This document shows, piece by piece, positions 1 to 64,000 of a DNA stretch of 64,000 nucleotides. Below the pieces are notes generated by a model. The model had not been told where the DNA came from. It was given only the letters and a program-made list of their open reading frames with translations, and did not search any database. Source of the DNA: Natronorubrum halalkaliphilum (GTDB lineage Archaea; Halobacteriota; Halobacteria; Halobacteriales; Natrialbaceae); NCBI RefSeq assembly GCF_009834785.1, contig NZ_WUYX01000030.1, forward strand, positions 1 to 64,000, read 5' to 3'. The stretch's first letter is position 1. Each line of letters opens with the position of its first letter. The position numbers and the translations under genes are program-made.

Positions 1-85
1 TGACCCCTGCCGACAAAGCATATCTCCACCGTAGATCGCCCCCTACGAGATACTAACGAAATCAGCTGGGGCTAAACACGTACTC

Positions 86-105
86 GTTACAGCAAACCGT
101 CTCAG
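86..105. repeat. Partial copy of dispersed palindrome family P1 (one arm)
   Basis: The segment reads GTTACAGCAAACCGTCTCAG. It matches the right arm of the P1 palindromes at 20063-20144, 28121-28202 and 49115-49195, with the terminal CCGTAT changed to CCGTCT. No left arm or inner stem is visible beside it, so this looks like a decayed or truncated copy. The rest of 1-300 shows no gene that I can support. Confidence 0.4.
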
Positions 106-317
106 TACCAACGTATATGGACAGTACTTTTCTGTAGATCAGCCTCGTACACGCGAGTGAAACAGTGATCACAGTCAGTATCACCGATTCGGCACCTCAC
201 GAGGACTCGAGTGATGCTGGAGTGGGGTACCGCAGCCCGAACAGCCTATTCCAAACGATTAATAGACATATAACCGGAACATATATACCAGGAAATCCGA
301 TTAGTTTATAAAGCAAA

Positions 318-421
318 CGAAACCTTTATATGGGTTTCGGCCTAACTATATGTTAGCCGAGGCATCCGGGTTTCTTCTGGTTACCCCACCCGGGAGCCCC
401 GAGTAACCAACCCGATACACC
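318..421 (+). promoter_or_regulatory. tfb promoter and structured leader
   Basis: A haloarchaeal promoter is visible: a purine-rich BRE (CGAAACC, 318-324) followed by the TATA box TTTATATG (325-332). Transcription would start near 355-360, leaving a leader of roughly 60-65 nt before tfb. A short palindrome, CCTAAC-TATAT-GTTAG, lies at about 341-357, and a second possible stem has CCCGGG-type arms near 366 and 390. A second AT-rich box (GTTTATAAAG, about 304-313) lies just upstream and could be an alternative promoter. Confidence 0.55.
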
Positions 422-1393
422 ATGACAGACACCACCATCAGAACCTACACGAACGAAACGGAGGACGAAGAAACGACCGAGCGGTCGGGTGAGCAAGAGC
501 ACTGCCCGGAGTGTGGCGGCCGGCTCGTCTCCGACGACGAACACGCCGAGACGGTGTGTAGCGACTGCGGCCTCGTCGTCGAGGAAGACGAGATCGACCG
601 CGGCCCCGAATGGCGGGCGTTCGACTCCGCCGAGAAGGACAAGAAGTCCCGCGTCGGCGCCCCGACGACGAACATGATGCACGACCAGGGGCTCTCGACC
701 AACATCGGCTGGCAGGACAAGGACGCCTACGGCCGCGCGCTCTCGAGTCGCCAGCGCCAGAAGATGCAGCGGCTTCGCACGTGGAACGAGCGCTTCCGCA
801 CCCGCGACTCGAAAGAGCGCAACCTCAAGCAGGCCCTCGGCGAGATCGACCGCATGGCCAGCGCGCTCGGTCTCCCGGAGAACGTCCGCGAGACCGCCAG
901 CGTGATCTACCGCCGCGCACTCGAGGAGGATCTCCTTCCGGGGCGGTCGATCGAGGGCGTCGCAACGGCGTCGCTGTACGCCGCCGCTCGGCAGGCCGGC
1001 ACGCCGCGCAGCCTCGACGAGATCTCGGCCGTCAGCCGCGTCGAAAAGATGGAGCTGACCCGCACGTACCGCTACGTCATCCGAGAACTCGGTCTCGAGG
1101 TCAAGCCCGCTGACCCCGAACACTACGTCCCGCGGTTCGTCAGCGATCTCGACCTCTCGGACGAGACCGAACGGATGGCCCGCGAACTGCTCGAATCGGC
1201 CCGTCAGGAGGGCGTCCACAGCGGCAAGTCGCCGGTCGGTCTCGCCGCCGCAGCAGTGTACGCGGCCGCGCTCCTGACCAACGAGAAAGTCACCCAGAAC
1301 GACGTCAGCGAAGTTGCGAGCATTTCCGAGGTTACGATCCGAAACCGGTACAAGGAACTGCTCGAGGCCTCCGATACGGCTGCGCCCGCGTAA
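422..1393 (+). CDS. tfb: Transcription initiation factor IIB (TFB)
   Basis: This is the archaeal general transcription factor that bridges TBP bound at the TATA box and RNA polymerase. The 323-residue protein has the full family layout. An N-terminal zinc ribbon carries Cys28, Cys31, Cys46 and Cys49. A B-finger/linker follows (GPEWRAF and the SRVGAPTT region), and then two cyclin-type repeats, the first near 125-215 and the second near 220-315, ending in the VTIRNRYKELLE recognition helix. Length and domain order are normal. Haloarchaea usually encode several TFBs, so the paralogue cannot be named. The start at 422 follows a strong BRE/TATA at 318-332. A one-cyclin relative lies at 32317. Confidence 0.96.
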   Translation: MTDTTIRTYTNETEDEETTERSGEQEHCPECGGRLVSDDEHAETVCSDCGLVVEEDEIDRGPEWRAFDSAEKDKKSRVGAPTTNMMHDQGLSTNIGWQDKDAYGRALSSRQRQKMQRLRTWNERFRTRDSKERNLKQALGEIDRMASALGLPENVRETASVIYRRALEEDLLPGRSIEGVATASLYAAARQAGTPRSLDEISAVSRVEKMELTRTYRYVIRELGLEVKPADPEHYVPRFVSDLDLSDETERMARELLESARQEGVHSGKSPVGLAAAAVYAAALLTNEKVTQNDVSEVASISEVTIRNRYKELLEASDTAAPA

Positions 1394-1506
1394 GCGGGAC
1401 CGAGCCCGTCATCGGCGGTGTCGATATGCTGTCGGGTGGTTTTTTCGGCCGATTCGGAATCGAACGCGCGACAACGTTTTTCAATGAGGGTGTGTAACAG
1501 TGTGCC

Positions 1507-1686
1507 ATGGACCAGACGACCGTCCAACTGTTGTGTCCAGAATGTACGAAAGATTGGCAGCACTCTCCTGGTGAACTGCCGTCCGCTGCTAAAATGTTCC
1601 ATTGTCCGAACTGTCATGCGTCCCGACGAATGTCCGAATTTATGCGAACGGATCGCGATCTCCAGACGCTGAAGCAACTCGGATAA
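1507..1686 (+). CDS. Small CxxC zinc-ribbon protein (59 aa)
   Basis: This 59-residue ORF has an ATG at 1507 and TAA at 1684-1686. Two CPxC knuckles, Cys10/Cys13 (CPEC) and Cys33/Cys36 (CPNC), should hold one zinc ion. The C-terminus is basic and polar and ends in the LQTLKQLG stretch. Proteins of this size and pattern are widespread in haloarchaea, where they are annotated as small zinc-binding domains of unknown role. Function is unknown; zinc binding is inferred from the four cysteines. It sits alone between tfb and the UPF0058 gene on the same strand, with its own intergenic spacer. Confidence 0.8.
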   Translation: MDQTTVQLLCPECTKDWQHSPGELPSAAKMFHCPNCHASRRMSEFMRTDRDLQTLKQLG

Positions 1687-1955
1687 GACGGCGTCCCGTT
1701 TTCGTTCTCTTCACCGTTCAAACCATCGGTAGGGACGGTTTAACTCTCATGAGTAGGACCACTGGAAACTGGGATGTAACCGCTAATTAGTCCGATAATA
1801 CCGTCTTATAGTCGGAGCCTTCTGGTGGTTACCGGAATATAGGGACAGCCTTCTCTCGCATCTAGACGATGATATACCAGTTATCGTACACGGGCCGCGT
1901 GTTAACGCGACTCAAGATAATAATATAACCCTGCAGTGGGTAGGATTGGATGGTT

Positions 1956-2192
1956 ATGAAGAAGCAGGAGCTCATTCACCTTCACGGCCTTCTCGCGGAG
2001 GTATCGAACCAGTGTGCGGCGTGGGAGGATTGTCAGATCGACCTCGACGAATACGAGTCACTCGGTATTCGGCCGACATCGATCCACAAATCGAAAACAG
2101 ATCACAAAGCTGCCGTCTTTGCGCTCGCCGGTGGAATCACCATGAACATGCGCGACGGAGAGCAGGAAGCAGTCGCCGCTACCGCAGACTGA
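1956..2192 (+). CDS. UPF0058 family protein
   Basis: The protein begins MKKQELIHLHGLLAEV and keeps the short helical layout of the archaeal UPF0058 family, about 78-80 residues. The family is common in haloarchaea; its biochemical role is not established. An in-frame ATG two codons earlier (1950) is also possible. The AT-rich box TAATATAA near 1921-1928 would place a leaderless start at about 1950, whereas family resemblance favours 1956. The tail after residue 65 is Ala/Glu-rich. No operon partner is evident: the next gene downstream is on the opposite strand. Confidence 0.85.
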   Translation: MKKQELIHLHGLLAEVSNQCAAWEDCQIDLDEYESLGIRPTSIHKSKTDHKAAVFALAGGITMNMRDGEQEAVAATAD

Positions 2193-2319
2193 AAACAACG
2201 TTGCGTTCTTCGCTACCCACCAATTTCACTGCCGAGATCCGTCTCTTTCTCGTCTGTCGCTCGTAGCAGAACTACCACACCAATTCCGGCCAGGAATCCA
2301 CCGAAACCGCCGGTCTCGC

Positions 2320-2826
2320 TTACTCGACGAGGTCCTCGAATTCGGGGAGAATCTCGTCGTCGTCCGCATCAGTATTCCCTTCTGCTTCCGTTTCCGACGT
2401 CGACGACGTCTCGTCCGCACTCGAGTCTCCGTCTTGATCGTTCGACGAGTCGTCCGTCTCCGATTCCGACTCGTCTTCGTCTTCGTCTTCCTCCTCGAAC
2501 TCCTCGACGCTGATCACCTCGAGCGGGATGTTCTCGAGGAGCTGGCCGATTTCCTTGCGGGCGATCCGCGAGGCGTGTTCCTCGCGCTCGACGTTGAACA
2601 CGGTCATCTCCAGTTCGAGCGCGACGAGTGCTTCGTCGGCGGCGATAAAGGCGGGCGGTAGCTCCTCTCCCGACGGAGCGGTGCGCTCGCCCATGTTGAT
2701 CTCGACGTAGTTCAGATCAGGGTTTAACATCTCGCCAGTCTTCGAGATAGCGATACGGATCGCCTCGTCTTCCGTTTCGACGTCGAACACCGGCACAGCA
2801 GCTTCGACAACAACCCTGCAGTGCAT
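2320..2826 (-). CDS. DUF555 (UPF0212) family protein with acidic tail
   Basis: The first 105 or so residues (starting MHCRVVVEAAVPVFDVE) match the archaeal DUF555/UPF0212 family, a small mixed alpha/beta protein of unknown function. Residues from about 108 onward are an extremely acidic, Ser/Asp/Glu-rich tail, typical of haloarchaeal extensions and probably disordered. The start codon at 2826 leaves about 170 nt to the divergent glycosylase gene at 2996, enough for both promoters. No functional claim beyond family membership is made. Confidence 0.85.
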   Translation of the reverse strand: MHCRVVVEAAVPVFDVETEDEAIRIAISKTGEMLNPDLNYVEINMGERTAPSGEELPPAFIAADEALVALELEMTVFNVEREEHASRIARKEIGQLLENIPLEVISVEEFEEEDEDEDESESETDDSSNDQDGDSSADETSSTSETEAEGNTDADDDEILPEFEDLVE

Positions 2827-2995
2827 ACCTAGACAATGTGTCGCCTACTGTATGAAGGTTCGCCTCACCCGACTCCACCGGTGTTGCCGTCGGGAGCATC
2901 TGCTTCGGATCGGTCGACGACACCGCGGTCTCGAGCGCCGCGTGCTCGCCGTCGGTTCGAAAGGCAAAAGCCCGCGCCCCCGAAGGCACGGACAG

Positions 2996-3877
2996 ATGGA
3001 GACAGGGACGATCCCCCTCGCCGACCTCTCCGGCGGCCTCGACCTGTATCGGACCCTCGAGAGCGGCCAAAGCTACCTCTGGCGGCGCAGCGACGGTGAA
3101 ATGTACACCGACACGCCGGCTCCCGACGCGTGGTATCACACCGTCGTCGACCGCGAAATCGTCCGTGTCAGAACTCAAAACGGGCGTCTCGAGTGGGAGT
3201 CATCGACCGACGCCGAACCGATCGTGCGCCGACTGTTACGGTTGAACGATGACCTCGAGACGATCGTCGCGGCCGCGCCGGACGATCCGCTCCTGGCGGA
3301 AGCCTACGAGGCACACCGCGGGATGCGGCTGGTCGACGATCCGCCGTTCGGCTGTCTGATCTCGTTTATCTGTTCGGCCCAGATGCGGGTGGGACGGATC
3401 CACACGATGGTCTCGACGCTGGCTCGAGAGTACGGCGATCCGATCGCGTTCGACGGCGAAACCTACCACGCGTTCCCGACGCCGGAGCAACTCGCGACGG
3501 CGACCGAGGCCGAACTGCGCGAGCTGGGGCTCGGCTACCGAGCGCCGTACGTCGTCCGAACGGCCGAGATGGTCGCCAGCGGGGAGGCAGATCCGGCCGA
3601 AGCCCGGAATCTCGAGTACGAAGCCGCTCGCGAGTCGCTGACCCGGTTCGTCGGTGTCGGCGACAAGGTTGCCGACTGCGTGCTCCTCTTCTCGCTGGGG
3701 TTCGACGAGGCCGTCCCGCTTGACACCTGGCTCAAGTCGGCGATCGAGGATTACTACCCCGACTGCGATCGCGGGTCGTACGCGGCGACCTCGCGGGCGC
3801 TTCGCGAGCGACTGGGCGGGAAATACGCCGGCTACGCACAGACGTACATCTTCCACCACCTGCGGACTGCAGAGTGA
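2996..3877 (+). CDS. 8-oxoguanine DNA glycosylase (OGG1-type, HhH-GPD)
   Basis: This is a base-excision repair enzyme that should remove 8-oxoguanine and cut the strand by beta-elimination. The 293-residue protein has an N-terminal beta domain (1-85) and a helical HhH-GPD domain. The hairpin segment FVGVGDKVADC contains the expected catalytic Lys224, and PLDTW supplies the conserved Asp243. Both match the Lys/Asp pair of OGG1 enzymes, where the same G-V-G-x-K-V-A-D-C string occurs. The frame is open upstream to 2852, but that extension is Arg-rich and non-coding in character, so the ATG at 2996 is preferred. Related AlkA-type glycosylases are less likely because of the lysine. Confidence 0.9.
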   Translation: METGTIPLADLSGGLDLYRTLESGQSYLWRRSDGEMYTDTPAPDAWYHTVVDREIVRVRTQNGRLEWESSTDAEPIVRRLLRLNDDLETIVAAAPDDPLLAEAYEAHRGMRLVDDPPFGCLISFICSAQMRVGRIHTMVSTLAREYGDPIAFDGETYHAFPTPEQLATATEAELRELGLGYRAPYVVRTAEMVASGEADPAEARNLEYEAARESLTRFVGVGDKVADCVLLFSLGFDEAVPLDTWLKSAIEDYYPDCDRGSYAATSRALRERLGGKYAGYAQTYIFHHLRTAE

Positions 3878-3963
3878 GTCTCAGTCCGCCGTGTACGGTT
3901 TGCTGGGCACGTCTTTGCTCGAAACTCGGAACCGTTTTGTGAGACGATTGTCAATAGCGGCGT

Positions 3964-4281
3964 ATGAGTAACGGGACCGTGCTCACCCTGCTCGTCGCCG
4001 CGGGGTTCGTCGGCGCGCTGGGAATCCTCATCATGTACTTCGGCATGGTCCAATTGATCGCCGGCTACGATCCGGATCGGGTCTCCGACGAGGAAGCGCT
4101 TGCCGATTTTGTCGGGACGAACGCGCTGTACGTCGCCGGGCTGACCGCGCTCGTCGCATTCGTCGAGTACTCACAGTGGTTCGACGCCACCGGGGCGGTC
4201 TGGATCGCGTTCGTCGTCGGTGTCGTGGCGCTTGCCGCTCGAATGATCGTCGGGAGTCGCCGGTACGAAGCCCCAACGTAA
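3964..4281 (+). CDS. Small integral membrane protein (three predicted TM helices)
   Basis: The 105-residue protein has hydrophobic segments at about 7-33, 50-66 and 76-92, separated by a short acidic loop (YDPDRVSDEEALADF). The arrangement resembles DUF3784-type small membrane proteins, but I cannot assign a function. A short AT-containing spacer of about 85 nt separates it from the glycosylase gene. The C-terminus, GSRRYEAPT, should face the cytoplasm by the positive-inside rule. Confidence 0.7.
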   Translation: MSNGTVLTLLVAAGFVGALGILIMYFGMVQLIAGYDPDRVSDEEALADFVGTNALYVAGLTALVAFVEYSQWFDATGAVWIAFVVGVVALAARMIVGSRRYEAPT

Positions 4282-4432
4282 GTTTCGCCACGGATCCCGC
4301 CACGACTCGAGCGGACCCGATTCACTGATCCGCTTTGTGGATCTGCGGCTTCGGCTTCTACTCACTCCCTCAGGGAGTACACGAGCGTCTGACTGCCCTC
4401 GAGAGCCAGTTTCGGTCGCTGGGCGATGGAGA

Positions 4433-4678
4433 CTACTCGTAGTCATCGCGCCCGGTCAGCGCCCAGTACGCCTGCGAGAGGATCGTGATAGTGAAGACGA
4501 GCGCGAGCAGCCCCGCGACTGCGAGCGCGATCGTTCGACCGAGCAGATAGAACGTGAGCCCGCCTGCGACGAGGACGAACAGGATCGAACCGACGACCAA
4601 CTCGAGGAGTTCCCGGATCGTTGCGCGACCGGTCGAAACGTCGAGATATTCGTCTTCGAAGCGGTCGATGATTCCCAT
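4433..4678 (-). CDS. Small two-helix membrane protein
   Basis: An 81-residue protein with an amphipathic, acidic N-terminus (residues 1-25) followed by two strongly hydrophobic helices, about 26-48 and 50-72. The C-terminal tail, TGRDDYE, is short and acidic. Codon usage in this frame is typical for the window. It runs opposite to its neighbours and has no recognisable family signature. Function unknown. Confidence 0.65.
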   Translation of the reverse strand: MGIIDRFEDEYLDVSTGRATIRELLELVVGSILFVLVAGGLTFYLLGRTIALAVAGLLALVFTITILSQAYWALTGRDDYE

Positions 4679-4853
4679 CTGTCCCTAGCAGAACGTCGTG
4701 CGTGGTTTGCTCTTCGATATCGGTTTCCGAACGCGATTTCAGACGCGACAACGCACGCTGTCGCGAGTTACCCGCTCCGGGTGTCCGACGTACCCGAGCG
4801 GATACGCCCGTGGGAGACCCGGATTTTTGACGCTCGCGATCGATGGATCGCGC

Positions 4854-5132
4854 ATGGCGGACCGAACTCGCGCCCACGTTTTGGTTACGGGAACAGTACA
4901 GGGGGTCTACTACCGTGCGAACACTCGAGAGACGGCTCGAGAGAAGGGCGTCGGCGGCTGGGTACGGAACCTCGAGGACGGCCGCGTCGAGGCGATCTTC
5001 GAAGGGCCGGAAGACGCCGTCGAGTCGATGATCGAATGGTGTCACACGGGGAGTCCCGCAGCGGAAGTCGAAGACGTCGAGGCCGAATACGAGGAACCAC
5101 AGGGCGAGGACGGGTTCGAAATCAGGTACTGA
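4854..5132 (+). CDS. acyP: Acylphosphatase
   Basis: A 92-residue alpha/beta sandwich enzyme that hydrolyses carboxyl-phosphate bonds. The signature VTGTVQGVYYR supplies the phosphate-binding loop and catalytic Arg21, and GGWVRNLEDGRVEAIFEG supplies catalytic Asn39. Both residues are intact and the length is normal for the family. The frame is open upstream to 4698, but that part lacks family similarity; the ATG at 4854 starts immediately before the core strand, as expected. It is a stand-alone gene. Confidence 0.93.
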   Translation: MADRTRAHVLVTGTVQGVYYRANTRETAREKGVGGWVRNLEDGRVEAIFEGPEDAVESMIEWCHTGSPAAEVEDVEAEYEEPQGEDGFEIRY

Positions 5133-5203
5133 TTCGGACTGCAGTCACGGCGATTCGGGAAGACGGGTGGACCAGGAATCGAGAGTTGAGAGTCGAAAGC
5201 GAG

Positions 5204-5701
5204 TCACTCACCGTCAGCAAAATACGCCGCGAGCCACGGTGGCTCGTCGCAGTAGTTCCACTCCGCCCAGTCGGCTTTCTCGCCGGCGTAGTAGGCCCTG
5301 TAGGCCGCGACGGGATCGTCGGGACGTTTGTACTCGTCGGGCATCGTCTGCGGCCGCGGTGTCGGCTCGTCGGTCGGGAACGCGATCAGGTCGGGATCGA
5401 TACGTTCGATTACCTGCCAGCTGGCGTGATCGTCCGTCTTCTCGTACCGTTCGACGAACTCCGCGTTGAGCGCGTCGGCGTGGTCGCGCAAGCGGAGCCA
5501 GTTGGCTCGAGATTCGGTCGCCCACCGCGTCACGGGATGGCCGGTGTGAGTCGGCTTGTAGAGGAAGTCGGCGTCGTAGCCGTTTTCACGAGCCGCCGTA
5601 CAGAGAACCTGTGCGGCCTCGAGAAGGAGTTTGTTGACGTGCTGGTCGCAGTGATAGCGCGCGGCGAGCCGCGGGTCCTCGTCGAGCCAGAAGACGTTCA
5701 C
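5204..5701 (-). CDS. Conserved hypothetical protein resembling phage-type NVFxLDxDP proteins
   Basis: The core starts NVFWLDEDPRLAARYHCDQH and continues with HVNKLLLEAAQVLCTA, a THTGHPVTRWATES motif and a C-terminal MPDEYKRPDDPVAAYRAYY segment. From memory, the same motif order occurs in uncharacterised phage and bacterial proteins; no activity is known to me. The conserved His, Cys and Asp residues suggest an enzyme or metal site, which is inference. The start is a GTG at 5701; an in-frame GTG at 5719 is an alternative. A longer frame to 5845 overlaps the nnrDE start region and looks Arg-rich, hence non-coding. Confidence 0.7.
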   Translation of the reverse strand: MNVFWLDEDPRLAARYHCDQHVNKLLLEAAQVLCTAARENGYDADFLYKPTHTGHPVTRWATESRANWLRLRDHADALNAEFVERYEKTDDHASWQVIERIDPDLIAFPTDEPTPRPQTMPDEYKRPDDPVAAYRAYYAGEKADWAEWNYCDEPPWLAAYFADGE

Positions 5702-5876
5702 AGCGGTGCTCGGAGACACGCGAACTTGAGCGTAGTGGCAACCTACGTAGGCCAATCGTGTGGTACGGTGTGTCGACCGCCGTTGGGTGATCGATCCGGT
5801 TCGGTCGACCAGCGACGCTCGGCGGAGTGGATGCGTCGTCCGCAATCTTCAACGGTCGGCCCGTCGAACCTCGAGT

Positions 5877-7304
5877 ATGATCACAGGCGAGCGGATGGCC
5901 GCCGTCGACGAAAACGCCGCGGCACTGGGCGTGCCGAGAAAGCAACTGATGGAGTCGAGCGGGCACGCGGTCGCTCGCGGGGTCCGAGACGCCGCCGAAC
6001 CGGGCTCGAGCGTCGCCATCGTCGCCGGACGCGGGAACAACGGCGGCGATGCCTTCGTCACGGCTCGCTTTCTGGACGACTACTCGGTCACCACCCTCTT
6101 GCTGGGTCGCGCCGAGACCATCGGAACCGAAATCGCTCGAGAGAACTGGGACGCGCTCCAGCGGGGCGGCTACGACACGCAGGAGGTCATGGACTCGAGT
6201 CAGTTCGCCCTCCCCGACTGCGACGTCGTCGTCGACGCGATGCTCGGGACCGGAATCAGCGGCGACCTCCGCGAACCCGCAGCGACCGCCGCGCGAGCGA
6301 TCAACGAATCCGACGCTACCGTCGTCGCGGTCGACGTTCCCTCCGGTTTCGACGCCGACGACGGCGACCACGCGGACAACGGTGTCAAGGCCGACCGCGT
6401 CGTGACCTTCCACGACGCGAAACCCGGTCTCGAGGATCTCGACGCCAACGTCACGGTCGCCGATATCGGCATCCCGGAAGCGGCCGAGCGCGACGTTGGT
6501 CCGGGGGACATCTCGCTCGCGCGCCCCGACGGTCGCGAGGGGCGACCCAACGTCATCGGCGGCGGCCCCTACACCGGCGCGCCAGCGCTCGCCGCCCAGG
6601 GCGCCCTTCGTGCCAGTGCGGAACTCGCTTTTGTCGCCGCCCCCGACTCCGTCGCCGGCGAGATCCAGGGCTACAGCGAGGACCTCATCGTCCAGCCCTA
6701 CGAGAGCGATATTCTCACGCCGGATCAAGTCGGCGATCTCCTCGAGACCGCCGAGGAGTACGACAACGTCGTGGTTCTGGGCCCGGGGCTGGGCACGGCC
6801 GACGAGACCCTCGAGGCCGCCCGTCAGTTTCTCGAATCCTACACCGGCCGGGCGGTCATCGATGCGGACGCCCTGAACGTCGTGCCCGGCCTCGACACCG
6901 ACGCGACGCTAGTCTGTACGCCCAACCGCGGCGAGTTGGCGAGGATGGGCGGCCCCGACACCGACGATCTGGCCGCCGCAGCGGACGAAATTGAAGCCTT
7001 CGCGGCCGAGTTGGGTCACCTGGTGCTCGCGAAGGGGGCGACCGACGTCATCACCGACGGCGAACGGACCCGACTCAGTCGCTCCGGAACCGTCGGCATG
7101 AAAGTCGGCGGCACCGGCGACACGCTCGCCGGCATCGTCGCGGCCCTGATGGAACACGCCGAACCGTTCGACGCCGCCGCAGCGGGGGCCCACGTCAACG
7201 GCCTCGCTGGCGAACGGCTGGCGGAAACCCAGGAGCACGGCTTCCTCGCATCGGATATGCTCGCGGAGATTCCGGCGGTCCTGTGGGGTGAGACCGATGA
7301 GTGA
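5877..7304 (+). CDS. nnrD: Bifunctional NAD(P)HX epimerase / ADP-dependent dehydratase
   Basis: This repair enzyme reconverts hydrated NADH and NADPH. The N-terminal epimerase (YjeF_N) domain covers about 1-210, with the glycine-rich AGRGNNGGDAF near 50-60 and DAMLGTGISGD. The C-terminal carbohydrate-kinase-like dehydratase covers about 220-475. Its ADP site is marked by NVIGGGPYTGAPAL, LGPGLGTADET, CTPNRGELARM and the GGTGDTLAG motif. The 475-residue length equals that of bacterial fused enzymes. The longer open frame back to 5760 lacks family similarity; MITGERMAAVDEN is the natural N-terminus. Its stop overlaps the moaC start by 8 nt, so the two are probably co-translated. Confidence 0.93.
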   Translation: MITGERMAAVDENAAALGVPRKQLMESSGHAVARGVRDAAEPGSSVAIVAGRGNNGGDAFVTARFLDDYSVTTLLLGRAETIGTEIARENWDALQRGGYDTQEVMDSSQFALPDCDVVVDAMLGTGISGDLREPAATAARAINESDATVVAVDVPSGFDADDGDHADNGVKADRVVTFHDAKPGLEDLDANVTVADIGIPEAAERDVGPGDISLARPDGREGRPNVIGGGPYTGAPALAAQGALRASAELAFVAAPDSVAGEIQGYSEDLIVQPYESDILTPDQVGDLLETAEEYDNVVVLGPGLGTADETLEAARQFLESYTGRAVIDADALNVVPGLDTDATLVCTPNRGELARMGGPDTDDLAAAADEIEAFAAELGHLVLAKGATDVITDGERTRLSRSGTVGMKVGGTGDTLAGIVAALMEHAEPFDAAAAGAHVNGLAGERLAETQEHGFLASDMLAEIPAVLWGETDE

Positions 7305-7851
7305 GACGCCCGAAGAGGGGTCGTCAGCGGAGTCGGCTGCGGACGACCAGTCGTCAGCGGACTCGAGCGACGCAACCGCCGACGAACTCACCCACACTAC
7401 CGACGAGGGAGACGTGCAGATGGTCGACGTCGGCGACAAACCCGACAGCGAGCGCCGCGCCGTCGCCGCCGGCGAAATCCGCCTCCAGCCGTCCACCATC
7501 GAGGCGATCCGGGAGGATCAAGTCGGAAAGGGAGACGTGCTGGCGACCGCTCGAGTCGGCGCGATTCAGGCCGTCAAACACACCTGGGAGACGATCCCGA
7601 TGTGCCACCAGATTCCGATCACGAACGTCGACACCGACTTCTCGCTCGGGGACGACCGGATCGAACTGCAGGTGGGCGTCGAGACCACCGGCAAGACGGG
7701 GTGTGAGATGGAGGCGCTCGAGGGCGTCACGACCGGGTTGAACGTCGTCTGGGATATGGTCAAAGCCGTCGAGAAGGACGCGGACGGGCAGTACCCCGAC
7801 ACGGGAATCGAGAACGTACGGGTACTCGCGAAGGAGAAAGAGCGGGCCTGA
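7297..7851 (+). CDS. moaC: Cyclic pyranopterin monophosphate synthase MoaC
   Basis: MoaC completes the first stage of molybdenum cofactor synthesis, closing the cyclic phosphate of cPMP. All family blocks are present: MVDVGDKPDSERRAVA, GDVLATARVGAIQAVKHT, IPMCHQIPIT (with the conserved Cys-His) and TGKTGCEMEALEGVTTGL, followed by the KAVEKD segment. About 40 extra acidic, Ser/Asp-rich residues precede the core, unusual for bacterial MoaC but common in haloarchaea. The ATG at 7297 overlaps the end of nnrDE; a GTG at 7288 is possible. The cofactor would serve Mo/W oxidoreductases encoded elsewhere; none is in this window. Confidence 0.95.
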   Translation: MSETPEEGSSAESAADDQSSADSSDATADELTHTTDEGDVQMVDVGDKPDSERRAVAAGEIRLQPSTIEAIREDQVGKGDVLATARVGAIQAVKHTWETIPMCHQIPITNVDTDFSLGDDRIELQVGVETTGKTGCEMEALEGVTTGLNVVWDMVKAVEKDADGQYPDTGIENVRVLAKEKERA

Positions 7852-7865
7852 GGACGCCGCCCTGG

Positions 7866-8270
7866 TCAGTCCAGATACTCGAGCAGTTCGATCCGCGTTC
7901 CCGCGGGGTCCTCGAAGAACGCGACCTTCAGGTCGCCGAAGACGGTGGGCTCCATGACGAACGAGACGTCGTCTTCGAGATCCGCAACCGCCGCGTCGAC
8001 GTCGTCAACCGTGTAGCCGAAATGAAGGGGACCGTACGGTAATTCGTCGACGAGTCCCGCGGCCTCGTAGGGCGCCCGGTCGAAGACGTAGAGGTGTTTG
8101 TCGCCCACCATCAGTGCGGCGTGCTCGACAGCCGTCGCGCCAGAGGCTCCCTCGTCGGGGTGTTCGTGCTCGATGAGGTCGCCGTCGAGGGTATCGCGAT
8201 AGAACGCGACGGCGTCATCGACGTTCGGGACTTTCAGTGCGACGTGATAGAACCCGTTCGGCGCGACCAT
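7866..8270 (-). CDS. VOC (glyoxalase/bleomycin-resistance fold) family protein
   Basis: The 134-residue protein consists of two beta-alpha-beta-beta-beta units. FYHVALKVPNVDDAVAFYRD opens the first and LHFGYTVDDVDAAVADLE opens the second; the protein ends DPAGTRIELLEYLD. His9, the His in the LHFGYTV strand and Glu near the C-terminus could form the usual metal site. Substrate cannot be predicted. It lies 5 nt downstream of phaB on the same strand, so it is probably the last gene of that transcript; a link to PHA metabolism is possible but unproven. Confidence 0.85.
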   Translation of the reverse strand: MVAPNGFYHVALKVPNVDDAVAFYRDTLDGDLIEHEHPDEGASGATAVEHAALMVGDKHLYVFDRAPYEAAGLVDELPYGPLHFGYTVDDVDAAVADLEDDVSFVMEPTVFGDLKVAFFEDPAGTRIELLEYLD

Positions 8271-8275
8271 GGTGG

Positions 8276-9019
8276 TTACAGATCCATCCCGCCGTTGACG
8301 TCGATAACCTCGCCGGTCACGTACGAGGAGTCCTCGCTGGCGAGGAAGCGAACGACGGCGGCGATGTCTTCGACCTCCGCGAGTCGCTCGAGCGGGATTC
8401 CGGAGATGATCCGTTCCAAGACGGCGTCCGGCACGCTCTCGAGCATGTCCGTGCGGGTAAACCCGGGTGCGACGCAGTTGGCCGTCGAGCCGCCCTTGGC
8501 GAGTTCGAGGGCGATCGTCCGGGTGAAACCGAACATTCCGCTCTTGGCGGCGGCGTAGTTGGCCTGTCCGAAGTTGCCCTGTTTCCCGACGACGCTCGAG
8601 ATGTTGATGAGTCGGCCTTCGTCGGCGTTCCAGATGTCGTCGAAGAACACCTGCGTGCAGTTGAACATACCGCCGAGGTTGACGTCCATGACCCGATCCC
8701 ACTCCTCGCGGGTCATCTCGGTGAACTGTTCGTCGGCCGTGATGCCGGCGTTGTTGACCAGGACGTCCGCCGGGCCGAACGCCTCGTGGCAGACATCGCG
8801 CATGTTGTTGACGTCGTCGCGGTTAGTGACGTCGGCTTTAGCTGTGACCGCCTGGCCGCCGGCCGATTCGATCGTTTCGACGGCCTCGTGGGCCGACCCC
8901 TCCGAAGAGCGGTAGTTGATGACGACGTTTGCCCCCTCCTCACCGAGGTACTCCGCGATGCCTCGTCCGATACCACGCGCCGAGCCGGTGATGATGCAGG
9001 TGCGTCCATCCATGGACAT
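8276..9019 (-). CDS. phaB: Acetoacetyl-CoA reductase (SDR family)
   Basis: This NADPH-dependent short-chain dehydrogenase is predicted to reduce 3-ketoacyl-CoA to (R)-3-hydroxyacyl-CoA for PHA synthesis. The 247-residue protein has the Rossmann motif TGSARGIGRGIAEYL, NNAG, a catalytic Ser in INISSVVG, and YxxxK in NYAAAKSG. A FabG role in fatty acid synthesis cannot be excluded by sequence, but position directly after phaC favours PhaB. It probably has its own promoter: reading the minus strand, the AT-rich box GTTATTTACC sits about 28 nt before the ATG at 9019. Confidence 0.88.
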   Translation of the reverse strand: MSMDGRTCIITGSARGIGRGIAEYLGEEGANVVINYRSSEGSAHEAVETIESAGGQAVTAKADVTNRDDVNNMRDVCHEAFGPADVLVNNAGITADEQFTEMTREEWDRVMDVNLGGMFNCTQVFFDDIWNADEGRLINISSVVGKQGNFGQANYAAAKSGMFGFTRTIALELAKGGSTANCVAPGFTRTDMLESVPDAVLERIISGIPLERLAEVEDIAAVVRFLASEDSSYVTGEVIDVNGGMDL

Positions 9020-9109
9020 AGTACGTGAACATTACGCACCCGATGGTAAATAACGACCTGTTAGATATCGGAACTGAAAACGCGAACGGAACGGGAGAAG
9101 ACGATCGGG

Positions 9110-10735
9110 CTACCGGTCCCGAGCCTGGCCGATCCAGTCTTCGAGCCGGCTGGGTGACAGTCCCGTCTCGGTGGCGAGTTCCGCCACGTCGGCGGCTGCG
9201 AGCTGGTCGAACGTCTCGATCCCGGCCTCGGCCAGCGCGTCCGCGTAAGCCTGCCCGACACCGGAGAGTTCGGTGAGATCGTCGGTTTCGGCCTCGATCG
9301 CGGAGTCGGCCGCGGCAGTCTCGTCGGTGACGTCGTCGACGACGTCCTCGTCGACCGTCATCTCGCCCGGTTCCGCGGGCTCCGTCTGCACGTCGTCCGC
9401 CTCGCGTTCGGCGATCTCCGCGTCGGATCGGTCTTCGCCGTGGCGATCGCTGGTTTCGGCGTCGATGTCGGCGGTCTCCGCGGTCGTCGTGTCAGGCGAG
9501 TCGGCGGTGTCGCTCGTGTCCGCGGACTCGACGCTCGAGCCGCCGTCGGTGAGGTCCTCGGGACCGGATTCGTCACCGGCTACGTCTCCCGCGAGTGCGG
9601 CGTCCGCGTCTGCGGGTTCCGGCGTCTCGGTTTCGGTCTCGACATCGGTTCCGTTCGAGCGCGATTCGAACCACTCGCAGACGTCCGGCCAGAGTTCGTC
9701 GTGACTCCGCGAGGAGACCGACATCCCGATGTGACCCGTCGCGAACTCCATGATCTGGGTGTCGTTGGACGAAATAACGTCGTTAAACGGCTTGGAGGCC
9801 TCCGGCGGGATGAGGTGGTCGTACTCCGCGACGATCTGGAGCACCGGCATGTCGATGTTCGTGAGGTCGACGTGTTCACCGTTCAGGTGGAGTTCGTTCT
9901 CGTACAGCTTGTTCTCCTGATAGATGTCGCGGATGAACTCCTCGTAGACGGTTCCCGCGACGTCGATTCCCTCGTCGAGCCAGCGCTCCATGCGGGCGAA
10001 GTTCTCGACGAAGTCCTCGTCCTCCATGTTGTCGTAGAATCGGACGTACTTCGTTACGTTGTTCGCGACGGGATCCATCAGCGCGAAACCGACGTCCAGG
10101 AACTCCGCGGGGACGTTATCGAACGTCTCGGTGACCGTTTCGGGATCGTAGTAGTTCTCGGAGCCCCAGAGCTCGAGCACGCCGCCGTCGCCGGCGAAAC
10201 AGAGGCCGGCGGCCATCAGGGCGAGGTTCTCGACCTTCTCGGGGTACAGCGACGCGTACATGGCCGACTTCGTGCCGCCCATGCAGTAGCCGAGGATGTT
10301 GATCGAATCCTGACCGGAGCGCTCGCGGACGACGTCGACGCAGTTGTCGATGTAGCGGTTGACGTAGTCGTCGAGCGACAGCGTTCGATCCAGCTTGGAG
10401 GGTTCGCCCCAGTCGATCAGATAGACGTCGAAGCCGGCCTCGAGCAGCGTCTGGACCACCGAGCGATCCGGCTGCAGATCGAGGATGTAAGGCTTGTTGA
10501 TCAGCGCGTACGTAACGAGGATCGGGACGTCGTGTTGCTCCTCGGTCATCGGCTCGTAGTGGAGCAGTTTGAGCTTATTCTCCTCGTAGACGACCTCGCT
10601 CGGCGTCTGACCGACCTCGATATTCTCGATGGTTTCGGTCCGTTCGGGGGCGACGTTACTCTTTTCGGCCAGATCGGCCGTCGCTTCCCAGGCCTGGCGT
10701 TGCATGTCCAGGACGGTTGTGAACGGATTCATCAT
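9110..10735 (-). CDS. phaC: Class III PHA synthase subunit PhaC with acidic linker and C-terminal HhH module
   Basis: This is the catalytic subunit polymerising (R)-3-hydroxyacyl-CoA into polyhydroxyalkanoate. The alpha/beta-hydrolase core covers about 1-360. The lipase-like box GYCMGG places the nucleophile at Cys151, with Asp306 in AEYDHLIPP and His335 in GHIGM completing the triad. Bacterial class III PhaC ends near residue 360. Here a very acidic Asp/Glu/Ser/Thr linker (about 363-480) follows, then a helix-hairpin-helix-like module ([19 protein letters not shown] onward, 485-541). The start overlaps the phaE stop as ATGATGA, implying translational coupling. The tail may tether the enzyme to the granule or another partner (inference). 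Confidence 0.94.
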
Positions 10736-11283
10736 TCCTCCTCGAGGTGTTCGAGGACGCGGTCCAGTTTCTGCTCGACGGCGTGTTGGCGGCGTTCGAG
10801 TTCGACGAGGCGGTCACCGACTTCGACGACGTCGTCTTCGGTCGCGAAGCCGAGCGTCCGCAGGGTGTCCTGAGAGGCTTCGTCGGCCTGTTGCTGGAGT
10901 TCGAGGACGTCGCCGACGGTCTCGCCCGTCATCTTGGCGAACGCGGTCGTCGACATGACGTCCTTGAACGCCTCGTTGGCCGTGTTGAGCCAGATATCGC
11001 GGAACTCCTCGATGTCGACGTCCTCGCCCTCGAACTGGTCGTTCATCCGGTCGACCATCTGCTGAGACGCGTTCATCCAGGTCTCGTAGGCGCGGGCGTA
11101 GCCCTCGACGCCGTCGGAGATTTCGTTCTCCTCGCTGACCTCGCCGACGGTCTCCGACCAGCTCTCGACGAACTGGGCCTGGGCTTCCATGTTCTCCTCG
11201 AGCGCATCGAGGAACTGTTCGTTCCACTGTTCGACGAAGGCGTTCCAGTTTTGCATCTGGGGCTGTGGATCTGTCATTGGCAT
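10732..11283 (-). CDS. phaE: PHA synthase subunit PhaE
   Basis: PhaE is the non-catalytic partner of the class III synthase and is needed for full PhaC activity. The 183-residue protein is almost entirely helical and acidic. It starts with the amphipathic segment [19 protein letters not shown] and ends in a predicted coiled coil ([20 protein letters not shown]). This is the short haloarchaeal form; bacterial PhaE is longer. An ATG at 11277 is an alternative start. It lies 46 nt after phaP and overlaps phaC, so phaRP and phaEC could be one or two transcripts. Confidence 0.87.
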
Positions 11284-11329
11284 AAAATTGGGAATCGATT
11301 GTCAAAAGGCTACGCCCTGTCGCGGCGGT

Positions 11330-11815
11330 CTACGCCGAAACGTCGAGCTCTTCTGCGGCCTCGCCGACGTTGTCGGCGACGGATTCGACGTTGGTCTCGA
11401 CCTGTTCGTGGGCCTCGAGGGCGGCGTCGAAGGAGCTGTCGACCATCTCAGCGTAGTTCGCGGCGAACTCGTCGTATGCGGCCTCGGACTCGTCGATAGC
11501 TTCGAGAACGGCTTCCAGCGACTGATGCTGTGCCTCGGTCGCGGAGTCGAAGCCTTCGTCGACGAGGTCACGCATCTCGTCGAACTCGGCGCTTCCCTCG
11601 GGCATCGAGGCCTCGAGGGCGTCGAAGTAGGCGTGGACGGCGCCCTTGGTGAGTTCCGCGTTGGACTCGAAGAGCGTGCTCGAGGACTCGACGGCATCGC
11701 CGAAGGCGCTGATCGAGGCCTTCTGTGCCTCGAGGGCGTCGTGGGTGAAGTTCTGGGATTGTTCGAGTGCGGTGCGCTGTGCGTCGAAGACGGCGGTGAA
11801 TGGGTTCTGAGTCAT
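11330..11815 (-). CDS. phaP: Phasin PhaP
   Basis: This is the predicted main protein coating PHA granules. The 161-residue protein is a long, acidic, amphipathic helical chain rich in Ala, Glu and Ser, with an N-terminal FTAVFDAQRTALEQSQ segment. Similar FxxVxDxQR openings occur in PhaC here ([10 protein letters not shown]), suggesting a shared granule-targeting helix. The start overlaps the phaR stop in an ATGA arrangement, so the two are translationally coupled, as in the phaRP operon described in Haloferax mediterranei. Confidence 0.85.
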   Translation of the reverse strand: MTQNPFTAVFDAQRTALEQSQNFTHDALEAQKASISAFGDAVESSSTLFESNAELTKGAVHAYFDALEASMPEGSAEFDEMRDLVDEGFDSATEAQHQSLEAVLEAIDESEAAYDEFAANYAEMVDSSFDAALEAHEQVETNVESVADNVGEAAEELDVSA

Positions 11816-12132
11816 GATTGATCCTCTCGGTTGCGTTTGACGGGGACGACGATCGTCTGGACGATATCTCCCTCTTCGATGTCGAGGGCTTCCCGTTCCG
11901 GACCGGGAATGCTTATTCGACCGCCGCTCTGGACACGGGCCTTGAACGTCGCCGTTCCCATATTCATGGGGCCGAGACCGGCTCCGGTATCGAACGGGTT
12001 CGAACTACCGGCCTGCATCAGCTTCTTCATCATCTCCTGCTGGGATTCGGCAACCTGCTCGCCCGCCTCCTGCATCTGTTCGGTGAACATCGCAGGGGGA
12101 AACCAGGGCGTTCGGTCGGAGTCGTCCGTCAT
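11812..12132 (-). CDS. phaR: AbrB/SpoVT-type PHA regulator PhaR
   Basis: A 106-residue protein whose C-terminal half (about 60-100) has the swapped-hairpin AbrB pattern KARVQSGGRISIPGPEREALDIEEGDIV. The N-terminal half is helical (WFPPAMFTEQMQEAGEQVAESQ) and could bind granules or the phasin. Haloarchaeal PhaR is known as a granule-associated repressor of the phaRP operon; gene order here is the same. The ATG at 12132 is preferred over 12144. Repeated GATACC/AGATGG motifs lie in the promoter (12160-12199) and are candidate binding sites. Confidence 0.85.
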   Translation of the reverse strand: MTDDSDRTPWFPPAMFTEQMQEAGEQVAESQQEMMKKLMQAGSSNPFDTGAGLGPMNMGTATFKARVQSGGRISIPGPEREALDIEEGDIVQTIVVPVKRNREDQS

Positions 12133-12159
12133 CACCAGTACCAATGCACTCGGTGCTGA

Positions 12160-12199
12160 TAAACGTTTCCACTAGATACCATCTGATACCATTAGATGG
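12160..12199. promoter_or_regulatory. phaRP promoter region with GATACC repeats (candidate PhaR operator)
   Basis: Upstream of phaR, the plus strand carries GATACC at 12175-12180 and again at 12185-12190, exactly 10 nt apart, so both lie on one face of the helix. CCATCT (12179-12184) and AGATGG (12194-12199) form an inverted repeat across the second copy. Reading towards phaR, a TATA-like GTTTATC lies near 12160-12166. The arrangement is what an AbrB-type dimer operator could look like; binding is inference. Confidence 0.45.
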
Positions 12200-12302
12200 G
12201 GCAGCCCGGATTGGACCTCCACTGAATGTTCCGGCTGACTGTCGTTCTGGACGGGGGCGATAGTCACCGTTGCCGACAGCAAGTCCCCCATCGAGAGGAC
12301 TC

Positions 12303-12320
12303 CTAGTAATAAATTACTAG
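12303..12320. promoter_or_regulatory. Perfect palindrome upstream of phaJ
   Basis: CTAGTAAT-AA-ATTACTAG is a perfect 8+2+8 inverted repeat located 74 nt before the phaJ start, between phaR and phaJ. Its AT content stands out against the surroundings. It could be an operator for the divergent PHA genes, or it could overlap a phaJ promoter element. The flanks contain AATCTACCGGAG and AAAGAAGTCATAACG but no better TATA box. Confidence 0.45.
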
Positions 12321-12393
12321 CAATCTACCGGAGTAACAGCGGCTTGGTGAAGCCAAAGAAGTCATAACGACCACACACCTAGCGACGCACTAG

Positions 12394-13029
12394 ATGACCA
12401 ACCAGAACGTTGCGAAACGGAACCTTGCCGCCATGACCGACGCGTGGACGTCGATGACCCAGACCTTCCTCGAGAGCGCAACCGCTGCAAACCGCGCTGC
12501 TATGTCCGCGATGCTCGTCCCTAGCACGTCGAACGGCTCCGACAGCAAGACCGTCGCCGCGTCGATCCCCTCGATCGACCACTCGAACCTCGACTGGCAG
12601 TTCGACCGGACCGTCGACGACTCGGATCATATCAGCGTCGGCGACACCGTCACGTTCGAGAAAGTTCTCAGCGAAGACGACGTCCGCGCGTTCGCCCACG
12701 TCAGCGGCGACACGAATCGACTCCACCTCGACGACGATTTCGCGGCCGATACCCGCTTCGGCGAACGGATCGTCCACGGGACGCTCGTCTCCGGTCTCAT
12801 CAGCGCCGCACTGGCTCGACTCCCCGGACTCACCATCTACCTCTCCCAGGACCTCGAGTTCAGCGGTCCCGTCGGCATCGGCGACCGCGTCTCCGCGCGC
12901 GTCGAAGTCGTCGAAAACCTCGGCAACGACCAGTACCGCCTCGAGACGGTCATTCGGAACGAAGATGACGACGCGACCGTGATCAACGGCGAGGCCGTCG
13001 TGCTGATCGACGACCTGCCGGCGGAGTAG
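12394..13029 (+). CDS. phaJ: (R)-specific enoyl-CoA hydratase PhaJ with phasin-like N-terminus
   Basis: A MaoC-like hot-dog hydratase that should supply (R)-3-hydroxyacyl-CoA from beta-oxidation intermediates for PHA synthesis. The catalytic block AHVSGDTNRLHLDDDFA gives Asp106 and His111, followed by RFGERIVHGTL. Residues 1-60 are an extra helical region (AAMTDAWTSMTQTFLESATA) absent from minimal MaoC enzymes and similar in style to the phasin and PhaE helices, which suggests attachment to granules (inference). It diverges from phaR; the intergenic palindrome at 12303 may control it. Confidence 0.88.
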   Translation: MTNQNVAKRNLAAMTDAWTSMTQTFLESATAANRAAMSAMLVPSTSNGSDSKTVAASIPSIDHSNLDWQFDRTVDDSDHISVGDTVTFEKVLSEDDVRAFAHVSGDTNRLHLDDDFAADTRFGERIVHGTLVSGLISAALARLPGLTIYLSQDLEFSGPVGIGDRVSARVEVVENLGNDQYRLETVIRNEDDDATVINGEAVVLIDDLPAE

Positions 13030-13152
13030 TCCGACGCATCCGTCGACGCCCGGTCAGCGCGCATATCCGTGGTTACTGGTTCGGTTTCCCCGCCCGGTCC
13101 GCCCGTCATCGGCGACAGAAATGAGGATTTTGCGACAGTTTTCCGTTCTCCG

Positions 13153-13164
13153 ACAGTATAAGTA
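13153..13164 (+). promoter_or_regulatory. Promoter of the phosphohexomutase gene
   Basis: The AT-rich box ACAGTATAAGTA lies 24-35 nt before the ATG at 13188, the spacing expected for a TATA box driving a leaderless haloarchaeal transcript. Confidence 0.5.
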
Positions 13165-13187
13165 GTTCCTCGCGGAACGGCACCCAT

Positions 13188-14606
13188 ATGACGCTATTCG
13201 GGACAGCAGGGATCCGCGGCCCAGTCGAGGAGGTCACGCCGTCGCTTGCGCTCTCGGTCGGCCAGGCCGCCGGCGAGCCGGGCGCGACGTTCGTGATCGG
13301 CCGCGACGGCCGGGTAACGGGTCCGGCACTCGCCGCGGCCGTCGAAGCCGGCCTCGAGAGCGCCGGTGCCGACGTCTACCGGATCGGACAGGTGCCGACG
13401 CCGGCGCTCGCGTTCGCCTCGCGCGGCCGAAAGGGCGTGATGCTCACCGCGAGCCACAACCCGCCCGAAGACAACGGAATCAAACTCTTTGCAAACGGCG
13501 TCGAGTACGACCGCAACGCCGAACGAGCCGTCGAAGCGCAGGTCGCAACCGACGACTCTGCGGCCGGACTCGCCCGCTGGGACGAGTGGGGCCGATCGAC
13601 GAAAGTCGACGTCCTCGAGCAGTACCGTGACGGCGTCGTCTCCTACGTTCGCGACCAGTTCGGCGAGGCGGATCGAACCCGATCGACCGAGCCTTTGCTA
13701 CTCGCCGACCTGTCCGTTGCCGTCGACTGTGGCAACGGCATGGGATCGCTCGCAACGCCACACGTGCTCGAGCGCCTCGGTGCCGACGTCGTCGCGGTCA
13801 ACGCGAACGTCGACGGCCACTTCGACGCTCGCGAGAGCAAACCGACGCCGGAGACGCTGTCGGAGTTCACCGCCTTCCTCGCGGACGGTCGGTTCGACCT
13901 CGGACTGGCCCACGACGGCGACGGAGACCGTCTCGTCGTGCTCGGTCCCGACGGGGCCGTGATCCACGAAGACACCGTCCTCGCGGTCGTCGCAGCCCAC
14001 TATACGGCGGCGAGCGAGGTCGGCGACCCAGTCGTCGTCACCACGCCCAACGCCTCGGCTCGTATCGACGAACAGGTCCGAAACGCCGGCGGGCGCGTCG
14101 AACGGGTCCGCCTCGGCGCGCTTCACGAAGGCATCGCTCGAGTGCGTCGGGACGCCGCCGACACGACCGATGACTCGAGCGACGAAACGGCGGTCGTCTT
14201 CGCGGCCGAACCGTGGAAACACATCCACACCGCCTTCGGCGGCTGGATCGACGCCGTCGCGAGCGCCGCCACGGTCGGCGCGCTCGTCGCCGACGCCGGC
14301 GGGACGGACTCGCTACGTGCTCCCGTCACCGAACGCCCCTACCGGAAGGTCAGCGTCGACTGCCCCGACGAGGCGAAGGCCGATACGATGACCGCTCTCG
14401 AGACCGACCTCCCCGAGGCGTTCCCCGACGCAACGGTCGACACCGACTACGGCGTCCGCCTCGAGTTCGCCGATGCGTCCTGGGTTCTCGTCCGACCGAG
14501 CGGCACCGAACCCTACGTGCGGATCTACGCCGAAAGCGATACCGTCGACGAACTGGTCGCAGACGCGCGTGACGTCGTCGAGTCGACCGTCGACGACTCG
14601 AAGTAG
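13188..14606 (+). CDS. Phosphohexomutase (phosphoglucomutase/phosphomannomutase family)
   Basis: This enzyme interconverts hexose 1- and 6-phosphates, or the glucosamine analogue. The 472-residue alpha-D-phosphohexomutase has all four domains. Its opening FGTAGIRG is followed by the phosphoserine loop TASHNPPEDNG (Ser89), the magnesium loop DGDGDR (243-248) and the phosphate-binding loop RPSGTEPYVRIYAE near 447. An acidic insertion (RDAADTTDDSSDE, about 322-334) is haloarchaeal in style. Sequence alone does not separate PGM, PMM and GlmM activity. It is preceded by its own TATA box and followed by palindrome P2 at 14658. Confidence 0.92.
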   Translation: MTLFGTAGIRGPVEEVTPSLALSVGQAAGEPGATFVIGRDGRVTGPALAAAVEAGLESAGADVYRIGQVPTPALAFASRGRKGVMLTASHNPPEDNGIKLFANGVEYDRNAERAVEAQVATDDSAAGLARWDEWGRSTKVDVLEQYRDGVVSYVRDQFGEADRTRSTEPLLLADLSVAVDCGNGMGSLATPHVLERLGADVVAVNANVDGHFDARESKPTPETLSEFTAFLADGRFDLGLAHDGDGDRLVVLGPDGAVIHEDTVLAVVAAHYTAASEVGDPVVVTTPNASARIDEQVRNAGGRVERVRLGALHEGIARVRRDAADTTDDSSDETAVVFAAEPWKHIHTAFGGWIDAVASAATVGALVADAGGTDSLRAPVTERPYRKVSVDCPDEAKADTMTALETDLPEAFPDATVDTDYGVRLEFADASWVLVRPSGTEPYVRIYAESDTVDELVADARDVVESTVDDSK

Positions 14607-14657
14607 CGTCGGAGGCGATTTCCGACGCCGACACCAGTCTCCACCTTCGTCGGTTGT

Positions 14658-14739
14658 TATACTGCCGGACAGAACTATTGTGAAGATTCACCGTCTCCGT
14701 CCGGCGAATCTTCATCATTGACTTCTGTCCGGCAGTATA
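14658..14739. repeat. Palindromic element P2, copy 1 (82 nt)
   Basis: The outer arms TATACTGCCGGACAGAA (14658-14674) and TTCTGTCCGGCAGTATA (14723-14739) are perfectly complementary over 17 nt. An inner pair, TGAAGATTC (14681-14689) and GAATCTTCA (14706-14714), forms a second perfect stem. The element lies between the phosphohexomutase stop and the BMP lipoprotein promoter. A shorter relative lies at 37798-37846. It could act as a bidirectional terminator or be a non-autonomous mobile element; no target duplication was seen. Confidence 0.8.
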
Positions 14740-14860
14740 CGCGAGCGGATCCGCACTCGTCGAATCGACCGGTTCGTATACGGAAACGGCGGTGAGAGAA
14801 CTGGCTTGGGGCCTGTGGAATATGTTTAACCACTTATTCGATTTGTACTACAGTTCGACG

Positions 14861-14876
14861 AGTATAAAGGGGAGGT
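14861..14876 (+). promoter_or_regulatory. Promoter and GGAGGT motif before the nucleoside importer operon
   Basis: AGTATAAAGG (14861-14870) is a good TATA box 24-33 nt before the ATG at 14894, followed directly by GGAGGT (14871-14876). The latter is too far from the ATG to be a normal ribosome binding site if the transcript is leaderless. Confidence 0.5.
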
Positions 14877-14893
14877 CTGCGTTAGATGATACC

Positions 14894-15949
14894 ATGCCAC
14901 GCGATAGGCGAACGGTACTGAAGGGTGCGGGGGTTGCTGGACTGACGGCGATGGCCGGTTGTGTCGGCGGCTTCGGTGACGAAGCGGAGGACACAGAGGC
15001 GCGGGTCGGCATGGTGTACGCGACCGGCGGCCTCGGCGACAACTCGTTCAACGATATGGCCCAGGAAGGGGTGTTGACTGCACAGGACGATTACGATATC
15101 GCATTCGACGAGAGCGAACCGGAAAGCGAAGGTGAGTTCGACGGTGCACAGCGTGACTTCGCCGAATCCGGCGACTACGATCTGATCAGTTGCATCGGCT
15201 TCGCCCAGGAAGACGCACTCTCCGGGAACGCGCCCGAGTATCCCGATCAAAACTTCATCATCATCGACGCGGTCCTCGAGGAGGACAACGTTCGAAGCTA
15301 CGTGTTCGGCGAGCCTGAAGGATCGTTTCAGGTCGGTCACCTGTCAGGTCTGCTGACCGGTGAGGAGTTTTCGGCTGGTGACGGCGAGACGAACACGGAC
15401 GCGGATGTCGTTGGCTTCGTCGGCGGCGTCGAGTCGCCCCTGATTCAGTCGTTCGAGGCCGGCTTCGAGGCCGGCGTCGAGCACGCGAACGAGGATGCCG
15501 ACGTCGTCTCGTCGTATGTCGGCGACTTCAACGACACGGCCGGCGGACAGGAGGCAGCGCTCTCGATGTACCAGGACCACGACGCCGACATTGTCTTCCA
15601 CGCAGCGGGTGCGACCGGCGTCGGCGTTTTCCAGGCCGCCGAGTCCGAAGGTCGGTTCGCGATCGGTGTCGACGCCGATCAGTCGCTCACCGAATCCGAT
15701 TACGCCGACGTGATCCTCGCGAGTATGGTCAAGCAGGTCGACACCGCGGTCTACACCGCCGTTGAATCGGTCGTCAACGATGAGTTCGAAGGCGGCGAGG
15801 TCGAAGAGCTCGGCCTCGAAGAGGACGGCGTTGCGGCCGTCTACGGCGATACGATCGGCGACGAGATTCCCGACGATGTCAAAGATCAACTCGAGGAGTC
15901 CAGACAGGCGATCATCGACGGCGAGATCGATGTCCCACAAGAACCGTAA
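14894..15949 (+). CDS. BMP-family nucleoside-binding lipoprotein (ABC importer)
   Basis: This is the predicted extracellular substrate-binding protein of a nucleoside ABC importer. A Tat motif with Arg5-Arg6 (DRRTVLKGAG) and a lipobox ending at Cys23 (LTAMAGC) indicate Tat export and lipid anchoring. The periplasmic-binding BMP/PnrA fold follows: VGMVYATGGLGDNSFND, EGSFQVGHLSGLL, FVGGVESP and HAAGATGVGVFQAA are characteristic. The longer frame to 14792 is rejected because the Tat signal begins at 14894 and a TATA box precedes it. The next three genes encode the matching ATPase and permeases, only 10 nt downstream. Confidence 0.92.
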   Translation: MPRDRRTVLKGAGVAGLTAMAGCVGGFGDEAEDTEARVGMVYATGGLGDNSFNDMAQEGVLTAQDDYDIAFDESEPESEGEFDGAQRDFAESGDYDLISCIGFAQEDALSGNAPEYPDQNFIIIDAVLEEDNVRSYVFGEPEGSFQVGHLSGLLTGEEFSAGDGETNTDADVVGFVGGVESPLIQSFEAGFEAGVEHANEDADVVSSYVGDFNDTAGGQEAALSMYQDHDADIVFHAAGATGVGVFQAAESEGRFAIGVDADQSLTESDYADVILASMVKQVDTAVYTAVESVVNDEFEGGEVEELGLEEDGVAAVYGDTIGDEIPDDVKDQLEESRQAIIDGEIDVPQEP

Positions 15950-15959
15950 CGCATGACGT

Positions 15960-17645
15960 ATGACTGAGACGAGAACGGGAGCTGATGAGACGGATCCGTC
16001 CGGTCGACCGAGCACGAACAGCGACCTCGCCGTCCACCTCGACGGGATCACAAAGCGGTTTCCCGGAGTTATCGCCAACGACGACGTCGATCTGGCGGTC
16101 GAGCGAGGAACCGTCCACGCCCTGCTCGGGGAGAACGGTGCGGGAAAGACGACCCTGATGAACGTCCTCTACGGGCTATACGAGCCCAACGAGGGTCGGG
16201 TCGTCGTCGACGGGACGGAACGGTCGTTCGAATCGCCTCGTGACGCTATCGAGACGGGTATCGGGATGATTCACCAGCACTTCATGCTGGTCGATACGAT
16301 GACGGTCGCCGAGAACATCGCGCTCGGCAACGAGCCTCGGAAGTGGTTCGGACTGGCGGTCGATCGCGACCGCATCGATCAAAAGATCCACGACCTCTGT
16401 GACCGGTATGGCTTCGACGTCGATCCCCAGGCGACGGTTTCCGATCTGAGCGTCGGTGCACAGCAGCGCGTCGAAATCCTCAAAGCCCTCTATCGGGGCG
16501 CGGATATCCTCATCCTCGACGAGCCAACTGCCGTCCTCACTCCCCAGGAAGTCGAGGGCCTCTACGACGTCCTCGAAGAGCTCACCGCACAGGGCAAGAC
16601 GATCATCTTCATCACGCACAAACTCGGCGAAGCCACTCACGCAGCCGACGAGATCACCGTTCTGCGAGACGGCAAATCCGTCGGGACGGTCGACCCAAAC
16701 CAAACGAGCCAGGATGAACTGGCCGAGTATATGGTCGGCCGGGAAGTGCTTCTGGAGGCCGAGGCCGACGCTCGCGAGGCCGGAGAGACGGTTCTCTCGG
16801 CGGCGGATCTCACCGTCGAGGACGCCCGAGACGTCGAGGTCGTCTCGGGGATCGACCTTGAGGTCCACGCGGGCGAAATCTTCGGTATCGCCGGCGTCGA
16901 CGGCAACGGTCAGGCCGAGCTGATCGAGTCCATTACCGGCCTCATGACGCCCGACGAGGGAACAATCAGCTTCGGTGGAAAAGACGTGACCGAGTGGTCA
17001 CGCCGCGAGCGGATCGCCGCCGGAATGGCGTACATCCCGGAGGATCGTCACGAACGGGGGCTGGTGATGTCGTTCGACCTCGTCGAGAACGGCGTCCTCG
17101 GGAGCCAGCGATCACCGGAGTTCTCCCGGTCGGGTCGGATCAACTGGGACGGCGTCCGCGATCATACCGAAAGCGTAATTGACACCTACGACGTTCGGCC
17201 GCCGGATGCCGACGCCGATGCGGAGTCGCTCTCGGGTGGCAACCAGCAGAAGTTTATCGTCGGACGCGAGTTCGAACGCGATCCCGACCTCGTCGTAGCG
17301 ACCCACCCGACCCGCGGCGTCGACATCGGATCGACGGAGTTCATTCACGACCGATTGCTCGACCTCCGTCGGGAGGGCGTCGCCATCCTGCTCGTCTCCT
17401 CGAAGCTCGACGAGGTCAGAAGCCTCTCGGACCGCCTTGCGGTCATCTACGAGGGACAGTTCATGGACGTAACCGATCCGGACGATCTCACCGAAGAGGA
17501 ACTGGGACTGCTGATGGCGGGCGAACGGCCGGAGGAACGTCCGGTGTCAGAGTCGACCACCGGAACGGACTCGAGTATGGATGCCACCGGCTCCGACGCA
17601 GCATTCGGCCCCGAGACCGGAGATACGGGAGGTGAAAGTGAATGA
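15960..17645 (+). CDS. Nucleoside ABC transporter ATP-binding protein (two ABC domains)
   Basis: The 561-residue protein has two fused ABC modules, like bacterial YufO/NupO and RbsA. The first (about 25-260) is complete: Walker A GENGAGKTT (57-65), the signature LSVGAQQRVEIL, and Walker B ILILDEPTAVL. The second (about 280-510) has the degenerate Walker A GVDGNGQAEL usual for this family, the signature LSGGNQQKFIVGRE and HPTRGVDIGS. A Ser/Thr/Gly-rich tail of about 45 residues ends the protein. The stop overlaps the first permease by 4 nt (ATGA). Confidence 0.93.
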   Translation: MTETRTGADETDPSGRPSTNSDLAVHLDGITKRFPGVIANDDVDLAVERGTVHALLGENGAGKTTLMNVLYGLYEPNEGRVVVDGTERSFESPRDAIETGIGMIHQHFMLVDTMTVAENIALGNEPRKWFGLAVDRDRIDQKIHDLCDRYGFDVDPQATVSDLSVGAQQRVEILKALYRGADILILDEPTAVLTPQEVEGLYDVLEELTAQGKTIIFITHKLGEATHAADEITVLRDGKSVGTVDPNQTSQDELAEYMVGREVLLEAEADAREAGETVLSAADLTVEDARDVEVVSGIDLEVHAGEIFGIAGVDGNGQAELIESITGLMTPDEGTISFGGKDVTEWSRRERIAAGMAYIPEDRHERGLVMSFDLVENGVLGSQRSPEFSRSGRINWDGVRDHTESVIDTYDVRPPDADADAESLSGGNQQKFIVGREFERDPDLVVATHPTRGVDIGSTEFIHDRLLDLRREGVAILLVSSKLDEVRSLSDRLAVIYEGQFMDVTDPDDLTEEELGLLMAGERPEERPVSESTTGTDSSMDATGSDAAFGPETGDTGGESE

Positions 17646-19003
17646 GAGAGAGTATCGAACAGCTCCTCGACCGACTCATTCACGCGTCGGCCGTCGAGCG
17701 GGTCGCCGTCAGTATCGCGGCCCTCCTGGCCTCGATACTCGTCGGAGCTGTTCTCGTTTTCGTCTCCGGCGGGTTCGCGTCCTGTCGAACCGGCCTCGAT
17801 ATCGTCGGCTGGACGTTCTGTTACAATCCGATGCAGGTCTACTACGAACTGTTCCTCGGAGCGCTCGGCCACCCGCTCGAACCGGGCTTTCATCCGTTAA
17901 ACTTCAATCTGGCGACGACGCTCCAGCAGACGACGCTGTTGGTCTTTACCGGGCTGTCGGTCGCAGTGGCGTTTCGTGCCGGTCTCTTCAACATCGGTAC
18001 CCAGGGCCAGTTGGTAGTCGGCGGCCTCGCGACGGCGGTGACCGTACTCTATGCAGCCGCAATTGTCCCTGGCGGGTTCGTCGGTACGATCGTTCTCATC
18101 CCGATCGGTGTCCTCGCCGGAGCGATCGCCGGTGGCCTCTACGGAGCGATTCCGGGTGCACTCAAGGCCTACGGCGGTGCTAACGAGGTTATCACAACCA
18201 TCATGCTCAACTTCGTCGCGGTCGGGCTCACCTCGACGCTGCTGTCCTGGCAGTTCCAGGACCCGAACAGCGCCAACCCGCAGACGGCACCAGTTCCGGA
18301 GTACGCGGAGATTCCGAACATCCCGTTTATCGGTTTCGGCGGCCGGATGAACTTCTCGATGCTCGCACTCGGGTTCGCAATCGTCCTCATGATCGTCATC
18401 GCCTGGCTGCTCGCACGCACCTCGTTTGGCTACGAGTTGCGGATCAGCGGCGTCCAGCCACTGGCAGCCGCCTACGGTGGCGTCGACGACAAGCGAATGA
18501 CCGTCACGAGCATGACGCTGTCGGGCGCACTCGGGGGGATCGGCGGAGCATTCTGGGTCCTCATGGTCCATGGGCGTTGGCTGGAGAACGTGCCAGCGCT
18601 CGGGTTCGACGGGATCGCCGTTTCGATTCTCGCGGGCAACAACCCGCTAGGAGTGGGCGCGGCAGCGTTCCTGTTCGGTGTTCTCCAGAGCGGGTCACGG
18701 TCGATCAGTACTGGGACTGCCGTCCCACCCGAGCTCGTCGGTATCCTGAGCGGACTGATCATCCTCTTCGTGGCGATGCCGGAGTTCTTCCGGATGATCG
18801 GCATGCGGTACGGTATCGGACAGAAGAAGGCCGTACGGGCGGACGGCGGGGCTCGAGTGGCAACCGATGAGGAGTCACCCAACGGCGGCAATCGAACGTC
18901 AGTCGACGACGGGGATCAACCAGCAGCTGATGATGGGAACCAAACAGTAGCCGCTGATGGAGATCAAACAGCAGCCGACAACGGCGGTGAGGGCGATGAT
19001 TGA
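17642..19003 (+). CDS. Nucleoside ABC transporter permease 1
   Basis: An integral membrane protein of the branched-chain amino acid/ribose/nucleoside permease superfamily (YufP/NupP type). About ten hydrophobic segments run from residue 20 to 395. Family motifs include GLFNIGTQGQLVVGG, ALKAYGGANEVITTIMLNF and ISGVQPLAAAYGGVDDKRM. After residue 395 a polar tail contains imperfect repeats of the type DGDQ/DGNQ (VDDGDQPAADDGNQTVAADGDQ), which probably extend into the cytoplasm. It is translationally coupled at both ends. Confidence 0.92.
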   Translation: MRESIEQLLDRLIHASAVERVAVSIAALLASILVGAVLVFVSGGFASCRTGLDIVGWTFCYNPMQVYYELFLGALGHPLEPGFHPLNFNLATTLQQTTLLVFTGLSVAVAFRAGLFNIGTQGQLVVGGLATAVTVLYAAAIVPGGFVGTIVLIPIGVLAGAIAGGLYGAIPGALKAYGGANEVITTIMLNFVAVGLTSTLLSWQFQDPNSANPQTAPVPEYAEIPNIPFIGFGGRMNFSMLALGFAIVLMIVIAWLLARTSFGYELRISGVQPLAAAYGGVDDKRMTVTSMTLSGALGGIGGAFWVLMVHGRWLENVPALGFDGIAVSILAGNNPLGVGAAAFLFGVLQSGSRSISTGTAVPPELVGILSGLIILFVAMPEFFRMIGMRYGIGQKKAVRADGGARVATDEESPNGGNRTSVDDGDQPAADDGNQTVAADGDQTAADNGGEGDD

Positions 19004-20063
19004 CCGTCTCTCACGCCGGATGATCATCACGGGGGCCGGCGCGCTGGCGGTCGTTTGGATCGTTGCCGGCTTCCTCTTTCCCGACTCGTGGGCCGGGGTA
19101 CTCCTCGGAATCGCTGCGAGTCCGAGCACGCACACCGCGACGCTTCGCCTCGCAGTTCCGATCGCACTCGCCGCCATCGGCGGCATATTCGCCGAGAAAA
19201 GCGGTGTCATCAACATCGGGATCGAAGGACTGCTCATCGTCTCCGCGTTCAGCGCGATCATCGTCACGTTCTGGCTCGGCTCCGGCGAGTCGACGCTGGC
19301 ACTCTCCCATCACTGGTGGGGACTCTTCGCGGGCGTCGTCGCGAGCACGCTGTTCGCGTTGCTGTTCGCGGTCGTCTGCATCGAGTTCAAAGCCGACCAG
19401 ATCATCGCCGGACTCGCAGTCTGGCTCATCGCGCTTGGCCTCGCGCCGTTCGTCTCGCGGATCGTTTTCGACAGCCCGAACACGGGCAACGTCGGGACGT
19501 TCGACAACGTCACGATTCCGTTGCTGTCGGAGCTTCCCTTCGTCGGCTACCTGCTCTTCGACACGCCGCCGCAGGTCTATCTCATGCTCGGCTCTGCGGC
19601 CGCAGGCTGGTACTTGCTCACCCAGACGAGTTTCGGTCGCTGGGTCATCGCCAGCGGCGAGAACCCGAAGGCACTCGACACCGCCGGCGTCGACGTCCGA
19701 AAGGTTCGGTACACCGCGGTTCTCCTCTCAGGCGTGTTCGCTGGCCTCGGCGGTGCCGGCTTCGCGCTCGGACAACTGGGCACGTTCGCCGGCGGCGGCG
19801 AAACCGACATCCAGGGCCGGGGCTTTATCGCGATCGCAACCTACCTGTTCGCGAACTACCACCCGCTCGGCGCACTGGGCGGCTCGTTTCTCTTTGCCGG
19901 CCTCGACGCGTTACAGATCCGGCTCCAGGCGGCAGGCTACGCTGTCCCGACGGAGCTCATCCGTACGATCCCCTACGTGACGGTGATCGTTGTCCTCGTG
20001 TTCGTCGGTCGAACTACCCTGCCCGACGCCGCCGGGGAGAACTACGAGTCCGGCGAGGACTGA
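18996..20063 (+). CDS. Nucleoside ABC transporter permease 2
   Basis: This is the second permease of the importer (YufQ/NupQ type). Around nine hydrophobic segments are visible. Motifs include EKSGVINIGIEGLL (near 55-70), EFKADQIIAGLAVWL and GENPKALDTAGVDVRKVRY. The ATG at 18996 overlaps the preceding stop by 8 nt; an upstream ATG at 18957 would add 13 polar residues inside the previous gene and is less likely. The TGA stop (20061-20063) forms the first bases of palindromic repeat P1. Confidence 0.92.
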   Translation: MIDRLSRRMIITGAGALAVVWIVAGFLFPDSWAGVLLGIAASPSTHTATLRLAVPIALAAIGGIFAEKSGVINIGIEGLLIVSAFSAIIVTFWLGSGESTLALSHHWWGLFAGVVASTLFALLFAVVCIEFKADQIIAGLAVWLIALGLAPFVSRIVFDSPNTGNVGTFDNVTIPLLSELPFVGYLLFDTPPQVYLMLGSAAAGWYLLTQTSFGRWVIASGENPKALDTAGVDVRKVRYTAVLLSGVFAGLGGAGFALGQLGTFAGGGETDIQGRGFIAIATYLFANYHPLGALGGSFLFAGLDALQIRLQAAGYAVPTELIRTIPYVTVIVVLVFVGRTTLPDAAGENYESGED

Positions 20064-20144
20064 TACGGATTGCTGTAACTATGTACCGCCGATCACCAGG
20101 GACGTGGTCGGTGATCGGCGGTCATTGACTACAGTAAACCGTAT
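20063..20144. repeat. Palindromic element P1, copy A (82 nt)
   Basis: The outer arms ATACGGATTGCTGTAACT and ACTACAGTAAACCGTAT are imperfectly complementary. The inner arms CCGCCGATCACC (20086-20097) and GGTGATCGGCGG (20110-20121) pair perfectly over 12 nt. The first A is the last base of the permease TGA stop. A near-identical copy lies at 28121-28202; a copy with a different but equally paired inner stem is at 49115-49195. Confidence 0.85.
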
Positions 20145-20222
20145 GAGACAGACGGCGACGACCCTCTCGATACGCAATTACCGGTCGATGCCTTCTTGCC
20201 CGTACTCGAGCCACTAGCTGCC

Positions 20223-20615
20223 ATGAACGACTTGCTCGACGCCGCCCGTGAGGTCCAGTCGGCCGCGCACGTACCCTACTCCGAGTATCCCGTCGGTGCC
20301 GCCCTCGAGACCGAAGACGGCGCGGTGTTCGTCGGCTGTAACCTCGAGAACGCGAACTTCAGTAACAGCCTTCACGCGGAGGAGGTGGCGATCGCCGAGG
20401 CGGTCAAGAACGGCCACCGCGACTTTTCGCGACTCGCCGTGAGTTCGGGCCGGCGGGACGCCGTCACCCCCTGCGGAATGTGTCGCCAGACGCTCGCCGA
20501 GTTCTGCGACGACGACCTCCTCGTGCTCTGTGACGAAGGCGAGGGGGAAGCGCCAACGGAGTACACGCTCGGAGAGCTGTTACCGAATACGATTTCGGAG
20601 GACACACTCGAGTAG
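20223..20615 (+). CDS. cdd: Cytidine deaminase
   Basis: This zinc enzyme deaminates (deoxy)cytidine to (deoxy)uridine in pyrimidine salvage. The 130-residue homotetrameric-type protein has HAE at His51-Ala52-Glu53 and PCGMCRQ with Cys84 and Cys87 as zinc ligands. The substrate loop GCNLENANFSN is intact. The start at 20223 gives the normal N-terminus MNDLLDAAREVQ; the frame extends 9 codons upstream. It follows the nucleoside importer after the P1 repeat, and uridine phosphorylase at 27294 would take the next step. Confidence 0.95.
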   Translation: MNDLLDAAREVQSAAHVPYSEYPVGAALETEDGAVFVGCNLENANFSNSLHAEEVAIAEAVKNGHRDFSRLAVSSGRRDAVTPCGMCRQTLAEFCDDDLLVLCDEGEGEAPTEYTLGELLPNTISEDTLE

Positions 20616-20650
20616 CAAACGCAAACGCTACCGAGCGGATTTCGGCCGAC

Positions 20651-23230
20651 TCACAGCGACCGCGAGGAGTTGAGTACGACCAGTAGACTGCTCGTTGCCA
20701 TCGCCACTGCGGCGAGCAGCGGATTCAGGAGCCCGAGGATCGCGAGCGGAATCGCGATCGCGTTGTAGACGAACGCCCAGCCCAGGTTCTGCCGGATGCG
20801 CCAGTACGTGCCCGACGCGATATCGAACGTCTCGACGACGGACTCGAGGTCGTCCCCGACGATCACGGCGTCGGCGGCGTCGGTCGCGAGCTCCGTCCCG
20901 CTCCCCATGGCGATGCCGACGTCCGCGGCCGCAAGCGCGGGTGCGTCGTTGCTCCCGTCGCCGACCATCGCGACCGTTCCTCGAGTCCGAAGTCGCCGGA
21001 CCGTTTCCGCTTTCGCTTCGGGTGGGACTCCCGAGAAGACCTCGTCGACGCCGTCGACGGTCCGGAATCGGTCGGCCGCGGCACCCTCGTCGCCGGTGAG
21101 GACGACGACCTCTCGGCCGTCCGCGAGAGCCTCGACGGCGTCGTCCCAGTCCGCGCGCGGCGAGTCGCCGACGACGATGACGCCGCGGGCCCGGCCCGCC
21201 CAGCCGACGACGACCGGCACGTCACCGGCCGCCCGAGCGCGGTCGATTTCGGGCTCGAGCGCGGTCGGAATCGAGAGTTCCTGGTCGCGCAGAAGATCGG
21301 GGTGTCCGACGAGGACTCGTTCGCCGTCGACGACGCCGCTCACGCCGCGGGCGTGTCGTTCGAACCCGTCGACGGCAGCGGTTTCCTCGAGATTGCGGTC
21401 GTCGAACGCGGCCTCGGTGATGGCTCGTCCGATGGGGTGTTCCGAGAGCGCTTCGACGGCTCCGGCGCGCCGAAGGAGGGTCTCGGTGTCGCTGGTGTCG
21501 ATATCGCTGTCAGTAGCAATGCCAGCGCTCGAGCCGTCGGTCTCGAGCACCGGCACGTCGCCCTCGAGCGACGACGTCTCGGCCGCGGACCCCTCGTTTC
21601 CGCTCGGCGATTCGCCGACCCCAGCGACGTGGACGCTCTCGACGGCCATCGCCCCCTCGGTGAGCGTCCCGGTTTTGTCGAGGACGACGATATCGATGTC
21701 CGGAGCGTCCTCGAAGATCGTCTCCGCCGCGACGACGATGCCGCGCCGTGCGGCGGTCTGGACGCCCGATGCGATCGCGAGTGGCGTCGCCAGCCCGAGT
21801 GCACACGGACAGGAAACGATGACGACGGTCAGACCGACGAGAAACGCCGCGGCGGGACTCGAGCCGGTCGCGAGCAACGCGGCGGTCGCGGCGGCCGCGA
21901 GGAAGAGAACAAGCGGGACGAAGATCGTCGCCAGTTTGTCCGCGAGCCGCTGGACGCCGGGGCGAGCGCTCTGGATGGACCAGAGCAGCGACACGAGCCG
22001 GTCGTGGGTGCTCTCGGCGCCCTCGCCGACGGCGACGACCAGCGGGGCGTCGGTGACGACCGTGCCGCCGCGGACGGGATCGCCCTGCGCCTTTTCGACG
22101 GGGAGCGATTCGCCCGTCATCAACGACTCGTCGACGGCCGCTCGACCGTCGGCGACCGTCCCGTCGAGGGGGATGCGTTCTCCGGGACGGACGAGCAGGC
22201 GGTCACCGGGGCCGACGGCCGACAGCGGGACCGTCTCGCCGCCGTCTGCGCGTCGGGCTTCGTCCACCTGTGACTCGGTCAGATCCGAGAGGAGGCCGGC
22301 GGCCCGGCGTTTGATCAATCCCTCGTAGTAGGTGCCGGCCGTAACCACGAGGATGACCGCGACCGTGACGTCGAAGTAGAGATCCGTTCGGCCGAGGCTC
22401 ATCGCAAGTGTGCTGTAGGCGTAGGAGCCGACCGCGGCGAGCGAGACGAGCAGGTCCATGTTTGGCACTCCGGCCCGGAGGCTCACGTACGCGCCCCGGA
22501 GGATCGGATAGCCGGTGTAAAACAGCACGAACGACGTCATGAGCCAGATGTTCGCGACGACGTAGTAGCCGTCGTAGCTGCCGAACTCGGCCAGCGGTTC
22601 GTAGCCGAAGTACGTTGGGTACAGAAACATCGCGTACCAGATCATCACCATCATCCCGAACATCCCGCCGCCGATCAGGAACTTGACGAGCGCGGCGTCT
22701 CGAGGCTCCTCCTCGCGGCCCTCGCTCCGGTCTCGAGCGTCGTAGCCGTACCCCGAGACGACGTCGGGAAGCGTCGATTCGTCGACCGCGTCGGGATCGT
22801 ACACCAGCCGCAGCGTGTCCGTGGCGTAACTCGCTTCCGCGCCCAGAACGCCCTCCGATCCGAGCGCTCGCGACTCGAGAAACGCTTCGCAGGTCCCACA
22901 GTGCATTCCATCGACTGCGAGGAACGCGTCTTCGCCCTCGAGGTCGTCCAGTTCGGAGCCGGCGTTGGCGTCGGCCTCGAGTCGATCGCGGACGGCCGTC
23001 GCGTCGGTGTCGTCGACCGTATCGAGCGCTCGGTGGACCTCGAGACAGCCCTGACAGCAGAACGCTCCCGCGACGTCGCTCGCGGTGATGGGATCGCTCG
23101 GTGTCGGGAACGAACAGAGCGTACACCCCTCGTCCGTACCGGCGACTCGGGGACCGGATGCGGTCTCGCCGCCGGAGTCGGTTTCGCCGACGGACTCGTC
23201 GGCGTCGGACCGGAACGGGAGGCGACTCAT
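20651..23230 (-). CDS. Heavy-metal (copper) P1B-type ATPase, CcoI/FixI-like
   Basis: An 859-residue metal-transporting ATPase. The N-terminus has a Cys-rich entry domain (CTLC at 36-39, FCCQGCLEVH at 58-66) typical of CcoI/FixI copper ATPases. A heavy-metal-associated domain with GMHCGTC (108-114) follows. Eight membrane helices start near 184; the ion site is Cys-Pro-Cys at 474-476. DKTGTLTEG carries the phosphorylated Asp, with TGES and GDGSNDAPAL further family marks. A Ser/Glu-rich insertion follows the phosphorylation site. Its position facing ba3 oxidase genes suggests it supplies copper for oxidase assembly. Confidence 0.92.
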   Translation of the reverse strand: MSRLPFRSDADESVGETDSGGETASGPRVAGTDEGCTLCSFPTPSDPITASDVAGAFCCQGCLEVHRALDTVDDTDATAVRDRLEADANAGSELDDLEGEDAFLAVDGMHCGTCEAFLESRALGSEGVLGAEASYATDTLRLVYDPDAVDESTLPDVVSGYGYDARDRSEGREEEPRDAALVKFLIGGGMFGMMVMIWYAMFLYPTYFGYEPLAEFGSYDGYYVVANIWLMTSFVLFYTGYPILRGAYVSLRAGVPNMDLLVSLAAVGSYAYSTLAMSLGRTDLYFDVTVAVILVVTAGTYYEGLIKRRAAGLLSDLTESQVDEARRADGGETVPLSAVGPGDRLLVRPGERIPLDGTVADGRAAVDESLMTGESLPVEKAQGDPVRGGTVVTDAPLVVAVGEGAESTHDRLVSLLWSIQSARPGVQRLADKLATIFVPLVLFLAAAATAALLATGSSPAAAFLVGLTVVIVSCPCALGLATPLAIASGVQTAARRGIVVAAETIFEDAPDIDIVVLDKTGTLTEGAMAVESVHVAGVGESPSGNEGSAAETSSLEGDVPVLETDGSSAGIATDSDIDTSDTETLLRRAGAVEALSEHPIGRAITEAAFDDRNLEETAAVDGFERHARGVSGVVDGERVLVGHPDLLRDQELSIPTALEPEIDRARAAGDVPVVVGWAGRARGVIVVGDSPRADWDDAVEALADGREVVVLTGDEGAAADRFRTVDGVDEVFSGVPPEAKAETVRRLRTRGTVAMVGDGSNDAPALAAADVGIAMGSGTELATDAADAVIVGDDLESVVETFDIASGTYWRIRQNLGWAFVYNAIAIPLAILGLLNPLLAAVAMATSSLLVVLNSSRSL

Positions 23231-23363
23231 AGGCTCAATAGGTCCATAGGCTCATAGACACGTAAACTCATGCTGCGGGCTCGACGGCCGTTGTCCGAGC
23301 GCGACTGTAGCCGGAGTCGTGACCGGGGACGAACGTGCTGGCACCGATCATCGTCCCGTCCAC

Positions 23364-23567
23364 TTACGACGTCTCGTTCGACCCGTGGCCGTGGTGGTTC
23401 GAAACGGGCTCGAACGCGACGTAGAGGCAGGTAAGAATGATCAAGACGTTGATCGCGGAAACGACGCCGGCTGAGAGCGAACTGCCGAGTCCGTACCAAG
23501 AGACCGGGAGGATCGCCAGTAGTCCGACGACGAGTGCGTGTCGTGGGGTGACCGCCTCGAGTACCAT
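23364..23567 (-). CDS. Small two-helix membrane protein beside the ba3 oxidase genes
   Basis: A protein of about 67 residues starting MVLEAVTPRHALVVGLLAIL, with two hydrophobic segments and a His-rich tail (SNHHGHGSNETS) that could bind metal. The start at 23567 is chosen because a TATA-like run (plus-strand 23593-23602) lies about 30 nt upstream; an upstream ATG at 23594 would overlap that box. It lies between the copper ATPase and cbaD, so a role in oxidase assembly is plausible but unproven. Confidence 0.6.
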   Translation of the reverse strand: MVLEAVTPRHALVVGLLAILPVSWYGLGSSLSAGVVSAINVLIILTCLYVAFEPVSNHHGHGSNETS

Positions 23568-23666
23568 GCGAAACGGTTGCGGGTAGAAGAGCATAATAAT
23601 AACCCCCGTTCCTACGGGGTGGGAATCACTCGAACGATTAAGAAATAACTCTGCTAACTCGGGCGT
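23568..23666. promoter_or_regulatory. Divergent promoter region between the small membrane gene and cbaD
   Basis: For the minus-strand gene, TTATTATTAT (complement of 23593-23602) is a TATA box about 30 nt before the ATG at 23567. For cbaD, the AT-rich run GATTAAGAAATAAC near 23636-23648 lies about 20-30 nt before the ATG at 23667. Between them ACCCCCG (23602-23608) and CGGGGT (23615-23620) form a short inverted repeat that could be an operator shared by both promoters. Confidence 0.45.
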
Positions 23667-23888
23667 ATGGATCAGGCTACAGAAGAGCTTACGCAATCAC
23701 GTGACCGCGAACCCGAACGCAAACGTGAGATCGGCCACGACGAGTTCGATCCGATCGGAACGCTCGTGCTGATCGGATTGTATTTCCTCATTCTGGTCGC
23801 ATTGTGGTTTTTCATGTACTTCGTCGAGTTCCTCGGTAACGATCCGACCGTTGTCGGCCTCGTCCTGACGGTGGTGGGGCTGCAATGA
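23667..23888 (+). CDS. cbaD: ba3-type cytochrome oxidase small subunit CbaD
   Basis: A 73-residue protein with a charged N-terminus of about 28 residues and one or two membrane helices (GTLVLIGLYFLILVALWFFM and the C-terminal VVGLVLTVVG). It is the first gene of a cbaD-cbaB-cbaA-cbaE layout as described for Natronomonas pharaonis ba3 oxidase. The stop overlaps cbaB by 4 nt. Identification rests on position and topology more than on sequence. Confidence 0.75.
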   Translation: MDQATEELTQSRDREPERKREIGHDEFDPIGTLVLIGLYFLILVALWFFMYFVEFLGNDPTVVGLVLTVVGLQ

Positions 23889-24742
23889 ATATCCACACCT
23901 ACGAGAAAGTGTGGCTGATCGCCGCACTGGTGTTGATCGTCGGATTCATCGCGACGATCACCTACGGGTCGGTCGCGCTCGGAATCACCATGGTCGGTGA
24001 TCAGGAAGAAACGATCGAACCGAGCGAACTCAACGACGACGAGCGCTTCGGTGAGCCGCGCGTCGAACAGGTGGGTGAAAACGAGTACGAAGCCTACGTT
24101 ATCGCTCAGACGTTTACGTTCTATCCCGACCCGATTGAAGTCCCGGCGGACAGTGAGGTAACCTTCTACGTGACGAGCCGCGACGTCATTCACAGCTTCA
24201 GCGTCGCCGGCACGAACATCAACACGATGGTCATTCCCGGGGAGGTGTCGAAAATGACCGTCGAGTTCGACGAACCCGACGAGTACGGCGTTGTCTGTAA
24301 CGAGTACTGCGGTGATTTCCACCACACGATGGAAGGGTTGCTCCACGTCGTCCCCGAAGACGAGTTCGACATGACCGAGCTATCAGTCGAAGCCGACGAC
24401 GAGATCGAACTCGGTGACGAAGCGACGTTCGACGTCGCCGTCGAAAACGCCGCGCTCGATGATCTCGAGACGACCGTGACCCTCGAGATCGGTAACGAAA
24501 CGTTCGAAGAAACGATCACCGTCGCCGGCGGCGAAACCCATGAAACGACGTTCGAGGTCGACTCGAGCGAACTCGGCGAGGGCGACCACGACTGGACGGT
24601 CACCGTCGACGACTACGAGGAGAGCGGGACCCTGACCGTGGTCGAAGACCTCGAGGACGAAGACGAGACGGACGACGGTGACGACGAGGACGGAGACGAC
24701 GATTCTGACGGCGACACCGACGGAGGTGAGGACGATGAGTGA
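23885..24742 (+). CDS. cbaB: ba3-type cytochrome oxidase subunit II (CuA) with extra C-terminal Ig-like domain
   Basis: This subunit takes electrons from a halocyanin or cytochrome c at the outside of the membrane. One membrane anchor lies at about 8-36. The cupredoxin domain carries His103 (VIHSFSVAG) and the CuA motif with Cys138, Cys142, His146 and Met149 (CNEYCGDFHHTM). The catalytic domain ends near 155, but about 100 residues of beta-rich, CARDB-like sequence follow (IELGDEATFDVAVENA, ending in a TLTV strand), then a poly-acidic tail. This extension is not needed for CuA and may mediate donor docking. Translationally coupled to cbaD and cbaA. Confidence 0.93.
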   Translation: MNIHTYEKVWLIAALVLIVGFIATITYGSVALGITMVGDQEETIEPSELNDDERFGEPRVEQVGENEYEAYVIAQTFTFYPDPIEVPADSEVTFYVTSRDVIHSFSVAGTNINTMVIPGEVSKMTVEFDEPDEYGVVCNEYCGDFHHTMEGLLHVVPEDEFDMTELSVEADDEIELGDEATFDVAVENAALDDLETTVTLEIGNETFEETITVAGGETHETTFEVDSSELGEGDHDWTVTVDDYEESGTLTVVEDLEDEDETDDGDDEDGDDDSDGDTDGGEDDE

Positions 24743-26531
24743 GGCCCGTGACGCGTACATCGACAACTTCCCGGCGGAAGCGAAAGTCGTTCGAGCAGCT
24801 TTCTATAGCTCCTTCTTCGCACTCGCGCTCGGAGGGGTGTTCGGCATCATCCAGACGCTCCACCGGACGGATTTCTACCGATTTATCGATCCGGCGGACT
24901 ACTACACCGTTCTGACGGCCCACGGCGTCTTCCTCGTGATCTCGTTTACGATCTTCTTCCTCGTGGGGATCTTCACCTGGGCGATAACAACCAGCCTCGA
25001 CCGGGAAGTCGAAGACATCCGATTTACCTGGGCCTGGTACTTGCTGATGGCGGTCGGGATAACGCTGTCCGGCATCGCAATCCTGGCCGGTTTCATCGAC
25101 TCGATCGACATGAGCGCATCGGTGCTCTTTACGTTCTACGCGCCGCTGCAAGCCCATCCGCTGTTCTACATCGGGTTGGTCCTGTTCGTCGTCGGGACCT
25201 GGCTCGCAGGGCTCGACTGGTTCCGCTCGTGGTGGGCCTGGAAGGCCGAAAACCCCGACGAGCGCATCCCGCTCCCGACGTTTATGGTGCTGACGACGAC
25301 GCTCATGTGGTATCTCGCGACGCTGGGCGTCGCCGTTGCAATTCTGTTCTTCCTGCTGCCGTGGTCGCTCGGGCTGATCGAGACCGTCAACCCGCTGCTC
25401 ACCAGGACGCTGTTCTGGTTCTTCGGCCACCCGGTCGTCTACTTCTGGTTGATGCCGGCGTACATGATGTGGTACATCATGCTGCCGAAGGTTTCCGGCG
25501 GGAAGCTGTTCAGCGATCCGCTGGCTCGCGTCGTCTTCGTGCTGTTCCTGATCCTCTCGGTGCCGACCGGGATTCACCACCAGTATCTGGACCCGGGGAT
25601 CGCTGAAGGGTTCAAGTTCATCGCGATGACGAACACGATGTTCCTGCTGTTGCCGAGCCTGCTCACGGCCTTTACGGTCGTCGCCAGTATGGAACACGGG
25701 GCCCGCCAGCGCGGCGGCACCGGCTACGTGGGGTGGCTCAAGGCGCTGCCGTGGCGTGACCCCGTCTTCGCCGGAATGGCGCTCGCCGGACTAATGTTCG
25801 CCGCCGCCGGGTTCTCGGGGATGATCAACGCTGGCATGAACATCAACTATCTCGTCCACAACACGTTCTGGGTCGTCGGGCACTTCCACCTCACCGTCGG
25901 CACCGCCGTCGCGTTGACGTTCATGGCAGTTACCTACTGGTTCCTGCCACAGGTGACCGGCAAGGCGCTCTGGAGCCGCTCCGTCGCGCTCGGACAGGTC
26001 GTGCTCTGGTTCGTCGGGATGACGTTCATGTCCAACGCGATGCATCGCGGCGGCCTCCTCGGGATTCCGCGACGGACGGCCGAACCGCAGTACGACGGCT
26101 TCGAGTTCGAAGCCGCCGTCGGCTCCGTCGGCGAACTCGACGCACAGGTCGCACTGGGCGGTGTACTGCTCACCCTCTCGCTGGTGCTGTTCTTCGCCAA
26201 CGTCATCGGGACGGCGCTGAACGGCCGAAGCGACGCACTTCCCGCAAACGAGTACGCCGAGACGCTGTCCGGGCCCGAGGACGCCCCGCTCGTCCTCGAC
26301 AACCTCAAACTCTGGACGGCGATTGCCGTCGTGCTTGTGATCTTCGCGTACACGTTCCCGCTGCTGAGCATCATCGACCGCGGCGGCCTGCTGGGCCCCG
26401 ACGTCAACCCGTTCCCCGTTAGCCTCGAGTCCGTGGCATTCCTGACGTTCGCCGTCGAACACCTCGGAACCGCCGCTCTCGAGTCGGCCGGAAACGCGGT
26501 CCAGACCGTGGTCCCAGGGGTGATCCGATAG
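24735..26531 (+). CDS. cbaA: ba3-type cytochrome oxidase subunit I
   Basis: The catalytic heme-copper oxidase subunit: it reduces oxygen to water and pumps protons. The 598-residue protein has 12-13 membrane helices. Characteristic segments are AHGVFLVISF (low-spin heme ligand), FWFFGHPVVYFWLMPAYM (CuB region), VPTGIHHQYLDPG and VGHFHLTVGTAVALTF near the high-spin heme. The type B (ba3) family lacks the A-type proton channel residues. The ATG at 24735 overlaps cbaB by 8 nt; an earlier ATG at 24678 lies inside the cbaB tail. The 1-nt overlap with the next gene completes the operon. Confidence 0.95.
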   Translation: MSEARDAYIDNFPAEAKVVRAAFYSSFFALALGGVFGIIQTLHRTDFYRFIDPADYYTVLTAHGVFLVISFTIFFLVGIFTWAITTSLDREVEDIRFTWAWYLLMAVGITLSGIAILAGFIDSIDMSASVLFTFYAPLQAHPLFYIGLVLFVVGTWLAGLDWFRSWWAWKAENPDERIPLPTFMVLTTTLMWYLATLGVAVAILFFLLPWSLGLIETVNPLLTRTLFWFFGHPVVYFWLMPAYMMWYIMLPKVSGGKLFSDPLARVVFVLFLILSVPTGIHHQYLDPGIAEGFKFIAMTNTMFLLLPSLLTAFTVVASMEHGARQRGGTGYVGWLKALPWRDPVFAGMALAGLMFAAAGFSGMINAGMNINYLVHNTFWVVGHFHLTVGTAVALTFMAVTYWFLPQVTGKALWSRSVALGQVVLWFVGMTFMSNAMHRGGLLGIPRRTAEPQYDGFEFEAAVGSVGELDAQVALGGVLLTLSLVLFFANVIGTALNGRSDALPANEYAETLSGPEDAPLVLDNLKLWTAIAVVLVIFAYTFPLLSIIDRGGLLGPDVNPFPVSLESVAFLTFAVEHLGTAALESAGNAVQTVVPGVIR

Positions 26532-26752
26532 TGCGCATCTCGAAGGCGGGGCTGCTCATCGTTCTGGCGCTGCTCGCACCGCTGCTGGTCGAGTTGCGGA
26601 CGGTCCTCTCGTGGATCAACGTCGAGTTGGGCGTCCTCGAGACGGCCGTCATCGGGGCGCTCATCGTCGGCGTGATTCTGGTCTGGGCGTTCCTGCCCGA
26701 AAACGGCGACGACGAGTCGTCCGAGACGGACGTCTCGAAGTCGGGTCCGTAG
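26531..26752 (+). CDS. cbaE: Small membrane protein at the end of the ba3 oxidase operon (CbaE/CbaC-like)
   Basis: A 73-residue protein with a GTG start at 26531 overlapping the last base of the cbaA stop. It has two hydrophobic helices (AGLLIVLALLAPLLVEL and ETAVIGALIVGVILVWAF) and a charged, Ser/Asp-rich tail. The position matches the fourth gene of the Natronomonas cba operon; some annotations call similar proteins CbaC. It is probably a structural or assembly subunit. Confidence 0.7.
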   Translation: MRISKAGLLIVLALLAPLLVELRTVLSWINVELGVLETAVIGALIVGVILVWAFLPENGDDESSETDVSKSGP

Positions 26753-26799
26753 ACCTCCCCAGAGCAGGGACAGCGCCACCGGCGCTCCGTCCCTCGTAA

Positions 26800-27234
26800 T
26801 TACGACGATTCCCGCTCGAGGATTTCCCGAAGAATCGTCCGGTGACACCGCTTCTTGTCGGTATTTTCGTAACAGACGAGCGCGATCGATTCGCCCCCCT
26901 CGAGTCGCGACTCGAGTGCTTCGAGCGCCGCCTGTGCGTCGGGCGAGGACTCGAGATGGTCTCGGTAGGCCGTCTCGAACTCGACTTCGTCCCACGCGGC
27001 GTTGTGGGCACCCTCCTCGCAGATCCCGCGCATCTTGAGGTCCGTTTCGGTCCGTCGGAACGACTCGAGAAGCGACGACGGCGGGCCGAGTTCGGGAACG
27101 TTCTCGTCGACGGCGGCGTGGAACCAGCCCGCGGGCTGTCGGACGACCCCGACGAGGGTCGCCGCCGGCGGCAGGGCCGTGAGTTCGTGCTGGATCGCGG
27201 CGACGTACGTGTCCGCGAGCGTCCCTCGTGCCAT
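26800..27234 (-). CDS. DUF488 family protein
   Basis: The 144-residue protein has the DUF488 pattern: a central helical region, then LVCYENTDKKRCHRTIL with conserved Cys and His residues near the C-terminus. The biochemical role of the family is not known; a nuclease or metal-binding role has been suggested only by motif. It diverges from uridine phosphorylase with a 59-nt gap containing at least one TATA box. Confidence 0.85.
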   Translation of the reverse strand: MARGTLADTYVAAIQHELTALPPAATLVGVVRQPAGWFHAAVDENVPELGPPSSLLESFRRTETDLKMRGICEEGAHNAAWDEVEFETAYRDHLESSPDAQAALEALESRLEGGESIALVCYENTDKKRCHRTILREILERESS

Positions 27235-27257
27235 GGCCGCGGTACGGACGCCCTGTA

Positions 27258-27265
27258 TTTATATA
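27258..27265 (+). promoter_or_regulatory. TATA box of the uridine phosphorylase gene
   Basis: TTTATATA ends 29 nt before the ATG at 27294, matching the haloarchaeal TATA-to-start spacing for a leaderless mRNA. Confidence 0.6.
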
Positions 27266-27293
27266 CGGTGCCGGGACGAACGCCACAGCCTGA

Positions 27294-28121
27294 ATGACTG
27301 GTGATAGCGAAGACCCGAACGCGGACGTACAGTACCACCTCGAGGTCACCGACGACGACGTCGCGGACACCGTTCTCCTCCCGGGGAACCCTGAGCGCCT
27401 CGAGAAGATCGTCCCCCACTGGGACGACCACGAGGTCGTGGCCCACCACCGCGAGTACCGAACCGCGACGGGGACGTACGACGGAACGCCGATCTCGGTC
27501 ACATCGACCGGCATCGGGAGTCCGTCCGCCGCCATCGCGGTCGAGGAACTCGCGCGCGTCGGGGTCGATACGTTCATCCGCGTCGGCTCCTGCGGCGCGA
27601 TTCAGCCCGAGATGGACGTCGGGGATCTGGTGATCACGAGCGGCGGCGTTCGGCAGGAGGGAACCAGCGACGAGTACGTCCGCGAGGACTACCCCGCCGT
27701 GGCCGATCACGAGGTCGTCAGCGCCCTCGTCGCGGCGGCCGAGCGACTCGGCTACGACTACCATACGGGCATCACCATGAGCGCCGACTCGTTCTACGCG
27801 GGCCAGGGTCGATCCGGCTTCGACGGGTTCGAAGCCGCGGGCTCCGACGACCTCGTCGACCAACTCGTCGAGGCCAACGTGAAGAACATCGAAATGGAGG
27901 CGAGCGCGATCCTGACGCTCGCGAACATCTACGGACTCCGCGGCGGAGCCGTCTGTACCGTCTACGCCGACCGCGACGGCGGCGAATTCCGCACCGAAGG
28001 CGAGTCCCGCGCCGCCGAAACCGCGACGCTCGCGACGCACCTGCTCGCCAAAATGGACGCCGTAAAACGCGAGGCCGGCGTCGACAGCTGGCACGCCGGG
28101 CTCTCGCTCGAGGATGCCTGA
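27294..28121 (+). CDS. udp: Uridine phosphorylase (nucleoside phosphorylase family)
   Basis: This enzyme cleaves uridine with phosphate to uracil and ribose 1-phosphate, following cytidine deaminase in salvage. The 275-residue NP-I family protein has the phosphate-binding PGNPERLEKI and GSPSAAIAVEEL, the base and ribose site IRVGSCGAIQPEMDVGDLV, and NIEMEASAILTLA with the conserved Met-Glu. The C-terminal AVCTVYADRDGGEF loop suggests a uridine-type base pocket. Purine phosphorylase activity is a less likely alternative. The TGA stop (28119-28121) doubles as the first bases of palindrome P1 copy B. Confidence 0.9.
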   Translation: MTGDSEDPNADVQYHLEVTDDDVADTVLLPGNPERLEKIVPHWDDHEVVAHHREYRTATGTYDGTPISVTSTGIGSPSAAIAVEELARVGVDTFIRVGSCGAIQPEMDVGDLVITSGGVRQEGTSDEYVREDYPAVADHEVVSALVAAAERLGYDYHTGITMSADSFYAGQGRSGFDGFEAAGSDDLVDQLVEANVKNIEMEASAILTLANIYGLRGGAVCTVYADRDGGEFRTEGESRAAETATLATHLLAKMDAVKREAGVDSWHAGLSLEDA

Positions 28122-28202
28122 TACGGGTTGCTGTAACTAGTTACCGCCGATCACCAGGGACGGGGTCGGTGATCGGCGGTAATTGACTACAGTAACCCGT
28201 AT
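28121..28202. repeat. Palindromic element P1, copy B (82 nt)
   Basis: Nearly identical to copy A at 20063-20144, with the same length and the same inner stem, CCGCCGATCACC (28144-28155) with GGTGATCGGCGG (28168-28179). In the outer arms, the left reads ATACGGGTTGCTGTAACT and the right ACTACAGTAACCCGTAT. The left-arm change to GGG is matched by CCC in the right arm, so pairing is preserved. It starts on the last base of the udp TGA stop and lies between convergent genes. Confidence 0.85.
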
Positions 28203-28256
28203 GAGTCGACTCCCTGCGTTTGTCTCTTCCTGCGTGCACAAAGTCGAGCAGTCCGG

Positions 28257-29630
28257 CTAGAGTTGCTCGTTCTCGTGAAGCCGCTCCATCCGGCTCTCGA
28301 GGTCGACACCGCGCTTGTTGAAGTACGCGATACGAGCGCGGTAGAAGGCGTAGCCGAGCACCATCCAGGCGGCGAGGACGCCGACCATGATCGGGAGCTG
28401 CGTCGACACCAGCACCCACAGGAGCATCGCGGAGACGACCGCTCCGACGGCAGTGAGCTTGAGCAGCCACGGTGGGAGCTTGTACAGCGAGTACTCGTAC
28501 CGATCCGGGAACACTTTGGGGAGGTTCCACAGCGCGACGCCGGCGACGGCGAGACCGAACAGGATGGTCAACGAGAGCGCGACCGAGAGCGTGACGGTGC
28601 CGGGCGAAAACGGCGCAACGAGCAGCGGCGGAATCCCCAGTAGCAACACGGCGACGTACGGCGAGTCGTACCGGTCGTGAACGCGGGCGATCGCCGCCGG
28701 AATGATGTCGTCACGGCCGGCCCGCATCAGGAGTCGCGAGTACGCGGTGTAGGTCATGTTGATCGACGTGAGCGCGCCCATCGCAGCGGCGATCAACACG
28801 AGCGCCGTCAGCGGTGCCGGGAAGTTGTCCAGGGACACCTGTGCAACGGCGGCGTCCATTCCGCCCAGAACTTCGTAGTTCGTCGTCCCGACGAGGACGA
28901 CGACGAGTCCGACCAGCAGCGAGAGGGAGATCGCAGCCGACAGCCCCAGAACGCGTGGAATATTCTTCGCGGGGTTTTTCATTTCCTCACCGAGTTCGAC
29001 CACGAGTCGAAACCCGCGAAGCGGGAAGTACAGCGAGACGACGGCGACGATGGCGGGTCCGGTACCCTCCGGAAACAACGGCGTGTAGTTGCTGGTGTCG
29101 ATGGTAAACGCGCCGGGAACGATGAACGAGAGCATTCCGACGACGATGAGCGAGACCATCATGAACTGGACGATAGCCACCATCTTGATCCCGAGTACGT
29201 TCAGGACGATAAACGGAACGAGCAGTCCGTATATCAGTGCGAGGTCGGGAATTTCCGGAACGAACGAGATCGTATCGGCGACGAAACCGGCGTATTCTGC
29301 GAATCCGAGCCCGATGAACAGCATGCCCGCCCAGACGCCGGGGATCGTGATCCACGGCAACAGGAAGCCCCAGAACGGACCGACGAGCCTCGAGGCGTAG
29401 ACGTAACTGCCGCCGGCGACCGGGATCGCACTCCCCAACTGCAACGACATGAGAATGCCGAAGGTTAGCGGGATCAACGCGAGTAACAACGCAAAAATAA
29501 TGCCCGGCCCGGCATCCCCTGCCAGCGGACCGGGAAGGACGAACGCGCTTACCCCGATAACGTTCCCGATGATGAGCACCGTTGCGCCGATCAGACCGAC
29601 TTCAGTATCGATTATACCATGTTCTGACAT
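28257..29630 (-). CDS. APC-superfamily amino acid permease
   Basis: A 457-residue secondary transporter with about twelve hydrophobic helices from residue 10 to 440. The first helix carries the APC-type unwound motif GNVIGVSAFVLPGPLAGDAGPG, and the second the SLQLGSAIPVAGGSYVYASR block, both typical of amino acid permeases. The C-terminus is charged (SRMERLHENEQL). Substrate cannot be predicted. It converges with udp, with P1 copy B between them. Confidence 0.88.
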   Translation of the reverse strand: MSEHGIIDTEVGLIGATVLIIGNVIGVSAFVLPGPLAGDAGPGIIFALLLALIPLTFGILMSLQLGSAIPVAGGSYVYASRLVGPFWGFLLPWITIPGVWAGMLFIGLGFAEYAGFVADTISFVPEIPDLALIYGLLVPFIVLNVLGIKMVAIVQFMMVSLIVVGMLSFIVPGAFTIDTSNYTPLFPEGTGPAIVAVVSLYFPLRGFRLVVELGEEMKNPAKNIPRVLGLSAAISLSLLVGLVVVLVGTTNYEVLGGMDAAVAQVSLDNFPAPLTALVLIAAAMGALTSINMTYTAYSRLLMRAGRDDIIPAAIARVHDRYDSPYVAVLLLGIPPLLVAPFSPGTVTLSVALSLTILFGLAVAGVALWNLPKVFPDRYEYSLYKLPPWLLKLTAVGAVVSAMLLWVLVSTQLPIMVGVLAAWMVLGYAFYRARIAYFNKRGVDLESRMERLHENEQL

Positions 29631-29800
29631 ATTAGTTCGATTGGAACGATAGTTCGTACCACACCCGTACTCGGTAACAATGTTACGACTTTGGACTGAG
29701 AAGCTTACCAGTTACCAGCACACTACGGTCGGAGTCAAACATAATTTCGCTATACTGGCGGATCGAGATAGCGAGCGACGAAAAAATAGTCAGACCGCGG

Positions 29801-30565
29801 TCAGTCTCGCAACCTGACGATCCCGTCCTCGAAGACTTTCCGATTCGGCACGATATACTCCTCGGAGTCGTCTTCGATCTTCGTCACGAAGAGATCGACC
29901 TCCTGGACGATCCCCGTCTGCTCTCCGATCCGAACCTCGTCGCCGATCCCGTAGGGCTGGTTGAGTAACAGGTAGATCCCCGCTGCACTCGAGATGAGGA
30001 AGTCTTTGAAGGCGACGGTCCCGACGATCACGATTCCGATGGCGTAGACGGTAAGCAAGATCAACAGCGCCAGAACGTGGACCCCGATTTGCCCCAGTGC
30101 GATGATAAAGGTCACGTACAGCACGGTGTACTTGACCAGTTTCGGGAGAATCGACACTTCGGGAAGTTTGACGCCGCGAAGGTACTCGCCGACGATCAGT
30201 TCCGCCTTGTCCGCGATGATAAAGCCGAGAATAAGCACCAGAACCGCGATAAACACCTGCGGGATGAACTCCGTCACTCGCAGCCAGAACGCGTCGGTAT
30301 CCAACAATTGCGCGATATGAATCGCCGTCAGCACGGCGATCCCGTAAATGAACCAGGAGCTCAACCGGGCGACGATTTCGACCGTCGACGTCCCGATCGA
30401 CTGGGCAGTGCGCTCGAACGGCGTGCCCTCGACGGCTTCGGGCACACCCGACGCGGACAGCAGTTCTTCGTTGAGCCGCCCGACCAGGTAGCCGACGACG
30501 AGGCCGAGTGCCAGCACCGCCGCGGCTATGATGGCCGGTTCGTCGATGAGCGTCTGCCAGTTCAT
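29801..30565 (-). CDS. Small mechanosensitive-type (MscS family) channel
   Basis: A 254-residue membrane protein with four or five hydrophobic segments, then the MscS beta domain. That domain is marked by FKDFLISSAAGIYLLLNQPYGIGDEVRIGEQTGIVQEV, EYIVPNRKVFEDGIVRLRD and a short C-terminus. The TM3-like pore helix is the ALLILLTVYAIGIVIVGTVAF stretch. MscS channels release solutes on hypo-osmotic shock. The start at 30565 is one base after the dacZ stop, so it is the second gene of a dacZ-channel operon. That pairing suggests regulation by or with cyclic di-AMP (inference). The upstream open frame into dacZ is Arg/Ser-rich and non-coding. Confidence 0.88.
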   Translation of the reverse strand: MNWQTLIDEPAIIAAAVLALGLVVGYLVGRLNEELLSASGVPEAVEGTPFERTAQSIGTSTVEIVARLSSWFIYGIAVLTAIHIAQLLDTDAFWLRVTEFIPQVFIAVLVLILGFIIADKAELIVGEYLRGVKLPEVSILPKLVKYTVLYVTFIIALGQIGVHVLALLILLTVYAIGIVIVGTVAFKDFLISSAAGIYLLLNQPYGIGDEVRIGEQTGIVQEVDLFVTKIEDDSEEYIVPNRKVFEDGIVRLRD

Positions 30566-30566
30566 A

Positions 30567-31385
30567 TCAGTACGCCTCCGGGTCGACCTCCAGAATGAGC
30601 TCCCCGGCCTTGAACGCCCGGACGAGCCCATCACTCTCCGAGAGCACGATCGTGATCGCGTTGGTGTCCCGCGTAATCGCGCCGCCGGCCATGTGCCGTG
30701 CCCCGAGCCCCTTCGGAATGTCGACGCCCTCTGCGGAGGGCTCGAGGTAGCGATACGCCGAGACGATCTTGCCCGCATCCGAGATGATAAACGCTCCGTC
30801 GAGCCGCGAGAACTCCTTCAGCATGACGTTCACGATCGGATCGCCGACGTGAACGTGGGACTTCTCGAAGGGGTTGTACGAGAGCGGGCGGGACTTGTTC
30901 ATCACCTTCCCCGCATCGCCGACGACAAAGAGCGCGCCGACCGGCTTCCCCTTCTGGCCCTTCTTTCCGAGTTCGATCGCCAACTCGAGGACCGCTTTGA
31001 CTACTTCCGGCTCCGCGCGGGACTTGACGAACAGGTCGTAGATCCCCGTGTGAGTTTCGGCGTCCGCCCGGACGCGCGAGAGGGTATCGATACTGGTACT
31101 GTCGCTGAACGCTGCCGTCGCACATACGAGTTCGTCACCGTCCTCGATCAGGCCCTGCTCTACGGCCCCCTCGAGACCGAACCGAATGCGCTCTCTGATA
31201 TCGTCGAACGCCAGCGGGAGCTCGACGAAGGTCTCCGCGCCGACGGCGTTTTCCGTCCCGATGACGATGACGTCGAGGTCCTCTACGTCGGTAAAGCGCT
31301 CGTAGTACGAGCCACTCGGCGAGAAGAGGACGACTGCATCGACATTCGCGTAGAGATCGCCGAACACGTCGTCTAACCCGGCCAT
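30567..31385 (-). CDS. dacZ: Diadenylate cyclase DacZ
   Basis: DacZ makes cyclic di-AMP from two ATP molecules; in Haloferax volcanii it is essential and linked to osmotic balance. The 272-residue protein has an N-terminal regulatory domain (about 1-110) and a C-terminal DAC domain. The two DAC motifs are clear: DGAFIISDAGKIV (DGA) and LGARHMAGGAITRDTNAI, where the usual R-H-R reads R-H-M, as in other archaeal DacZ proteins. It is followed after one base by an MscS-type channel gene, probably co-transcribed. Confidence 0.93.
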   Translation of the reverse strand: MAGLDDVFGDLYANVDAVVLFSPSGSYYERFTDVEDLDVIVIGTENAVGAETFVELPLAFDDIRERIRFGLEGAVEQGLIEDGDELVCATAAFSDSTSIDTLSRVRADAETHTGIYDLFVKSRAEPEVVKAVLELAIELGKKGQKGKPVGALFVVGDAGKVMNKSRPLSYNPFEKSHVHVGDPIVNVMLKEFSRLDGAFIISDAGKIVSAYRYLEPSAEGVDIPKGLGARHMAGGAITRDTNAITIVLSESDGLVRAFKAGELILEVDPEAY

Positions 31386-31523
31386 TGATCATACAAGCTG
31401 TTCCCGCGCGAATAAGCGTTGTGGACCGTCTGACGCGCGTCTGCCGCGAGGTGTTGTATTCGGGCGGCTTTCTCCCGTTCGATGTCGGTACCCCGCGGTT
31501 CTTTCGACGTCGTTCGCGGAGAA

Positions 31524-31708
31524 TGCGCGGAACCGAATTCGAACAACCCGAAGATGTGCTCGCTCCCGTCGGTCGCTGTGCGCGTCGTCTCTCGTTCGAA
31601 TCGGTCGACGATCGCTGTCGCTCGCGGGTTTACTCGCGACAGCAATACGCGGGACTGGACTCGAACCTGAGGAAACCTCATTTCGTTTGGTTTCCAGGGC
31701 TCGAATCC
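31524..31708 (-). repeat. Two T-arm-mimic hairpin units downstream of tRNA-Leu
   Basis: Segments copying the 3' end of the adjacent tRNA-Leu occur in direct orientation at 31648-31667 (18 of 20 nt identical to 31744-31763) and 31524-31544 (19 of 21 nt identical to 31742-31762). Each is paired with an inverted T-loop copy nearer the tRNA: 31698-31708 and 31594-31604. The first pair forms a hairpin (31657-31708) with a nearly 20-bp stem; the second spans 31533-31604. No further cloverleaf parts are present, so these are not tRNA genes. Confidence 0.75.
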
Positions 31709-31741
31709 GGCCCTGCTCCTTCGATCACGTCGTTCGCTCAG

Positions 31742-31826
31742 TGCGCGGGACCGGATTCGAACCGGCGGACCCCTACGGGACAGCGTCCTAAGCGCTGCGC
31801 CGTTGGCCTGGCTTGGCTACCCGCGC
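31742..31826 (-). tRNA. tRNA-Leu (anticodon UAG)
   Basis: Read on the minus strand, an 85-nt cloverleaf is complete. The acceptor GCGCGGG pairs with CCCGCGC, with discriminator A. The anticodon stem is CAGCG/CGCUG around the loop CUUAGGA (anticodon UAG). There is a long class II variable arm (UCCCGUAGGGGU), and the T arm has the loop UUCGAAU. Long arm, A73 and anticodon agree on leucine. CCA is not encoded. Downstream lie two T-arm-mimic hairpins. Confidence 0.95.
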
Positions 31827-31872
31827 CTACATACCGATTTTCACGAATCGAGTAAGTACCTGTCGGTCCGTG

Positions 31873-32046
31873 TTAGCGCTGTTTCACTGGCTCCTCGGGC
31901 GACCAGTCCGGCGGGACAATAAAAGTGACGTGTTCCGAGTCGCGAAGCTGGTGTAGTTCCGCCGCTTGTTCGGCCAGTGATCGATCTCGGTACGGCATCT
32001 CGAGGCCGCAGCCGGTACAGACAAGCTTGCAGGTTGGCTCTTTCAT
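31873..32046 (-). CDS. Small zinc-finger-like protein (57 aa)
   Basis: The 57-residue protein MKEPTCKLVCTGCGLEMPY... has Cys10 and Cys13 in a CTGC knuckle and His32 and His39 further on, a spacing compatible with one Cys2His2 zinc site. The C-terminus, PPDWSPEEPVKQR, is extended. The frame is open to 32088, but the ATG at 32046 gives the compact domain. Function unknown; nucleic-acid binding is only a guess. Confidence 0.65.
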   Translation of the reverse strand: MKEPTCKLVCTGCGLEMPYRDRSLAEQAAELHQLRDSEHVTFIVPPDWSPEEPVKQR

Positions 32047-32316
32047 AGACGGGACGCCACTGTGGACCGAGGTGGATACAGGCGTCAACTAATCCGTTGG
32101 GGCACCTATGCTTTAGTAGTCGTATCCTAGTGAAACTGACAGTGAACGGCCAATTCTGATAGACGTTCGTAGCTGAACATTGCCCCGCGTAGCACCGTAT
32201 TGGGCCGTTGTTTCTGTGTCTCCTCGACTCAAATAGATTCTTCGTTAAACGAAAGCGACAGTTTCACGATAGCTGCCGACCGTAGCTTTATTCCTGCCGC
32301 TGGGCTACCATGTCGT

Positions 32317-32625
32317 ATGCACAGCGCCAGGGACCGTCTGGAATATGAGCAGTGGCTCGAGGAACTCGATCAGGTCGCCGAGCGCCTCGAGCTCTCGACG
32401 GAGGCGCGGTCGTGTGCGTCGGAACTCTTTCTCATGGACGTCCCCGACGAGGACCGGTCGAAACGGGCAGTACTCGCGGCGAGCGTCTACGCTGGCTCGC
32501 TCGTCGCCGGCGACGGTCGGACGCAGGGAACGGTCGCCGACGCAGCCGACGTCTCTCGGCTGTCGATCCAGTCACGCTGGAAGGACCTCCTCGAAGCGGC
32601 CGGACTCGAGCCACCGCGGTGGTAG
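32317..32625 (+). CDS. TFB-like protein with a single cyclin repeat
   Basis: A 102-residue protein whose residues 10-100 align with the second cyclin repeat of TFB. Compare AVLAASVYAGSLVAGDGRTQ and VSRLSIQSRWKDLLEAAGLE with VGLAAAAVYAAALLTNEKVTQ and ISEVTIRNRYKELLEAS of the full-length TFB at 422. It lacks the zinc ribbon, B-finger and first cyclin repeat, so it cannot recruit polymerase as a normal TFB does. It could bind BRE DNA or TBP as a competitor. A TTTATT box about 28 nt upstream of 32317 supports this start. Confidence 0.8.
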   Translation: MHSARDRLEYEQWLEELDQVAERLELSTEARSCASELFLMDVPDEDRSKRAVLAASVYAGSLVAGDGRTQGTVADAADVSRLSIQSRWKDLLEAAGLEPPRW

Positions 32626-32842
32626 CGTGAGCGAACCGACCGTTTCGGTCGTTTCACCGACGCAGTCCCGTACTGTGTCGGCGTAAGTGTACAATACGCG
32701 GACGAAACCGAGGGCAACAACGGGGTTCTTTATACGGGTTTCGTACTGCGGTTGGAGGGGGAATCGGTTGCGCTCGTACTGTCGGTGTCAAAATCAGTAT
32801 TAGTACGAGAATCAGTATTTGAATCCCTACTATATCAGTGCC

Positions 32843-33340
32843 TCAATCGTCGCAGTTCGCGTCGTCGCTCGCGTCCTGCTCGTCGAGAACGTTCCCGTGC
32901 TCGTCGATTTCGCCGTTGACGATTCGGGTACTCGAGATGATGTCGCCGTCGTCGGCACGTATGTGCGGCACGACGACGACCTCGAGCGGCTCGTGGCCTC
33001 GTTCGCGGCGGATTTCGTTGATTCGTTTGCCGCCGTCGCGGGTTTCGGGTGAGACGACGAGATAGTCGAACTGTGGCTCGGTCGCGATTCCGGTTGGTTC
33101 CTCGAGTGCTCGAACCTCGAACGTACGGCCGTGGTCGGCGGCGATCGATTCGAGTTCCGTCTCGAGGTTTCGTTTCCGTTCGTCGAAGGACCTGATCCGT
33201 CGCTCGACGTGTCGTGTCTTCGGTGCGAGTTCGTCACTCGTCAGTCCCACGGTCACATCACCGAGTTCGAACGCCCGTTCGAACAGCCGACGGTGGCCGT
33301 CGTGGACGGGGTCGAACGTCCCACCAAGCGCGACGTCCAT
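32843..33340 (-). CDS. coaD: Phosphopantetheine adenylyltransferase
   Basis: This enzyme transfers AMP to 4'-phosphopantetheine in coenzyme A synthesis. The 165-residue nucleotidyltransferase has GGTFDPVHDGHRRLF near the N-terminus (the HxGH-type site reads HDGH) and an ISSTRI motif near the C-terminus. The archaeal type differs from bacterial CoaD but keeps these blocks. The start at 33340 places the first strand correctly. A polar Asp-rich tail (EQDASDDANCDD) ends the protein. It diverges from the malic enzyme gene. Confidence 0.9.
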   Translation of the reverse strand: MDVALGGTFDPVHDGHRRLFERAFELGDVTVGLTSDELAPKTRHVERRIRSFDERKRNLETELESIAADHGRTFEVRALEEPTGIATEPQFDYLVVSPETRDGGKRINEIRRERGHEPLEVVVVPHIRADDGDIISSTRIVNGEIDEHGNVLDEQDASDDANCDD

Positions 33341-33451
33341 ACCGCATCCCACTGGAGCGGTGCGTATAAAACGGTCGAATCTGGGACTCACCGACGACGA
33401 TAACTCGATTCCGAGTTGTTTCGTCAACTGTCGAAACTCCCCTTCGCATTG

Positions 33452-33460
33452 TTTTTAGTA
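33452..33460 (+). promoter_or_regulatory. TATA box of the malic enzyme gene
   Basis: TTTTTAGTA lies 22-30 nt before the ATG at 33482, preceded by a GC-rich stretch; this fits a leaderless haloarchaeal promoter and supports the chosen start. Confidence 0.5.
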
Positions 33461-33481
33461 GCCGCCTGCAGTGTCCCCGGT

Positions 33482-35737
<2,256 letters not shown>

Positions 35738-35867
35738 GCCGCGCAATCGCGTTCTGAAGCCCCAGTCACGTTTTGATACCGGCCCCTTGTTTGGTTGCGT
35801 TCTCGCCCAGAGCGGTAATGCACCGGGCTTTACCTGAGCGATACCGTACTCCGCGGTAGACCACGCT

Positions 35868-37220
35868 ATGGGACCCACGAACCGATTCGCCGCGCCCGCG
35901 CCCGATCGAGACCGGGTCGCCCTGTCGTCGCGACGGCGATTCCTCGGACTGACCGGTGTGGCCGCCGCGACGGGACTCGCCGGTTGTGTCGACCTCCCGA
36001 ACACACTGAGTGCCAGGGACGCAGACTCCGGGGACGTCTCGCTGTTCCACGGCGGATTACGCCGACTCGGCTACTACCCGGACGAAACCGTTCCGGACTC
36101 GGTCAGCGTCAACTGGACGTTTCCGATCAACTACGTCGAGCACACCGCGGCCAAGTCCAGCCCCGTTCCGACGCCCGACGGCGAGACGATCGTTTTCGCC
36201 GGCGATTCGGGCAGGGTGCAGGCGTACACGCCGCGGGGCGAACAGCGCTGGTCGACGTTGACCGGCGCGACGGAGCTCGGCTTTCACGGCTCCGCGGCCA
36301 TCGTCGGCGACACCGCCTACATCGGCGGGTACGACGGAGACCTCTACGCGCTGGATACCGAGAGCGGTGATATCGTCTGGCGAACGCGAGCCGACGACCT
36401 CGACGGTGCGCTCGCCATCGGCTCGAGTCCGGCCTACTACGACGGCACGCTCTACGTCGTCTCCGAGTACGGCTCCCCCTCCACCGGGACGATCTGGGCG
36501 ATCGATCCGGACACCGGCGATCCGACCTGGAAGGACGACCGGATGTGGGGGCAACCGCACCCGTCGCCGACGATCGATCTCGAGGCGGGACGGATGGTCG
36601 CCGGCTCGAACGACGGCGTCGTCTACTGCTGGGAGTTTCCCTCCCTCGAGTTCGCCTGGGAGTTTCAGGCCGAGGCAGACGGCGAGGAACGGGAGGGCGG
36701 GTCGTTCCGCGCCGGTGCCGAGGTCAAGGGGACGGTCGCCGCCCACGACGGCTACGGCTACGTCGGAAGCTGGGACAACAACTTCTACTGCCTCGACCTC
36801 GAGGACGGGTCACAGGAGTGGTCCTTCGAGACGGGCGCGTCGATCATGTCGAATCCTGCGGTCGACGTCGACGAGGATATCGTCTACATGGGTAGCGACG
36901 ACAACTACGTCTACGCGCTCGACGCGAAATCCGGCGAGGAGCTGTGGTCGGCGGACGTCAACGGGCGTGTCATCGGCGCGTTGACGGTGACCGCGGAGAC
37001 CGTCCTCGCCGGCTCGTACGATACGCACCTGTACGCGCTGGACAAAGAGACCGGCGAGAGGCGGTGGCGGGTCGAAAACCGGGGCCGAGTCACCAGCGCA
37101 CCGGTGCCCGTCGACGGCCGGATCTACTACGCGGAGCGCGCCGCGTTCTCGACCGACGATTCCGGAGACGATGTCATGGACGAGCCCGGCCACGCGTACT
37201 GTCTGGTCGGCGACGAATGA
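35868..37220 (+). CDS. Tat-exported PQQ-type beta-propeller lipoprotein
   Basis: A 450-residue protein with a Tat signal (SSRRRFLGLTG, Arg pair near 22-24) and a lipobox ending at the Cys in ATGLAGC near residue 44. The rest is a chain of about seven to eight PQQ/WD-like blades of the type GxVYaLDxxTGexxWxxx (for example DGDLYALDTESGDIVWRT and DNYVYALDAKSGEELWS). Such lipoproteins resemble BamB and sugar dehydrogenase propellers without catalytic residues. An outer-surface scaffold or sensor role is possible; the ligand is unknown. Confidence 0.88.
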   Translation: MGPTNRFAAPAPDRDRVALSSRRRFLGLTGVAAATGLAGCVDLPNTLSARDADSGDVSLFHGGLRRLGYYPDETVPDSVSVNWTFPINYVEHTAAKSSPVPTPDGETIVFAGDSGRVQAYTPRGEQRWSTLTGATELGFHGSAAIVGDTAYIGGYDGDLYALDTESGDIVWRTRADDLDGALAIGSSPAYYDGTLYVVSEYGSPSTGTIWAIDPDTGDPTWKDDRMWGQPHPSPTIDLEAGRMVAGSNDGVVYCWEFPSLEFAWEFQAEADGEEREGGSFRAGAEVKGTVAAHDGYGYVGSWDNNFYCLDLEDGSQEWSFETGASIMSNPAVDVDEDIVYMGSDDNYVYALDAKSGEELWSADVNGRVIGALTVTAETVLAGSYDTHLYALDKETGERRWRVENRGRVTSAPVPVDGRIYYAERAAFSTDDSGDDVMDEPGHAYCLVGDE

Positions 37221-37339
37221 CCGGCGACGCGGACGAACGGACGGCTTGCTTCACCCCCGCTGGGGCGGCCGGGCGACGGTCGATCGGTGCCAGCAGTCGT
37301 AACAATGCATTCAAGTATGCGCCAGCAATTTGATCGGGT

Positions 37340-37711
37340 ATGCAAGACCAGGGACGCTCTACGCGAAAGCGAACCGGCGGCCGACTGAAGAACGTGCGCA
37401 AACGCCGAAAGGACGAACTCGGCCGACTCCCGACCGAGACGGAGGTCGGCGAGCCGCGGTTCCGAACCGTCGATGCCCGCGGTAACGAAACGAAGACACG
37501 CGCACTGTCGACGAACGTCGCAAGCGTCAACAAGGGCGACGAGACGGTTTCCGCCGACATCGAGAACGTCGTCGAAAACGACGCCAACCCCAACTACGTC
37601 CGCCGAAACATCATCACGAAGGGCGCGCTCATCGAAACCTCCGAAGGCCAGGCACGCGTCACGTCCCGTCCCGGCCAAACTGGTCAGGTCAACGCCGTTC
37701 TCCTCGAGTAA
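37340..37711 (+). CDS. rps8e: Ribosomal protein S8e
   Basis: An archaeal/eukaryotic-type small ribosomal subunit protein. The 123-residue sequence has the family N-terminus MQDQGRSTRKRTGGRLKNVR and the RVTSRPGQTGQVNAVLLE C-terminus typical of archaeal S8e. It is less basic than bacterial homologues, consistent with a salt-in cytoplasm. It stands alone between the propeller lipoprotein and a convergent aldo/keto reductase; the P2 repeat copy 2 lies downstream. Confidence 0.96.
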   Translation: MQDQGRSTRKRTGGRLKNVRKRRKDELGRLPTETEVGEPRFRTVDARGNETKTRALSTNVASVNKGDETVSADIENVVENDANPNYVRRNIITKGALIETSEGQARVTSRPGQTGQVNAVLLE

Positions 37712-37797
37712 CGATATCGCGTACCGTTTTACAGTCATCACCGCCCTCGAGCGACGGCCAGCCGCCGCCGGGACCACCCCGGCAGTTCCAGCTACTC

Positions 37798-37846
37798 ATA
37801 CTGTCGGACAGCAGTCAATACGAAGCGTCGTTCTGTCCAACAGTAT
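37798..37846. repeat. Palindromic element P2, copy 2 (49 nt)
   Basis: The arms ATACTGTCGGACAG (37798-37811) and CTGTCCAACAGTAT (37833-37846) form an almost perfect inverted repeat. They match the outer arms of copy 1 at 14658-14739, but the inner stem is missing. The last base is shared with the TGA stop of the minus-strand aldo/keto reductase gene. It sits between convergent genes, so it could terminate both. Confidence 0.7.
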
Positions 37847-38829
37847 CAGACGTCGCCGATATCGGGGTTCCAGACGGGCGTAATCGGTTCTTCTAACCGT
37901 TCGATCTCGCTATCGGTGAAATCGACCTCGAGCGCGCCGACGTTGTCCTCGAGGTGGTCGATCGTTCGCGGCCCAACAATGGGCGCGTCGACGAGCGGCT
38001 TGTGGAGCAACCACGCGAGCGAGAGCTGTGCCGGAGTTACACCTTTCTCGTCGGCGAGCTCACGGACGACCTCGAGGACGGCCCAGCCGTCTTCGGCGAA
38101 CCGCTTGTCCATGAAGTCGTTCGTCGCGGCCCGACCCTCGGCTGGCTCTTCCTCGCGGTCGTACTTGCCGGTCAGAAAACCGCCAGCCAGCGGCGACCAC
38201 GGAAGGATGCCGATTCCTTGATCCGCACAGAGGGGGAGCACGTTGGCCTCCTCGTGGCGGTCGACGAGGTTGTACTCACACTGCATCGAGACGAACCGCT
38301 CGGCGTTGTCGAGGTCGGCTTCGTAGAGCGCCTTCGAGAACTTCCAGGCCGGCATCGTGCTTGCGCCGACGTAGCGGACCATCCCCTTCTCGACGAGTCG
38401 ATCCAGCGCCGACAGCGTCTCCGCGATGGGAGTCTCGTCGTCCCAGCGGTGGATCTGGTAGAGGTCGACGTAGTCGAGGCCGAGTCGCTCGAGACTCGCC
38501 TCGGCCTGTTCGAGAACGTGTTTGCGAGAGAGCCCCTGTCCGTTCGGCCCGTCGTGCATCGGGCCGTACACCTTCGTCGCGACGGCGAGTTCCGATCTGT
38601 CGCGGTCGGCGTCGGCGAGCGCCTCGCCGAGGATCGCCTCGCTTTCGCCCCGCGAGTAGACGTTCGCCGTATCGATGAAGTTGATACCGAGATCGAGCGC
38701 CCGTTCGATCACCGCGTGGGACTGCTCGCGGTCGTCGACCATCCACGGCTCGTCGCTCCCGAAGTTCATACAGCCGAGACACAGTCGCGAGACCTCCAGT
38801 CCCGTCCGGCCGAGGGTCGTATACTCCAT
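37846..38829 (-). CDS. Aldo/keto reductase
   Basis: An NADPH-dependent oxidoreductase with a TIM barrel, 327 residues. The opening TTLGRTGLEVSRLCLGCMNFG and FIDTANVYSRGESEAILGEAL carry the catalytic Asp and Tyr; AVATKVYG carries the Lys and YQIHRWDDETP the His. The sequence is closest in style to the bacterial potassium-channel-beta-like (AKR11/13) group. The natural substrate is unknown. The TGA stop overlaps P2 copy 2. Confidence 0.92.
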   Translation of the reverse strand: MEYTTLGRTGLEVSRLCLGCMNFGSDEPWMVDDREQSHAVIERALDLGINFIDTANVYSRGESEAILGEALADADRDRSELAVATKVYGPMHDGPNGQGLSRKHVLEQAEASLERLGLDYVDLYQIHRWDDETPIAETLSALDRLVEKGMVRYVGASTMPAWKFSKALYEADLDNAERFVSMQCEYNLVDRHEEANVLPLCADQGIGILPWSPLAGGFLTGKYDREEEPAEGRAATNDFMDKRFAEDGWAVLEVVRELADEKGVTPAQLSLAWLLHKPLVDAPIVGPRTIDHLEDNVGALEVDFTDSEIERLEEPITPVWNPDIGDV

Positions 38830-38944
38830 CCCGCTGCGCTTCGTGGCCTCGAGGAATAATTCCCAGTTGTCGGCCGGTGAACTGTCCCGAGCAGTGATAC
38901 GCGATGGGACGACTGCAGAACGTAGCAGGCGACGGGAAAGCAGC

Positions 38945-39940
38945 TCAGGGCCTCGGTGCGGCCTTCTGCAGTGCCGTTTCGGCGATGTTCCCGCCGTAGT
39001 CGGCGCTTCGAGATAACGAGTCGACGATCAGTCCGAGCGACTGGGCCTGGACCGGTTCGAGCTCTCGGAGCATGTCGTCGATGTAGCGAGTGTGTTCGTC
39101 GATCTCGAGGACGGCCTCGCGGGCGGCGTGGCCCAGACGGTTCGCCTCCTCGCTGTCGTCGGCGACCAGCGCGTCCATGGACTTCTCGAGGACGTCCGAG
39201 GCGTCCTCGTGGAGTTCGACGAGTGCGTCAGCGACGTCTTCGGGGATCTCCTCGAGTTTGAGCGCGAGGTTGCTGATCTTGGCGGCGTGATCGGCGACGC
39301 GCTCGAGTTGGCGGGCACTCGAGTGGTAATCGAAGCAGTCTTCGCGGGGCACCCCCAGTTCCTCCGCGGCGCGAGGGGAACGCAGCGTGGCGCGGAAGAT
39401 CCGCGAGACGACCAGCCAGAGTCGATCGACGTCGTCGTCGCGCTCGATGACGTCCTGAGCGATGTCGTCGTCGTTTTCGATGAGCGCGGTCACGGCGTCC
39501 TCGAGCATCGACCGCGCAATCAGGCGCATTCGGGAGACGGCGTTGACGATCGACAGCTCCGAGGAGTCCAGCAGGTCCTGAATGACGACGCTGTCGGTCG
39601 TCTCCGATAACACTTCGACGCCAACCAGGCTTCGGGTTGCGCTTCGGATCGCGCTGCGCTGGTCCGTCGTGATGCGACTCGCCTCGAGTCGGATGATGTC
39701 GAAGCCGCTGACGTACATCGTCAGCACGGCTCGGGTGAGCCGTTCCCCTTCGAGAGCGGAGATGTCGAGGGTGCCCTCCTGTCGGTCGGTTTCGCTCTGT
39801 GGCGTCAACAGCAGCGAGTCCTTCTCGGGGTAGAACTCGACCGTTGTGCCGGCGCTGACGTCGTTCTCGGTGGCCCACGATTTCGGCAGCGAAACGGTAT
39901 ACGTTGAGCCCCCCGTCACCTGGACTTTTCGCGTCTCCAT
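38945..39940 (-). CDS. PhoU-like regulator with N-terminal AbrB domain
   Basis: A 331-residue protein. Residues 1-48 (METRKVQVTGGSTYTVSLPKSW and onward) form a SpoVT/AbrB DNA-binding hairpin. Residues about 110-330 are a helical PhoU-type domain with acidic metal-site stretches (HSSARQLERVADHAAKISNLAL). It is divergent from pstS, so it probably senses phosphate transport status and controls pst transcription (inference from fusion and position). A perfect palindrome lies just before its ATG. A second, stand-alone PhoU is at 49274. Confidence 0.88.
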   Translation of the reverse strand: METRKVQVTGGSTYTVSLPKSWATENDVSAGTTVEFYPEKDSLLLTPQSETDRQEGTLDISALEGERLTRAVLTMYVSGFDIIRLEASRITTDQRSAIRSATRSLVGVEVLSETTDSVVIQDLLDSSELSIVNAVSRMRLIARSMLEDAVTALIENDDDIAQDVIERDDDVDRLWLVVSRIFRATLRSPRAAEELGVPREDCFDYHSSARQLERVADHAAKISNLALKLEEIPEDVADALVELHEDASDVLEKSMDALVADDSEEANRLGHAAREAVLEIDEHTRYIDDMLRELEPVQAQSLGLIVDSLSRSADYGGNIAETALQKAAPRP

Positions 39941-39943
39941 ACT

Positions 39944-39970
39944 GCCCGATTTCGGGCGGATACTGATAAA
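39944..39970 (-). promoter_or_regulatory. Promoter of the AbrB-PhoU gene with a 14-nt palindrome
   Basis: GCCCGATTTCGGGC (39944-39957) is a palindrome with 6-bp arms and a TT spacer, only 3 nt before the start codon at 39940. The TATA-like sequence TTTATCAG (minus strand, about 39963-39970) lies just upstream of it. A factor bound between TATA box and start would block transcription, so autoregulation by the AbrB domain is a reasonable guess. Confidence 0.45.
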
Positions 39971-40101
39971 CCCACCTTCCTCTATAGTCCGTGCGGAACG
40001 TCAGCAAGCCGCCGTGCTCGGTAACGAAAGCGGAAAACAGCAGCGTATCGGACGGCTGTTTGCACTGTGAATCGCTGTCGAACATAGAGATATATAGATA
40101 A

Positions 40102-40118
40102 CATAGTAGGGTATTTAG
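40102..40118 (+). promoter_or_regulatory. pstS promoter with block shared with the pstB transcript
   Basis: CATAGTAGGGTATTTAG (40102-40118) contains the TATA-like GTATTTAG, 26-33 nt before the ATG at 40144. It matches CATAGTATTGTATTTAG at 45064-45080 in 15 of 17 positions. The upstream AT-rich repeat GAGATATATAGATAA may add sites. A common phosphate-response element is likely. Confidence 0.55.
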
Positions 40119-40143
40119 AGCGGATCCCCCCTAAGGGACAGTG

Positions 40144-41118
40144 ATGGGTAACGAGCCGATATCCGGTTCAGACGGCGCAGTTTCTCGCCGTCACGTTCTA
40201 CTCGGTACCGCTGGTGCCGGCCTGACGGGACTTTCGGGCTGTCTCGTTCGCGGACAGGACAGCGGACTCGAAGGACAAATACGCATTGATGGCTCGAATA
40301 CGTTGTTACCGAACAGCGCGGCCGTCGCCGAGCAGTTCAACTGGGAGAACAACCGCGTCAGGATTCCGGTCCGCGGCTCCGGGACGGGTGCCGGCTTCCA
40401 GAAGTTCTGTAACGGCGAGACGGAAGTCCAAGATGCCAGCCGCGAGATCAAATCGGACGAGGAAACGTGGTGTGCCGAAAACGGCGTCGAATGGATGGAA
40501 CTCGAGGTCGTCCGAGACGGTATCGCACTCTACAAGAACCCGGCGAACGACTGGTGTGAGTGTCTCACCGTCGACCAGCTCACGGAACTCTGGCAATCCG
40601 GCTCGACGGTCGAAACCTGGAGCGATCTGGACGACGAGTGGCCGGACGAGGAACTCTCCCTCTACGGTCGCGACTCCGCGTCGGGAACGTTCGATTACTT
40701 CACCGAAGCGATCGCCGGCGAGTCGGGGAGCATCCGTTCGGACTACAGCGGCACACCCGACACGAACGTAATCGTCCGCGGCGTGCGCGGCAACCAATAC
40801 GCGACGGGCTTTGGCGGTGCCGGCTACTACTACGAGAACGAAGACGACCTCGAACTGATCGCCGTCGATAACGGTGACGGATGCGTCTATCCGACGCCCG
40901 AGACGATCGAGGAGGGCGAGTATCAGCCGCTTTCGCGGCCAATGTACATCTACGTCAGACTCGACGCACTCGAGTCCGAGGCCTATCGCGAATTCCTCAG
41001 ATACTACCTCGACGTCACACAGGAGACCGCTCGAGGGGTCGGCTTCTATGCGGTTTCCGACGAGACGATCGCCCGACAGCGCGAGAGACTGGAAGACGCG
41101 ATTGCGGAGTACGCATAA
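40144..41118 (+). CDS. pstS: Phosphate ABC transporter substrate-binding lipoprotein PstS
   Basis: This protein captures phosphate outside the cell for the Pst importer. A Tat signal (Arg15-Arg16, VSRRHVLLGTAGAG) and lipobox Cys33 (LTGLSGC) indicate a lipid-anchored protein. The PBP fold is clear: QIRIDGSNTLLPNSAAVAEQF, RGSGTGAGFQKFCNGE, DASREIKSDEE and GRDSASGTFDYFTEA are phosphate-binding loops. The 324-residue size is normal. A GTG directly before the ATG is also open. The pstC start follows 2 nt after the stop. Confidence 0.93.
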   Translation: MGNEPISGSDGAVSRRHVLLGTAGAGLTGLSGCLVRGQDSGLEGQIRIDGSNTLLPNSAAVAEQFNWENNRVRIPVRGSGTGAGFQKFCNGETEVQDASREIKSDEETWCAENGVEWMELEVVRDGIALYKNPANDWCECLTVDQLTELWQSGSTVETWSDLDDEWPDEELSLYGRDSASGTFDYFTEAIAGESGSIRSDYSGTPDTNVIVRGVRGNQYATGFGGAGYYYENEDDLELIAVDNGDGCVYPTPETIEEGEYQPLSRPMYIYVRLDALESEAYREFLRYYLDVTQETARGVGFYAVSDETIARQRERLEDAIAEYA

Positions 41119-41119
41119 C

Positions 41120-42037
41120 ATGAGTTCAGAATCATTCGATCTGACGCGCGAGGAAAGCGACGTCGGCGGCTTCGGTGATCGGCTCGCACGCTACGTCTTT
41201 TTCAGCTGTGCACTGGTGACGGTGTTGACCACGCTCGCGATCATCGTCGTGCTCGTCAACGGCGCGATCGACTTCTTCGCCGAAGTATCGCTTGTCGAAT
41301 ACTTCACGTCGACGGAGTGGGACGCGATCAACGAGACCAGCTTCGGCATCTGGCCGCTGATCTGGGGAACGATGCTGATCACCGTCGGTTCGGCGGTCGT
41401 CGCGTTACCCGTCGGAACCCTGACGGCGATCTACCTCTCCGAGTACGCCGATCCGCGGGTTCGACGGACCGTCAAGCCGATTCTCGAGATTCTCGCTGGG
41501 GTTCCGACGATCGTCTACGGCTTCTTCGCGCTCTCGTTTATCACTCCGATCCTCCAGACCCTCTTCCCGGGCACGGGGACGTTCAACGCGGCGGCGGGCG
41601 CGATCGTCGTCGGCATCATGATCATCCCGATGGTGTCGTCGCTCTCCGAGGACGCGATGAGTTCGGTGCCGGACTCGCTTCGCAACGCGGCCTACGGCCT
41701 CGGTGCGACGAAGTTCGAGGTGTCGACACAGGTCGTCCTTCCCGCTTCGCTGTCGGGCGTTCTCGCGGCGTACATCCTCGCCATCTCTCGAGCGATCGGC
41801 GAAACGATGGCCGTCACGCTCGCGGCGGGGATGTTGCCCCAGATCACGACGAATCCGCTGGCGGAAATCCAGACGATGACGGCGTACATGGTTCAGGTCG
41901 GGACCGGCGATATCGCCGTCGGCACCGTCGGCTATCAGAGTCTGTTCGCAGTCGGACTTACGCTGTTCGTCATGACGCTCTCGATGAACATCTTCAGCGA
42001 GTGGGTTCGGGCGCGCTACCGGGAGGAATACCAATGA
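41120..42037 (+). CDS. pstC: Phosphate ABC transporter permease PstC
   Basis: A 305-residue permease with six membrane helices. The cytoplasmic loop SSLSEDAMSSVPDSLRNAAYGLGATKFEVSTQVVLP is the EAA-type motif that docks on PstB. The helix containing GETMAVTLAAGM is characteristic of PstC. The start at 41120 lies 2 nt after pstS; the longer frame back to 40874 lies within pstS. A 52-nt gap precedes pstA. Confidence 0.93.
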   Translation: MSSESFDLTREESDVGGFGDRLARYVFFSCALVTVLTTLAIIVVLVNGAIDFFAEVSLVEYFTSTEWDAINETSFGIWPLIWGTMLITVGSAVVALPVGTLTAIYLSEYADPRVRRTVKPILEILAGVPTIVYGFFALSFITPILQTLFPGTGTFNAAAGAIVVGIMIIPMVSSLSEDAMSSVPDSLRNAAYGLGATKFEVSTQVVLPASLSGVLAAYILAISRAIGETMAVTLAAGMLPQITTNPLAEIQTMTAYMVQVGTGDIAVGTVGYQSLFAVGLTLFVMTLSMNIFSEWVRARYREEYQ

Positions 42038-42089
42038 TTGGTGATGGACCGATCGGTTTCACACGGCTCGTGACGGCGAGGTGGATCGC

Positions 42090-43025
42090 ATGAGCACGGA
42101 TACGGATACCGATAGCTTCGACTTCGACGGCTCGGCGCTTCGGCGCAAACGCCTGCTCGGAAAGGCGTTTGTAGGGGCGTGTTTCGCGGCGACGATGGTC
42201 GGTATCGTCGCGTTGATCGCGTTGCTCGTCGACGTCGTCACGGAGGCCTGGGGATGGCTTACCTGGGAGTTCCTGACGTACCCACCGTCCCGGTTCGTCG
42301 AAAACTACAATCCGGCGAACTACGGCGCACTCGATACCGGCCCCGGCGGTATTTATCCCGCACTGATCGGGTCGATCTATCTGATCGTCCTCACCGCGAT
42401 CTTCACCCTCTTTCTGGGTGTCGGCGCGGCGATCTATCTCGAGGAGTACGCACCGGATACGCGACTGACAACGTTTATCGAGACCAACATCGCGAACCTC
42501 GCGGGGGTTCCCTCGATCGTCTACGGCCTGCTCGGATTGGCGATGTTCGTCCGGGCGCTCCAGACCGGGAGCAGTTTGCTTGCCGGCGCGTTGACGCTGA
42601 CGCTGTTGATCCTGCCGATCGTTATCGTCTCCGCACAGGAGTCCCTGCGTGCCGTCCCCGATTCGATGCGACGAGCCTCCTACGGAACCGGTGCGACGAA
42701 GTGGCAGACGATTCGAAACGTCGTTCTTCCCGAAGCGATCCCCGGCATTATGACGGGCATTATCCTCTCACTGTCTCGAGCGATCGGTGAAACGGCACCG
42801 ATCTTGATGGTGGGAGCGGCGACGTCGATGTTCGCCCCGCCGCGGCTTACACAGCCGACCGACGCGTTCAGTGCGATGCCGATGCAGATTTTCGACTGGG
42901 CGCGTCTGCCCGAGGCCGACTTCCAGCACGTCGCCGCTGCGGGGATCGTCGTTCTCCTGACGATCTTGCTCCTGATGAACGCAGTCGCGATCCTCATCCG
43001 GAACAAGTACAACCGCAGGCGCTGA
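42090..43025 (+). CDS. pstA: Phosphate ABC transporter permease PstA
   Basis: The partner permease, 311 residues with six membrane helices after an acidic N-terminus ([13 protein letters not shown]). The docking loop [35 protein letters not shown] and the following [13 protein letters not shown] match PstA. A GTG at 42081 is an alternative start. The usual next gene, pstB, is missing here; a histidine kinase gene and a truncated P1 repeat occupy the position instead. Confidence 0.93.
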
Positions 43026-43071
43026 TCGCCATCGGGTATCGACTATCCAGTATCGGTCTCGGCGAGGCCTG

Positions 43072-43092
43072 ATACGGATTGCTGTAACGATT
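43072..43092. repeat. Truncated P1 repeat (left arm only)
   Basis: The sequence from 43072, ATACGGATTGCTGTAACGAT, matches the left arm of P1 copy A; the upstream GGCGAGG-C-CTG also resembles the context of copy A. No inner stem or right arm follows. It sits in the 200-nt gap between pstA and the kinase gene, the point where the pst operon is interrupted. Confidence 0.6.
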
Positions 43093-43224
43093 TACGCGCC
43101 CTTCACAGCCCTATCACGAGATCGGGTGTCCAGTGACCGTTGGCAACTTCTCTCGCTGTGGCCTGTACTCTTGACCGCAAGACCCATTGTCCCGTTATTC
43201 TTACGTATATAAAGGTATAGTCGA

Positions 43225-44988
43225 ATGAGGCTCGTGTATCGGTTCACTATCGCGTTTCTCATCGTCGTTTTGGTCTCCGGTGCAGTCCTCGCGGTCACGT
43301 TCGATGCACACCGGACCGATGTAGCCGAGAGTGCGACTGCATCGGTCGCTGATCGAGCCCAGCTGTCGGCTTCGGCCATGGACGATCAGATACAGGAGCA
43401 ACAGCAGACTGTACGGGTTGCGGCGACGAACCCCGATCTCACGGCACACGGAACGGAGAATCAGGACCGGGCGCTCGAGGCGTTCATCGAGAGGACGGAG
43501 TTCGACGGCGCGACGGTGGTCAACGAAACGGGAGTCGTGCAGTCGTACGAAACCGCTGATTCGACGAGCGGTTCCGAGGGAATCGTCGGAACAACGTTAG
43601 CGGACCAACAGTACGTCCGCGCTTCGCTCGACGGCGAGCAACATATCAGCGACCCGTTTCACGCGCAGACGGGTAATCTGATCGTCGTAATCAGTACGCC
43701 GCTCGTCGATGACGGTGAGGTTACCGGCTCGATTAACGCGGCCTATCATCTCGAGGACACGGAGCTGTTCGAGTCGCTGGACGGCGACGAAGAACGGGAC
43801 GCGATTACGGTCAAAGCGGGATCCGAGACGGTGTACACGACTGCCGATTCGTTCGACGACACTATCGCCAGGACGGTGGAACTCGAGGCGACTGACCTGG
43901 CGATCACCGCCCACCGCGATCGAACGGCGGTCGACGAACAGATCAACCGCCTCGTCCTCTTTCAGGTCGTCTCCGGAATCGCGTTGCTCGGCTCGATCAC
44001 GGCCTTTGGCGGGTGGGTGTATCGATCGAAAATCCGGCGTATCGGACAACTTACGGAGCGGCTCCAGGCCCTCGAGCGGCGAGAGTACGACTCGAGCCAG
44101 CCGCTGGGGGGCGCGGCCGAGTGGCGCCAAATCGACGGGGCGCTCGAGCAGCTTTCGGAATCGCTTGCCCGGCGTGAACAGATGCTCCTCGTTCTCAACC
44201 GCATCCTGCGACACAACCTTCGGAACGCGCTCAACGTGGTCGTCGGGCGGGCGGGCGACCTCGAGGAACGACTCGACGGAGAGAACCGAGAGTCCGCTCG
44301 CGAAATTCGCGCGGCGACGACGGAACTGCTCGAGTTAGCCGACCGAGCCCGGATGACCGAGGATCTGCTGGATCCGGTCGACAATGAGTCGCCACGGACG
44401 AACCTTGCGGCCGTGGTTCGCGAACGTGTCAGGCTGTTCAGCCACTCACCCGAGGGGGACGACCCCGTCGCGGCGTCGGTGGCCTCCGTCAGGAGTCCGG
44501 AACGGGCTATCGCCGCCTGCGGACCGGAGGTCGCAGTCGCCGTCGACGAACTCCTCGAGAACGTCGCCGTTCACGCCGGGACCGAGCCCACCGTAGCCGT
44601 CGCAGTGGAGGCGGCCGACGACTGCGTTCGAATTGGGGTCGCCGACGACGGTCCCGGGATTCCCCCCGACGAGGCCGCCGTCATCACCGGCGATCGGACG
44701 ATTTCACAGGTCAGCCACACGGGCGGGATCGGGCTGTGGTTGGTTGACTGGATCGTCAGTCGATACGACGGACGACTCCAGATTCAACCAAACGGCTCGA
44801 GTGGCGAGGCGGCGTCAGCGACCCCCGAAGGCGAATCCGAGACGACTGAACGCGGTTCCGGTGTTCCCACCGACGACGCCTCCTGTGACGGAGCGCTCGT
44901 CGTTCTCGAATTCCCCTCGGCTCCAGCCCCTACGGCGAACGCGGATCCCGCGAACGAGGACGCCGACGATGACCGCGAGCCGGCGTGA
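43225..44988 (+). CDS. Membrane sensor histidine kinase inserted between pstA and pstB
   Basis: A 587-residue kinase. Membrane helices at about 8-25 and 243-265 flank an extracellular Cache-like sensor (about 30-240). A short HAMP-like stretch follows. The H-box ILRHNLRNALNVV gives phospho-accepting His330. The ATPase domain has the N-box DELLENVAVHAG and the G1 box VADDGPGIPPDEA. A poorly conserved acidic tail ends the protein. No response regulator is adjacent, as usual for haloarchaeal kinases. Position in the pst region suggests, but does not prove, a phosphate signal. Confidence 0.88.
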   Translation: MRLVYRFTIAFLIVVLVSGAVLAVTFDAHRTDVAESATASVADRAQLSASAMDDQIQEQQQTVRVAATNPDLTAHGTENQDRALEAFIERTEFDGATVVNETGVVQSYETADSTSGSEGIVGTTLADQQYVRASLDGEQHISDPFHAQTGNLIVVISTPLVDDGEVTGSINAAYHLEDTELFESLDGDEERDAITVKAGSETVYTTADSFDDTIARTVELEATDLAITAHRDRTAVDEQINRLVLFQVVSGIALLGSITAFGGWVYRSKIRRIGQLTERLQALERREYDSSQPLGGAAEWRQIDGALEQLSESLARREQMLLVLNRILRHNLRNALNVVVGRAGDLEERLDGENRESAREIRAATTELLELADRARMTEDLLDPVDNESPRTNLAAVVRERVRLFSHSPEGDDPVAASVASVRSPERAIAACGPEVAVAVDELLENVAVHAGTEPTVAVAVEAADDCVRIGVADDGPGIPPDEAAVITGDRTISQVSHTGGIGLWLVDWIVSRYDGRLQIQPNGSSGEAASATPEGESETTERGSGVPTDDASCDGALVVLEFPSAPAPTANADPANEDADDDREPA

Positions 44989-45063
44989 TTCGACTGCGCG
45001 TTGTCCGCGAGTGGTATAGTACTATATAGCGGTATTGAGCCGACAGAAGCCGAACAGAGCGAT

Positions 45064-45080
45064 CATAGTATTGTATTTAG
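45064..45080 (+). promoter_or_regulatory. Promoter of the pstB transcript, matching pstS
   Basis: CATAGTATTGTATTTAG shares 15 of 17 bases with the pstS promoter block at 40102-40118. Its GTATTTAG lies 25-32 nt before the ATG of the 40-codon ORF at 45105, so the transcript should begin at or near that ATG rather than at pstB itself. Confidence 0.55.
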
Positions 45081-45104
45081 GCGGTCGGCGGATCGTCCGT
45101 AGTA

Positions 45105-45227
45105 ATGACAACTGCGAGTGGATCGGAGCGCCAACGGGGGTCAATCGAGGGTGTCGTGTCGGCCGTCTCGAACTCCATTCCGCAACAGGTAACTGCCTCA
45201 GACCCAAGGTGTAACTACCTCATATGA
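45105..45227 (+). CDS. Short ORF (40 aa) translationally coupled to pstB
   Basis: An ORF of 40 codons starting [18 protein letters not shown] ends in a TGA (45225-45227) that overlaps the pstB ATG (45224-45226). A TATA box lies at the correct distance for a leaderless mRNA starting here. The peptide has no recognisable domain. It could be a leader ORF that couples ribosome loading to pstB, or a remnant of an earlier gene. Codon usage is only moderately typical, so it could also be untranslated. Confidence 0.4.
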
Positions 45228-46078
45228 CCGCGAACGGATCCCAGACCGTGTCGACGGCCGACTCGAGCGGCGCTCGTTCGGACGCCGCGATGACCGATAA
45301 CGCGCCGCTTGGCTCGCCGCGCGTCGACGATGCCGTCATCGAATCTCGCGATCTCGATGTGTTCTACGGCGACGACCAGGCGCTTCACGGGATCAATATG
45401 GACATCCCCGAGCACAAGGTGACCGCCCTCATCGGTCCGTCGGGGTGTGGAAAGTCGACGTTCCTGCGCTCGATCAACCGGATGAACGATCTCATCGACA
45501 TCGCCCGCGTCGATGGCGATCTCTACTTCCACGGCAAGAACATCTACGACGACGACGTCGATCCCGTCGCCCTGCGCCGGAAGATCGGCATGGTGTTCCA
45601 GAAGCCGAACCCCTTCCCGAAGAGCATCTTCGACAACGTCGCCTACGGACTGCGGGTCCAGGGCAAAGACGACGACGTCGAAGAACAGGTCCACACCGCA
45701 CTCGAACGGGCCGCTATCCTCGACGAAGTGGAGGATCAACTCGACTCGAGCGGACTCGATCTCTCGGGGGGTCAACAACAGCGCCTCTGTATCGCTCGCG
45801 CGATCGCCCCGGATCCGGAAGTCATTCTGATGGACGAACCGGCATCGGCGCTCGATCCCGTCGCGACGTCGAAGATCGAGGATCTGGTCGAAGAACTCGC
45901 CGAGGAGTACACGGTCATCATCGTCACCCACAATATGCAACAGGCTGCCCGCATCTCGGACAAGACCGCGGTCTTCCTCACCGGCGGTCACCTCGTCGAG
46001 TTCGACGACACGAGCAAGATCTTCGAGAACCCCGAAAGCGACCGCGTCGAGGATTACATTACGGGCAAATTCGGATAA
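45224..46078 (+). CDS. pstB: Phosphate ABC transporter ATP-binding protein PstB
   Basis: The ATPase that drives phosphate import through PstCA. The 284-residue protein has Walker [10 protein letters not shown] (71-79), the Q loop [15 protein letters not shown], the signature [14 protein letters not shown], Walker [14 protein letters not shown] and the H-loop [14 protein letters not shown]. About 40 N-terminal residues before [13 protein letters not shown] are a low-complexity extension; an internal start at Met23 is possible. It lies 2.2 kb from pstA, behind a kinase gene and its own promoter. Confidence 0.94.
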
Positions 46079-46217
46079 CGCCGACGGGTACGAACGACGC
46101 CCTCGAGTAACTCCGCGCAGTGTGAATTGTCTCCCGTTCCGCTATGGTGTCCGCATACCGAGGTGTGCGTTTCCGAGTACCAAAAAGTATTACCGGTGGA
46201 CCTCACGAGTAGGTGGC

Positions 46218-48116
46218 ATGAACGACCCGATTCGGGTCCTGCATGTCGACGACGAAGCCGGCTTCACCGATCTTGCCGCTACCTTTCTCGAGCGCGCGGA
46301 CGATCGGATCACCGTCGAGACTGCAACCGACGCCGGTGACGGACTGAAGTATCTCCACGATCACACCGTCGACTGTATCGTTTCGGACTACGATATGCAG
46401 GAGCGGAACGGGATCGAATTTCTCGGCGACGTTCGGGCGGAGTATCCGGATCTGCCGTTTATTCTCTTTACCGGAAAGGGAAGCGAGGAGATCGCGAGTC
46501 GGGCGATCTCGGCCGGCGTTACCGACTACCTTCAGAAAGAAGTCGGCACCGGACAGTACGACGTTCTCGCCAATCGGATCACGAACGCAGTCGAACAGCG
46601 CCGGACCGAGCGAAACGCAAACCGACTCCGCCAACGGCTCCAGGAACTGACCGAAAACCTTCACGACTGTGTCTGGCTGTTCGACCGCGAGTGGGAGGAG
46701 ACGCTGTTCATCTCCGGCTACGAGCAGGTCTGGGGTCGTCCCGTCGACGCGGTCGAGAACGATCCCCGCGATTTCCTGAACGGCGTGTATCCAGCCGATC
46801 GAGAGACCGTCAGCGGAGCGATGGACCGACTTTCCGATGGCATTTCCGTCGACCTCGAGTATCGTATCTGCAGAGACGACGGACCGCGGTGGGTCTGGAC
46901 GAAAGGCGAACCGATCGTCGACCGGGACGGGAACGTCGTTCGGATCGCCGGATTCACCCGCGAGATCACCGAGCGCAAGGAACGCGAACAGACGCTCTCG
47001 GCACTGCACACCGCGGCCAGGGAGATCGGCGGCGCGGACGAGTCCGCGGCCGTCTACGAGACGCTCACCGAGACCGCCGAGCGAATTCTCGAGTTCGATC
47101 TCGTCGCCGTCGATGTCGAAGACGACGGTTACCTGATTCAGGAGGCCTGGACGCTCGACGTCGAGGACAGGGCCTACCACGACCGGACCTCCCTCGAGAC
47201 GGGCGACACGTTCGCCGCTCGGTCCTACAATCGCCAGGAGACGATCGTCGTCGATGACCTCCGGGAGTGCGAGATCACGCCTGCCGATCCGGAGTACCGG
47301 TCGGCAGTAACGGTCCCCATCGGGGAGTTCGGGACGTTTCAGGCGGTCGCCAGCGAGGTCGACGCGTTCGATCAGCACGATCGCGAGTTCGCCGAACTTC
47401 TCGTCGGGCACGCGCGGGTAAAGCTCGCCCAACTGCAGGACAAGCGGGCCCTACAGAACCGGACCGAGCAGCTGGAACGACAGAACGAGCGCCTCGACGA
47501 GTTCGTCAAGGTCGTCTCTCACGACCTCCGTAACCCCGTGACCGTCGCGAAAGGGAATCTGGACCTGGTCCGCGATGAGCACGATAGTGAGTCCCTCGAG
47601 GACGCCGCGTGGGCCGTCGATCGGATCGACGCGTTGATCGACGACCTGCTGACCCTCGCCCGAGAAGGCGAGGAGGTCGGGTCGCTCGACCCGGTCGATC
47701 TCGGAACGCTGAGCGAACGGTGCTGGCGGAGCGTCGCCACGGGCGAAGCGACGCTCGAAGTCGCTATCGAAACCGACAGCGAACGGGTGATCGAGGCCCA
47801 CGAGAGCCGACTCCAGCAACTTCTCGAGAACCTCGTTCGAAACGCGATCGATCACGGGGGGCCGAACGTGACGATAACCGTCGGCCGTCTCGAGGACGGC
47901 GACGGGTTCTACGTGGCCGACGACGGCGCGGGGATCCCCGAAGCGAACCGCGACGACGTGTTCGAGATCGGCTATTCGACCTCGAACGACGGGGCGGGGT
48001 TCGGGCTGAACATCGTCAAACAGATCGTCGATGCACATGGCTGGACCATCGACGTCACTGACGGGTCCGATGGCGGCACGCGGTTCGAGATTAGGGGCGT
48101 GAACTTCGTTCGGTAG
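46218..48116 (+). CDS. Hybrid signalling kinase (REC-PAS-GAF-HisKA-HATPase)
   Basis: A 632-residue soluble protein. The receiver domain (1-120) has Asp11-Asp12, phospho-acceptor Asp57 and Lys86. A PAS domain (about 140-255) ends in FTREITERKE, then a GAF domain runs to about 405. The H-box VVSHDLRNPVTV gives His435; the ATPase part has ENLVRNAIDHGG and VADDGAGIPEANRDDVFEIGYS. The start at 46218 is just before the receiver's first strand. Such REC-first kinases are common in haloarchaea. It lies 140 nt after pstB. Confidence 0.9.
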   Translation: MNDPIRVLHVDDEAGFTDLAATFLERADDRITVETATDAGDGLKYLHDHTVDCIVSDYDMQERNGIEFLGDVRAEYPDLPFILFTGKGSEEIASRAISAGVTDYLQKEVGTGQYDVLANRITNAVEQRRTERNANRLRQRLQELTENLHDCVWLFDREWEETLFISGYEQVWGRPVDAVENDPRDFLNGVYPADRETVSGAMDRLSDGISVDLEYRICRDDGPRWVWTKGEPIVDRDGNVVRIAGFTREITERKEREQTLSALHTAAREIGGADESAAVYETLTETAERILEFDLVAVDVEDDGYLIQEAWTLDVEDRAYHDRTSLETGDTFAARSYNRQETIVVDDLRECEITPADPEYRSAVTVPIGEFGTFQAVASEVDAFDQHDREFAELLVGHARVKLAQLQDKRALQNRTEQLERQNERLDEFVKVVSHDLRNPVTVAKGNLDLVRDEHDSESLEDAAWAVDRIDALIDDLLTLAREGEEVGSLDPVDLGTLSERCWRSVATGEATLEVAIETDSERVIEAHESRLQQLLENLVRNAIDHGGPNVTITVGRLEDGDGFYVADDGAGIPEANRDDVFEIGYSTSNDGAGFGLNIVKQIVDAHGWTIDVTDGSDGGTRFEIRGVNFVR

Positions 48117-48159
48117 TCGGTCGTCTCCGCCCCGATCGATACTGGACCGGTTTTCGCCC

Positions 48160-48951
48160 TCAGACCGGTCCCATCGACCCCATCAGGAGAAACAGAACGA
48201 CGTACCCGATCGCGAGGAGCGTCAGCCAGCGCATCCCGCGGTGGTTGAGCAGAAACCGGAGCGGCGTATCGTCGACGACTCGTTCGCGGGGACCGCGTGG
48301 CTCCCGGCGAACCGCGACCGGCGACGGTGCAAAGACGCTCGGCCGCACCGGCGCGTCGAGTCGCCGGGCCGAGAGTTCGTGGATCGGAACCCGATGGTTG
48401 CCGGTCAACGAGTCGCGGTCGCAGGCAGGGACGTGCTCGAGGACGAACCCGGCACACGGTTTACAGAGCGTGAGGTGGTCCACGGACGACTCGCGCGCTG
48501 TCGAATTCGTTCCCGCGGTCGAGGGCACGTCCATCCAGGCGACGAGTTCGGCCGGTTCGAACTCGCCACCACACCGGCTACAACACCCGTCCGACGGCTC
48601 GCGCATTCGCGCGACGGGATCGGGGGCATCCGGCCTGGGAAAGAGCGCAGCGTCGTCGCGAACGTCGTCGAAGGAGCTGTTTGACTGATGGATAACGCCG
48701 TGACAGGGTCGACAGACCGTAATGAGGTTCTCGAGGTCGTCCGGTCCGCCGGCGGATCGAGGCACGATGTGGTGGGCCTGAAGCGTTCGATCGTCGGCTC
48801 CGCAGCGCCGGCACGCGTAGCCGTCCCGGCACAGGGTCTTTCGGCGGAGTTCGTCCCAGCCCTCGCCGTAGCCTCGAGTATCGACCCGATCGCCGGCGTC
48901 GGCTCCGGTCCCCATCGGTCGGGTGTGCGGTCGCCAGAAGAATAGCTCCAT
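48160..48951 (-). CDS. HNH endonuclease-domain protein with C-terminal membrane anchor
   Basis: About 263 residues. The HNH zinc domain spans roughly 33-90: CRRC (Cys47, Cys50), LQAHHIVPRSAGG (His60-His61), LENLITVCRPCH (Asn75, Cys80, Cys83, His84). A second zinc-type pair follows (CCSRCGGEF and CKPC). The extreme C-terminus has one hydrophobic helix (RWLTLLAIGYVVLFLLMGSM). The start is uncertain: ATG at 48951 or 48915. HNH proteins act in restriction, homing or repair; the membrane anchor is unusual and might point to DNA uptake or defence (inference). Confidence 0.8.
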   Translation of the reverse strand: MELFFWRPHTRPMGTGADAGDRVDTRGYGEGWDELRRKTLCRDGYACRRCGADDRTLQAHHIVPRSAGGPDDLENLITVCRPCHGVIHQSNSSFDDVRDDAALFPRPDAPDPVARMREPSDGCCSRCGGEFEPAELVAWMDVPSTAGTNSTARESSVDHLTLCKPCAGFVLEHVPACDRDSLTGNHRVPIHELSARRLDAPVRPSVFAPSPVAVRREPRGPRERVVDDTPLRFLLNHRGMRWLTLLAIGYVVLFLLMGSMGPV

Positions 48952-48979
48952 CGGCGGGCCGGCACTGCGCCGCCGTCCG

Positions 48980-49105
48980 ATCAGTCCTTGGCCGCGGAGA
49001 GATGACCAGGGCGAAGAACCAGGTGTACACTTCCGCAGGTGATGATCCGGAAGACGCTGGTGAACGCGACGAGTCCCGCCGCGTACTCGCTCGAGCCGTC
49101 CACGA
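48980..49105 (-). pseudogene. Possible gene remnant with a frameshift
   Basis: On the minus strand, one frame reads DFVDGSSEYAAGLVAFTSV then FRIIT with strong G/C third positions; just after this the bias drops, and a second frame takes over as AEVYTWFFALVISPR with the same bias. Joined, they would encode the C-terminus of a membrane protein. The fragment begins directly beside P1 copy D (49115). Short length makes this tentative. Confidence 0.3.
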
Positions 49106-49114
49106 AGTCGCTTC

Positions 49115-49195
49115 ATACGGTTTATTGTAAGTCATTCCGGCGCAACCACCGCCCGGGTCGCGGTTGCGCCGGTAAATAGTTACAGTAATCCGTAT
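49115..49195. repeat. Palindromic element P1, copy D (81 nt) with different inner stem
   Basis: The outer arms ATACGGTTTATTGTAA and TTACAGTAATCCGTAT match the P1 ends. The inner arms are CCGGCGCAACC (49137-49147) and GGTTGCGCCGG (49162-49172), perfectly complementary but unrelated in sequence to the inner arms of copies A and B. This copy lies between divergent genes, so its purpose cannot be termination alone. Confidence 0.8.
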
Positions 49196-49242
49196 CGGAC
49201 CAACATCATCGCGATACAGCGGACCGTTCCGATGAGCATAAG

Positions 49243-49250
49243 CTATATCT
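49243..49250 (+). promoter_or_regulatory. TATA box of phoU
   Basis: CTATATCT lies 24-31 nt before the ATG at 49274, giving a leaderless or nearly leaderless phoU transcript separate from the pstB region. Confidence 0.5.
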
Positions 49251-49273
49251 TCGCCCGGAAAGGTGCGTGAATC

Positions 49274-49945
49274 ATGGCCAGAAAATCGTATCAGGAGAAA
49301 CTCGCGGAACTCCGCGAGGATATCCTCTACATGAGCGAAGTCGTCATGGAGCGACTTCGAATGGGGCTCGACGCGCTCGAGCAGAAAGACGACGCGCTCG
49401 CCCGCGAAGTGATCGAGGGCGACGGCGAGATCAATCGGATGTATCTGGATCTGGAGCAGGACTGTATCGACTTACTGGCGCTCCAGCAACCGGTCGCGAG
49501 CGATCTCCGGTTTATCGCGGCCTCGTTCAAGATCATCACCGACCTCGAGCGGATCGCCGACCTCGCGGTCAACCTCGGGGAGTACACGCTCGACGCCGAA
49601 GAAAACCTCTTTCCCGACGTCGACGTCCAGGAGATGGGCGAGTTGACCCTCGAGATGATCGAGGATGCGATGATCGCGTACGATACGGAAGACGTCGACC
49701 AGTGTCGAGAGCTCGCCGCCCGCGACGACGACCTCGACCACTTCGCCGAACGGGCGAGCGAGATCGTCGTTCGGGACCTGATCGAGCGCGAACTCGACGC
49801 CCCCGAAGAGGTCGAGCTACTCCTGCAGGACGTCTCGAGGCTCCTGCTGACGATTCGGGATCTCGAGCGCGTCGGCGATCACGCGGTCAACATCGCTGCA
49901 CGGACGCTGTACATGGTGGAAAACGACGACGAACTGATCTACTAA
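49274..49945 (+). CDS. phoU: Phosphate-signalling accessory protein PhoU
   Basis: A 223-residue all-helical PhoU with two three-helix bundles. The repeated metal-binding motif is visible twice: DLERIADLAVNLGEY near 94-108 and DLERVGDHAVNIAARTLY near the C-terminus. PhoU links PstSCAB to phosphate signalling and restrains uptake. It lies beyond an HNH gene and a P1 repeat, so the pst-phoU operon layout has been spread out. A second PhoU-type protein with an AbrB domain is at 38945. Confidence 0.94.
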   Translation: MARKSYQEKLAELREDILYMSEVVMERLRMGLDALEQKDDALAREVIEGDGEINRMYLDLEQDCIDLLALQQPVASDLRFIAASFKIITDLERIADLAVNLGEYTLDAEENLFPDVDVQEMGELTLEMIEDAMIAYDTEDVDQCRELAARDDDLDHFAERASEIVVRDLIERELDAPEEVELLLQDVSRLLLTIRDLERVGDHAVNIAARTLYMVENDDELIY

Positions 49946-49996
49946 CGACGGACGAGAACTCCGCGTTCCGTTTTGCACCGGTCGGTCGCGTTCCGC

Positions 49997-50308
49997 TCAC
50001 TCCTCGGCCGTGAGTTCGATTCGTCCCGTCGTATCGATCCTGACGTGACGATCCGCGTACTCGAAGGTTACAGCACCGGTAGATCGGTCGTGGGTTCCCG
50101 ACGAGTCGAAGAGCGCGTCCAGTGCGGAGGGATCGATCGCGTTGTACAGCGGGTCGAGTTCGTCCGCGACGGCCGTTAGATCGTCCGCCTCGGACTGCAT
50201 CGCGATCGCGGTGATGACCGCTTCGCTGGGCGGCTGGTCGGGTTCGGCCTGATAGACGAATCGATCGTGCTCGCTCGGCGAGTCTGTGGTGGACTGGCCA
50301 GAAGTCAT
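49997..50308 (-). CDS. HalOD1 output-domain protein
   Basis: A 103-residue protein with the HalOD1 pattern: an acidic N-terminus, AVITAIAMQSEADDLTAVADELDPLYNAIDPSALDALF, then a short beta-rich end with FEYADRHVRI. HalOD1 is a haloarchaeal domain often found alone or fused to signalling proteins and thought to act as an output module; its mechanism is unknown. It is probably co-oriented with the downstream Bat-type regulators. The ATG at 50308 is preferred over 50347. Confidence 0.8.
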   Translation of the reverse strand: MTSGQSTTDSPSEHDRFVYQAEPDQPPSEAVITAIAMQSEADDLTAVADELDPLYNAIDPSALDALFDSSGTHDRSTGAVTFEYADRHVRIDTTGRIELTAEE

Positions 50309-50362
50309 AGTCAGACGAAGGCCACAACGGGAGGAAAGGAACCGCATTGATTGCCCAACCTT

Positions 50363-51004
50363 TCAAGAGGGGTCGTCTACGAGAGTGTGCCGAAGGAGAT
50401 TGGCCTGCCCACGACGAAGGCGGGCGGACAGCGCCTGATCGGAGATCTCGAACTCCTCGGCGAGCGTCGAGAGCGTCGTTCCCCGCGGAACCTCGAAGTA
50501 ACCTTCGTCGAAGGCCGACAGCAGCGCCTCCTGCTGGCGGTCCGTGACCCCGTACTGATCGCCCTCCGTTTCGTACTCGTGATACAGCCGGCGGAGGTGG
50601 AAGCCGACGCCCTTCTCGAGACACCGATCGCGATAGGCGTACAGCGATTCGCGCGACGGTACCCGTGCTCGAACGAGCGTTTCGGTCGTGACGACGATCT
50701 CGAGGATCGTGACGTCGTGTTCGGCGGCGACGGGGTAGGTGAGCCGGTCGGCCGCCCGATCGGACAGGACGACGCTGTACAGCTGTCGATCGGCCACCTC
50801 GTCGAGAACGGTGTACGTCGCGATGCTCGAATCGTCGGCGAGTGCGGCATCGAACGGCTCGAATCCGTCGGCGAACGCCCAGAAGAGCAGTTTCGCCTCG
50901 TCGGACTCGGTCCTGTACACCTCCTCGAGTTCGATCCTGCGGATCGCCTCGGCGGCGGTCTGCAAGATCGGGGTCCGCAACTCGAACTCGACGATGAGCG
51001 CCAC
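50363..51004 (-). CDS. Bat-type HTH-10 transcription regulator
   Basis: A 213-residue regulator. Its last 55 residues form the bacterio-opsin activator HTH_10 domain (GVTDRQQEALLSAFDEGYFEVPRG, then STLAEEFEISDQALSARLRRG). The N-terminal 150 residues resemble the Bat-associated sensor region (VEFELRTPILQTAAEAI). Such proteins are numerous in haloarchaea and control nearby genes; the etf-fix operon upstream on the same strand is a candidate target. It begins 97 nt downstream of the 51101-51478 gene. Confidence 0.9.
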   Translation of the reverse strand: MALIVEFELRTPILQTAAEAIRRIELEEVYRTESDEAKLLFWAFADGFEPFDAALADDSSIATYTVLDEVADRQLYSVVLSDRAADRLTYPVAAEHDVTILEIVVTTETLVRARVPSRESLYAYRDRCLEKGVGFHLRRLYHEYETEGDQYGVTDRQQEALLSAFDEGYFEVPRGTTLSTLAEEFEISDQALSARLRRGQANLLRHTLVDDPS

Positions 51005-51100
51005 GGGTACGAGTATCTACTCGTCCAACCGCAATTATTGTTATCACATGTCACTAAGCGGTTGTGTTACACGCTCGAGTGCGAAAGGGTGCGAGTCGGT

Positions 51101-51478
51101 TCACTCGACCCGCTCGCGATCCCGGGGCGGGACCCCGGTAAGCAACTGCCCGACGTCGTCGACGTTCCGCGTCTGAACGAGCAGTTCTGCGGCTTCGCGA
51201 ACCGTAAACTCGGCGTCGAACTCCACGCCGTAACAGCGGGTGTAACACTCGAGCCAGCAGTTCATCGCGCGCCGTAAGGCGGCGAGTTCGGGCGGCGAAA
51301 ACGGGACCATTCGGCCGCCGGTACGAGCCTCGACGTAGAGCCAGATAGCCTGGCCTGCACCCTCGCGGAGATACGTCTCGGCGTCGGCTTCGGCCCCGCC
51401 AGCAGCCTCGTCGACGGCCGCTCGGTCGCGTTCCGCCCGCCGCTCGAGGGCGGCGATTCGCGATCCGTACCGGCTCAC
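51101..51478 (-). CDS. Hypothetical protein at the end of the etf-fix operon
   Basis: A 125-residue protein with a GTG start 2 nt after the fixC stop. The N-terminus is a likely coiled coil (SRYGSRIAALERRAERDRAA), and the C-terminal half has several Cys residues (NCWLECYTRCYG) and the sequence EARTGGRMVPFSPPELAALRRAM. I do not recognise a family. Tight spacing suggests it works with the ETF:quinone oxidoreductase system. Confidence 0.75.
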   Translation of the reverse strand: MSRYGSRIAALERRAERDRAAVDEAAGGAEADAETYLREGAGQAIWLYVEARTGGRMVPFSPPELAALRRAMNCWLECYTRCYGVEFDAEFTVREAAELLVQTRNVDDVGQLLTGVPPRDRERVE

Positions 51479-51480
51479 GA

Positions 51481-53151
51481 CTATCCCTCGCGGTACTCGA
51501 CGCCTTTGCCGCCCCGCGGGTGTTCCCAGTCGGTGTCGGCGACGACGGCACAGGTGCCACACTCGATGCAGGGTTGGGTGTCGAGGCTGACCAGCGTCTC
51601 CTCGCTGCCGTTGGTCGCCACGGTCTCCGAGCGATAGCAGCCGCCGCCGAAGTCTTCGGCGCTGACCGGACAGGCGTGGACCGCGGCCCCGCTCGCCTCG
51701 ACCGACTCGTCACGGAGTTCGATGTGCGGGTTGCCGATGTCGGTGTCGTAGGTGAGGTCGCCGATACGCTCCTCGAGCGTCGGCGGTTCGATCTCGTTCT
51801 CCCAGTGGATCGACCGACCGTGTTCCTCGCCGATGATCGACGGGAGCGTGACGTAGCCGGTCTTCGTATCGGGCAGCATCGAGACGAGGAACGGCGAGTT
51901 GTACGCCCGCTTTAGGAGCCGATTTGCGATCGGGTTGCCGATCGCGACCGATCCGACCGGCGACTCGAGGACCCGTTCGACGACGTTCGTGACGGCGTCG
52001 CGCTCGCCGAGGGTCCGCGAGATTTCGTACCGCCGGGGCCGCAGTTTGTCCATCGTGCCGGACTTCTCGAGCATCTGGGCGTATCGCCGGCCGACGGCCT
52101 CCGAGTCGGTGTTCCCGCGAGTCACGACGAAGGCGTCGGCGGCGAGCGCGCCGGCGGTGACAGCGTGGTTCATGCCCTTGATGATCGGCCCCTGAGCCTG
52201 CATCTGTCCGGCGGCGTCGCCGACGAGAACGAGCCGGTCTCGGTAGGGTTCCTCGTGGGCGACTTTCTTCGAGTCGGGAACGAGCTTCGCGGCGTACTCG
52301 CGTTCGTGATAGTCGTCGCGAACCCACTGGGCGAGCAGGGGATGGGTGAGCAACGCGTCGAGCAGTTCGTGGGGTTCGGCTTCCTGTTCGACGAGGCTGT
52401 CGAGGTGGAAGACGGTCCCGATCGACAGCGAGTCCTCGTTCGTGTAGAGGAACCCGCCGCCGCGAACGTCCTCGAAGAGGTCGCCCGAGAACAGGTGGGC
52501 GGCTCCTTCGTCCGGCTCGATGTCGAACCGGTCGTCGATCACGTCGGGCTCCATATCGACGACGGCTTTGACCCCCTGGAACCACTCGTCGGGCTCCTCC
52601 CAGTCCATCAGGCCCGCATCGCGGGCGAGTTCGGAGTTGACGCCGTCGGCGCCGACGATCAGGTCGGCTTTGATGGGATCGAGTTCGTCGCAGGTGACGC
52701 CGACGATCTCGCCACCGTCGCGGAGCAGCCCGTTCACGCGGACGTTCGTCAACACCCCGCCGCCCGTCTCGCTGGTCTTCTCGTGGACCCGTCGCTCGAG
52801 CCACGAGTCCATCTTCCGGCGCAACACCGCGTCACACCAGTCGGTATCGTCTTCGTGGAGATCCGACAGGTCGTAGGTCTTGACGCTGTTCTCCGCAATG
52901 TTGTGGATGTGGTAGTCCGTGACCGGTCGTTCGCCGGCTTCCTCGCGGAAGCCCTCGAAGAGGTCGTCGATCGTGTACGGTGCCGACTCCTCCGCGTAAA
53001 TGAGCCCGCCGGAGACGTTCTTCGATCCCGCTTCCGTACCCCGCTCGAGAACCAGCGTCTCGACGCCGTGATCGGCCAGTCGCGCGGCGGCCGCGGCCCC
53101 ACCGGGTCCACAGCCGACGACGACGGCTTCGTAGTGTTCGTACTCAGTCAT
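51481..53151 (-). CDS. fixC: ETF-quinone oxidoreductase: FixC fused to a FixX-like ferredoxin
   Basis: A 556-residue FAD protein that passes electrons from ETF to quinone or another acceptor. The FAD Rossmann motif GCGPGGAAAAARLADHG is at 13-29; DLIVGADGVNS and LVLVGDAAGQMQAQGP are further flavin motifs. The last 90 residues are a FixX/ETF-QO-type ferredoxin region with Cys494, Cys505 and a CIECGTC block (Cys528, Cys531, Cys534). The fusion is the layout of mitochondrial ETF-QO; bacterial FixC and FixX are separate genes. The ATG at 53151 overlaps etfA by 8 nt. Confidence 0.92.
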   Translation of the reverse strand: MTEYEHYEAVVVGCGPGGAAAAARLADHGVETLVLERGTEAGSKNVSGGLIYAEESAPYTIDDLFEGFREEAGERPVTDYHIHNIAENSVKTYDLSDLHEDDTDWCDAVLRRKMDSWLERRVHEKTSETGGGVLTNVRVNGLLRDGGEIVGVTCDELDPIKADLIVGADGVNSELARDAGLMDWEEPDEWFQGVKAVVDMEPDVIDDRFDIEPDEGAAHLFSGDLFEDVRGGGFLYTNEDSLSIGTVFHLDSLVEQEAEPHELLDALLTHPLLAQWVRDDYHEREYAAKLVPDSKKVAHEEPYRDRLVLVGDAAGQMQAQGPIIKGMNHAVTAGALAADAFVVTRGNTDSEAVGRRYAQMLEKSGTMDKLRPRRYEISRTLGERDAVTNVVERVLESPVGSVAIGNPIANRLLKRAYNSPFLVSMLPDTKTGYVTLPSIIGEEHGRSIHWENEIEPPTLEERIGDLTYDTDIGNPHIELRDESVEASGAAVHACPVSAEDFGGGCYRSETVATNGSEETLVSLDTQPCIECGTCAVVADTDWEHPRGGKGVEYREG

Positions 53152-54733
53152 CGCGTTCACCTCCGCTTCCGTCCGCAACTGCCTCGAGTTCGATCTCGCC
53201 CGATTCGACCGCGTCCGTCAGCCGCGGGAGCACCGCAAAGAGGTCGCCCTCGACGAAGTAGTCGCTGAAGTCTCGGATCCGAGCGTCCGTATCCGTGTTG
53301 ATCGCCACGATCGTGTCCGACTCGTCCATACCGACTTTGTGCTGGACGGCACCGGACACGCCGGCGGCGACGTAGAGATTCGGTGCGACCACCTGACCGG
53401 TTTCGCCGATCTGGCGCTCCTCCTTCGAGTACTCCTCGACGTGGCCCTCGAACTGGTAGGAGGAGGTGACGATCCCCCGCGTGATGCCGAGTTCGGCGTC
53501 CGCGAAGGCGTCGACGAGGTCGAGTCCGAGCTCCATCCCTCCGGTCGGATCGTCGGCGATGCCGCGACCGAGACAGACGATCACCTCGTGACCGGTGAGG
53601 TCGATTCCGGCCTCGAGTTGGTCGTACTCGGTGATCTCGACCCGGAACCAGTCCTCCTCGAGTTCCATGTCGTGTTCGATCACGAGTCCGTCGCGATCGG
53701 GGTCGCGTTCGATCGGATCGAAGCTCCCCGGAATGATCGACGCCCCCTGCGGGTGGAACTCCCGGCCGGGATTGTCGAGACAGAGGATCGTCGAATACTC
53801 GAAGCCCGAGAAGTCCGGCCGCTTCATGTGTAAGACCTTCTCGAAGGTCTTCTTGACGCCGGGTTCGCCGGTCTTGACCGGGTTCGAGACCTCGTTCTCT
53901 TCGATGAAGAGGTCGGAACAGTCCGACGCGAGCCCGGAGTCGAGTTCGGCCTGGACCTTCGCGGAGAGGTCCCGCCCGTTGTTCGTCGCCGGGAACAAGA
54001 TATAACGCGGCTTGTCGTAGTCGCGCCAGTCCGTGCTCTCGACGGTTCCCTCGCCGCGGGCCATGTGGGACGAGATTTCGGTGTAGGGTTTGTGGAGGAA
54101 TCGCTCGAGTCGTTCGTCGTCGTGATAGACTGCGATGTCCGCACCGTAGGTGATACACTCCTCGGCGAGCCCCTCGCAGTCGTCGCCCATGAGGAACGCG
54201 ACGACCCGCTCCTCGTCGCCATAGTCGTCCGCGAACTGGTCCATCAACCGTCGGGCTTTGCCGAGCATCTCCTTCGAGACCTCGAGCAACTCGCCGCCCT
54301 GGGTCTCACAGAAGACCCACATGTCGGCGTACTCGCCGTCCGCGAGCGCTCTGACGTGTTTCTTATCGCGCGTTGGGTGTGAGAGCCCGTCGTCTTCTGC
54401 CGGCTCGTCGGTTTCGTCCGGCTCGGTTTCTTCGTCGTCTTCCGTCGCCGCCTCGACTTCCTCGCCCTCGGCCTCCTCGCCGACGTCTTCTTTCGTTTCT
54501 TCGTACTCGCCTTCGGTCTCGGTGCCCTCTTCGACGCCGCCGCTGTCACCCTCACCGGCCGCCTCGGCACCGATCGCCTCGAGTCGCCTGTGAACCGCCT
54601 CGTGGGCCGTCTTCCGGTCTCGTCCGGCCTGCTCGGCCTCGAGGATTCCCCGGAGTTCCTCGACGTCGTCGATCGTCTCGAGTTTCTCGGTTAGTTCGTC
54701 GACGGTGTGGTCGTCGGGATCGAGTTCCGTCAT
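53144..54733 (-). CDS. etfA: Electron transfer flavoprotein alpha subunit with long acidic N-terminus
   Basis: A 529-residue protein. Residues from about 125 onward are the EtfA/FixB core: MWVFCETQGGELLEVSKEML, the domain boundary near 350, then the FAD-binding part with GIVTSSYQFEGHVEEY, QIGETGQVVAPNLYVAAGVSGAVQHKVGM and AINTDTDARI. The first 120 residues are a helical, then highly acidic extension (GVEEGTETEGEYEETKED) not found in bacterial EtfA. The start at 54733 is 2 nt after etfB. The long acidic arm may hold the complex together or interact with salts. Confidence 0.93.
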   Translation of the reverse strand: MTELDPDDHTVDELTEKLETIDDVEELRGILEAEQAGRDRKTAHEAVHRRLEAIGAEAAGEGDSGGVEEGTETEGEYEETKEDVGEEAEGEEVEAATEDDEETEPDETDEPAEDDGLSHPTRDKKHVRALADGEYADMWVFCETQGGELLEVSKEMLGKARRLMDQFADDYGDEERVVAFLMGDDCEGLAEECITYGADIAVYHDDERLERFLHKPYTEISSHMARGEGTVESTDWRDYDKPRYILFPATNNGRDLSAKVQAELDSGLASDCSDLFIEENEVSNPVKTGEPGVKKTFEKVLHMKRPDFSGFEYSTILCLDNPGREFHPQGASIIPGSFDPIERDPDRDGLVIEHDMELEEDWFRVEITEYDQLEAGIDLTGHEVIVCLGRGIADDPTGGMELGLDLVDAFADAELGITRGIVTSSYQFEGHVEEYSKEERQIGETGQVVAPNLYVAAGVSGAVQHKVGMDESDTIVAINTDTDARIRDFSDYFVEGDLFAVLPRLTDAVESGEIELEAVADGSGGERDD

Positions 54734-54735
54734 CG

Positions 54736-55605
54736 TCAATCACCCGCCCCCGCCGCGTACGGTTGCATCTCCTCGAGAACCTCGCTCATCTCGGTCTCTT
54801 CGTCGGGATCAACCATCGTCGCCTCCCGCTCCGACGGCGCCTTTGGGATCGGATCGACCGAGGAGACGATCGTCGGCGAGCCGTCGAGTCCGATGTAGTC
54901 GGGGTCGAGGTTCAGGTCCTCCTGGCTCCACGTCGTCAGATGGTCGTCGTGGTCGGCCGCCCGTTCTTCGGTCTCCGCTCGGAGCCGTTTGTGGGTCAAC
55001 CGGTGGGAGGCCTTGCGATAGGTCGGCTGGAACTCGGGATCGGTGACGACGAAACAGGGCAGCGGTGCCTCCACGGTTTCGATCTCGTCCCTGTCGCCCT
55101 CGACGAGTCGCTTCGCCCGGAGCGTTCGCTCGTCGGGGTCGATATCCAGTGCGAGCACGTGCGTGACGATCGGCCAGTCCATCGCCCAGGCGGTCTGTGG
55201 GCCGGTCTGTCCGGTCTCCCCGTCGGCCGATTTGAAGCCGGCGAAGACGAGGTCGATCTCTCCGACCTCCTCCTGGTATTTTTCGAGGCCGGCGCTGAGC
55301 GTGATCGCCGTCGCCCACGTGTCCGAGGCCGCCAGTTCCCGGTCGGACAGCAGATAGCTGTCGTCGGTGTAGACCGAGCCCATGGCCTCCTTTAACACGT
55401 CCGCATACCCCGGCGGTCCCATGCTCATCCCGCTGACGTGCCCGCCGTGGCGAACCTTCGTCTGCAGCGCCGCCCGAACGGCGAACCCGTCGTTGGGATT
55501 CATCACCGTCGGCGTCTTCCCCCGTTCGAGGTGGCCGTCCTCGTCGAACGACACCGCACCCTCCGAGAAGTCCGGCACCCCTTTCGTCAGCACGATCGAT
55601 CGCAT
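54736..55605 (-). CDS. etfB: Electron transfer flavoprotein beta subunit
   Basis: A 289-residue EtfB/FixA with the opening SIVLTKGVPDFSEGAV and the adenine-nucleotide region VFAGFKSADGETGQTGPQTAWAMDWP, the ETF beta signature. With EtfA it forms the heterodimeric flavoprotein that collects electrons from acyl-CoA and other dehydrogenases, or bifurcates them in the Fix type. The ATG at 55605 has a Shine-Dalgarno-like GGAGG about 8 nt upstream, unusual in this window. It is the first gene of etfB-etfA-fixC-hypothetical. Confidence 0.93.
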   Translation of the reverse strand: MRSIVLTKGVPDFSEGAVSFDEDGHLERGKTPTVMNPNDGFAVRAALQTKVRHGGHVSGMSMGPPGYADVLKEAMGSVYTDDSYLLSDRELAASDTWATAITLSAGLEKYQEEVGEIDLVFAGFKSADGETGQTGPQTAWAMDWPIVTHVLALDIDPDERTLRAKRLVEGDRDEIETVEAPLPCFVVTDPEFQPTYRKASHRLTHKRLRAETEERAADHDDHLTTWSQEDLNLDPDYIGLDGSPTIVSSVDPIPKAPSEREATMVDPDEETEMSEVLEEMQPYAAGAGD

Positions 55606-55993
55606 TGATCCCTCCACCATCGTTGCGTGGTTTTCACTCGCATGCCTGTCTTTCCCTATCGCAATTGTCAGTATTAAGAATAGGGGTCAAAATCGCCGAC
55701 AGATACAGCGACGGTTAGCACTTGCCGATCGCTCACTCGAGCGCAGTGTACGCGCTGTGCCGGCTATTAGTGCGAACCGGGACCTTAGTGCCGAGTAAAG
55801 GTTGGGTCGGTGACAGTGCTAGGGAAGAGACGGGAACTGTAGCAGGAACAGGTGCTGGGTCAGTAGCAGAAACACTAGTCAGTGCAGGATCCGGTCAGTA
55901 GCAGAAACAGTAACAGCAAGTCCCGAAAACGGTTGGTGCGTCTCGCCGATAGCCGTGCGCATTCGTCGCTCGCTCGTCCGCACTCGTCACGTA
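55606..55993. other. Intergenic region with short direct repeats
   Basis: No gene is visible. Next to etfB there is an AT-rich promoter-like stretch (TTCTTAATACT on the minus strand near 55670). From about 55800 the sequence is rich in AGTAGCAG/AACAG words. GGTCAGTAGCAGAAACA occurs twice exactly, at 55858-55874 and 55893-55909, with a related AGCAGGAACAGGTGCT before. This may be a decayed or slippage-expanded spacer. Confidence 0.5.
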
Positions 55994-56869
55994 TCACTCC
56001 GGGTCGCGATCGGTCGTCCCCATCGTAATCTCGCCGTCGGCGCGGATCGTCCCGTCGACTTCGGCCCCCGGGCCGAGTTCGAGGTCGGCACAGGAGACGT
56101 CGCCGAGGATGCGTGCGTTTTCCTCGATAACGACGTCGCCGTCGCGGGTAGTGAGATCGCCGTGGATCCGCGTCCCCTCACCGACGGAGATGTCGCCACG
56201 AGCGCGGAGGCTCCCGAAAATCGTCGTATCGGTGCCGACGTCGATCGTCTCGGCGCGGACGTTGCCATGGAGGCGGCAGTCGTCGCCGATCGTCGCGGGC
56301 GTCGAGACCCGCCAGGCGTCGTCGCTGACCGTCGCGTTTCGGGGAATAACGAGGGGTTCGACGTCGGCTTCCGCCTCCTCGTCGACGAGTTCTGAGACCA
56401 GCCGCTGGGCCGTCTGTTCCTCGCCGATGAGCAGGAGGTGTTTGAGGTAGACGAACAGGAAGACGATCGTCGGCATCGGATTCCGGATGACGATCCAGCC
56501 GTTCGCCTCGAACCCCTCCTCGATCTCGACGTCGTCGCCGATGTCTAGATCCCCGGCGACTTTCATCTCGCCGCCGACGTGGACGCGCTCGCCGATGTAG
56601 GCGTCCTGTCCGACGAGCACGTTCTCGGCGACGTCACACCACATGTCGAGGCGGCAGTCGCCTTCGGCTTCGATAGCGCCGCCGAACTCGACGCTCTCGC
56701 CGGCGAGGACGTTTCGACCGCGGACGCCGAACTCGACGGTCGACCGCGCGCCGACGAGGACGTCCCCGTCGGTTACGAGGTCGACTTCCTTGGCTTCCGT
56801 GCCGTCGGGGACGACCAATTCATCGAGCGGATCCGTACTGAGGGCCACACTTCGCCCCAAAGGCGTCAT
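55994..56869 (-). CDS. Bactofilin-like polymer-forming protein with a central hydrophobic segment
   Basis: A 291-residue beta-helical protein. Two blocks of six-residue turns (for example VDLVTDGDVLVGARSTVEFG and later DISVGEGTRIHGDLTTRDGD) resemble polymer-forming cytoskeletal proteins. Between them, at about 130-150, lies a hydrophobic stretch (PMPTIVFLFVYLKHLLLIG) followed by a helical linker. That split makes two beta-helix halves around a possible membrane-contact helix. A structural role at the envelope is plausible. Confidence 0.8.
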   Translation of the reverse strand: MTPLGRSVALSTDPLDELVVPDGTEAKEVDLVTDGDVLVGARSTVEFGVRGRNVLAGESVEFGGAIEAEGDCRLDMWCDVAENVLVGQDAYIGERVHVGGEMKVAGDLDIGDDVEIEEGFEANGWIVIRNPMPTIVFLFVYLKHLLLIGEEQTAQRLVSELVDEEAEADVEPLVIPRNATVSDDAWRVSTPATIGDDCRLHGNVRAETIDVGTDTTIFGSLRARGDISVGEGTRIHGDLTTRDGDVVIEENARILGDVSCADLELGPGAEVDGTIRADGEITMGTTDRDPE

Positions 56870-57066
56870 CCACTAATAAACCTCGCGCGTTGTCTGCCGC
56901 TCGTCTGACGCCCGTCACATCGGGTGGCAGTTACCGGTTACTCGTCGCCAATTGCTAACAACCAGTTGCCAGTCACCAACCACCAATCATCAGTTACCGA
57001 CCCACGACCGCCAACTCACAGTCGCAGGTCGCCTCCCTTTTACTCCCCCACCTCGTAGCCCTGGGC

Positions 57067-57264
57067 ATGACAACCCTCGCGTTCGACGACGACGGCGTCG
57101 ATGTCGTCTACGAAGGCACCGAATTCCGACTCGAGAAAGAACTCATCGAGGAGGCAACGGAGAAGACGTACTACGACGTCACCGATCACGAAGTGCTCAA
57201 GATCGTCGCGGAACAGCCGAACCTTCAGGGGGAGCCGCGACGCGTCGGCGATATTATTGACTGA
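57067..57264 (+). CDS. DUF5800 family protein
   Basis: A 65-residue acidic protein beginning MTTLAFDDDGVDVVYEGTEF, of the type named DUF5800 in haloarchaea. It has two beta strands and two helices and no catalytic motif. Function is unknown. The preceding 200 nt contain short ACCA/CAGTTACC-rich sequence with no further gene, and the following 100 nt contain repeated CGATTACT words. Confidence 0.8.
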   Translation: MTTLAFDDDGVDVVYEGTEFRLEKELIEEATEKTYYDVTDHEVLKIVAEQPNLQGEPRRVGDIID

Positions 57265-57371
57265 CCAACTTACCGACTGATCGACTTATCGATTACTCGA
57301 TTACTCGGCTACTTGGCTGTTTGACCGATCGACTACGGATCACGTCCGGCGGTCGGCCCCGCAACTCGCTC

Positions 57372-58322
57372 TCACTCGAGCGTCGGGACCGGAACCGACT
57401 CGAGAACGCTCTCGATGATTCGCTCCTTGTCGACCGCGTTGACCGTCGCGTCGGGAGTCAACACCAGCCGATGGGCCAGTACGGGCTTGGCAACGCGTTT
57501 GATATCGTCGGGCGTGACGTACTCCCGACCGGTGATAACGGCGTAGGCACGCACCGCCTCGAACAGTCGCTGTGTCCCGCGCGGTGAGACGCCGGTCTCG
57601 ACGCGGCCGTCCGTTCGCGTCGACCGGGCCAGTGCGGCGATGTACTCGAGGAGGTCGTCGTCGATCCGGACCGTCTCGGGAGCCCGTCGCAGCGCACTGA
57701 CTTCCTCCGGTTCGAGAACGGGTTCGACCGTCGGACTGGTCGTCTCGCGGCTGGCCCGCCGCCGGAGGAGTTCCACTTCGCCGGTTTCGTCCGGATACCC
57801 CATCGAGGTCTTGACGAGGAAGCGATCGACCTGCGCTTCGGGCAAGGGGAAGGTCCCCTCCTGTTCGACGGGATTCTGGGTTGCGATGACGAAGAACGGG
57901 TCCGGGAGCTGTCGGGTCTCGCCGTCGACCGTGACCTGTCCCTCCTCCATCGCCTCGAGCAGGGCGGCCTGTGTCTTCGGCGGCGCCCGGTTGATCTCGT
58001 CGGCCAGGACGATGTTGGCGAAGATGGGACCTTCGCTGAACTCGAACGCGCGGTCCTGCTCGTTGAAGATGTGCGTGCCGGTGACGTCCGCGGGCAACAG
58101 ATCGGGCGTGAACTGAATGCGCGAAAACGAGAGGCCCAGTGCGGTCGCCACGGTGCGTGCCGTCAACGTCTTGCCGGTCCCTGGGACGTCCTCGAGCAGG
58201 ACGTGGCCCCGACCGACGACCCCGACGAGGATCTCCTCGAGGAACGACCGGTCGCAGATGACGGCCTCGCTGACCGCCTCGATGATGGCCTCGCAGTCGA
58301 CGGTGGCCTGCTGTTCGTTCAT
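57372..58322 (-). CDS. MoxR-family AAA+ ATPase
   Basis: A 316-residue chaperone-like ATPase. Walker A (DVPGTGKTLTAR, near 45-56), Walker B (NIVLADEINRAPPKTQAALLEAMEE), sensor 1 (FVIATQNPVEQEGTFPLPEAQ) and the C-terminal lid (SPRGTQRLFEAVRAYAVITGR) are all present. MoxR ATPases act with VWA-domain proteins to mature or activate complexes. No VWA gene is adjacent here, which is unusual; its partner must be encoded elsewhere. The start at 58322 is chosen because upstream the frame runs through the tRNA-Ser. Confidence 0.92.
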   Translation of the reverse strand: MNEQQATVDCEAIIEAVSEAVICDRSFLEEILVGVVGRGHVLLEDVPGTGKTLTARTVATALGLSFSRIQFTPDLLPADVTGTHIFNEQDRAFEFSEGPIFANIVLADEINRAPPKTQAALLEAMEEGQVTVDGETRQLPDPFFVIATQNPVEQEGTFPLPEAQVDRFLVKTSMGYPDETGEVELLRRRASRETTSPTVEPVLEPEEVSALRRAPETVRIDDDLLEYIAALARSTRTDGRVETGVSPRGTQRLFEAVRAYAVITGREYVTPDDIKRVAKPVLAHRLVLTPDATVNAVDKERIIESVLESVPVPTLE

Positions 58323-58438
58323 GGAAACGCCGTCGCCCTCTCGTGTCAAATTCGTTTCGTTCGAGCGGGACGAGACACCGTCACATTCGGCTCGAAAATC
58401 GAAACCGGTAAAAACGTTACACGGGTATATGCAGGTGA

Positions 58439-58523
58439 GCCGAGATAGCCTAGCCCGGCCAAGGCGGTAGATTCGAAATCTACTGTCCCCACGGACTCGG
58501 GAGTTCAAATCTCCCTCTCGGCG
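58439..58523 (+). tRNA. tRNA-Ser (anticodon CGA)
   Basis: An 85-nt cloverleaf. The acceptor GCCGAGA pairs with UCUCGGC, with discriminator G73. The anticodon stem GUAGA/UCUAC surrounds the loop UUCGAAA (anticodon CGA). The variable arm is long, as in class II tRNAs, and the T arm is GGGAG-UUCAAAU-CUCCC. G73 and the long arm fit serine. CCA is not encoded; a T-run follows the 3' end. Downstream lie hairpins containing a copy of its own 3' end. Confidence 0.95.
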
Positions 58524-58529
58524 TTTTTC

Positions 58530-58674
58530 CACGAACCACATCGCCGAGCACCGCGTGGCGTGTGCTCGGAGTTCGTGAGCGGAGAACGCGGAACGGTGAT
58601 TTGAACGAGACCGAGGTTCTGTGCCGCAGGCGCAGGTTCTCGGGCGTTATTCAAATCTCCCTCTCGGCGTTTTT
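58530..58674 (+). repeat. Hairpins and T-arm mimic downstream of tRNA-Ser
   Basis: Three parts follow the tRNA. First is a hairpin with CACGAAC (58530-58536)/GTTCGTG (58571-58577) and an inner CCGAGCAC/GTGCTCGG. Second is an inverted T-loop copy, GATTTGAAC (58598-58606). Third is a direct copy of the tRNA 3' end: 58650-58674 equals 58504-58528 over 25 nt, including the T-run. GATTTGAA and TTCAAATC pair across 58598-58657. Between 58675 and 58799 only a small CACAGC-TTC-GCTGTG hairpin (58724-58738) is seen. Confidence 0.75.
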
Positions 58675-58799
58675 TCGACGAGCGACGCTGACGAGCGCGG
58701 CGAGTCGGTGCCATTACAGTGCTCACAGCTTCGCTGTGACTCGAGTTCGGAACCCGCCAACTCGGGCGAATCAGAACCCTTTCCATCGCACATAGTCGA

Positions 58800-59996
58800 G
58801 TGTCTGCCGTGCGTACCGATCGGGCGGAACGCCCCGACAGTTACCGTAGCTGGGTCGTAGCGAGTATCGGCGCCGTAGCGATGGTGTTCACCTTCGGAAC
58901 GCCGATGTCGTACGGCATCTTTCGGGACCCGTTCAGTGACGCCTTCGGGATCTCGCCGATCGTCCTCTCCGGCGTGTTCGCCGTCATGCTCTTTACGTTC
59001 TTTATCGGCTCCGGACTTATCGGCGTCTTCGGCACACGGTACCGGGCTCGAGCGATATTGCTCGTTTGCGGGCTCGCGACGGCTGTACTGGCCCCCGCGC
59101 TGTATTTTACCGGATCGGTCGTCGGGCTGACCGTCGTGTTCGCCGCCCTCGGACTCGCATCGGGGACGGTCTACGTCCTCGTCGCGTCGATCGTGCCGCG
59201 CTGGTTCGAGAGCCGTCGCGGTGCGGCGACCGGACTCATCTTCGTCGGGAACGGGCTCGGTCTGTTCGTGCTTCCGCCCGTCTGGCAGGTCGCGCTGACG
59301 GAGTTCGGCGTTCGCCGCGGCTTTCTCGGGATTATTTCGATAACGACGGTCGCGTTTCTGCTGGCCGGGGTCGTTTGTCGACGGCCGCGATGGGCCAAAC
59401 AATCGACCGCGACCGCCGACGAACTGTTCGAGTGGCTCGCTCGACTGGGCGGAACGCGAACGTTCCAGTTACTGTTCGTCGGGATGGCGCTCTCGTTCGC
59501 CTGGTACCAGTTGCTGGCCGCGTACGCCGTCGATCTGTTCGCCGCTCGCGGACTGACGGCGGCCGGCGCCTCGGCCGCGTTCGGCCTGATCGGCGGCGTC
59601 AGCATCATTTCGCGGATCGGAAGCGGCTATCTCGCGGACACCATCGGTTCGCGACGAGCGTTCCTCGGATCGCTCGTCTCTGCGACCGTCGGTATCGCTC
59701 TCCTGTTCGTGCCCGGCGTCTCGACGCTCCCGGTCGCGATTTTTCTGATCGGACTCGGACTGGGCGGCTCCGCGACGCTCTACATCCCGCTTCTCATGAC
59801 TATTTATTCGCCCGAGAAGGACACCGCTATCGTCGGCCTATTCAACGTCGCGATCGGCATCACCGCGCTGGCGATGCCACCGCTCGGCACGGCGAGCGTC
59901 GCGTACACTGACGGCTTTACGGTCGCAATCTCCCTGACGTTCCTCGCGACCGCCGTCGGAATCTGGACTATCGCCGCCGGAACGTCCGGATCGTAA
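58800..59996 (+). CDS. Major facilitator superfamily transporter
   Basis: A 398-residue carrier with twelve hydrophobic helices. It resembles the monocarboxylate/OFA type: FTFGTPMSYGIFRDPFSDAFG in helix 1-2 and the loop FGTRYRARAIL after helix 2. The central loop (RRPRWAKQSTATADELFEWLARLG) separates the halves. The GTG at 58800 is the first usable start. Substrate is unknown; organic acids are possible. It has no operon partner. Confidence 0.85.
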   Translation: MSAVRTDRAERPDSYRSWVVASIGAVAMVFTFGTPMSYGIFRDPFSDAFGISPIVLSGVFAVMLFTFFIGSGLIGVFGTRYRARAILLVCGLATAVLAPALYFTGSVVGLTVVFAALGLASGTVYVLVASIVPRWFESRRGAATGLIFVGNGLGLFVLPPVWQVALTEFGVRRGFLGIISITTVAFLLAGVVCRRPRWAKQSTATADELFEWLARLGGTRTFQLLFVGMALSFAWYQLLAAYAVDLFAARGLTAAGASAAFGLIGGVSIISRIGSGYLADTIGSRRAFLGSLVSATVGIALLFVPGVSTLPVAIFLIGLGLGGSATLYIPLLMTIYSPEKDTAIVGLFNVAIGITALAMPPLGTASVAYTDGFTVAISLTFLATAVGIWTIAAGTSGS

Positions 59997-60171
59997 GCGG
60001 GTCTTCTCGGGATTCGTATCCGCGAACGGCGTCAAGAGCGGACGCGGTCCGCAACGGTTGTCATTCGCAAGCACACTGTTTATCGAAGTAGCTCTGAAAC
60101 GTTCCATGGTAATAGATAACAATGTGCGTAGTGCAGGTTCGAGTCACCGTCGCTTGGGGTGACAGTGGACG

Positions 60172-61806
60172 ATGAGCTCCAACGATGGGGGAGACCGCGA
60201 GGACACGTTCCATCCGCTCGGCGAGGAGTGGCAGGACGGCCTCGAGAAGGAGCTCGAGGAAACCGAGTACGATACCGAACTCGGCCTCGAAATGGCCAGA
60301 GACGCGATGCGGCTCTCGAAGGGCGAACTCTCGGAGGAGGCGTTTTACGATCGGTATCACGAGGACGTCCTCGAGGAGTTCGGCGAGGACAGTCGGCCGA
60401 TGGCCGACGAGATCGAAACGGCCAGAGAGAAGGGACGGCTCGAGGAAACGATCTCGAAAATCGGCGACGAGGAGTCGCGCCGCGAGATGATGAAGAAGAT
60501 GGGCGGTGCGGGAGCCGTCGGACTCGGCGCGTGGGGGACGGTAGAGAGCCAACGGGACGATGATGAACCGGCGGGTGCCGTGTTCGCCCAGGACCAGGAA
60601 GCGGACGAACCGGACGATACGGACGAGGACGGCACCCAGTGGGGGATGGCGCTCGACCTCGAACACTGCGACGGCTGTCTCTCCTGTGTCGTGGCCTGTG
60701 CGGAGGAACACAGCTGGGACCAGGGAGCGAACTGGATGTACGTGCTCGCGTACGACGACGATACCGTTTCGTCGCCGGATCCCGACGACTACGAGTCCAC
60801 GGAAGACTTCGAGTATCTGATCCGACCCTGCCAGCACTGTACCGACGCCCCCTGTGAGAAAGTTTGTCCGACGACGGCCCGTCACACCCGAGATTCGGAC
60901 GGCCTCGTCCTGACCGATTACGACGTCTGTATCGGCTGTCGGTACTGTCAGGTTGCCTGTCCCTACGGCGTCAACTATTTCCAGTGGGAGGAACCGGAGA
61001 TCGGCGAAGACGAACTCGAGGACGGACACGTCTACGACGCACGCGACCGGCCGGTCGGTGCTCGCGGTCCGCGAGGCGTCATGGAGAAGTGTACGTTCTG
61101 TGCGACCCGTCAGGACGGACAACAGGGCGAGGAACAGGTCGGCACGACCGCCTGCGAGGACGCCTGTCCGCCGGAAGTGATCCAGTTCGGGGATATGAAC
61201 AACCCAAACAGTGATCCACAGCGGTATATCGACAACACGGCCAAGAGCCGAACGCTCGTCCGCATCGAGGGAGGGCTTCCGTCAGTCGAGGACGTCGAAG
61301 AGGCACTCGAGGACGAAGACGAGGATATCGATGCCGTCGTCGACGCTGTCGAGGGAGTCGACGAGGACACGATCGCTCTCCTGCTGGCGATCGGTATTCT
61401 GAGCGACGACGATCAACTCGAGAGCGACGAGAACAGTTCGCTGGTCGCACAGGAGGTGACCGCACTCGAACTCCTGGCGGTTCTCGAGGACCACGGTCTC
61501 GAGTTCGACGAGGAGCTATTGATCGAACTCGAACTCGCCGAAGCGCCCGACGAGGACGAAGATGAGGAGTTCGACGGGCCGAGCGAGGACCTCGCACAGG
61601 AACGGCTCGAGGAGTTCGCCGGCGATCCGGAATCGAGTTTCAAACTCCTCGACGATATCGGGACGGATCCGAACGTCGTGTATCTCGGCAACCAACCCGG
61701 ATCGGGAGCCCATCAGGTTCCGGGACCGGTCGCCTACGACGAGGTCGGCCAGACGGACAATCGAAAGGACGTCCTCGACGAGGGAACCGTCGATCTCAAC
61801 TTCTGA
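60172..61806 (+). CDS. DmsB/PsrB-like ferredoxin with four [4Fe-4S] sites, lacking adjacent partners
   Basis: A 544-residue protein. Residues 1-100 are a charged helical domain. An internal Tat-like motif follows (ESRREMMKKMGGAGAVGLGAW, Arg103-Arg104 near the middle of the chain). The ferredoxin core is at about 157-340, with 16 Cys in four groups: 166/169/172/176, 220/223/228/232, 253/256/259/263 and 307/310/328/332, as in DmsB/PsrB electron-transfer subunits. A long acidic C-terminal domain ends the chain. No molybdoenzyme or NrfD-like membrane gene is adjacent, which is unusual. Confidence 0.9.
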   Translation: MSSNDGGDREDTFHPLGEEWQDGLEKELEETEYDTELGLEMARDAMRLSKGELSEEAFYDRYHEDVLEEFGEDSRPMADEIETAREKGRLEETISKIGDEESRREMMKKMGGAGAVGLGAWGTVESQRDDDEPAGAVFAQDQEADEPDDTDEDGTQWGMALDLEHCDGCLSCVVACAEEHSWDQGANWMYVLAYDDDTVSSPDPDDYESTEDFEYLIRPCQHCTDAPCEKVCPTTARHTRDSDGLVLTDYDVCIGCRYCQVACPYGVNYFQWEEPEIGEDELEDGHVYDARDRPVGARGPRGVMEKCTFCATRQDGQQGEEQVGTTACEDACPPEVIQFGDMNNPNSDPQRYIDNTAKSRTLVRIEGGLPSVEDVEEALEDEDEDIDAVVDAVEGVDEDTIALLLAIGILSDDDQLESDENSSLVAQEVTALELLAVLEDHGLEFDEELLIELELAEAPDEDEDEEFDGPSEDLAQERLEEFAGDPESSFKLLDDIGTDPNVVYLGNQPGSGAHQVPGPVAYDEVGQTDNRKDVLDEGTVDLNF

Positions 61807-61951
61807 TAGGCTGCCGGCGTTCGACGGTCGGTTATCGGTACCCAGTACACGGTGACCGGTGACCGGTTGCCGACGATCGCTACCGAACGACAACGTAGGT
61901 TCGTACGAGACGACCCGTCGCTTTCATATCGACTGAAACGAACGGTCGAGT

Positions 61952-62149
61952 ATGGATGTTCGTCAGCGGTTGATCGTCGGGAGTCTCTGGATCGGGGTCG
62001 CGGCGTTGATGGCGATCACGCTCGAACCGGGCCTGCCGTCGACGGTGAGCGAAATCGCGCGACTGTTCGTCGTCGTGGTCGCCCTGTTTCTCGCCGGCGT
62101 GTATCTATTCAATCCCCGGGACGTACTCGATCGGTACAAGATTCAGTGA
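61952..62149 (+). CDS. Small two-helix membrane protein
   Basis: A 65-residue protein with two hydrophobic helices (LIVGSLWIGVAALMAITL and IARLFVVVVALFLAGVYLF) and a charged end (RDVLDRYKIQ). Its position 146 nt after the ferredoxin gene is too far for certain co-transcription, although a membrane anchor for the ferredoxin is imaginable. No family is recognised. Confidence 0.65.
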   Translation: MDVRQRLIVGSLWIGVAALMAITLEPGLPSTVSEIARLFVVVVALFLAGVYLFNPRDVLDRYKIQ

Positions 62150-62271
62150 TCGGCACCGCGACGGTGATCGATGCGGTGCGGTGACAACGTCGCCCGGTCC
62201 GAAAAACGGCTACGATAACGGTTACGGTGCGGCTGTGTCGCTACCGGCGCCTCGAAAGAATTAGAGGATAC

Positions 62272-62291
62272 AGCAACAGCAAACCGTATCA
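62272..62291. repeat. P1 repeat, copy E (one arm, on the citramalate synthase stop)
   Basis: Read on the minus strand, the TGA stop of the downstream synthase gene is immediately followed by TACGGTTTGCTGTTGCTGTA, so TGATACGG is again formed by a stop codon. The other arm and inner stem are lost or degenerate. The copy lies between convergent genes. Confidence 0.6.
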
Positions 62292-63860
62292 GTCGTCCGC
62301 CGGCGCCAGCGGCTGCTCGTCGGACGCGAGCAACCGATCGAGCGCGTCGACCATCGCCTCGACGCTGGCGCGCGTAATGTCGGCTTCGCTGCGGGCGACG
62401 GTGACCGAGCGGTCGTTTCGAACCATCGTTACCTCGACGGTGACGACGGCGTCGGTGCCGCCGGTCACGGCGTCGACGTGATAGGACTCGAGTTCCGCAT
62501 CCGCCATCGAGCCCAGGGCTTCACGCACCGCTGAGACGGCGGCGTCGACGGGGCCGGAGCCGGTCCCGCTCGCGACCCGTTCCTCGCCGCCGACGTCGAG
62601 TCGGATACTCGCGGTCGGAACGGCACCGCCGCTCGTGGCCGTTAGGTCGAGCAGTTCGACCGTACGTTCGCGGTCGTCGCCGGTGACGTCCTCGGCGATT
62701 GCCAGCAGGTCGGCGTCCGTGACCCGACGGCCGCGGTCGCCGAGTTCGGTGACGCGATTTGCGACCGTTGCGACCTCGTCGTCGGTCGCCTCGACGTCGT
62801 GTTCCTCGAGCGTCGCCTTGACGCCCGCCCGTCCTGTGTGTTTGCCGAGTGCGAGGCGGCGTTCGCGACCGACCGTCTCGGGCGCGTACGGTTCGTACAT
62901 CTTGTCGTCCTTGAGCGTCCCGTCGGTGTGGATGCCGCTCTCGTGGGTGAAGGCGTTCTCGCCGATAACGGCCTTGTTCGGCGGCAGTTGGACGCCAGTC
63001 GCTCGAGAGACGATCTGGGACAGATCGTACAGTTCAGTGAGTTCGAGCGTATCGACGTCGTAGACGTGGGCGAGCGCGATCGCGACTTCCTCGAGGGCCA
63101 CGTTCCCGGCGCGTTCGCCGAGGCCGTTGACGGTGCAGTGAACCAGGTCCGCGCCGGCGGAGACGGCCGAGAGCGCGTTCGCGACGCCCAGTCCGAGATC
63201 GTCGTGGGTGTGGGCGCTGACCGGCCCGAGTTCGGCGAGCCGGGACACCGCTTCAGCGGTGCGCTCGGGCCCGGTATGGCCGACGGTGTCGGCGAAACAG
63301 ACCCGGTCGGCACCGGCATCGAGGGCGGTCCCCATGAGGGCCTCGAGATAGTCGAGATCGGCCCGGGAGCCGTCCTCGCCGATGACTTCGATCCAGAGGT
63401 CGTGATCGGCGGCGTACTCGACGAGTTCGGCGGTTTTTTCGAGATTATCCTCGCGAGAGGTACCGACCTTGCCCTCGACGTGTCGATCGCTCGAGGGGAC
63501 CACGAGGTGGATGCCGTCGACGTCACAGTCGAGTGCGAGGTCGATATCGGTTTGCATCCCGCGACAGAAACTGGTGACGCGGGCGTCGAGATCGAGGTCG
63601 GTAACGCGGGAGATTGCCTGGCGTTCACCCGCGCCGGTACAGGCGCTTCCCGCCTCGATGGTGGAGACGCCTGCTCGCTCTAACGCGCGAGCGATTTCGA
63701 CTTTCTCGTCGGGTGACAGCGAGACACCCGGTGCTTGCTCGCCGTCGCGAAGCGTCGTATCGAGAAGGCGGACTGTACGGTCGGATTGAATCGTCTGCTC
63801 GGCGGAGTGAGTTACAGGCAAGAGTGATGAACTGCGATTAGTTTGGTCGCGGAATTTCAC
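62289..63860 (-). CDS. cimA: (R)-citramalate synthase or 2-isopropylmalate synthase (LeuA/CimA family)
   Basis: It condenses acetyl-CoA with pyruvate or 2-oxoisovalerate, the entry step to isoleucine or leucine. The 523-residue protein has the DRE-TIM barrel opening VRLLDTTLRDGEQAPGVSL, SAHTHDDLGLGVANA (metal-binding HxH), and NGLGERAGNVALEE. The C-terminal regulatory domain, about 390-520, has ASIRLDVGGEERVASGTGSG. CimA and LeuA cannot be separated with certainty by eye. The GTG at 63860 is the only good start, with an N-terminal extension of about 28 residues. A short upstream ORF overlaps it. Confidence 0.85.
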   Translation of the reverse strand: MKFRDQTNRSSSLLPVTHSAEQTIQSDRTVRLLDTTLRDGEQAPGVSLSPDEKVEIARALERAGVSTIEAGSACTGAGERQAISRVTDLDLDARVTSFCRGMQTDIDLALDCDVDGIHLVVPSSDRHVEGKVGTSREDNLEKTAELVEYAADHDLWIEVIGEDGSRADLDYLEALMGTALDAGADRVCFADTVGHTGPERTAEAVSRLAELGPVSAHTHDDLGLGVANALSAVSAGADLVHCTVNGLGERAGNVALEEVAIALAHVYDVDTLELTELYDLSQIVSRATGVQLPPNKAVIGENAFTHESGIHTDGTLKDDKMYEPYAPETVGRERRLALGKHTGRAGVKATLEEHDVEATDDEVATVANRVTELGDRGRRVTDADLLAIAEDVTGDDRERTVELLDLTATSGGAVPTASIRLDVGGEERVASGTGSGPVDAAVSAVREALGSMADAELESYHVDAVTGGTDAVVTVEVTMVRNDRSVTVARSEADITRASVEAMVDALDRLLASDEQPLAPADD

Positions 63861-63927
63861 GCCCAGCCGGGTTGCCCCGACTTCCTCTATCCTCGGACTC
63901 CGGCGTTGAGAAGGAATCTCGTGCCAT
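63838..63927 (-). CDS. Upstream ORF (29 aa) overlapping the citramalate synthase start
   Basis: The ORF reads MARDSFSTPESEDRGSRGNP-AGREIPRPN. It starts at 63927 and ends at 63838, overlapping the synthase GTG (63860) by 23 nt in another frame. On the minus strand a TATA-like GTTAAGT lies about 30 nt before its ATG, so a leaderless transcript would begin at this ORF. It lacks Leu and has only one Ile, so it is not a classical attenuator peptide; control by re-initiation or ribosome stalling is possible. Confidence 0.5.
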   Translation of the reverse strand: MARDSFSTPESEDRGSRGNPAGREIPRPN

Positions 63928-64000
63928 TGTATGTCACCTTATCGAATCAGGGCGACTTAACTCCGCCGGTCACGGTATGATCTGCGCGACGTGTCGATCG

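Follow-up and report, generated by a model that had tools for sequence, protein, structure and literature searches.

The window, i.e., the whole stretch of 64,000 nucleotides of Natronorubrum halalkaliphilum DNA that was analysed, contains two tRNA genes, tRNA-Leu(UAG) on the minus strand and tRNA-Ser(CGA) on the plus strand. Downstream of tRNA-Leu(UAG) lie two consecutive units of the same build, each consisting of a hairpin (module A), an inverted copy of part of the T arm (T'), a second hairpin (B core) and a direct copy of the tRNA 3' end. Read in the direction of the tRNA gene, the features are:

31742-31826, minus strand: tRNA-Leu(UAG), mature part, nt 1-73 (ARAGORN, Rfam RF00005 and sequence)
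31709-31741, minus strand: unit 1 module A, a hairpin with GAGCGAACGACGTGATCGAAGGAGC that begins one base past nt 73 (sequence)
31698-31708, minus strand: unit 1 T', an inverted copy of the T loop and the 3' T stem, GGATTCGAGCC
31668-31697, minus strand: unit 1 B core, a CTGGAAACC...GGTTTCCTCA hairpin (sequence)
31646-31667, minus strand: unit 1 direct copy of tRNA nt 52-73, 19/22 positions identical
31605-31645, minus strand: unit 2 module A, a GCTGTCGCGAGTAAACCCGCGAGCGACAGC hairpin with a tandem G.A cap (sequence and fold)
31594-31604, minus strand: unit 2 T', inverted copy, CCGATTCGAAC
31546-31593, minus strand: unit 2 B core of the GCGCACAGCG...GCGAGCAC type
31524-31545, minus strand: unit 2 direct copy of tRNA nt 52-73, 19/22 positions identical
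31485-31523, minus strand: probable remnant of a third, decayed module A (TTCTCCGCGAAC...), by comparison with module A of loci L003, L008 and L013

Unit 1 spans 31741-31646 and unit 2 spans 31645-31524 on the minus strand. A preliminary description had reported inverted and direct copies of the tRNA 3' part behind tRNA-Leu; all four were found at their minus-strand positions, coordinates and counts being correct. It had overlooked the remnant of the third module A as well as a complete unit directly adjoining the other tRNA gene of the window, tRNA-Ser(CGA), at 58524-58669 on the plus strand:

58439-58523, plus strand: tRNA-Ser(CGA) (ARAGORN, Rfam RF00005)
58524-58597, plus strand: module A
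58598-58608, plus strand: T'
58609-58647, plus strand: B core of the ACCGAGGTTCTG...CAGGTTCTCGG type
58648-58669, plus strand: direct copy of tRNA-Ser nt 52-73, 20/22 positions identical

The B core of this unit, of the GAGGTTCTG...CAGGTTCTC type, recurs behind Val and Thr tRNAs of related genomes. At tRNA-Leu(UAG), the type of module A in unit 1 recurs at orthologous loci, and its B core type is common to loci L002, L003, L006 and L011. In addition, the window contains a match to the Rfam leuA-Halobacteria leader RNA at 63849-63901 on the minus strand (71 bits), which is unrelated to the tRNA units.

Within 350 nt downstream of tRNA-Leu, the last 22 nt of this tRNA recur with up to 19/22 matches, whereas 200 shuffles of the flank gave no more than 15, and the 221-nt trailer folded as RNA scored z = -3.5 against dinucleotide shuffles. 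As the T arm is near-palindromic by itself, a lone short inverted copy is weak evidence; in a swap test on 283 units, the specificity of T' for its own tRNA exceeded what the universal T loop would give. A search for the locus yielded matches in all 61 genomes searched. At the 30 tRNA-Leu(UAG) loci that were read, usually 1-4 units were present downstream and matched the tRNA of the same species, and the copies followed the host tRNA-Leu(UAG) even in species in which TTCAAAT or CCCACGCA replaces the common sequence.

The same layout, hairpin A, T', hairpin core B and a direct copy of tRNA nt 53-73, was found over many units. With the direct copy of nt 53-73 and T' opposite to it, an array alternates T-A-T'-B-T-A-T'-B-T. 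Among the first units behind 224 tRNAs, identity to the tRNA rose from 0.30 at nt 51 to 0.73 at 52 and 0.93 at 53, which places the 5' edge of the direct copy at nt 53; its 3' edge lies at nt 73, where identity of 0.88 falls to 0.48 at the next position. Over nt 62-73, the direct copy was 0.86-0.99 identical to its own tRNA versus 0.28-0.62 to swapped tRNAs. T' is the complement of tRNA nt 54-65 (224 tRNAs) and follows the own tRNA also at the non-universal positions 57, 59 and 62-65, with own versus swapped identities of 0.92 versus 0.51 at 57, 0.95 versus 0.82 at 59, 0.78 versus 0.49 at 62, 0.67 versus 0.33 at 63, 0.51 versus 0.23 at 64 and 0.46 versus 0.28 at 65. The units had a median length of 121 nt and ranged from about 96 to 160 nt at loci partly chosen by unit presence; they carry no genes, the inserted part measuring about 75-140 nt. 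No terminal inverted repeats belonging to the cassette were found, the sole inverted repeat being that of the host tRNA's T arm. An extra single base in the T loop of the direct copy (TTCACAATCC, TTCGTAATCC and TTACGAATCC) was seen at the initiator tRNA-Met loci L471 and L475 and at L126, L305, L343, L442 and L467. As only 8 of 161 copies carry such a base, direct inactivation of the copy is uncommon.

These edges bear on the explanation that the copies are chance palindromes or the remains of tandem tRNA genes. The near-palindromic T arm would lend itself to the former, but chance palindromes were ruled out by the shuffles and tRNA swaps, and for tandem genes identity ends at nt 52-53 with no trace of the tRNA 5' part, leaving this explanation a negligible probability. 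The preliminary description had considered that its reading would be refuted if the flanks of other tRNA genes matched the T arm equally well, or if the copies were left over from tandem tRNA genes. Such matches at other flanks do exist, but they are copies of the respective own tRNA in the same anatomy and thus generalise the finding, and the proposed descent from tandem tRNA genes fails as identity is at background by position 51.

In the N. halalkaliphilum genome, an array walk revealed the unit anatomy behind 17 of 42 tRNA genes, each with copies of its own tRNA. For 16 of the 42, the own 22-nt end recurred downstream with at least 18/22 matches, the 17th, Gly(GCC), reaching 16/22; the scores were bimodal, and most tRNAs lacking units were at shuffle level (maximum 16). 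No convincing unit match was obtained away from tRNAs in this genome when two contig-edge cases were set aside. These two apparent orphans on contig C45 were rejected, as they resemble parts of the tRNA-Tyr and tRNA-Thr arrays that were broken off at the contig ends. Unit arrays were repeatedly encountered at contig ends or assembly gaps, e.g., C45:1-308 and C45:137599 (tRNA-Tyr and tRNA-Thr) and locus L005, with a doubled tRNA-Leu and an N, so that such repeats probably hamper assembly. A genome from a different family gave the same picture, with 16 of its 42 tRNAs followed by a copy of their own end (at least 17/22).

A diagnostic pattern, GATTTGAA-N28-58-GTTCAAATC, was present in 103 of 116 Halobacteria genomes and 43 of 46 genera, whereas the reversed pattern serving as control gave 0. 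Among 119 genomes from the phylum's other classes, about 3 contained it, each as a single case, and the one such match whose sequence was examined resembles part of a tRNA gene. The pattern is missing from four complete genomes of a single genus (g57; G083, G084, G092 and G136) while other genera of the family have many, and this genus should be helpful for tracing the genes responsible. A search with one B core over the GTDB genomes returned, among the 119 stretches listed, haloarchaea only, bar one contig (L287, PXTT01000074.1) binned as Bacteroidetes. Its unit and flank are identical to those of the haloarchaeal contig L380, and going by this identity it is probably mis-binned. Of the listed B-core matches, 111 of 121 shared the strand of a tRNA gene and began no more than 700 nt beyond it, in many named genera and behind tRNAs for Val, Leu, Gly, Ser, Arg, His, Phe, Tyr, Met, Lys, Glu, Gln, Pro and Thr. 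In viral contigs, no haloarchaeal unit was found beside a tRNA among the matches listed. One haloarchaeal sequence, L390, also contained a strong match to the L4-Archaeoglobi ribosomal protein leader (747-846, minus strand, 74.5 bits).

Between three species of one genus, units differ at about half of the tRNA genes, and within one genus tRNA-Ile is followed by 0, 1 or 2 units. Eleven tRNA genes were free of units in all three species, i.e., two Ala, Gln(CUG), Glu(CUC), Gly(CCC), Leu(CAA), Leu(GAG), Pro(GGG), Ser(GCU), Thr(CGU) and Thr(GGU), with the call for Thr(CGU) affected by a seeming assembly gap at this locus in the N. halalkaliphilum genome. At initiator tRNA-Met in G005, G006, G007 and G009, CCCA runs straight into the homologous flank, whereas in G003 and G004 a single unit is located between the same CCCA and the same flank. 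These two units differ in both A and B, and both end in nt 53-73 of that tRNA, strongly indicating that units insert, as differing units occupy one base that is empty in four relatives. Independent insertion is the simplest history suggested by this alignment; both of these recent insertions carry the extra T-loop base in the direct copy. Similarly, tRNA-Pro(UGG) is empty in the N. halalkaliphilum genome (G000) and in G009, and one unit precedes the same flank in G005; the site is also empty in G001 and G008, where flanks are more diverged. At both Leu(UAG) and Val(CAC), two sister species differ by one additional unit proximal to the tRNA. Within arrays at loci partly selected for having units, the proximal copy matched the tRNA better in 41 cases and worse in 2 (Wilcoxon 2.6e-7). 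By comparison, new units adjoin the tRNA and distal ones decay; this polarity is not specific to insertion at the tRNA, as the edge units of any tandem array decay. Taken together, we consider it very probable that insertion, not loss, is the usual origin of units, although precise empty sites can also arise by loss through recombination between the direct copies.

The preliminary proposal of a mobile element that targets the T arm gains support from the empty sites, the duplication of nt 53-73 and the exchange of B between tRNA loci. Modules were compared at a threshold of at least 85% identity. Between genomes, 34 pairs of B cores were found at different tRNAs versus 12 at the same tRNA, whereas 15 pairs of A modules were at the same tRNA and 3 at different ones, two of the latter involving the two Lys tRNAs. 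Since comparisons between different tRNAs are far more numerous, the contrast of B with A is the informative part, and as the sequences are related the pair counts overstate independent events. Within genomes, 22 pairs of B cores occurred behind different tRNAs, including a few pairs from a single array or from isoacceptors, along with 6 pairs of A modules. The results suggest that B travels, while A is mostly resident at its locus.

Units might also have arisen and spread by tandem duplication, gene conversion and template switching without any dedicated activity, by slippage at the T-arm palindrome and recombination between arrays. A similar duplication origin may be supposed for the rtT repeats of E. 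coli tyrT, and template switching at quasi-palindromes may perfect T'. The copies are short and palindromic, as this explanation would have it, and A and B modules have been re-paired between sister species at tRNA-Gly(GCC). However, two unlike units are found at one formerly empty base behind initiator tRNA-Met, where they bring foreign A and B modules bounded by that tRNA's own nt 53-73, and the edges are sharp across 224 tRNAs. We therefore regard an origin by duplication and template switching as unlikely. Another source could be integrative elements of viruses or plasmids whose tyrosine recombinase crosses over in the T loop and which have left att copies behind as scars. A T-loop crossover would indeed leave the segment from the T loop to nt 73. 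Haloarchaeal proviruses are known to leave tRNA 3' repeats (PMC3119063). Yet the insert is always about 75-140 nt and never kilobases with genes, its contents are a small set of recurring RNA hairpins, inverted copies are not att products, and the matches listed for viral contigs include no units beside tRNAs. Such scars are therefore a highly improbable origin of the units.

The hairpins appear to be under selection as RNA. In an alignment of 98 units with one common B core, two inner pairs of the B stem showed full compensation, with C-G, G-C and U-A at columns 18-49 and C-G, A-U and G-C at columns 19-48, and departures from pairing in the inner stem were, on the tRNA strand, G.U in 52 cases versus A.C in 4. 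For a subset of 49 sequences, the covariation score was 0.359 compared to 0.152 in shuffled alignments (0 of 500 shuffles as high), with 122 versus 47 two-sided cells, and it dropped to 0.04-0.13 when the structure was slid. Units folded with a median z of -3.4 against shuffles (sample of 120), and among 264 units the sense strand folded better in 177 and the antisense strand in 85. In free hairpins, the direct count of G.T versus A.C showed a weak asymmetry only (49 versus 36). At the level of these alignments, the compensatory changes and the preference for G-U over A-C mismatches show that selection acts on the transcribed strand.

Among 178 units whose best hairpin has a 2x2 mismatch, 102 had tandem GA/GA on the sense strand, and beyond it follow 2 bp and then a GNA triloop or a longer loop. 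Caps built from tandem GA/GA, two base pairs and a GNA triloop (GCGAAGC, ACGAAGT) were observed in both A and B hairpins, e.g., at 31605-31645 on the minus strand of the window. Loops of the GCGAAGC and ACGAAGT type are unusually stable as single-stranded DNA mini-hairpins. In principle, hairpins formed by the sense strand as DNA might also give rise to part of the signs of selection described above. Several known motifs were considered and rejected. For kink-turns, the 2 bp beyond GA/GA (AC/GU or GC/GC) appear to covary, so that a symmetric tandem G.A loop fits the caps better. By inspection, the pocket is too small for an H/ACA guide and there is no ACA box. The internal loop of the B hairpin is a two-sided 3x4 loop rather than the two opposed 3-nt bulges of the BHB motif of the splicing endonuclease, and for this enzyme no trailer substrates are reported in the passages of PMC7714728 consulted.

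With regard to function, the preliminary description had suggested a structured RNA co-transcribed with the tRNA. This holds for the structure, borne out by RNA-type covariation on the tRNA strand, while co-transcription is presumed from the arrangement. The decoy for tRNA 3' processing or CCA-adding enzymes that it also raised may be a further role, which the results neither favour nor disfavour. The main rival to insertion of a mobile cassette is accordingly a trailer RNA that functions for the host, its hairpins serving tRNA biogenesis or the released trailer acting as a small RNA; variants include termination, protection of the 3' end or an on/off switch in which T' pairs with the own T arm or its copy. 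Selection on the transcribed strand, the class-wide retention of units and a T' sequence able to pair with either T copy would all be in line with such a role, as would trailer-derived RNAs in Haloferax volcanii, where 3' trailers were the source of most tRNA fragments in one library (Heyer et al., cited in PMC3544259). On the other hand, presence and absence change rapidly within one genus, as for tRNA-Ile with 0, 1 or 2 units, about ten tRNA genes are unit-free in all three species compared, and several complete genomes lack the pattern, rendering host function rather unlikely.

Sequence comparison establishes the strict linkage to tRNA genes, the duplication of nt 53-73, the gain of units at sites formerly empty, an RNA-type constraint on the strand of the tRNA and the exchange of B. 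For the existence of the family, its tRNA linkage, the duplication boundaries and selection at the RNA level taken jointly, our confidence is very high. As an overall explanation, we lean towards short, non-autonomous cassettes specific to Halobacteria that would insert at tRNA 3' ends, duplicate nt 53-73, be carried in the transcript and be masked by T'. Insertion would spare the tRNA and copy its nt 53-73 to the far side of the cassette, and repeated insertion next to the tRNA would lead to arrays of 1-4 units with decaying distal members. This would call for a putative dedicated integration activity that recognises the tRNA 3' end, which we slightly favour. Since the cassette follows nt 73 immediately and has the orientation of the tRNA gene, the two are presumably transcribed together, and tRNase Z would release the cassette. 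Hairpin A would hold T' away from the tRNA, and T' would pair with the T-loop copy further downstream, the two strands closing hairpin B at its base. By this, T' would mask the duplicated T-arm strand, which then would not compete with the tRNA's own in folding or processing, and the insertion would be tolerable. Masking would also explain why T' matches the private nucleotides of each tRNA. Based on base pairing, the odds that self-masking is the reason for the existence of T' appear evenly balanced. More tentatively, and with somewhat less than even confidence, the cassettes may represent a new parasite or commensal which combines dedicated, putative tRNA-3'-end integration with copying of 21 nt, rides on the transcript and masks itself to spare tRNA function.

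If so, the cassettes, which are carried by roughly 40-60% of the tRNA loci in three related species compared, would add an unrecognised class-wide layer to the tRNA genes of a model archaeal group, and point to a putative integration activity specific for the tRNA 3' end. They would also provide a natural test of how pre-tRNAs with a duplicated T arm escape misfolding, and they are a candidate source of the reported haloarchaeal tRNA-trailer RNAs. In practical terms, they are a warning that repeats can break assemblies near tRNA genes, as at the Tyr and Thr loci of the N. halalkaliphilum genome.

A published description of such tRNA-tail hairpin cassettes was not found in open-access text. The closest arrangement is that of the rtT repeats of the E. 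coli tyrT (tRNA-Tyr) operon (Rfam RtT), which are tandem, co-transcribed with the tRNA and each contain a copy of the tRNA 3' end. They consist of 178-bp near-identical repeats in one operon of enteric bacteria, and to our knowledge lack an inverted T-arm partner, are not exchanged between different tRNA genes and have no class-wide range. The haloarchaeal units likewise occur in tandem behind the tRNA and contain its 3' end, but do have the inverted partner, the exchange between tRNAs and the class-wide range, and Rfam gave no match to them, the RtT family included. SMR-A of Haloquadratum walsbyi is a non-coding element of about 110 bp that inserts into palindromic targets (PATE/IS605) by an unexplained mobilisation; it has terminal inverted repeats, does not duplicate its target and is more than 95% uniform within a type (PMC3119063). 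The tRNA units are similar in size and also target a palindrome, but lack terminal inverted repeats of their own; they create a 21-nt duplication, form a diverse set and are confined to positions behind tRNA genes. With MITEs and SMRs in general, they share being too short to code, a high copy number and insertion polymorphism with empty sites, but not element-specific terminal inverted repeats or near-identical copies dispersed over the genome. As in tRNA-targeted integrative elements, the tRNA is preserved and the direct repeat (nt 53-73) reaches its 3' end. Reported elements of that kind, however, range from about 9 to 121 kb and have an integrase gene when intact (PMC9897764, PMC8371274), whereas the units are gene-free hairpin cassettes in tandem arrays with an inverted copy, carrying neither kilobase cargo nor integrase. 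Tandem or decayed tRNA genes would extend further 5', while here identity is at background from nt 51 upstream. Like casposon or Cas1 insertions at tRNA-Leu 3' ends, the units sit at the very end of the tRNA and are accompanied by a target duplication. The duplication made by casposase, however, measures 14-15 bp, and in the Methanosarcina mazei example just the final 4 bp of it belong to the tRNA (PMC6977970); casposons are kilobases long with terminal inverted repeats. The array-growth observations (polarity of 41 versus 2 and single-unit proximal differences between sister species) recall the acquisition of CRISPR spacers, in which an array is polarised beside a fixed leader, a resemblance in layout only. 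Thus, none of the known families compared from the open-access literature has all of its defining features represented in the units.
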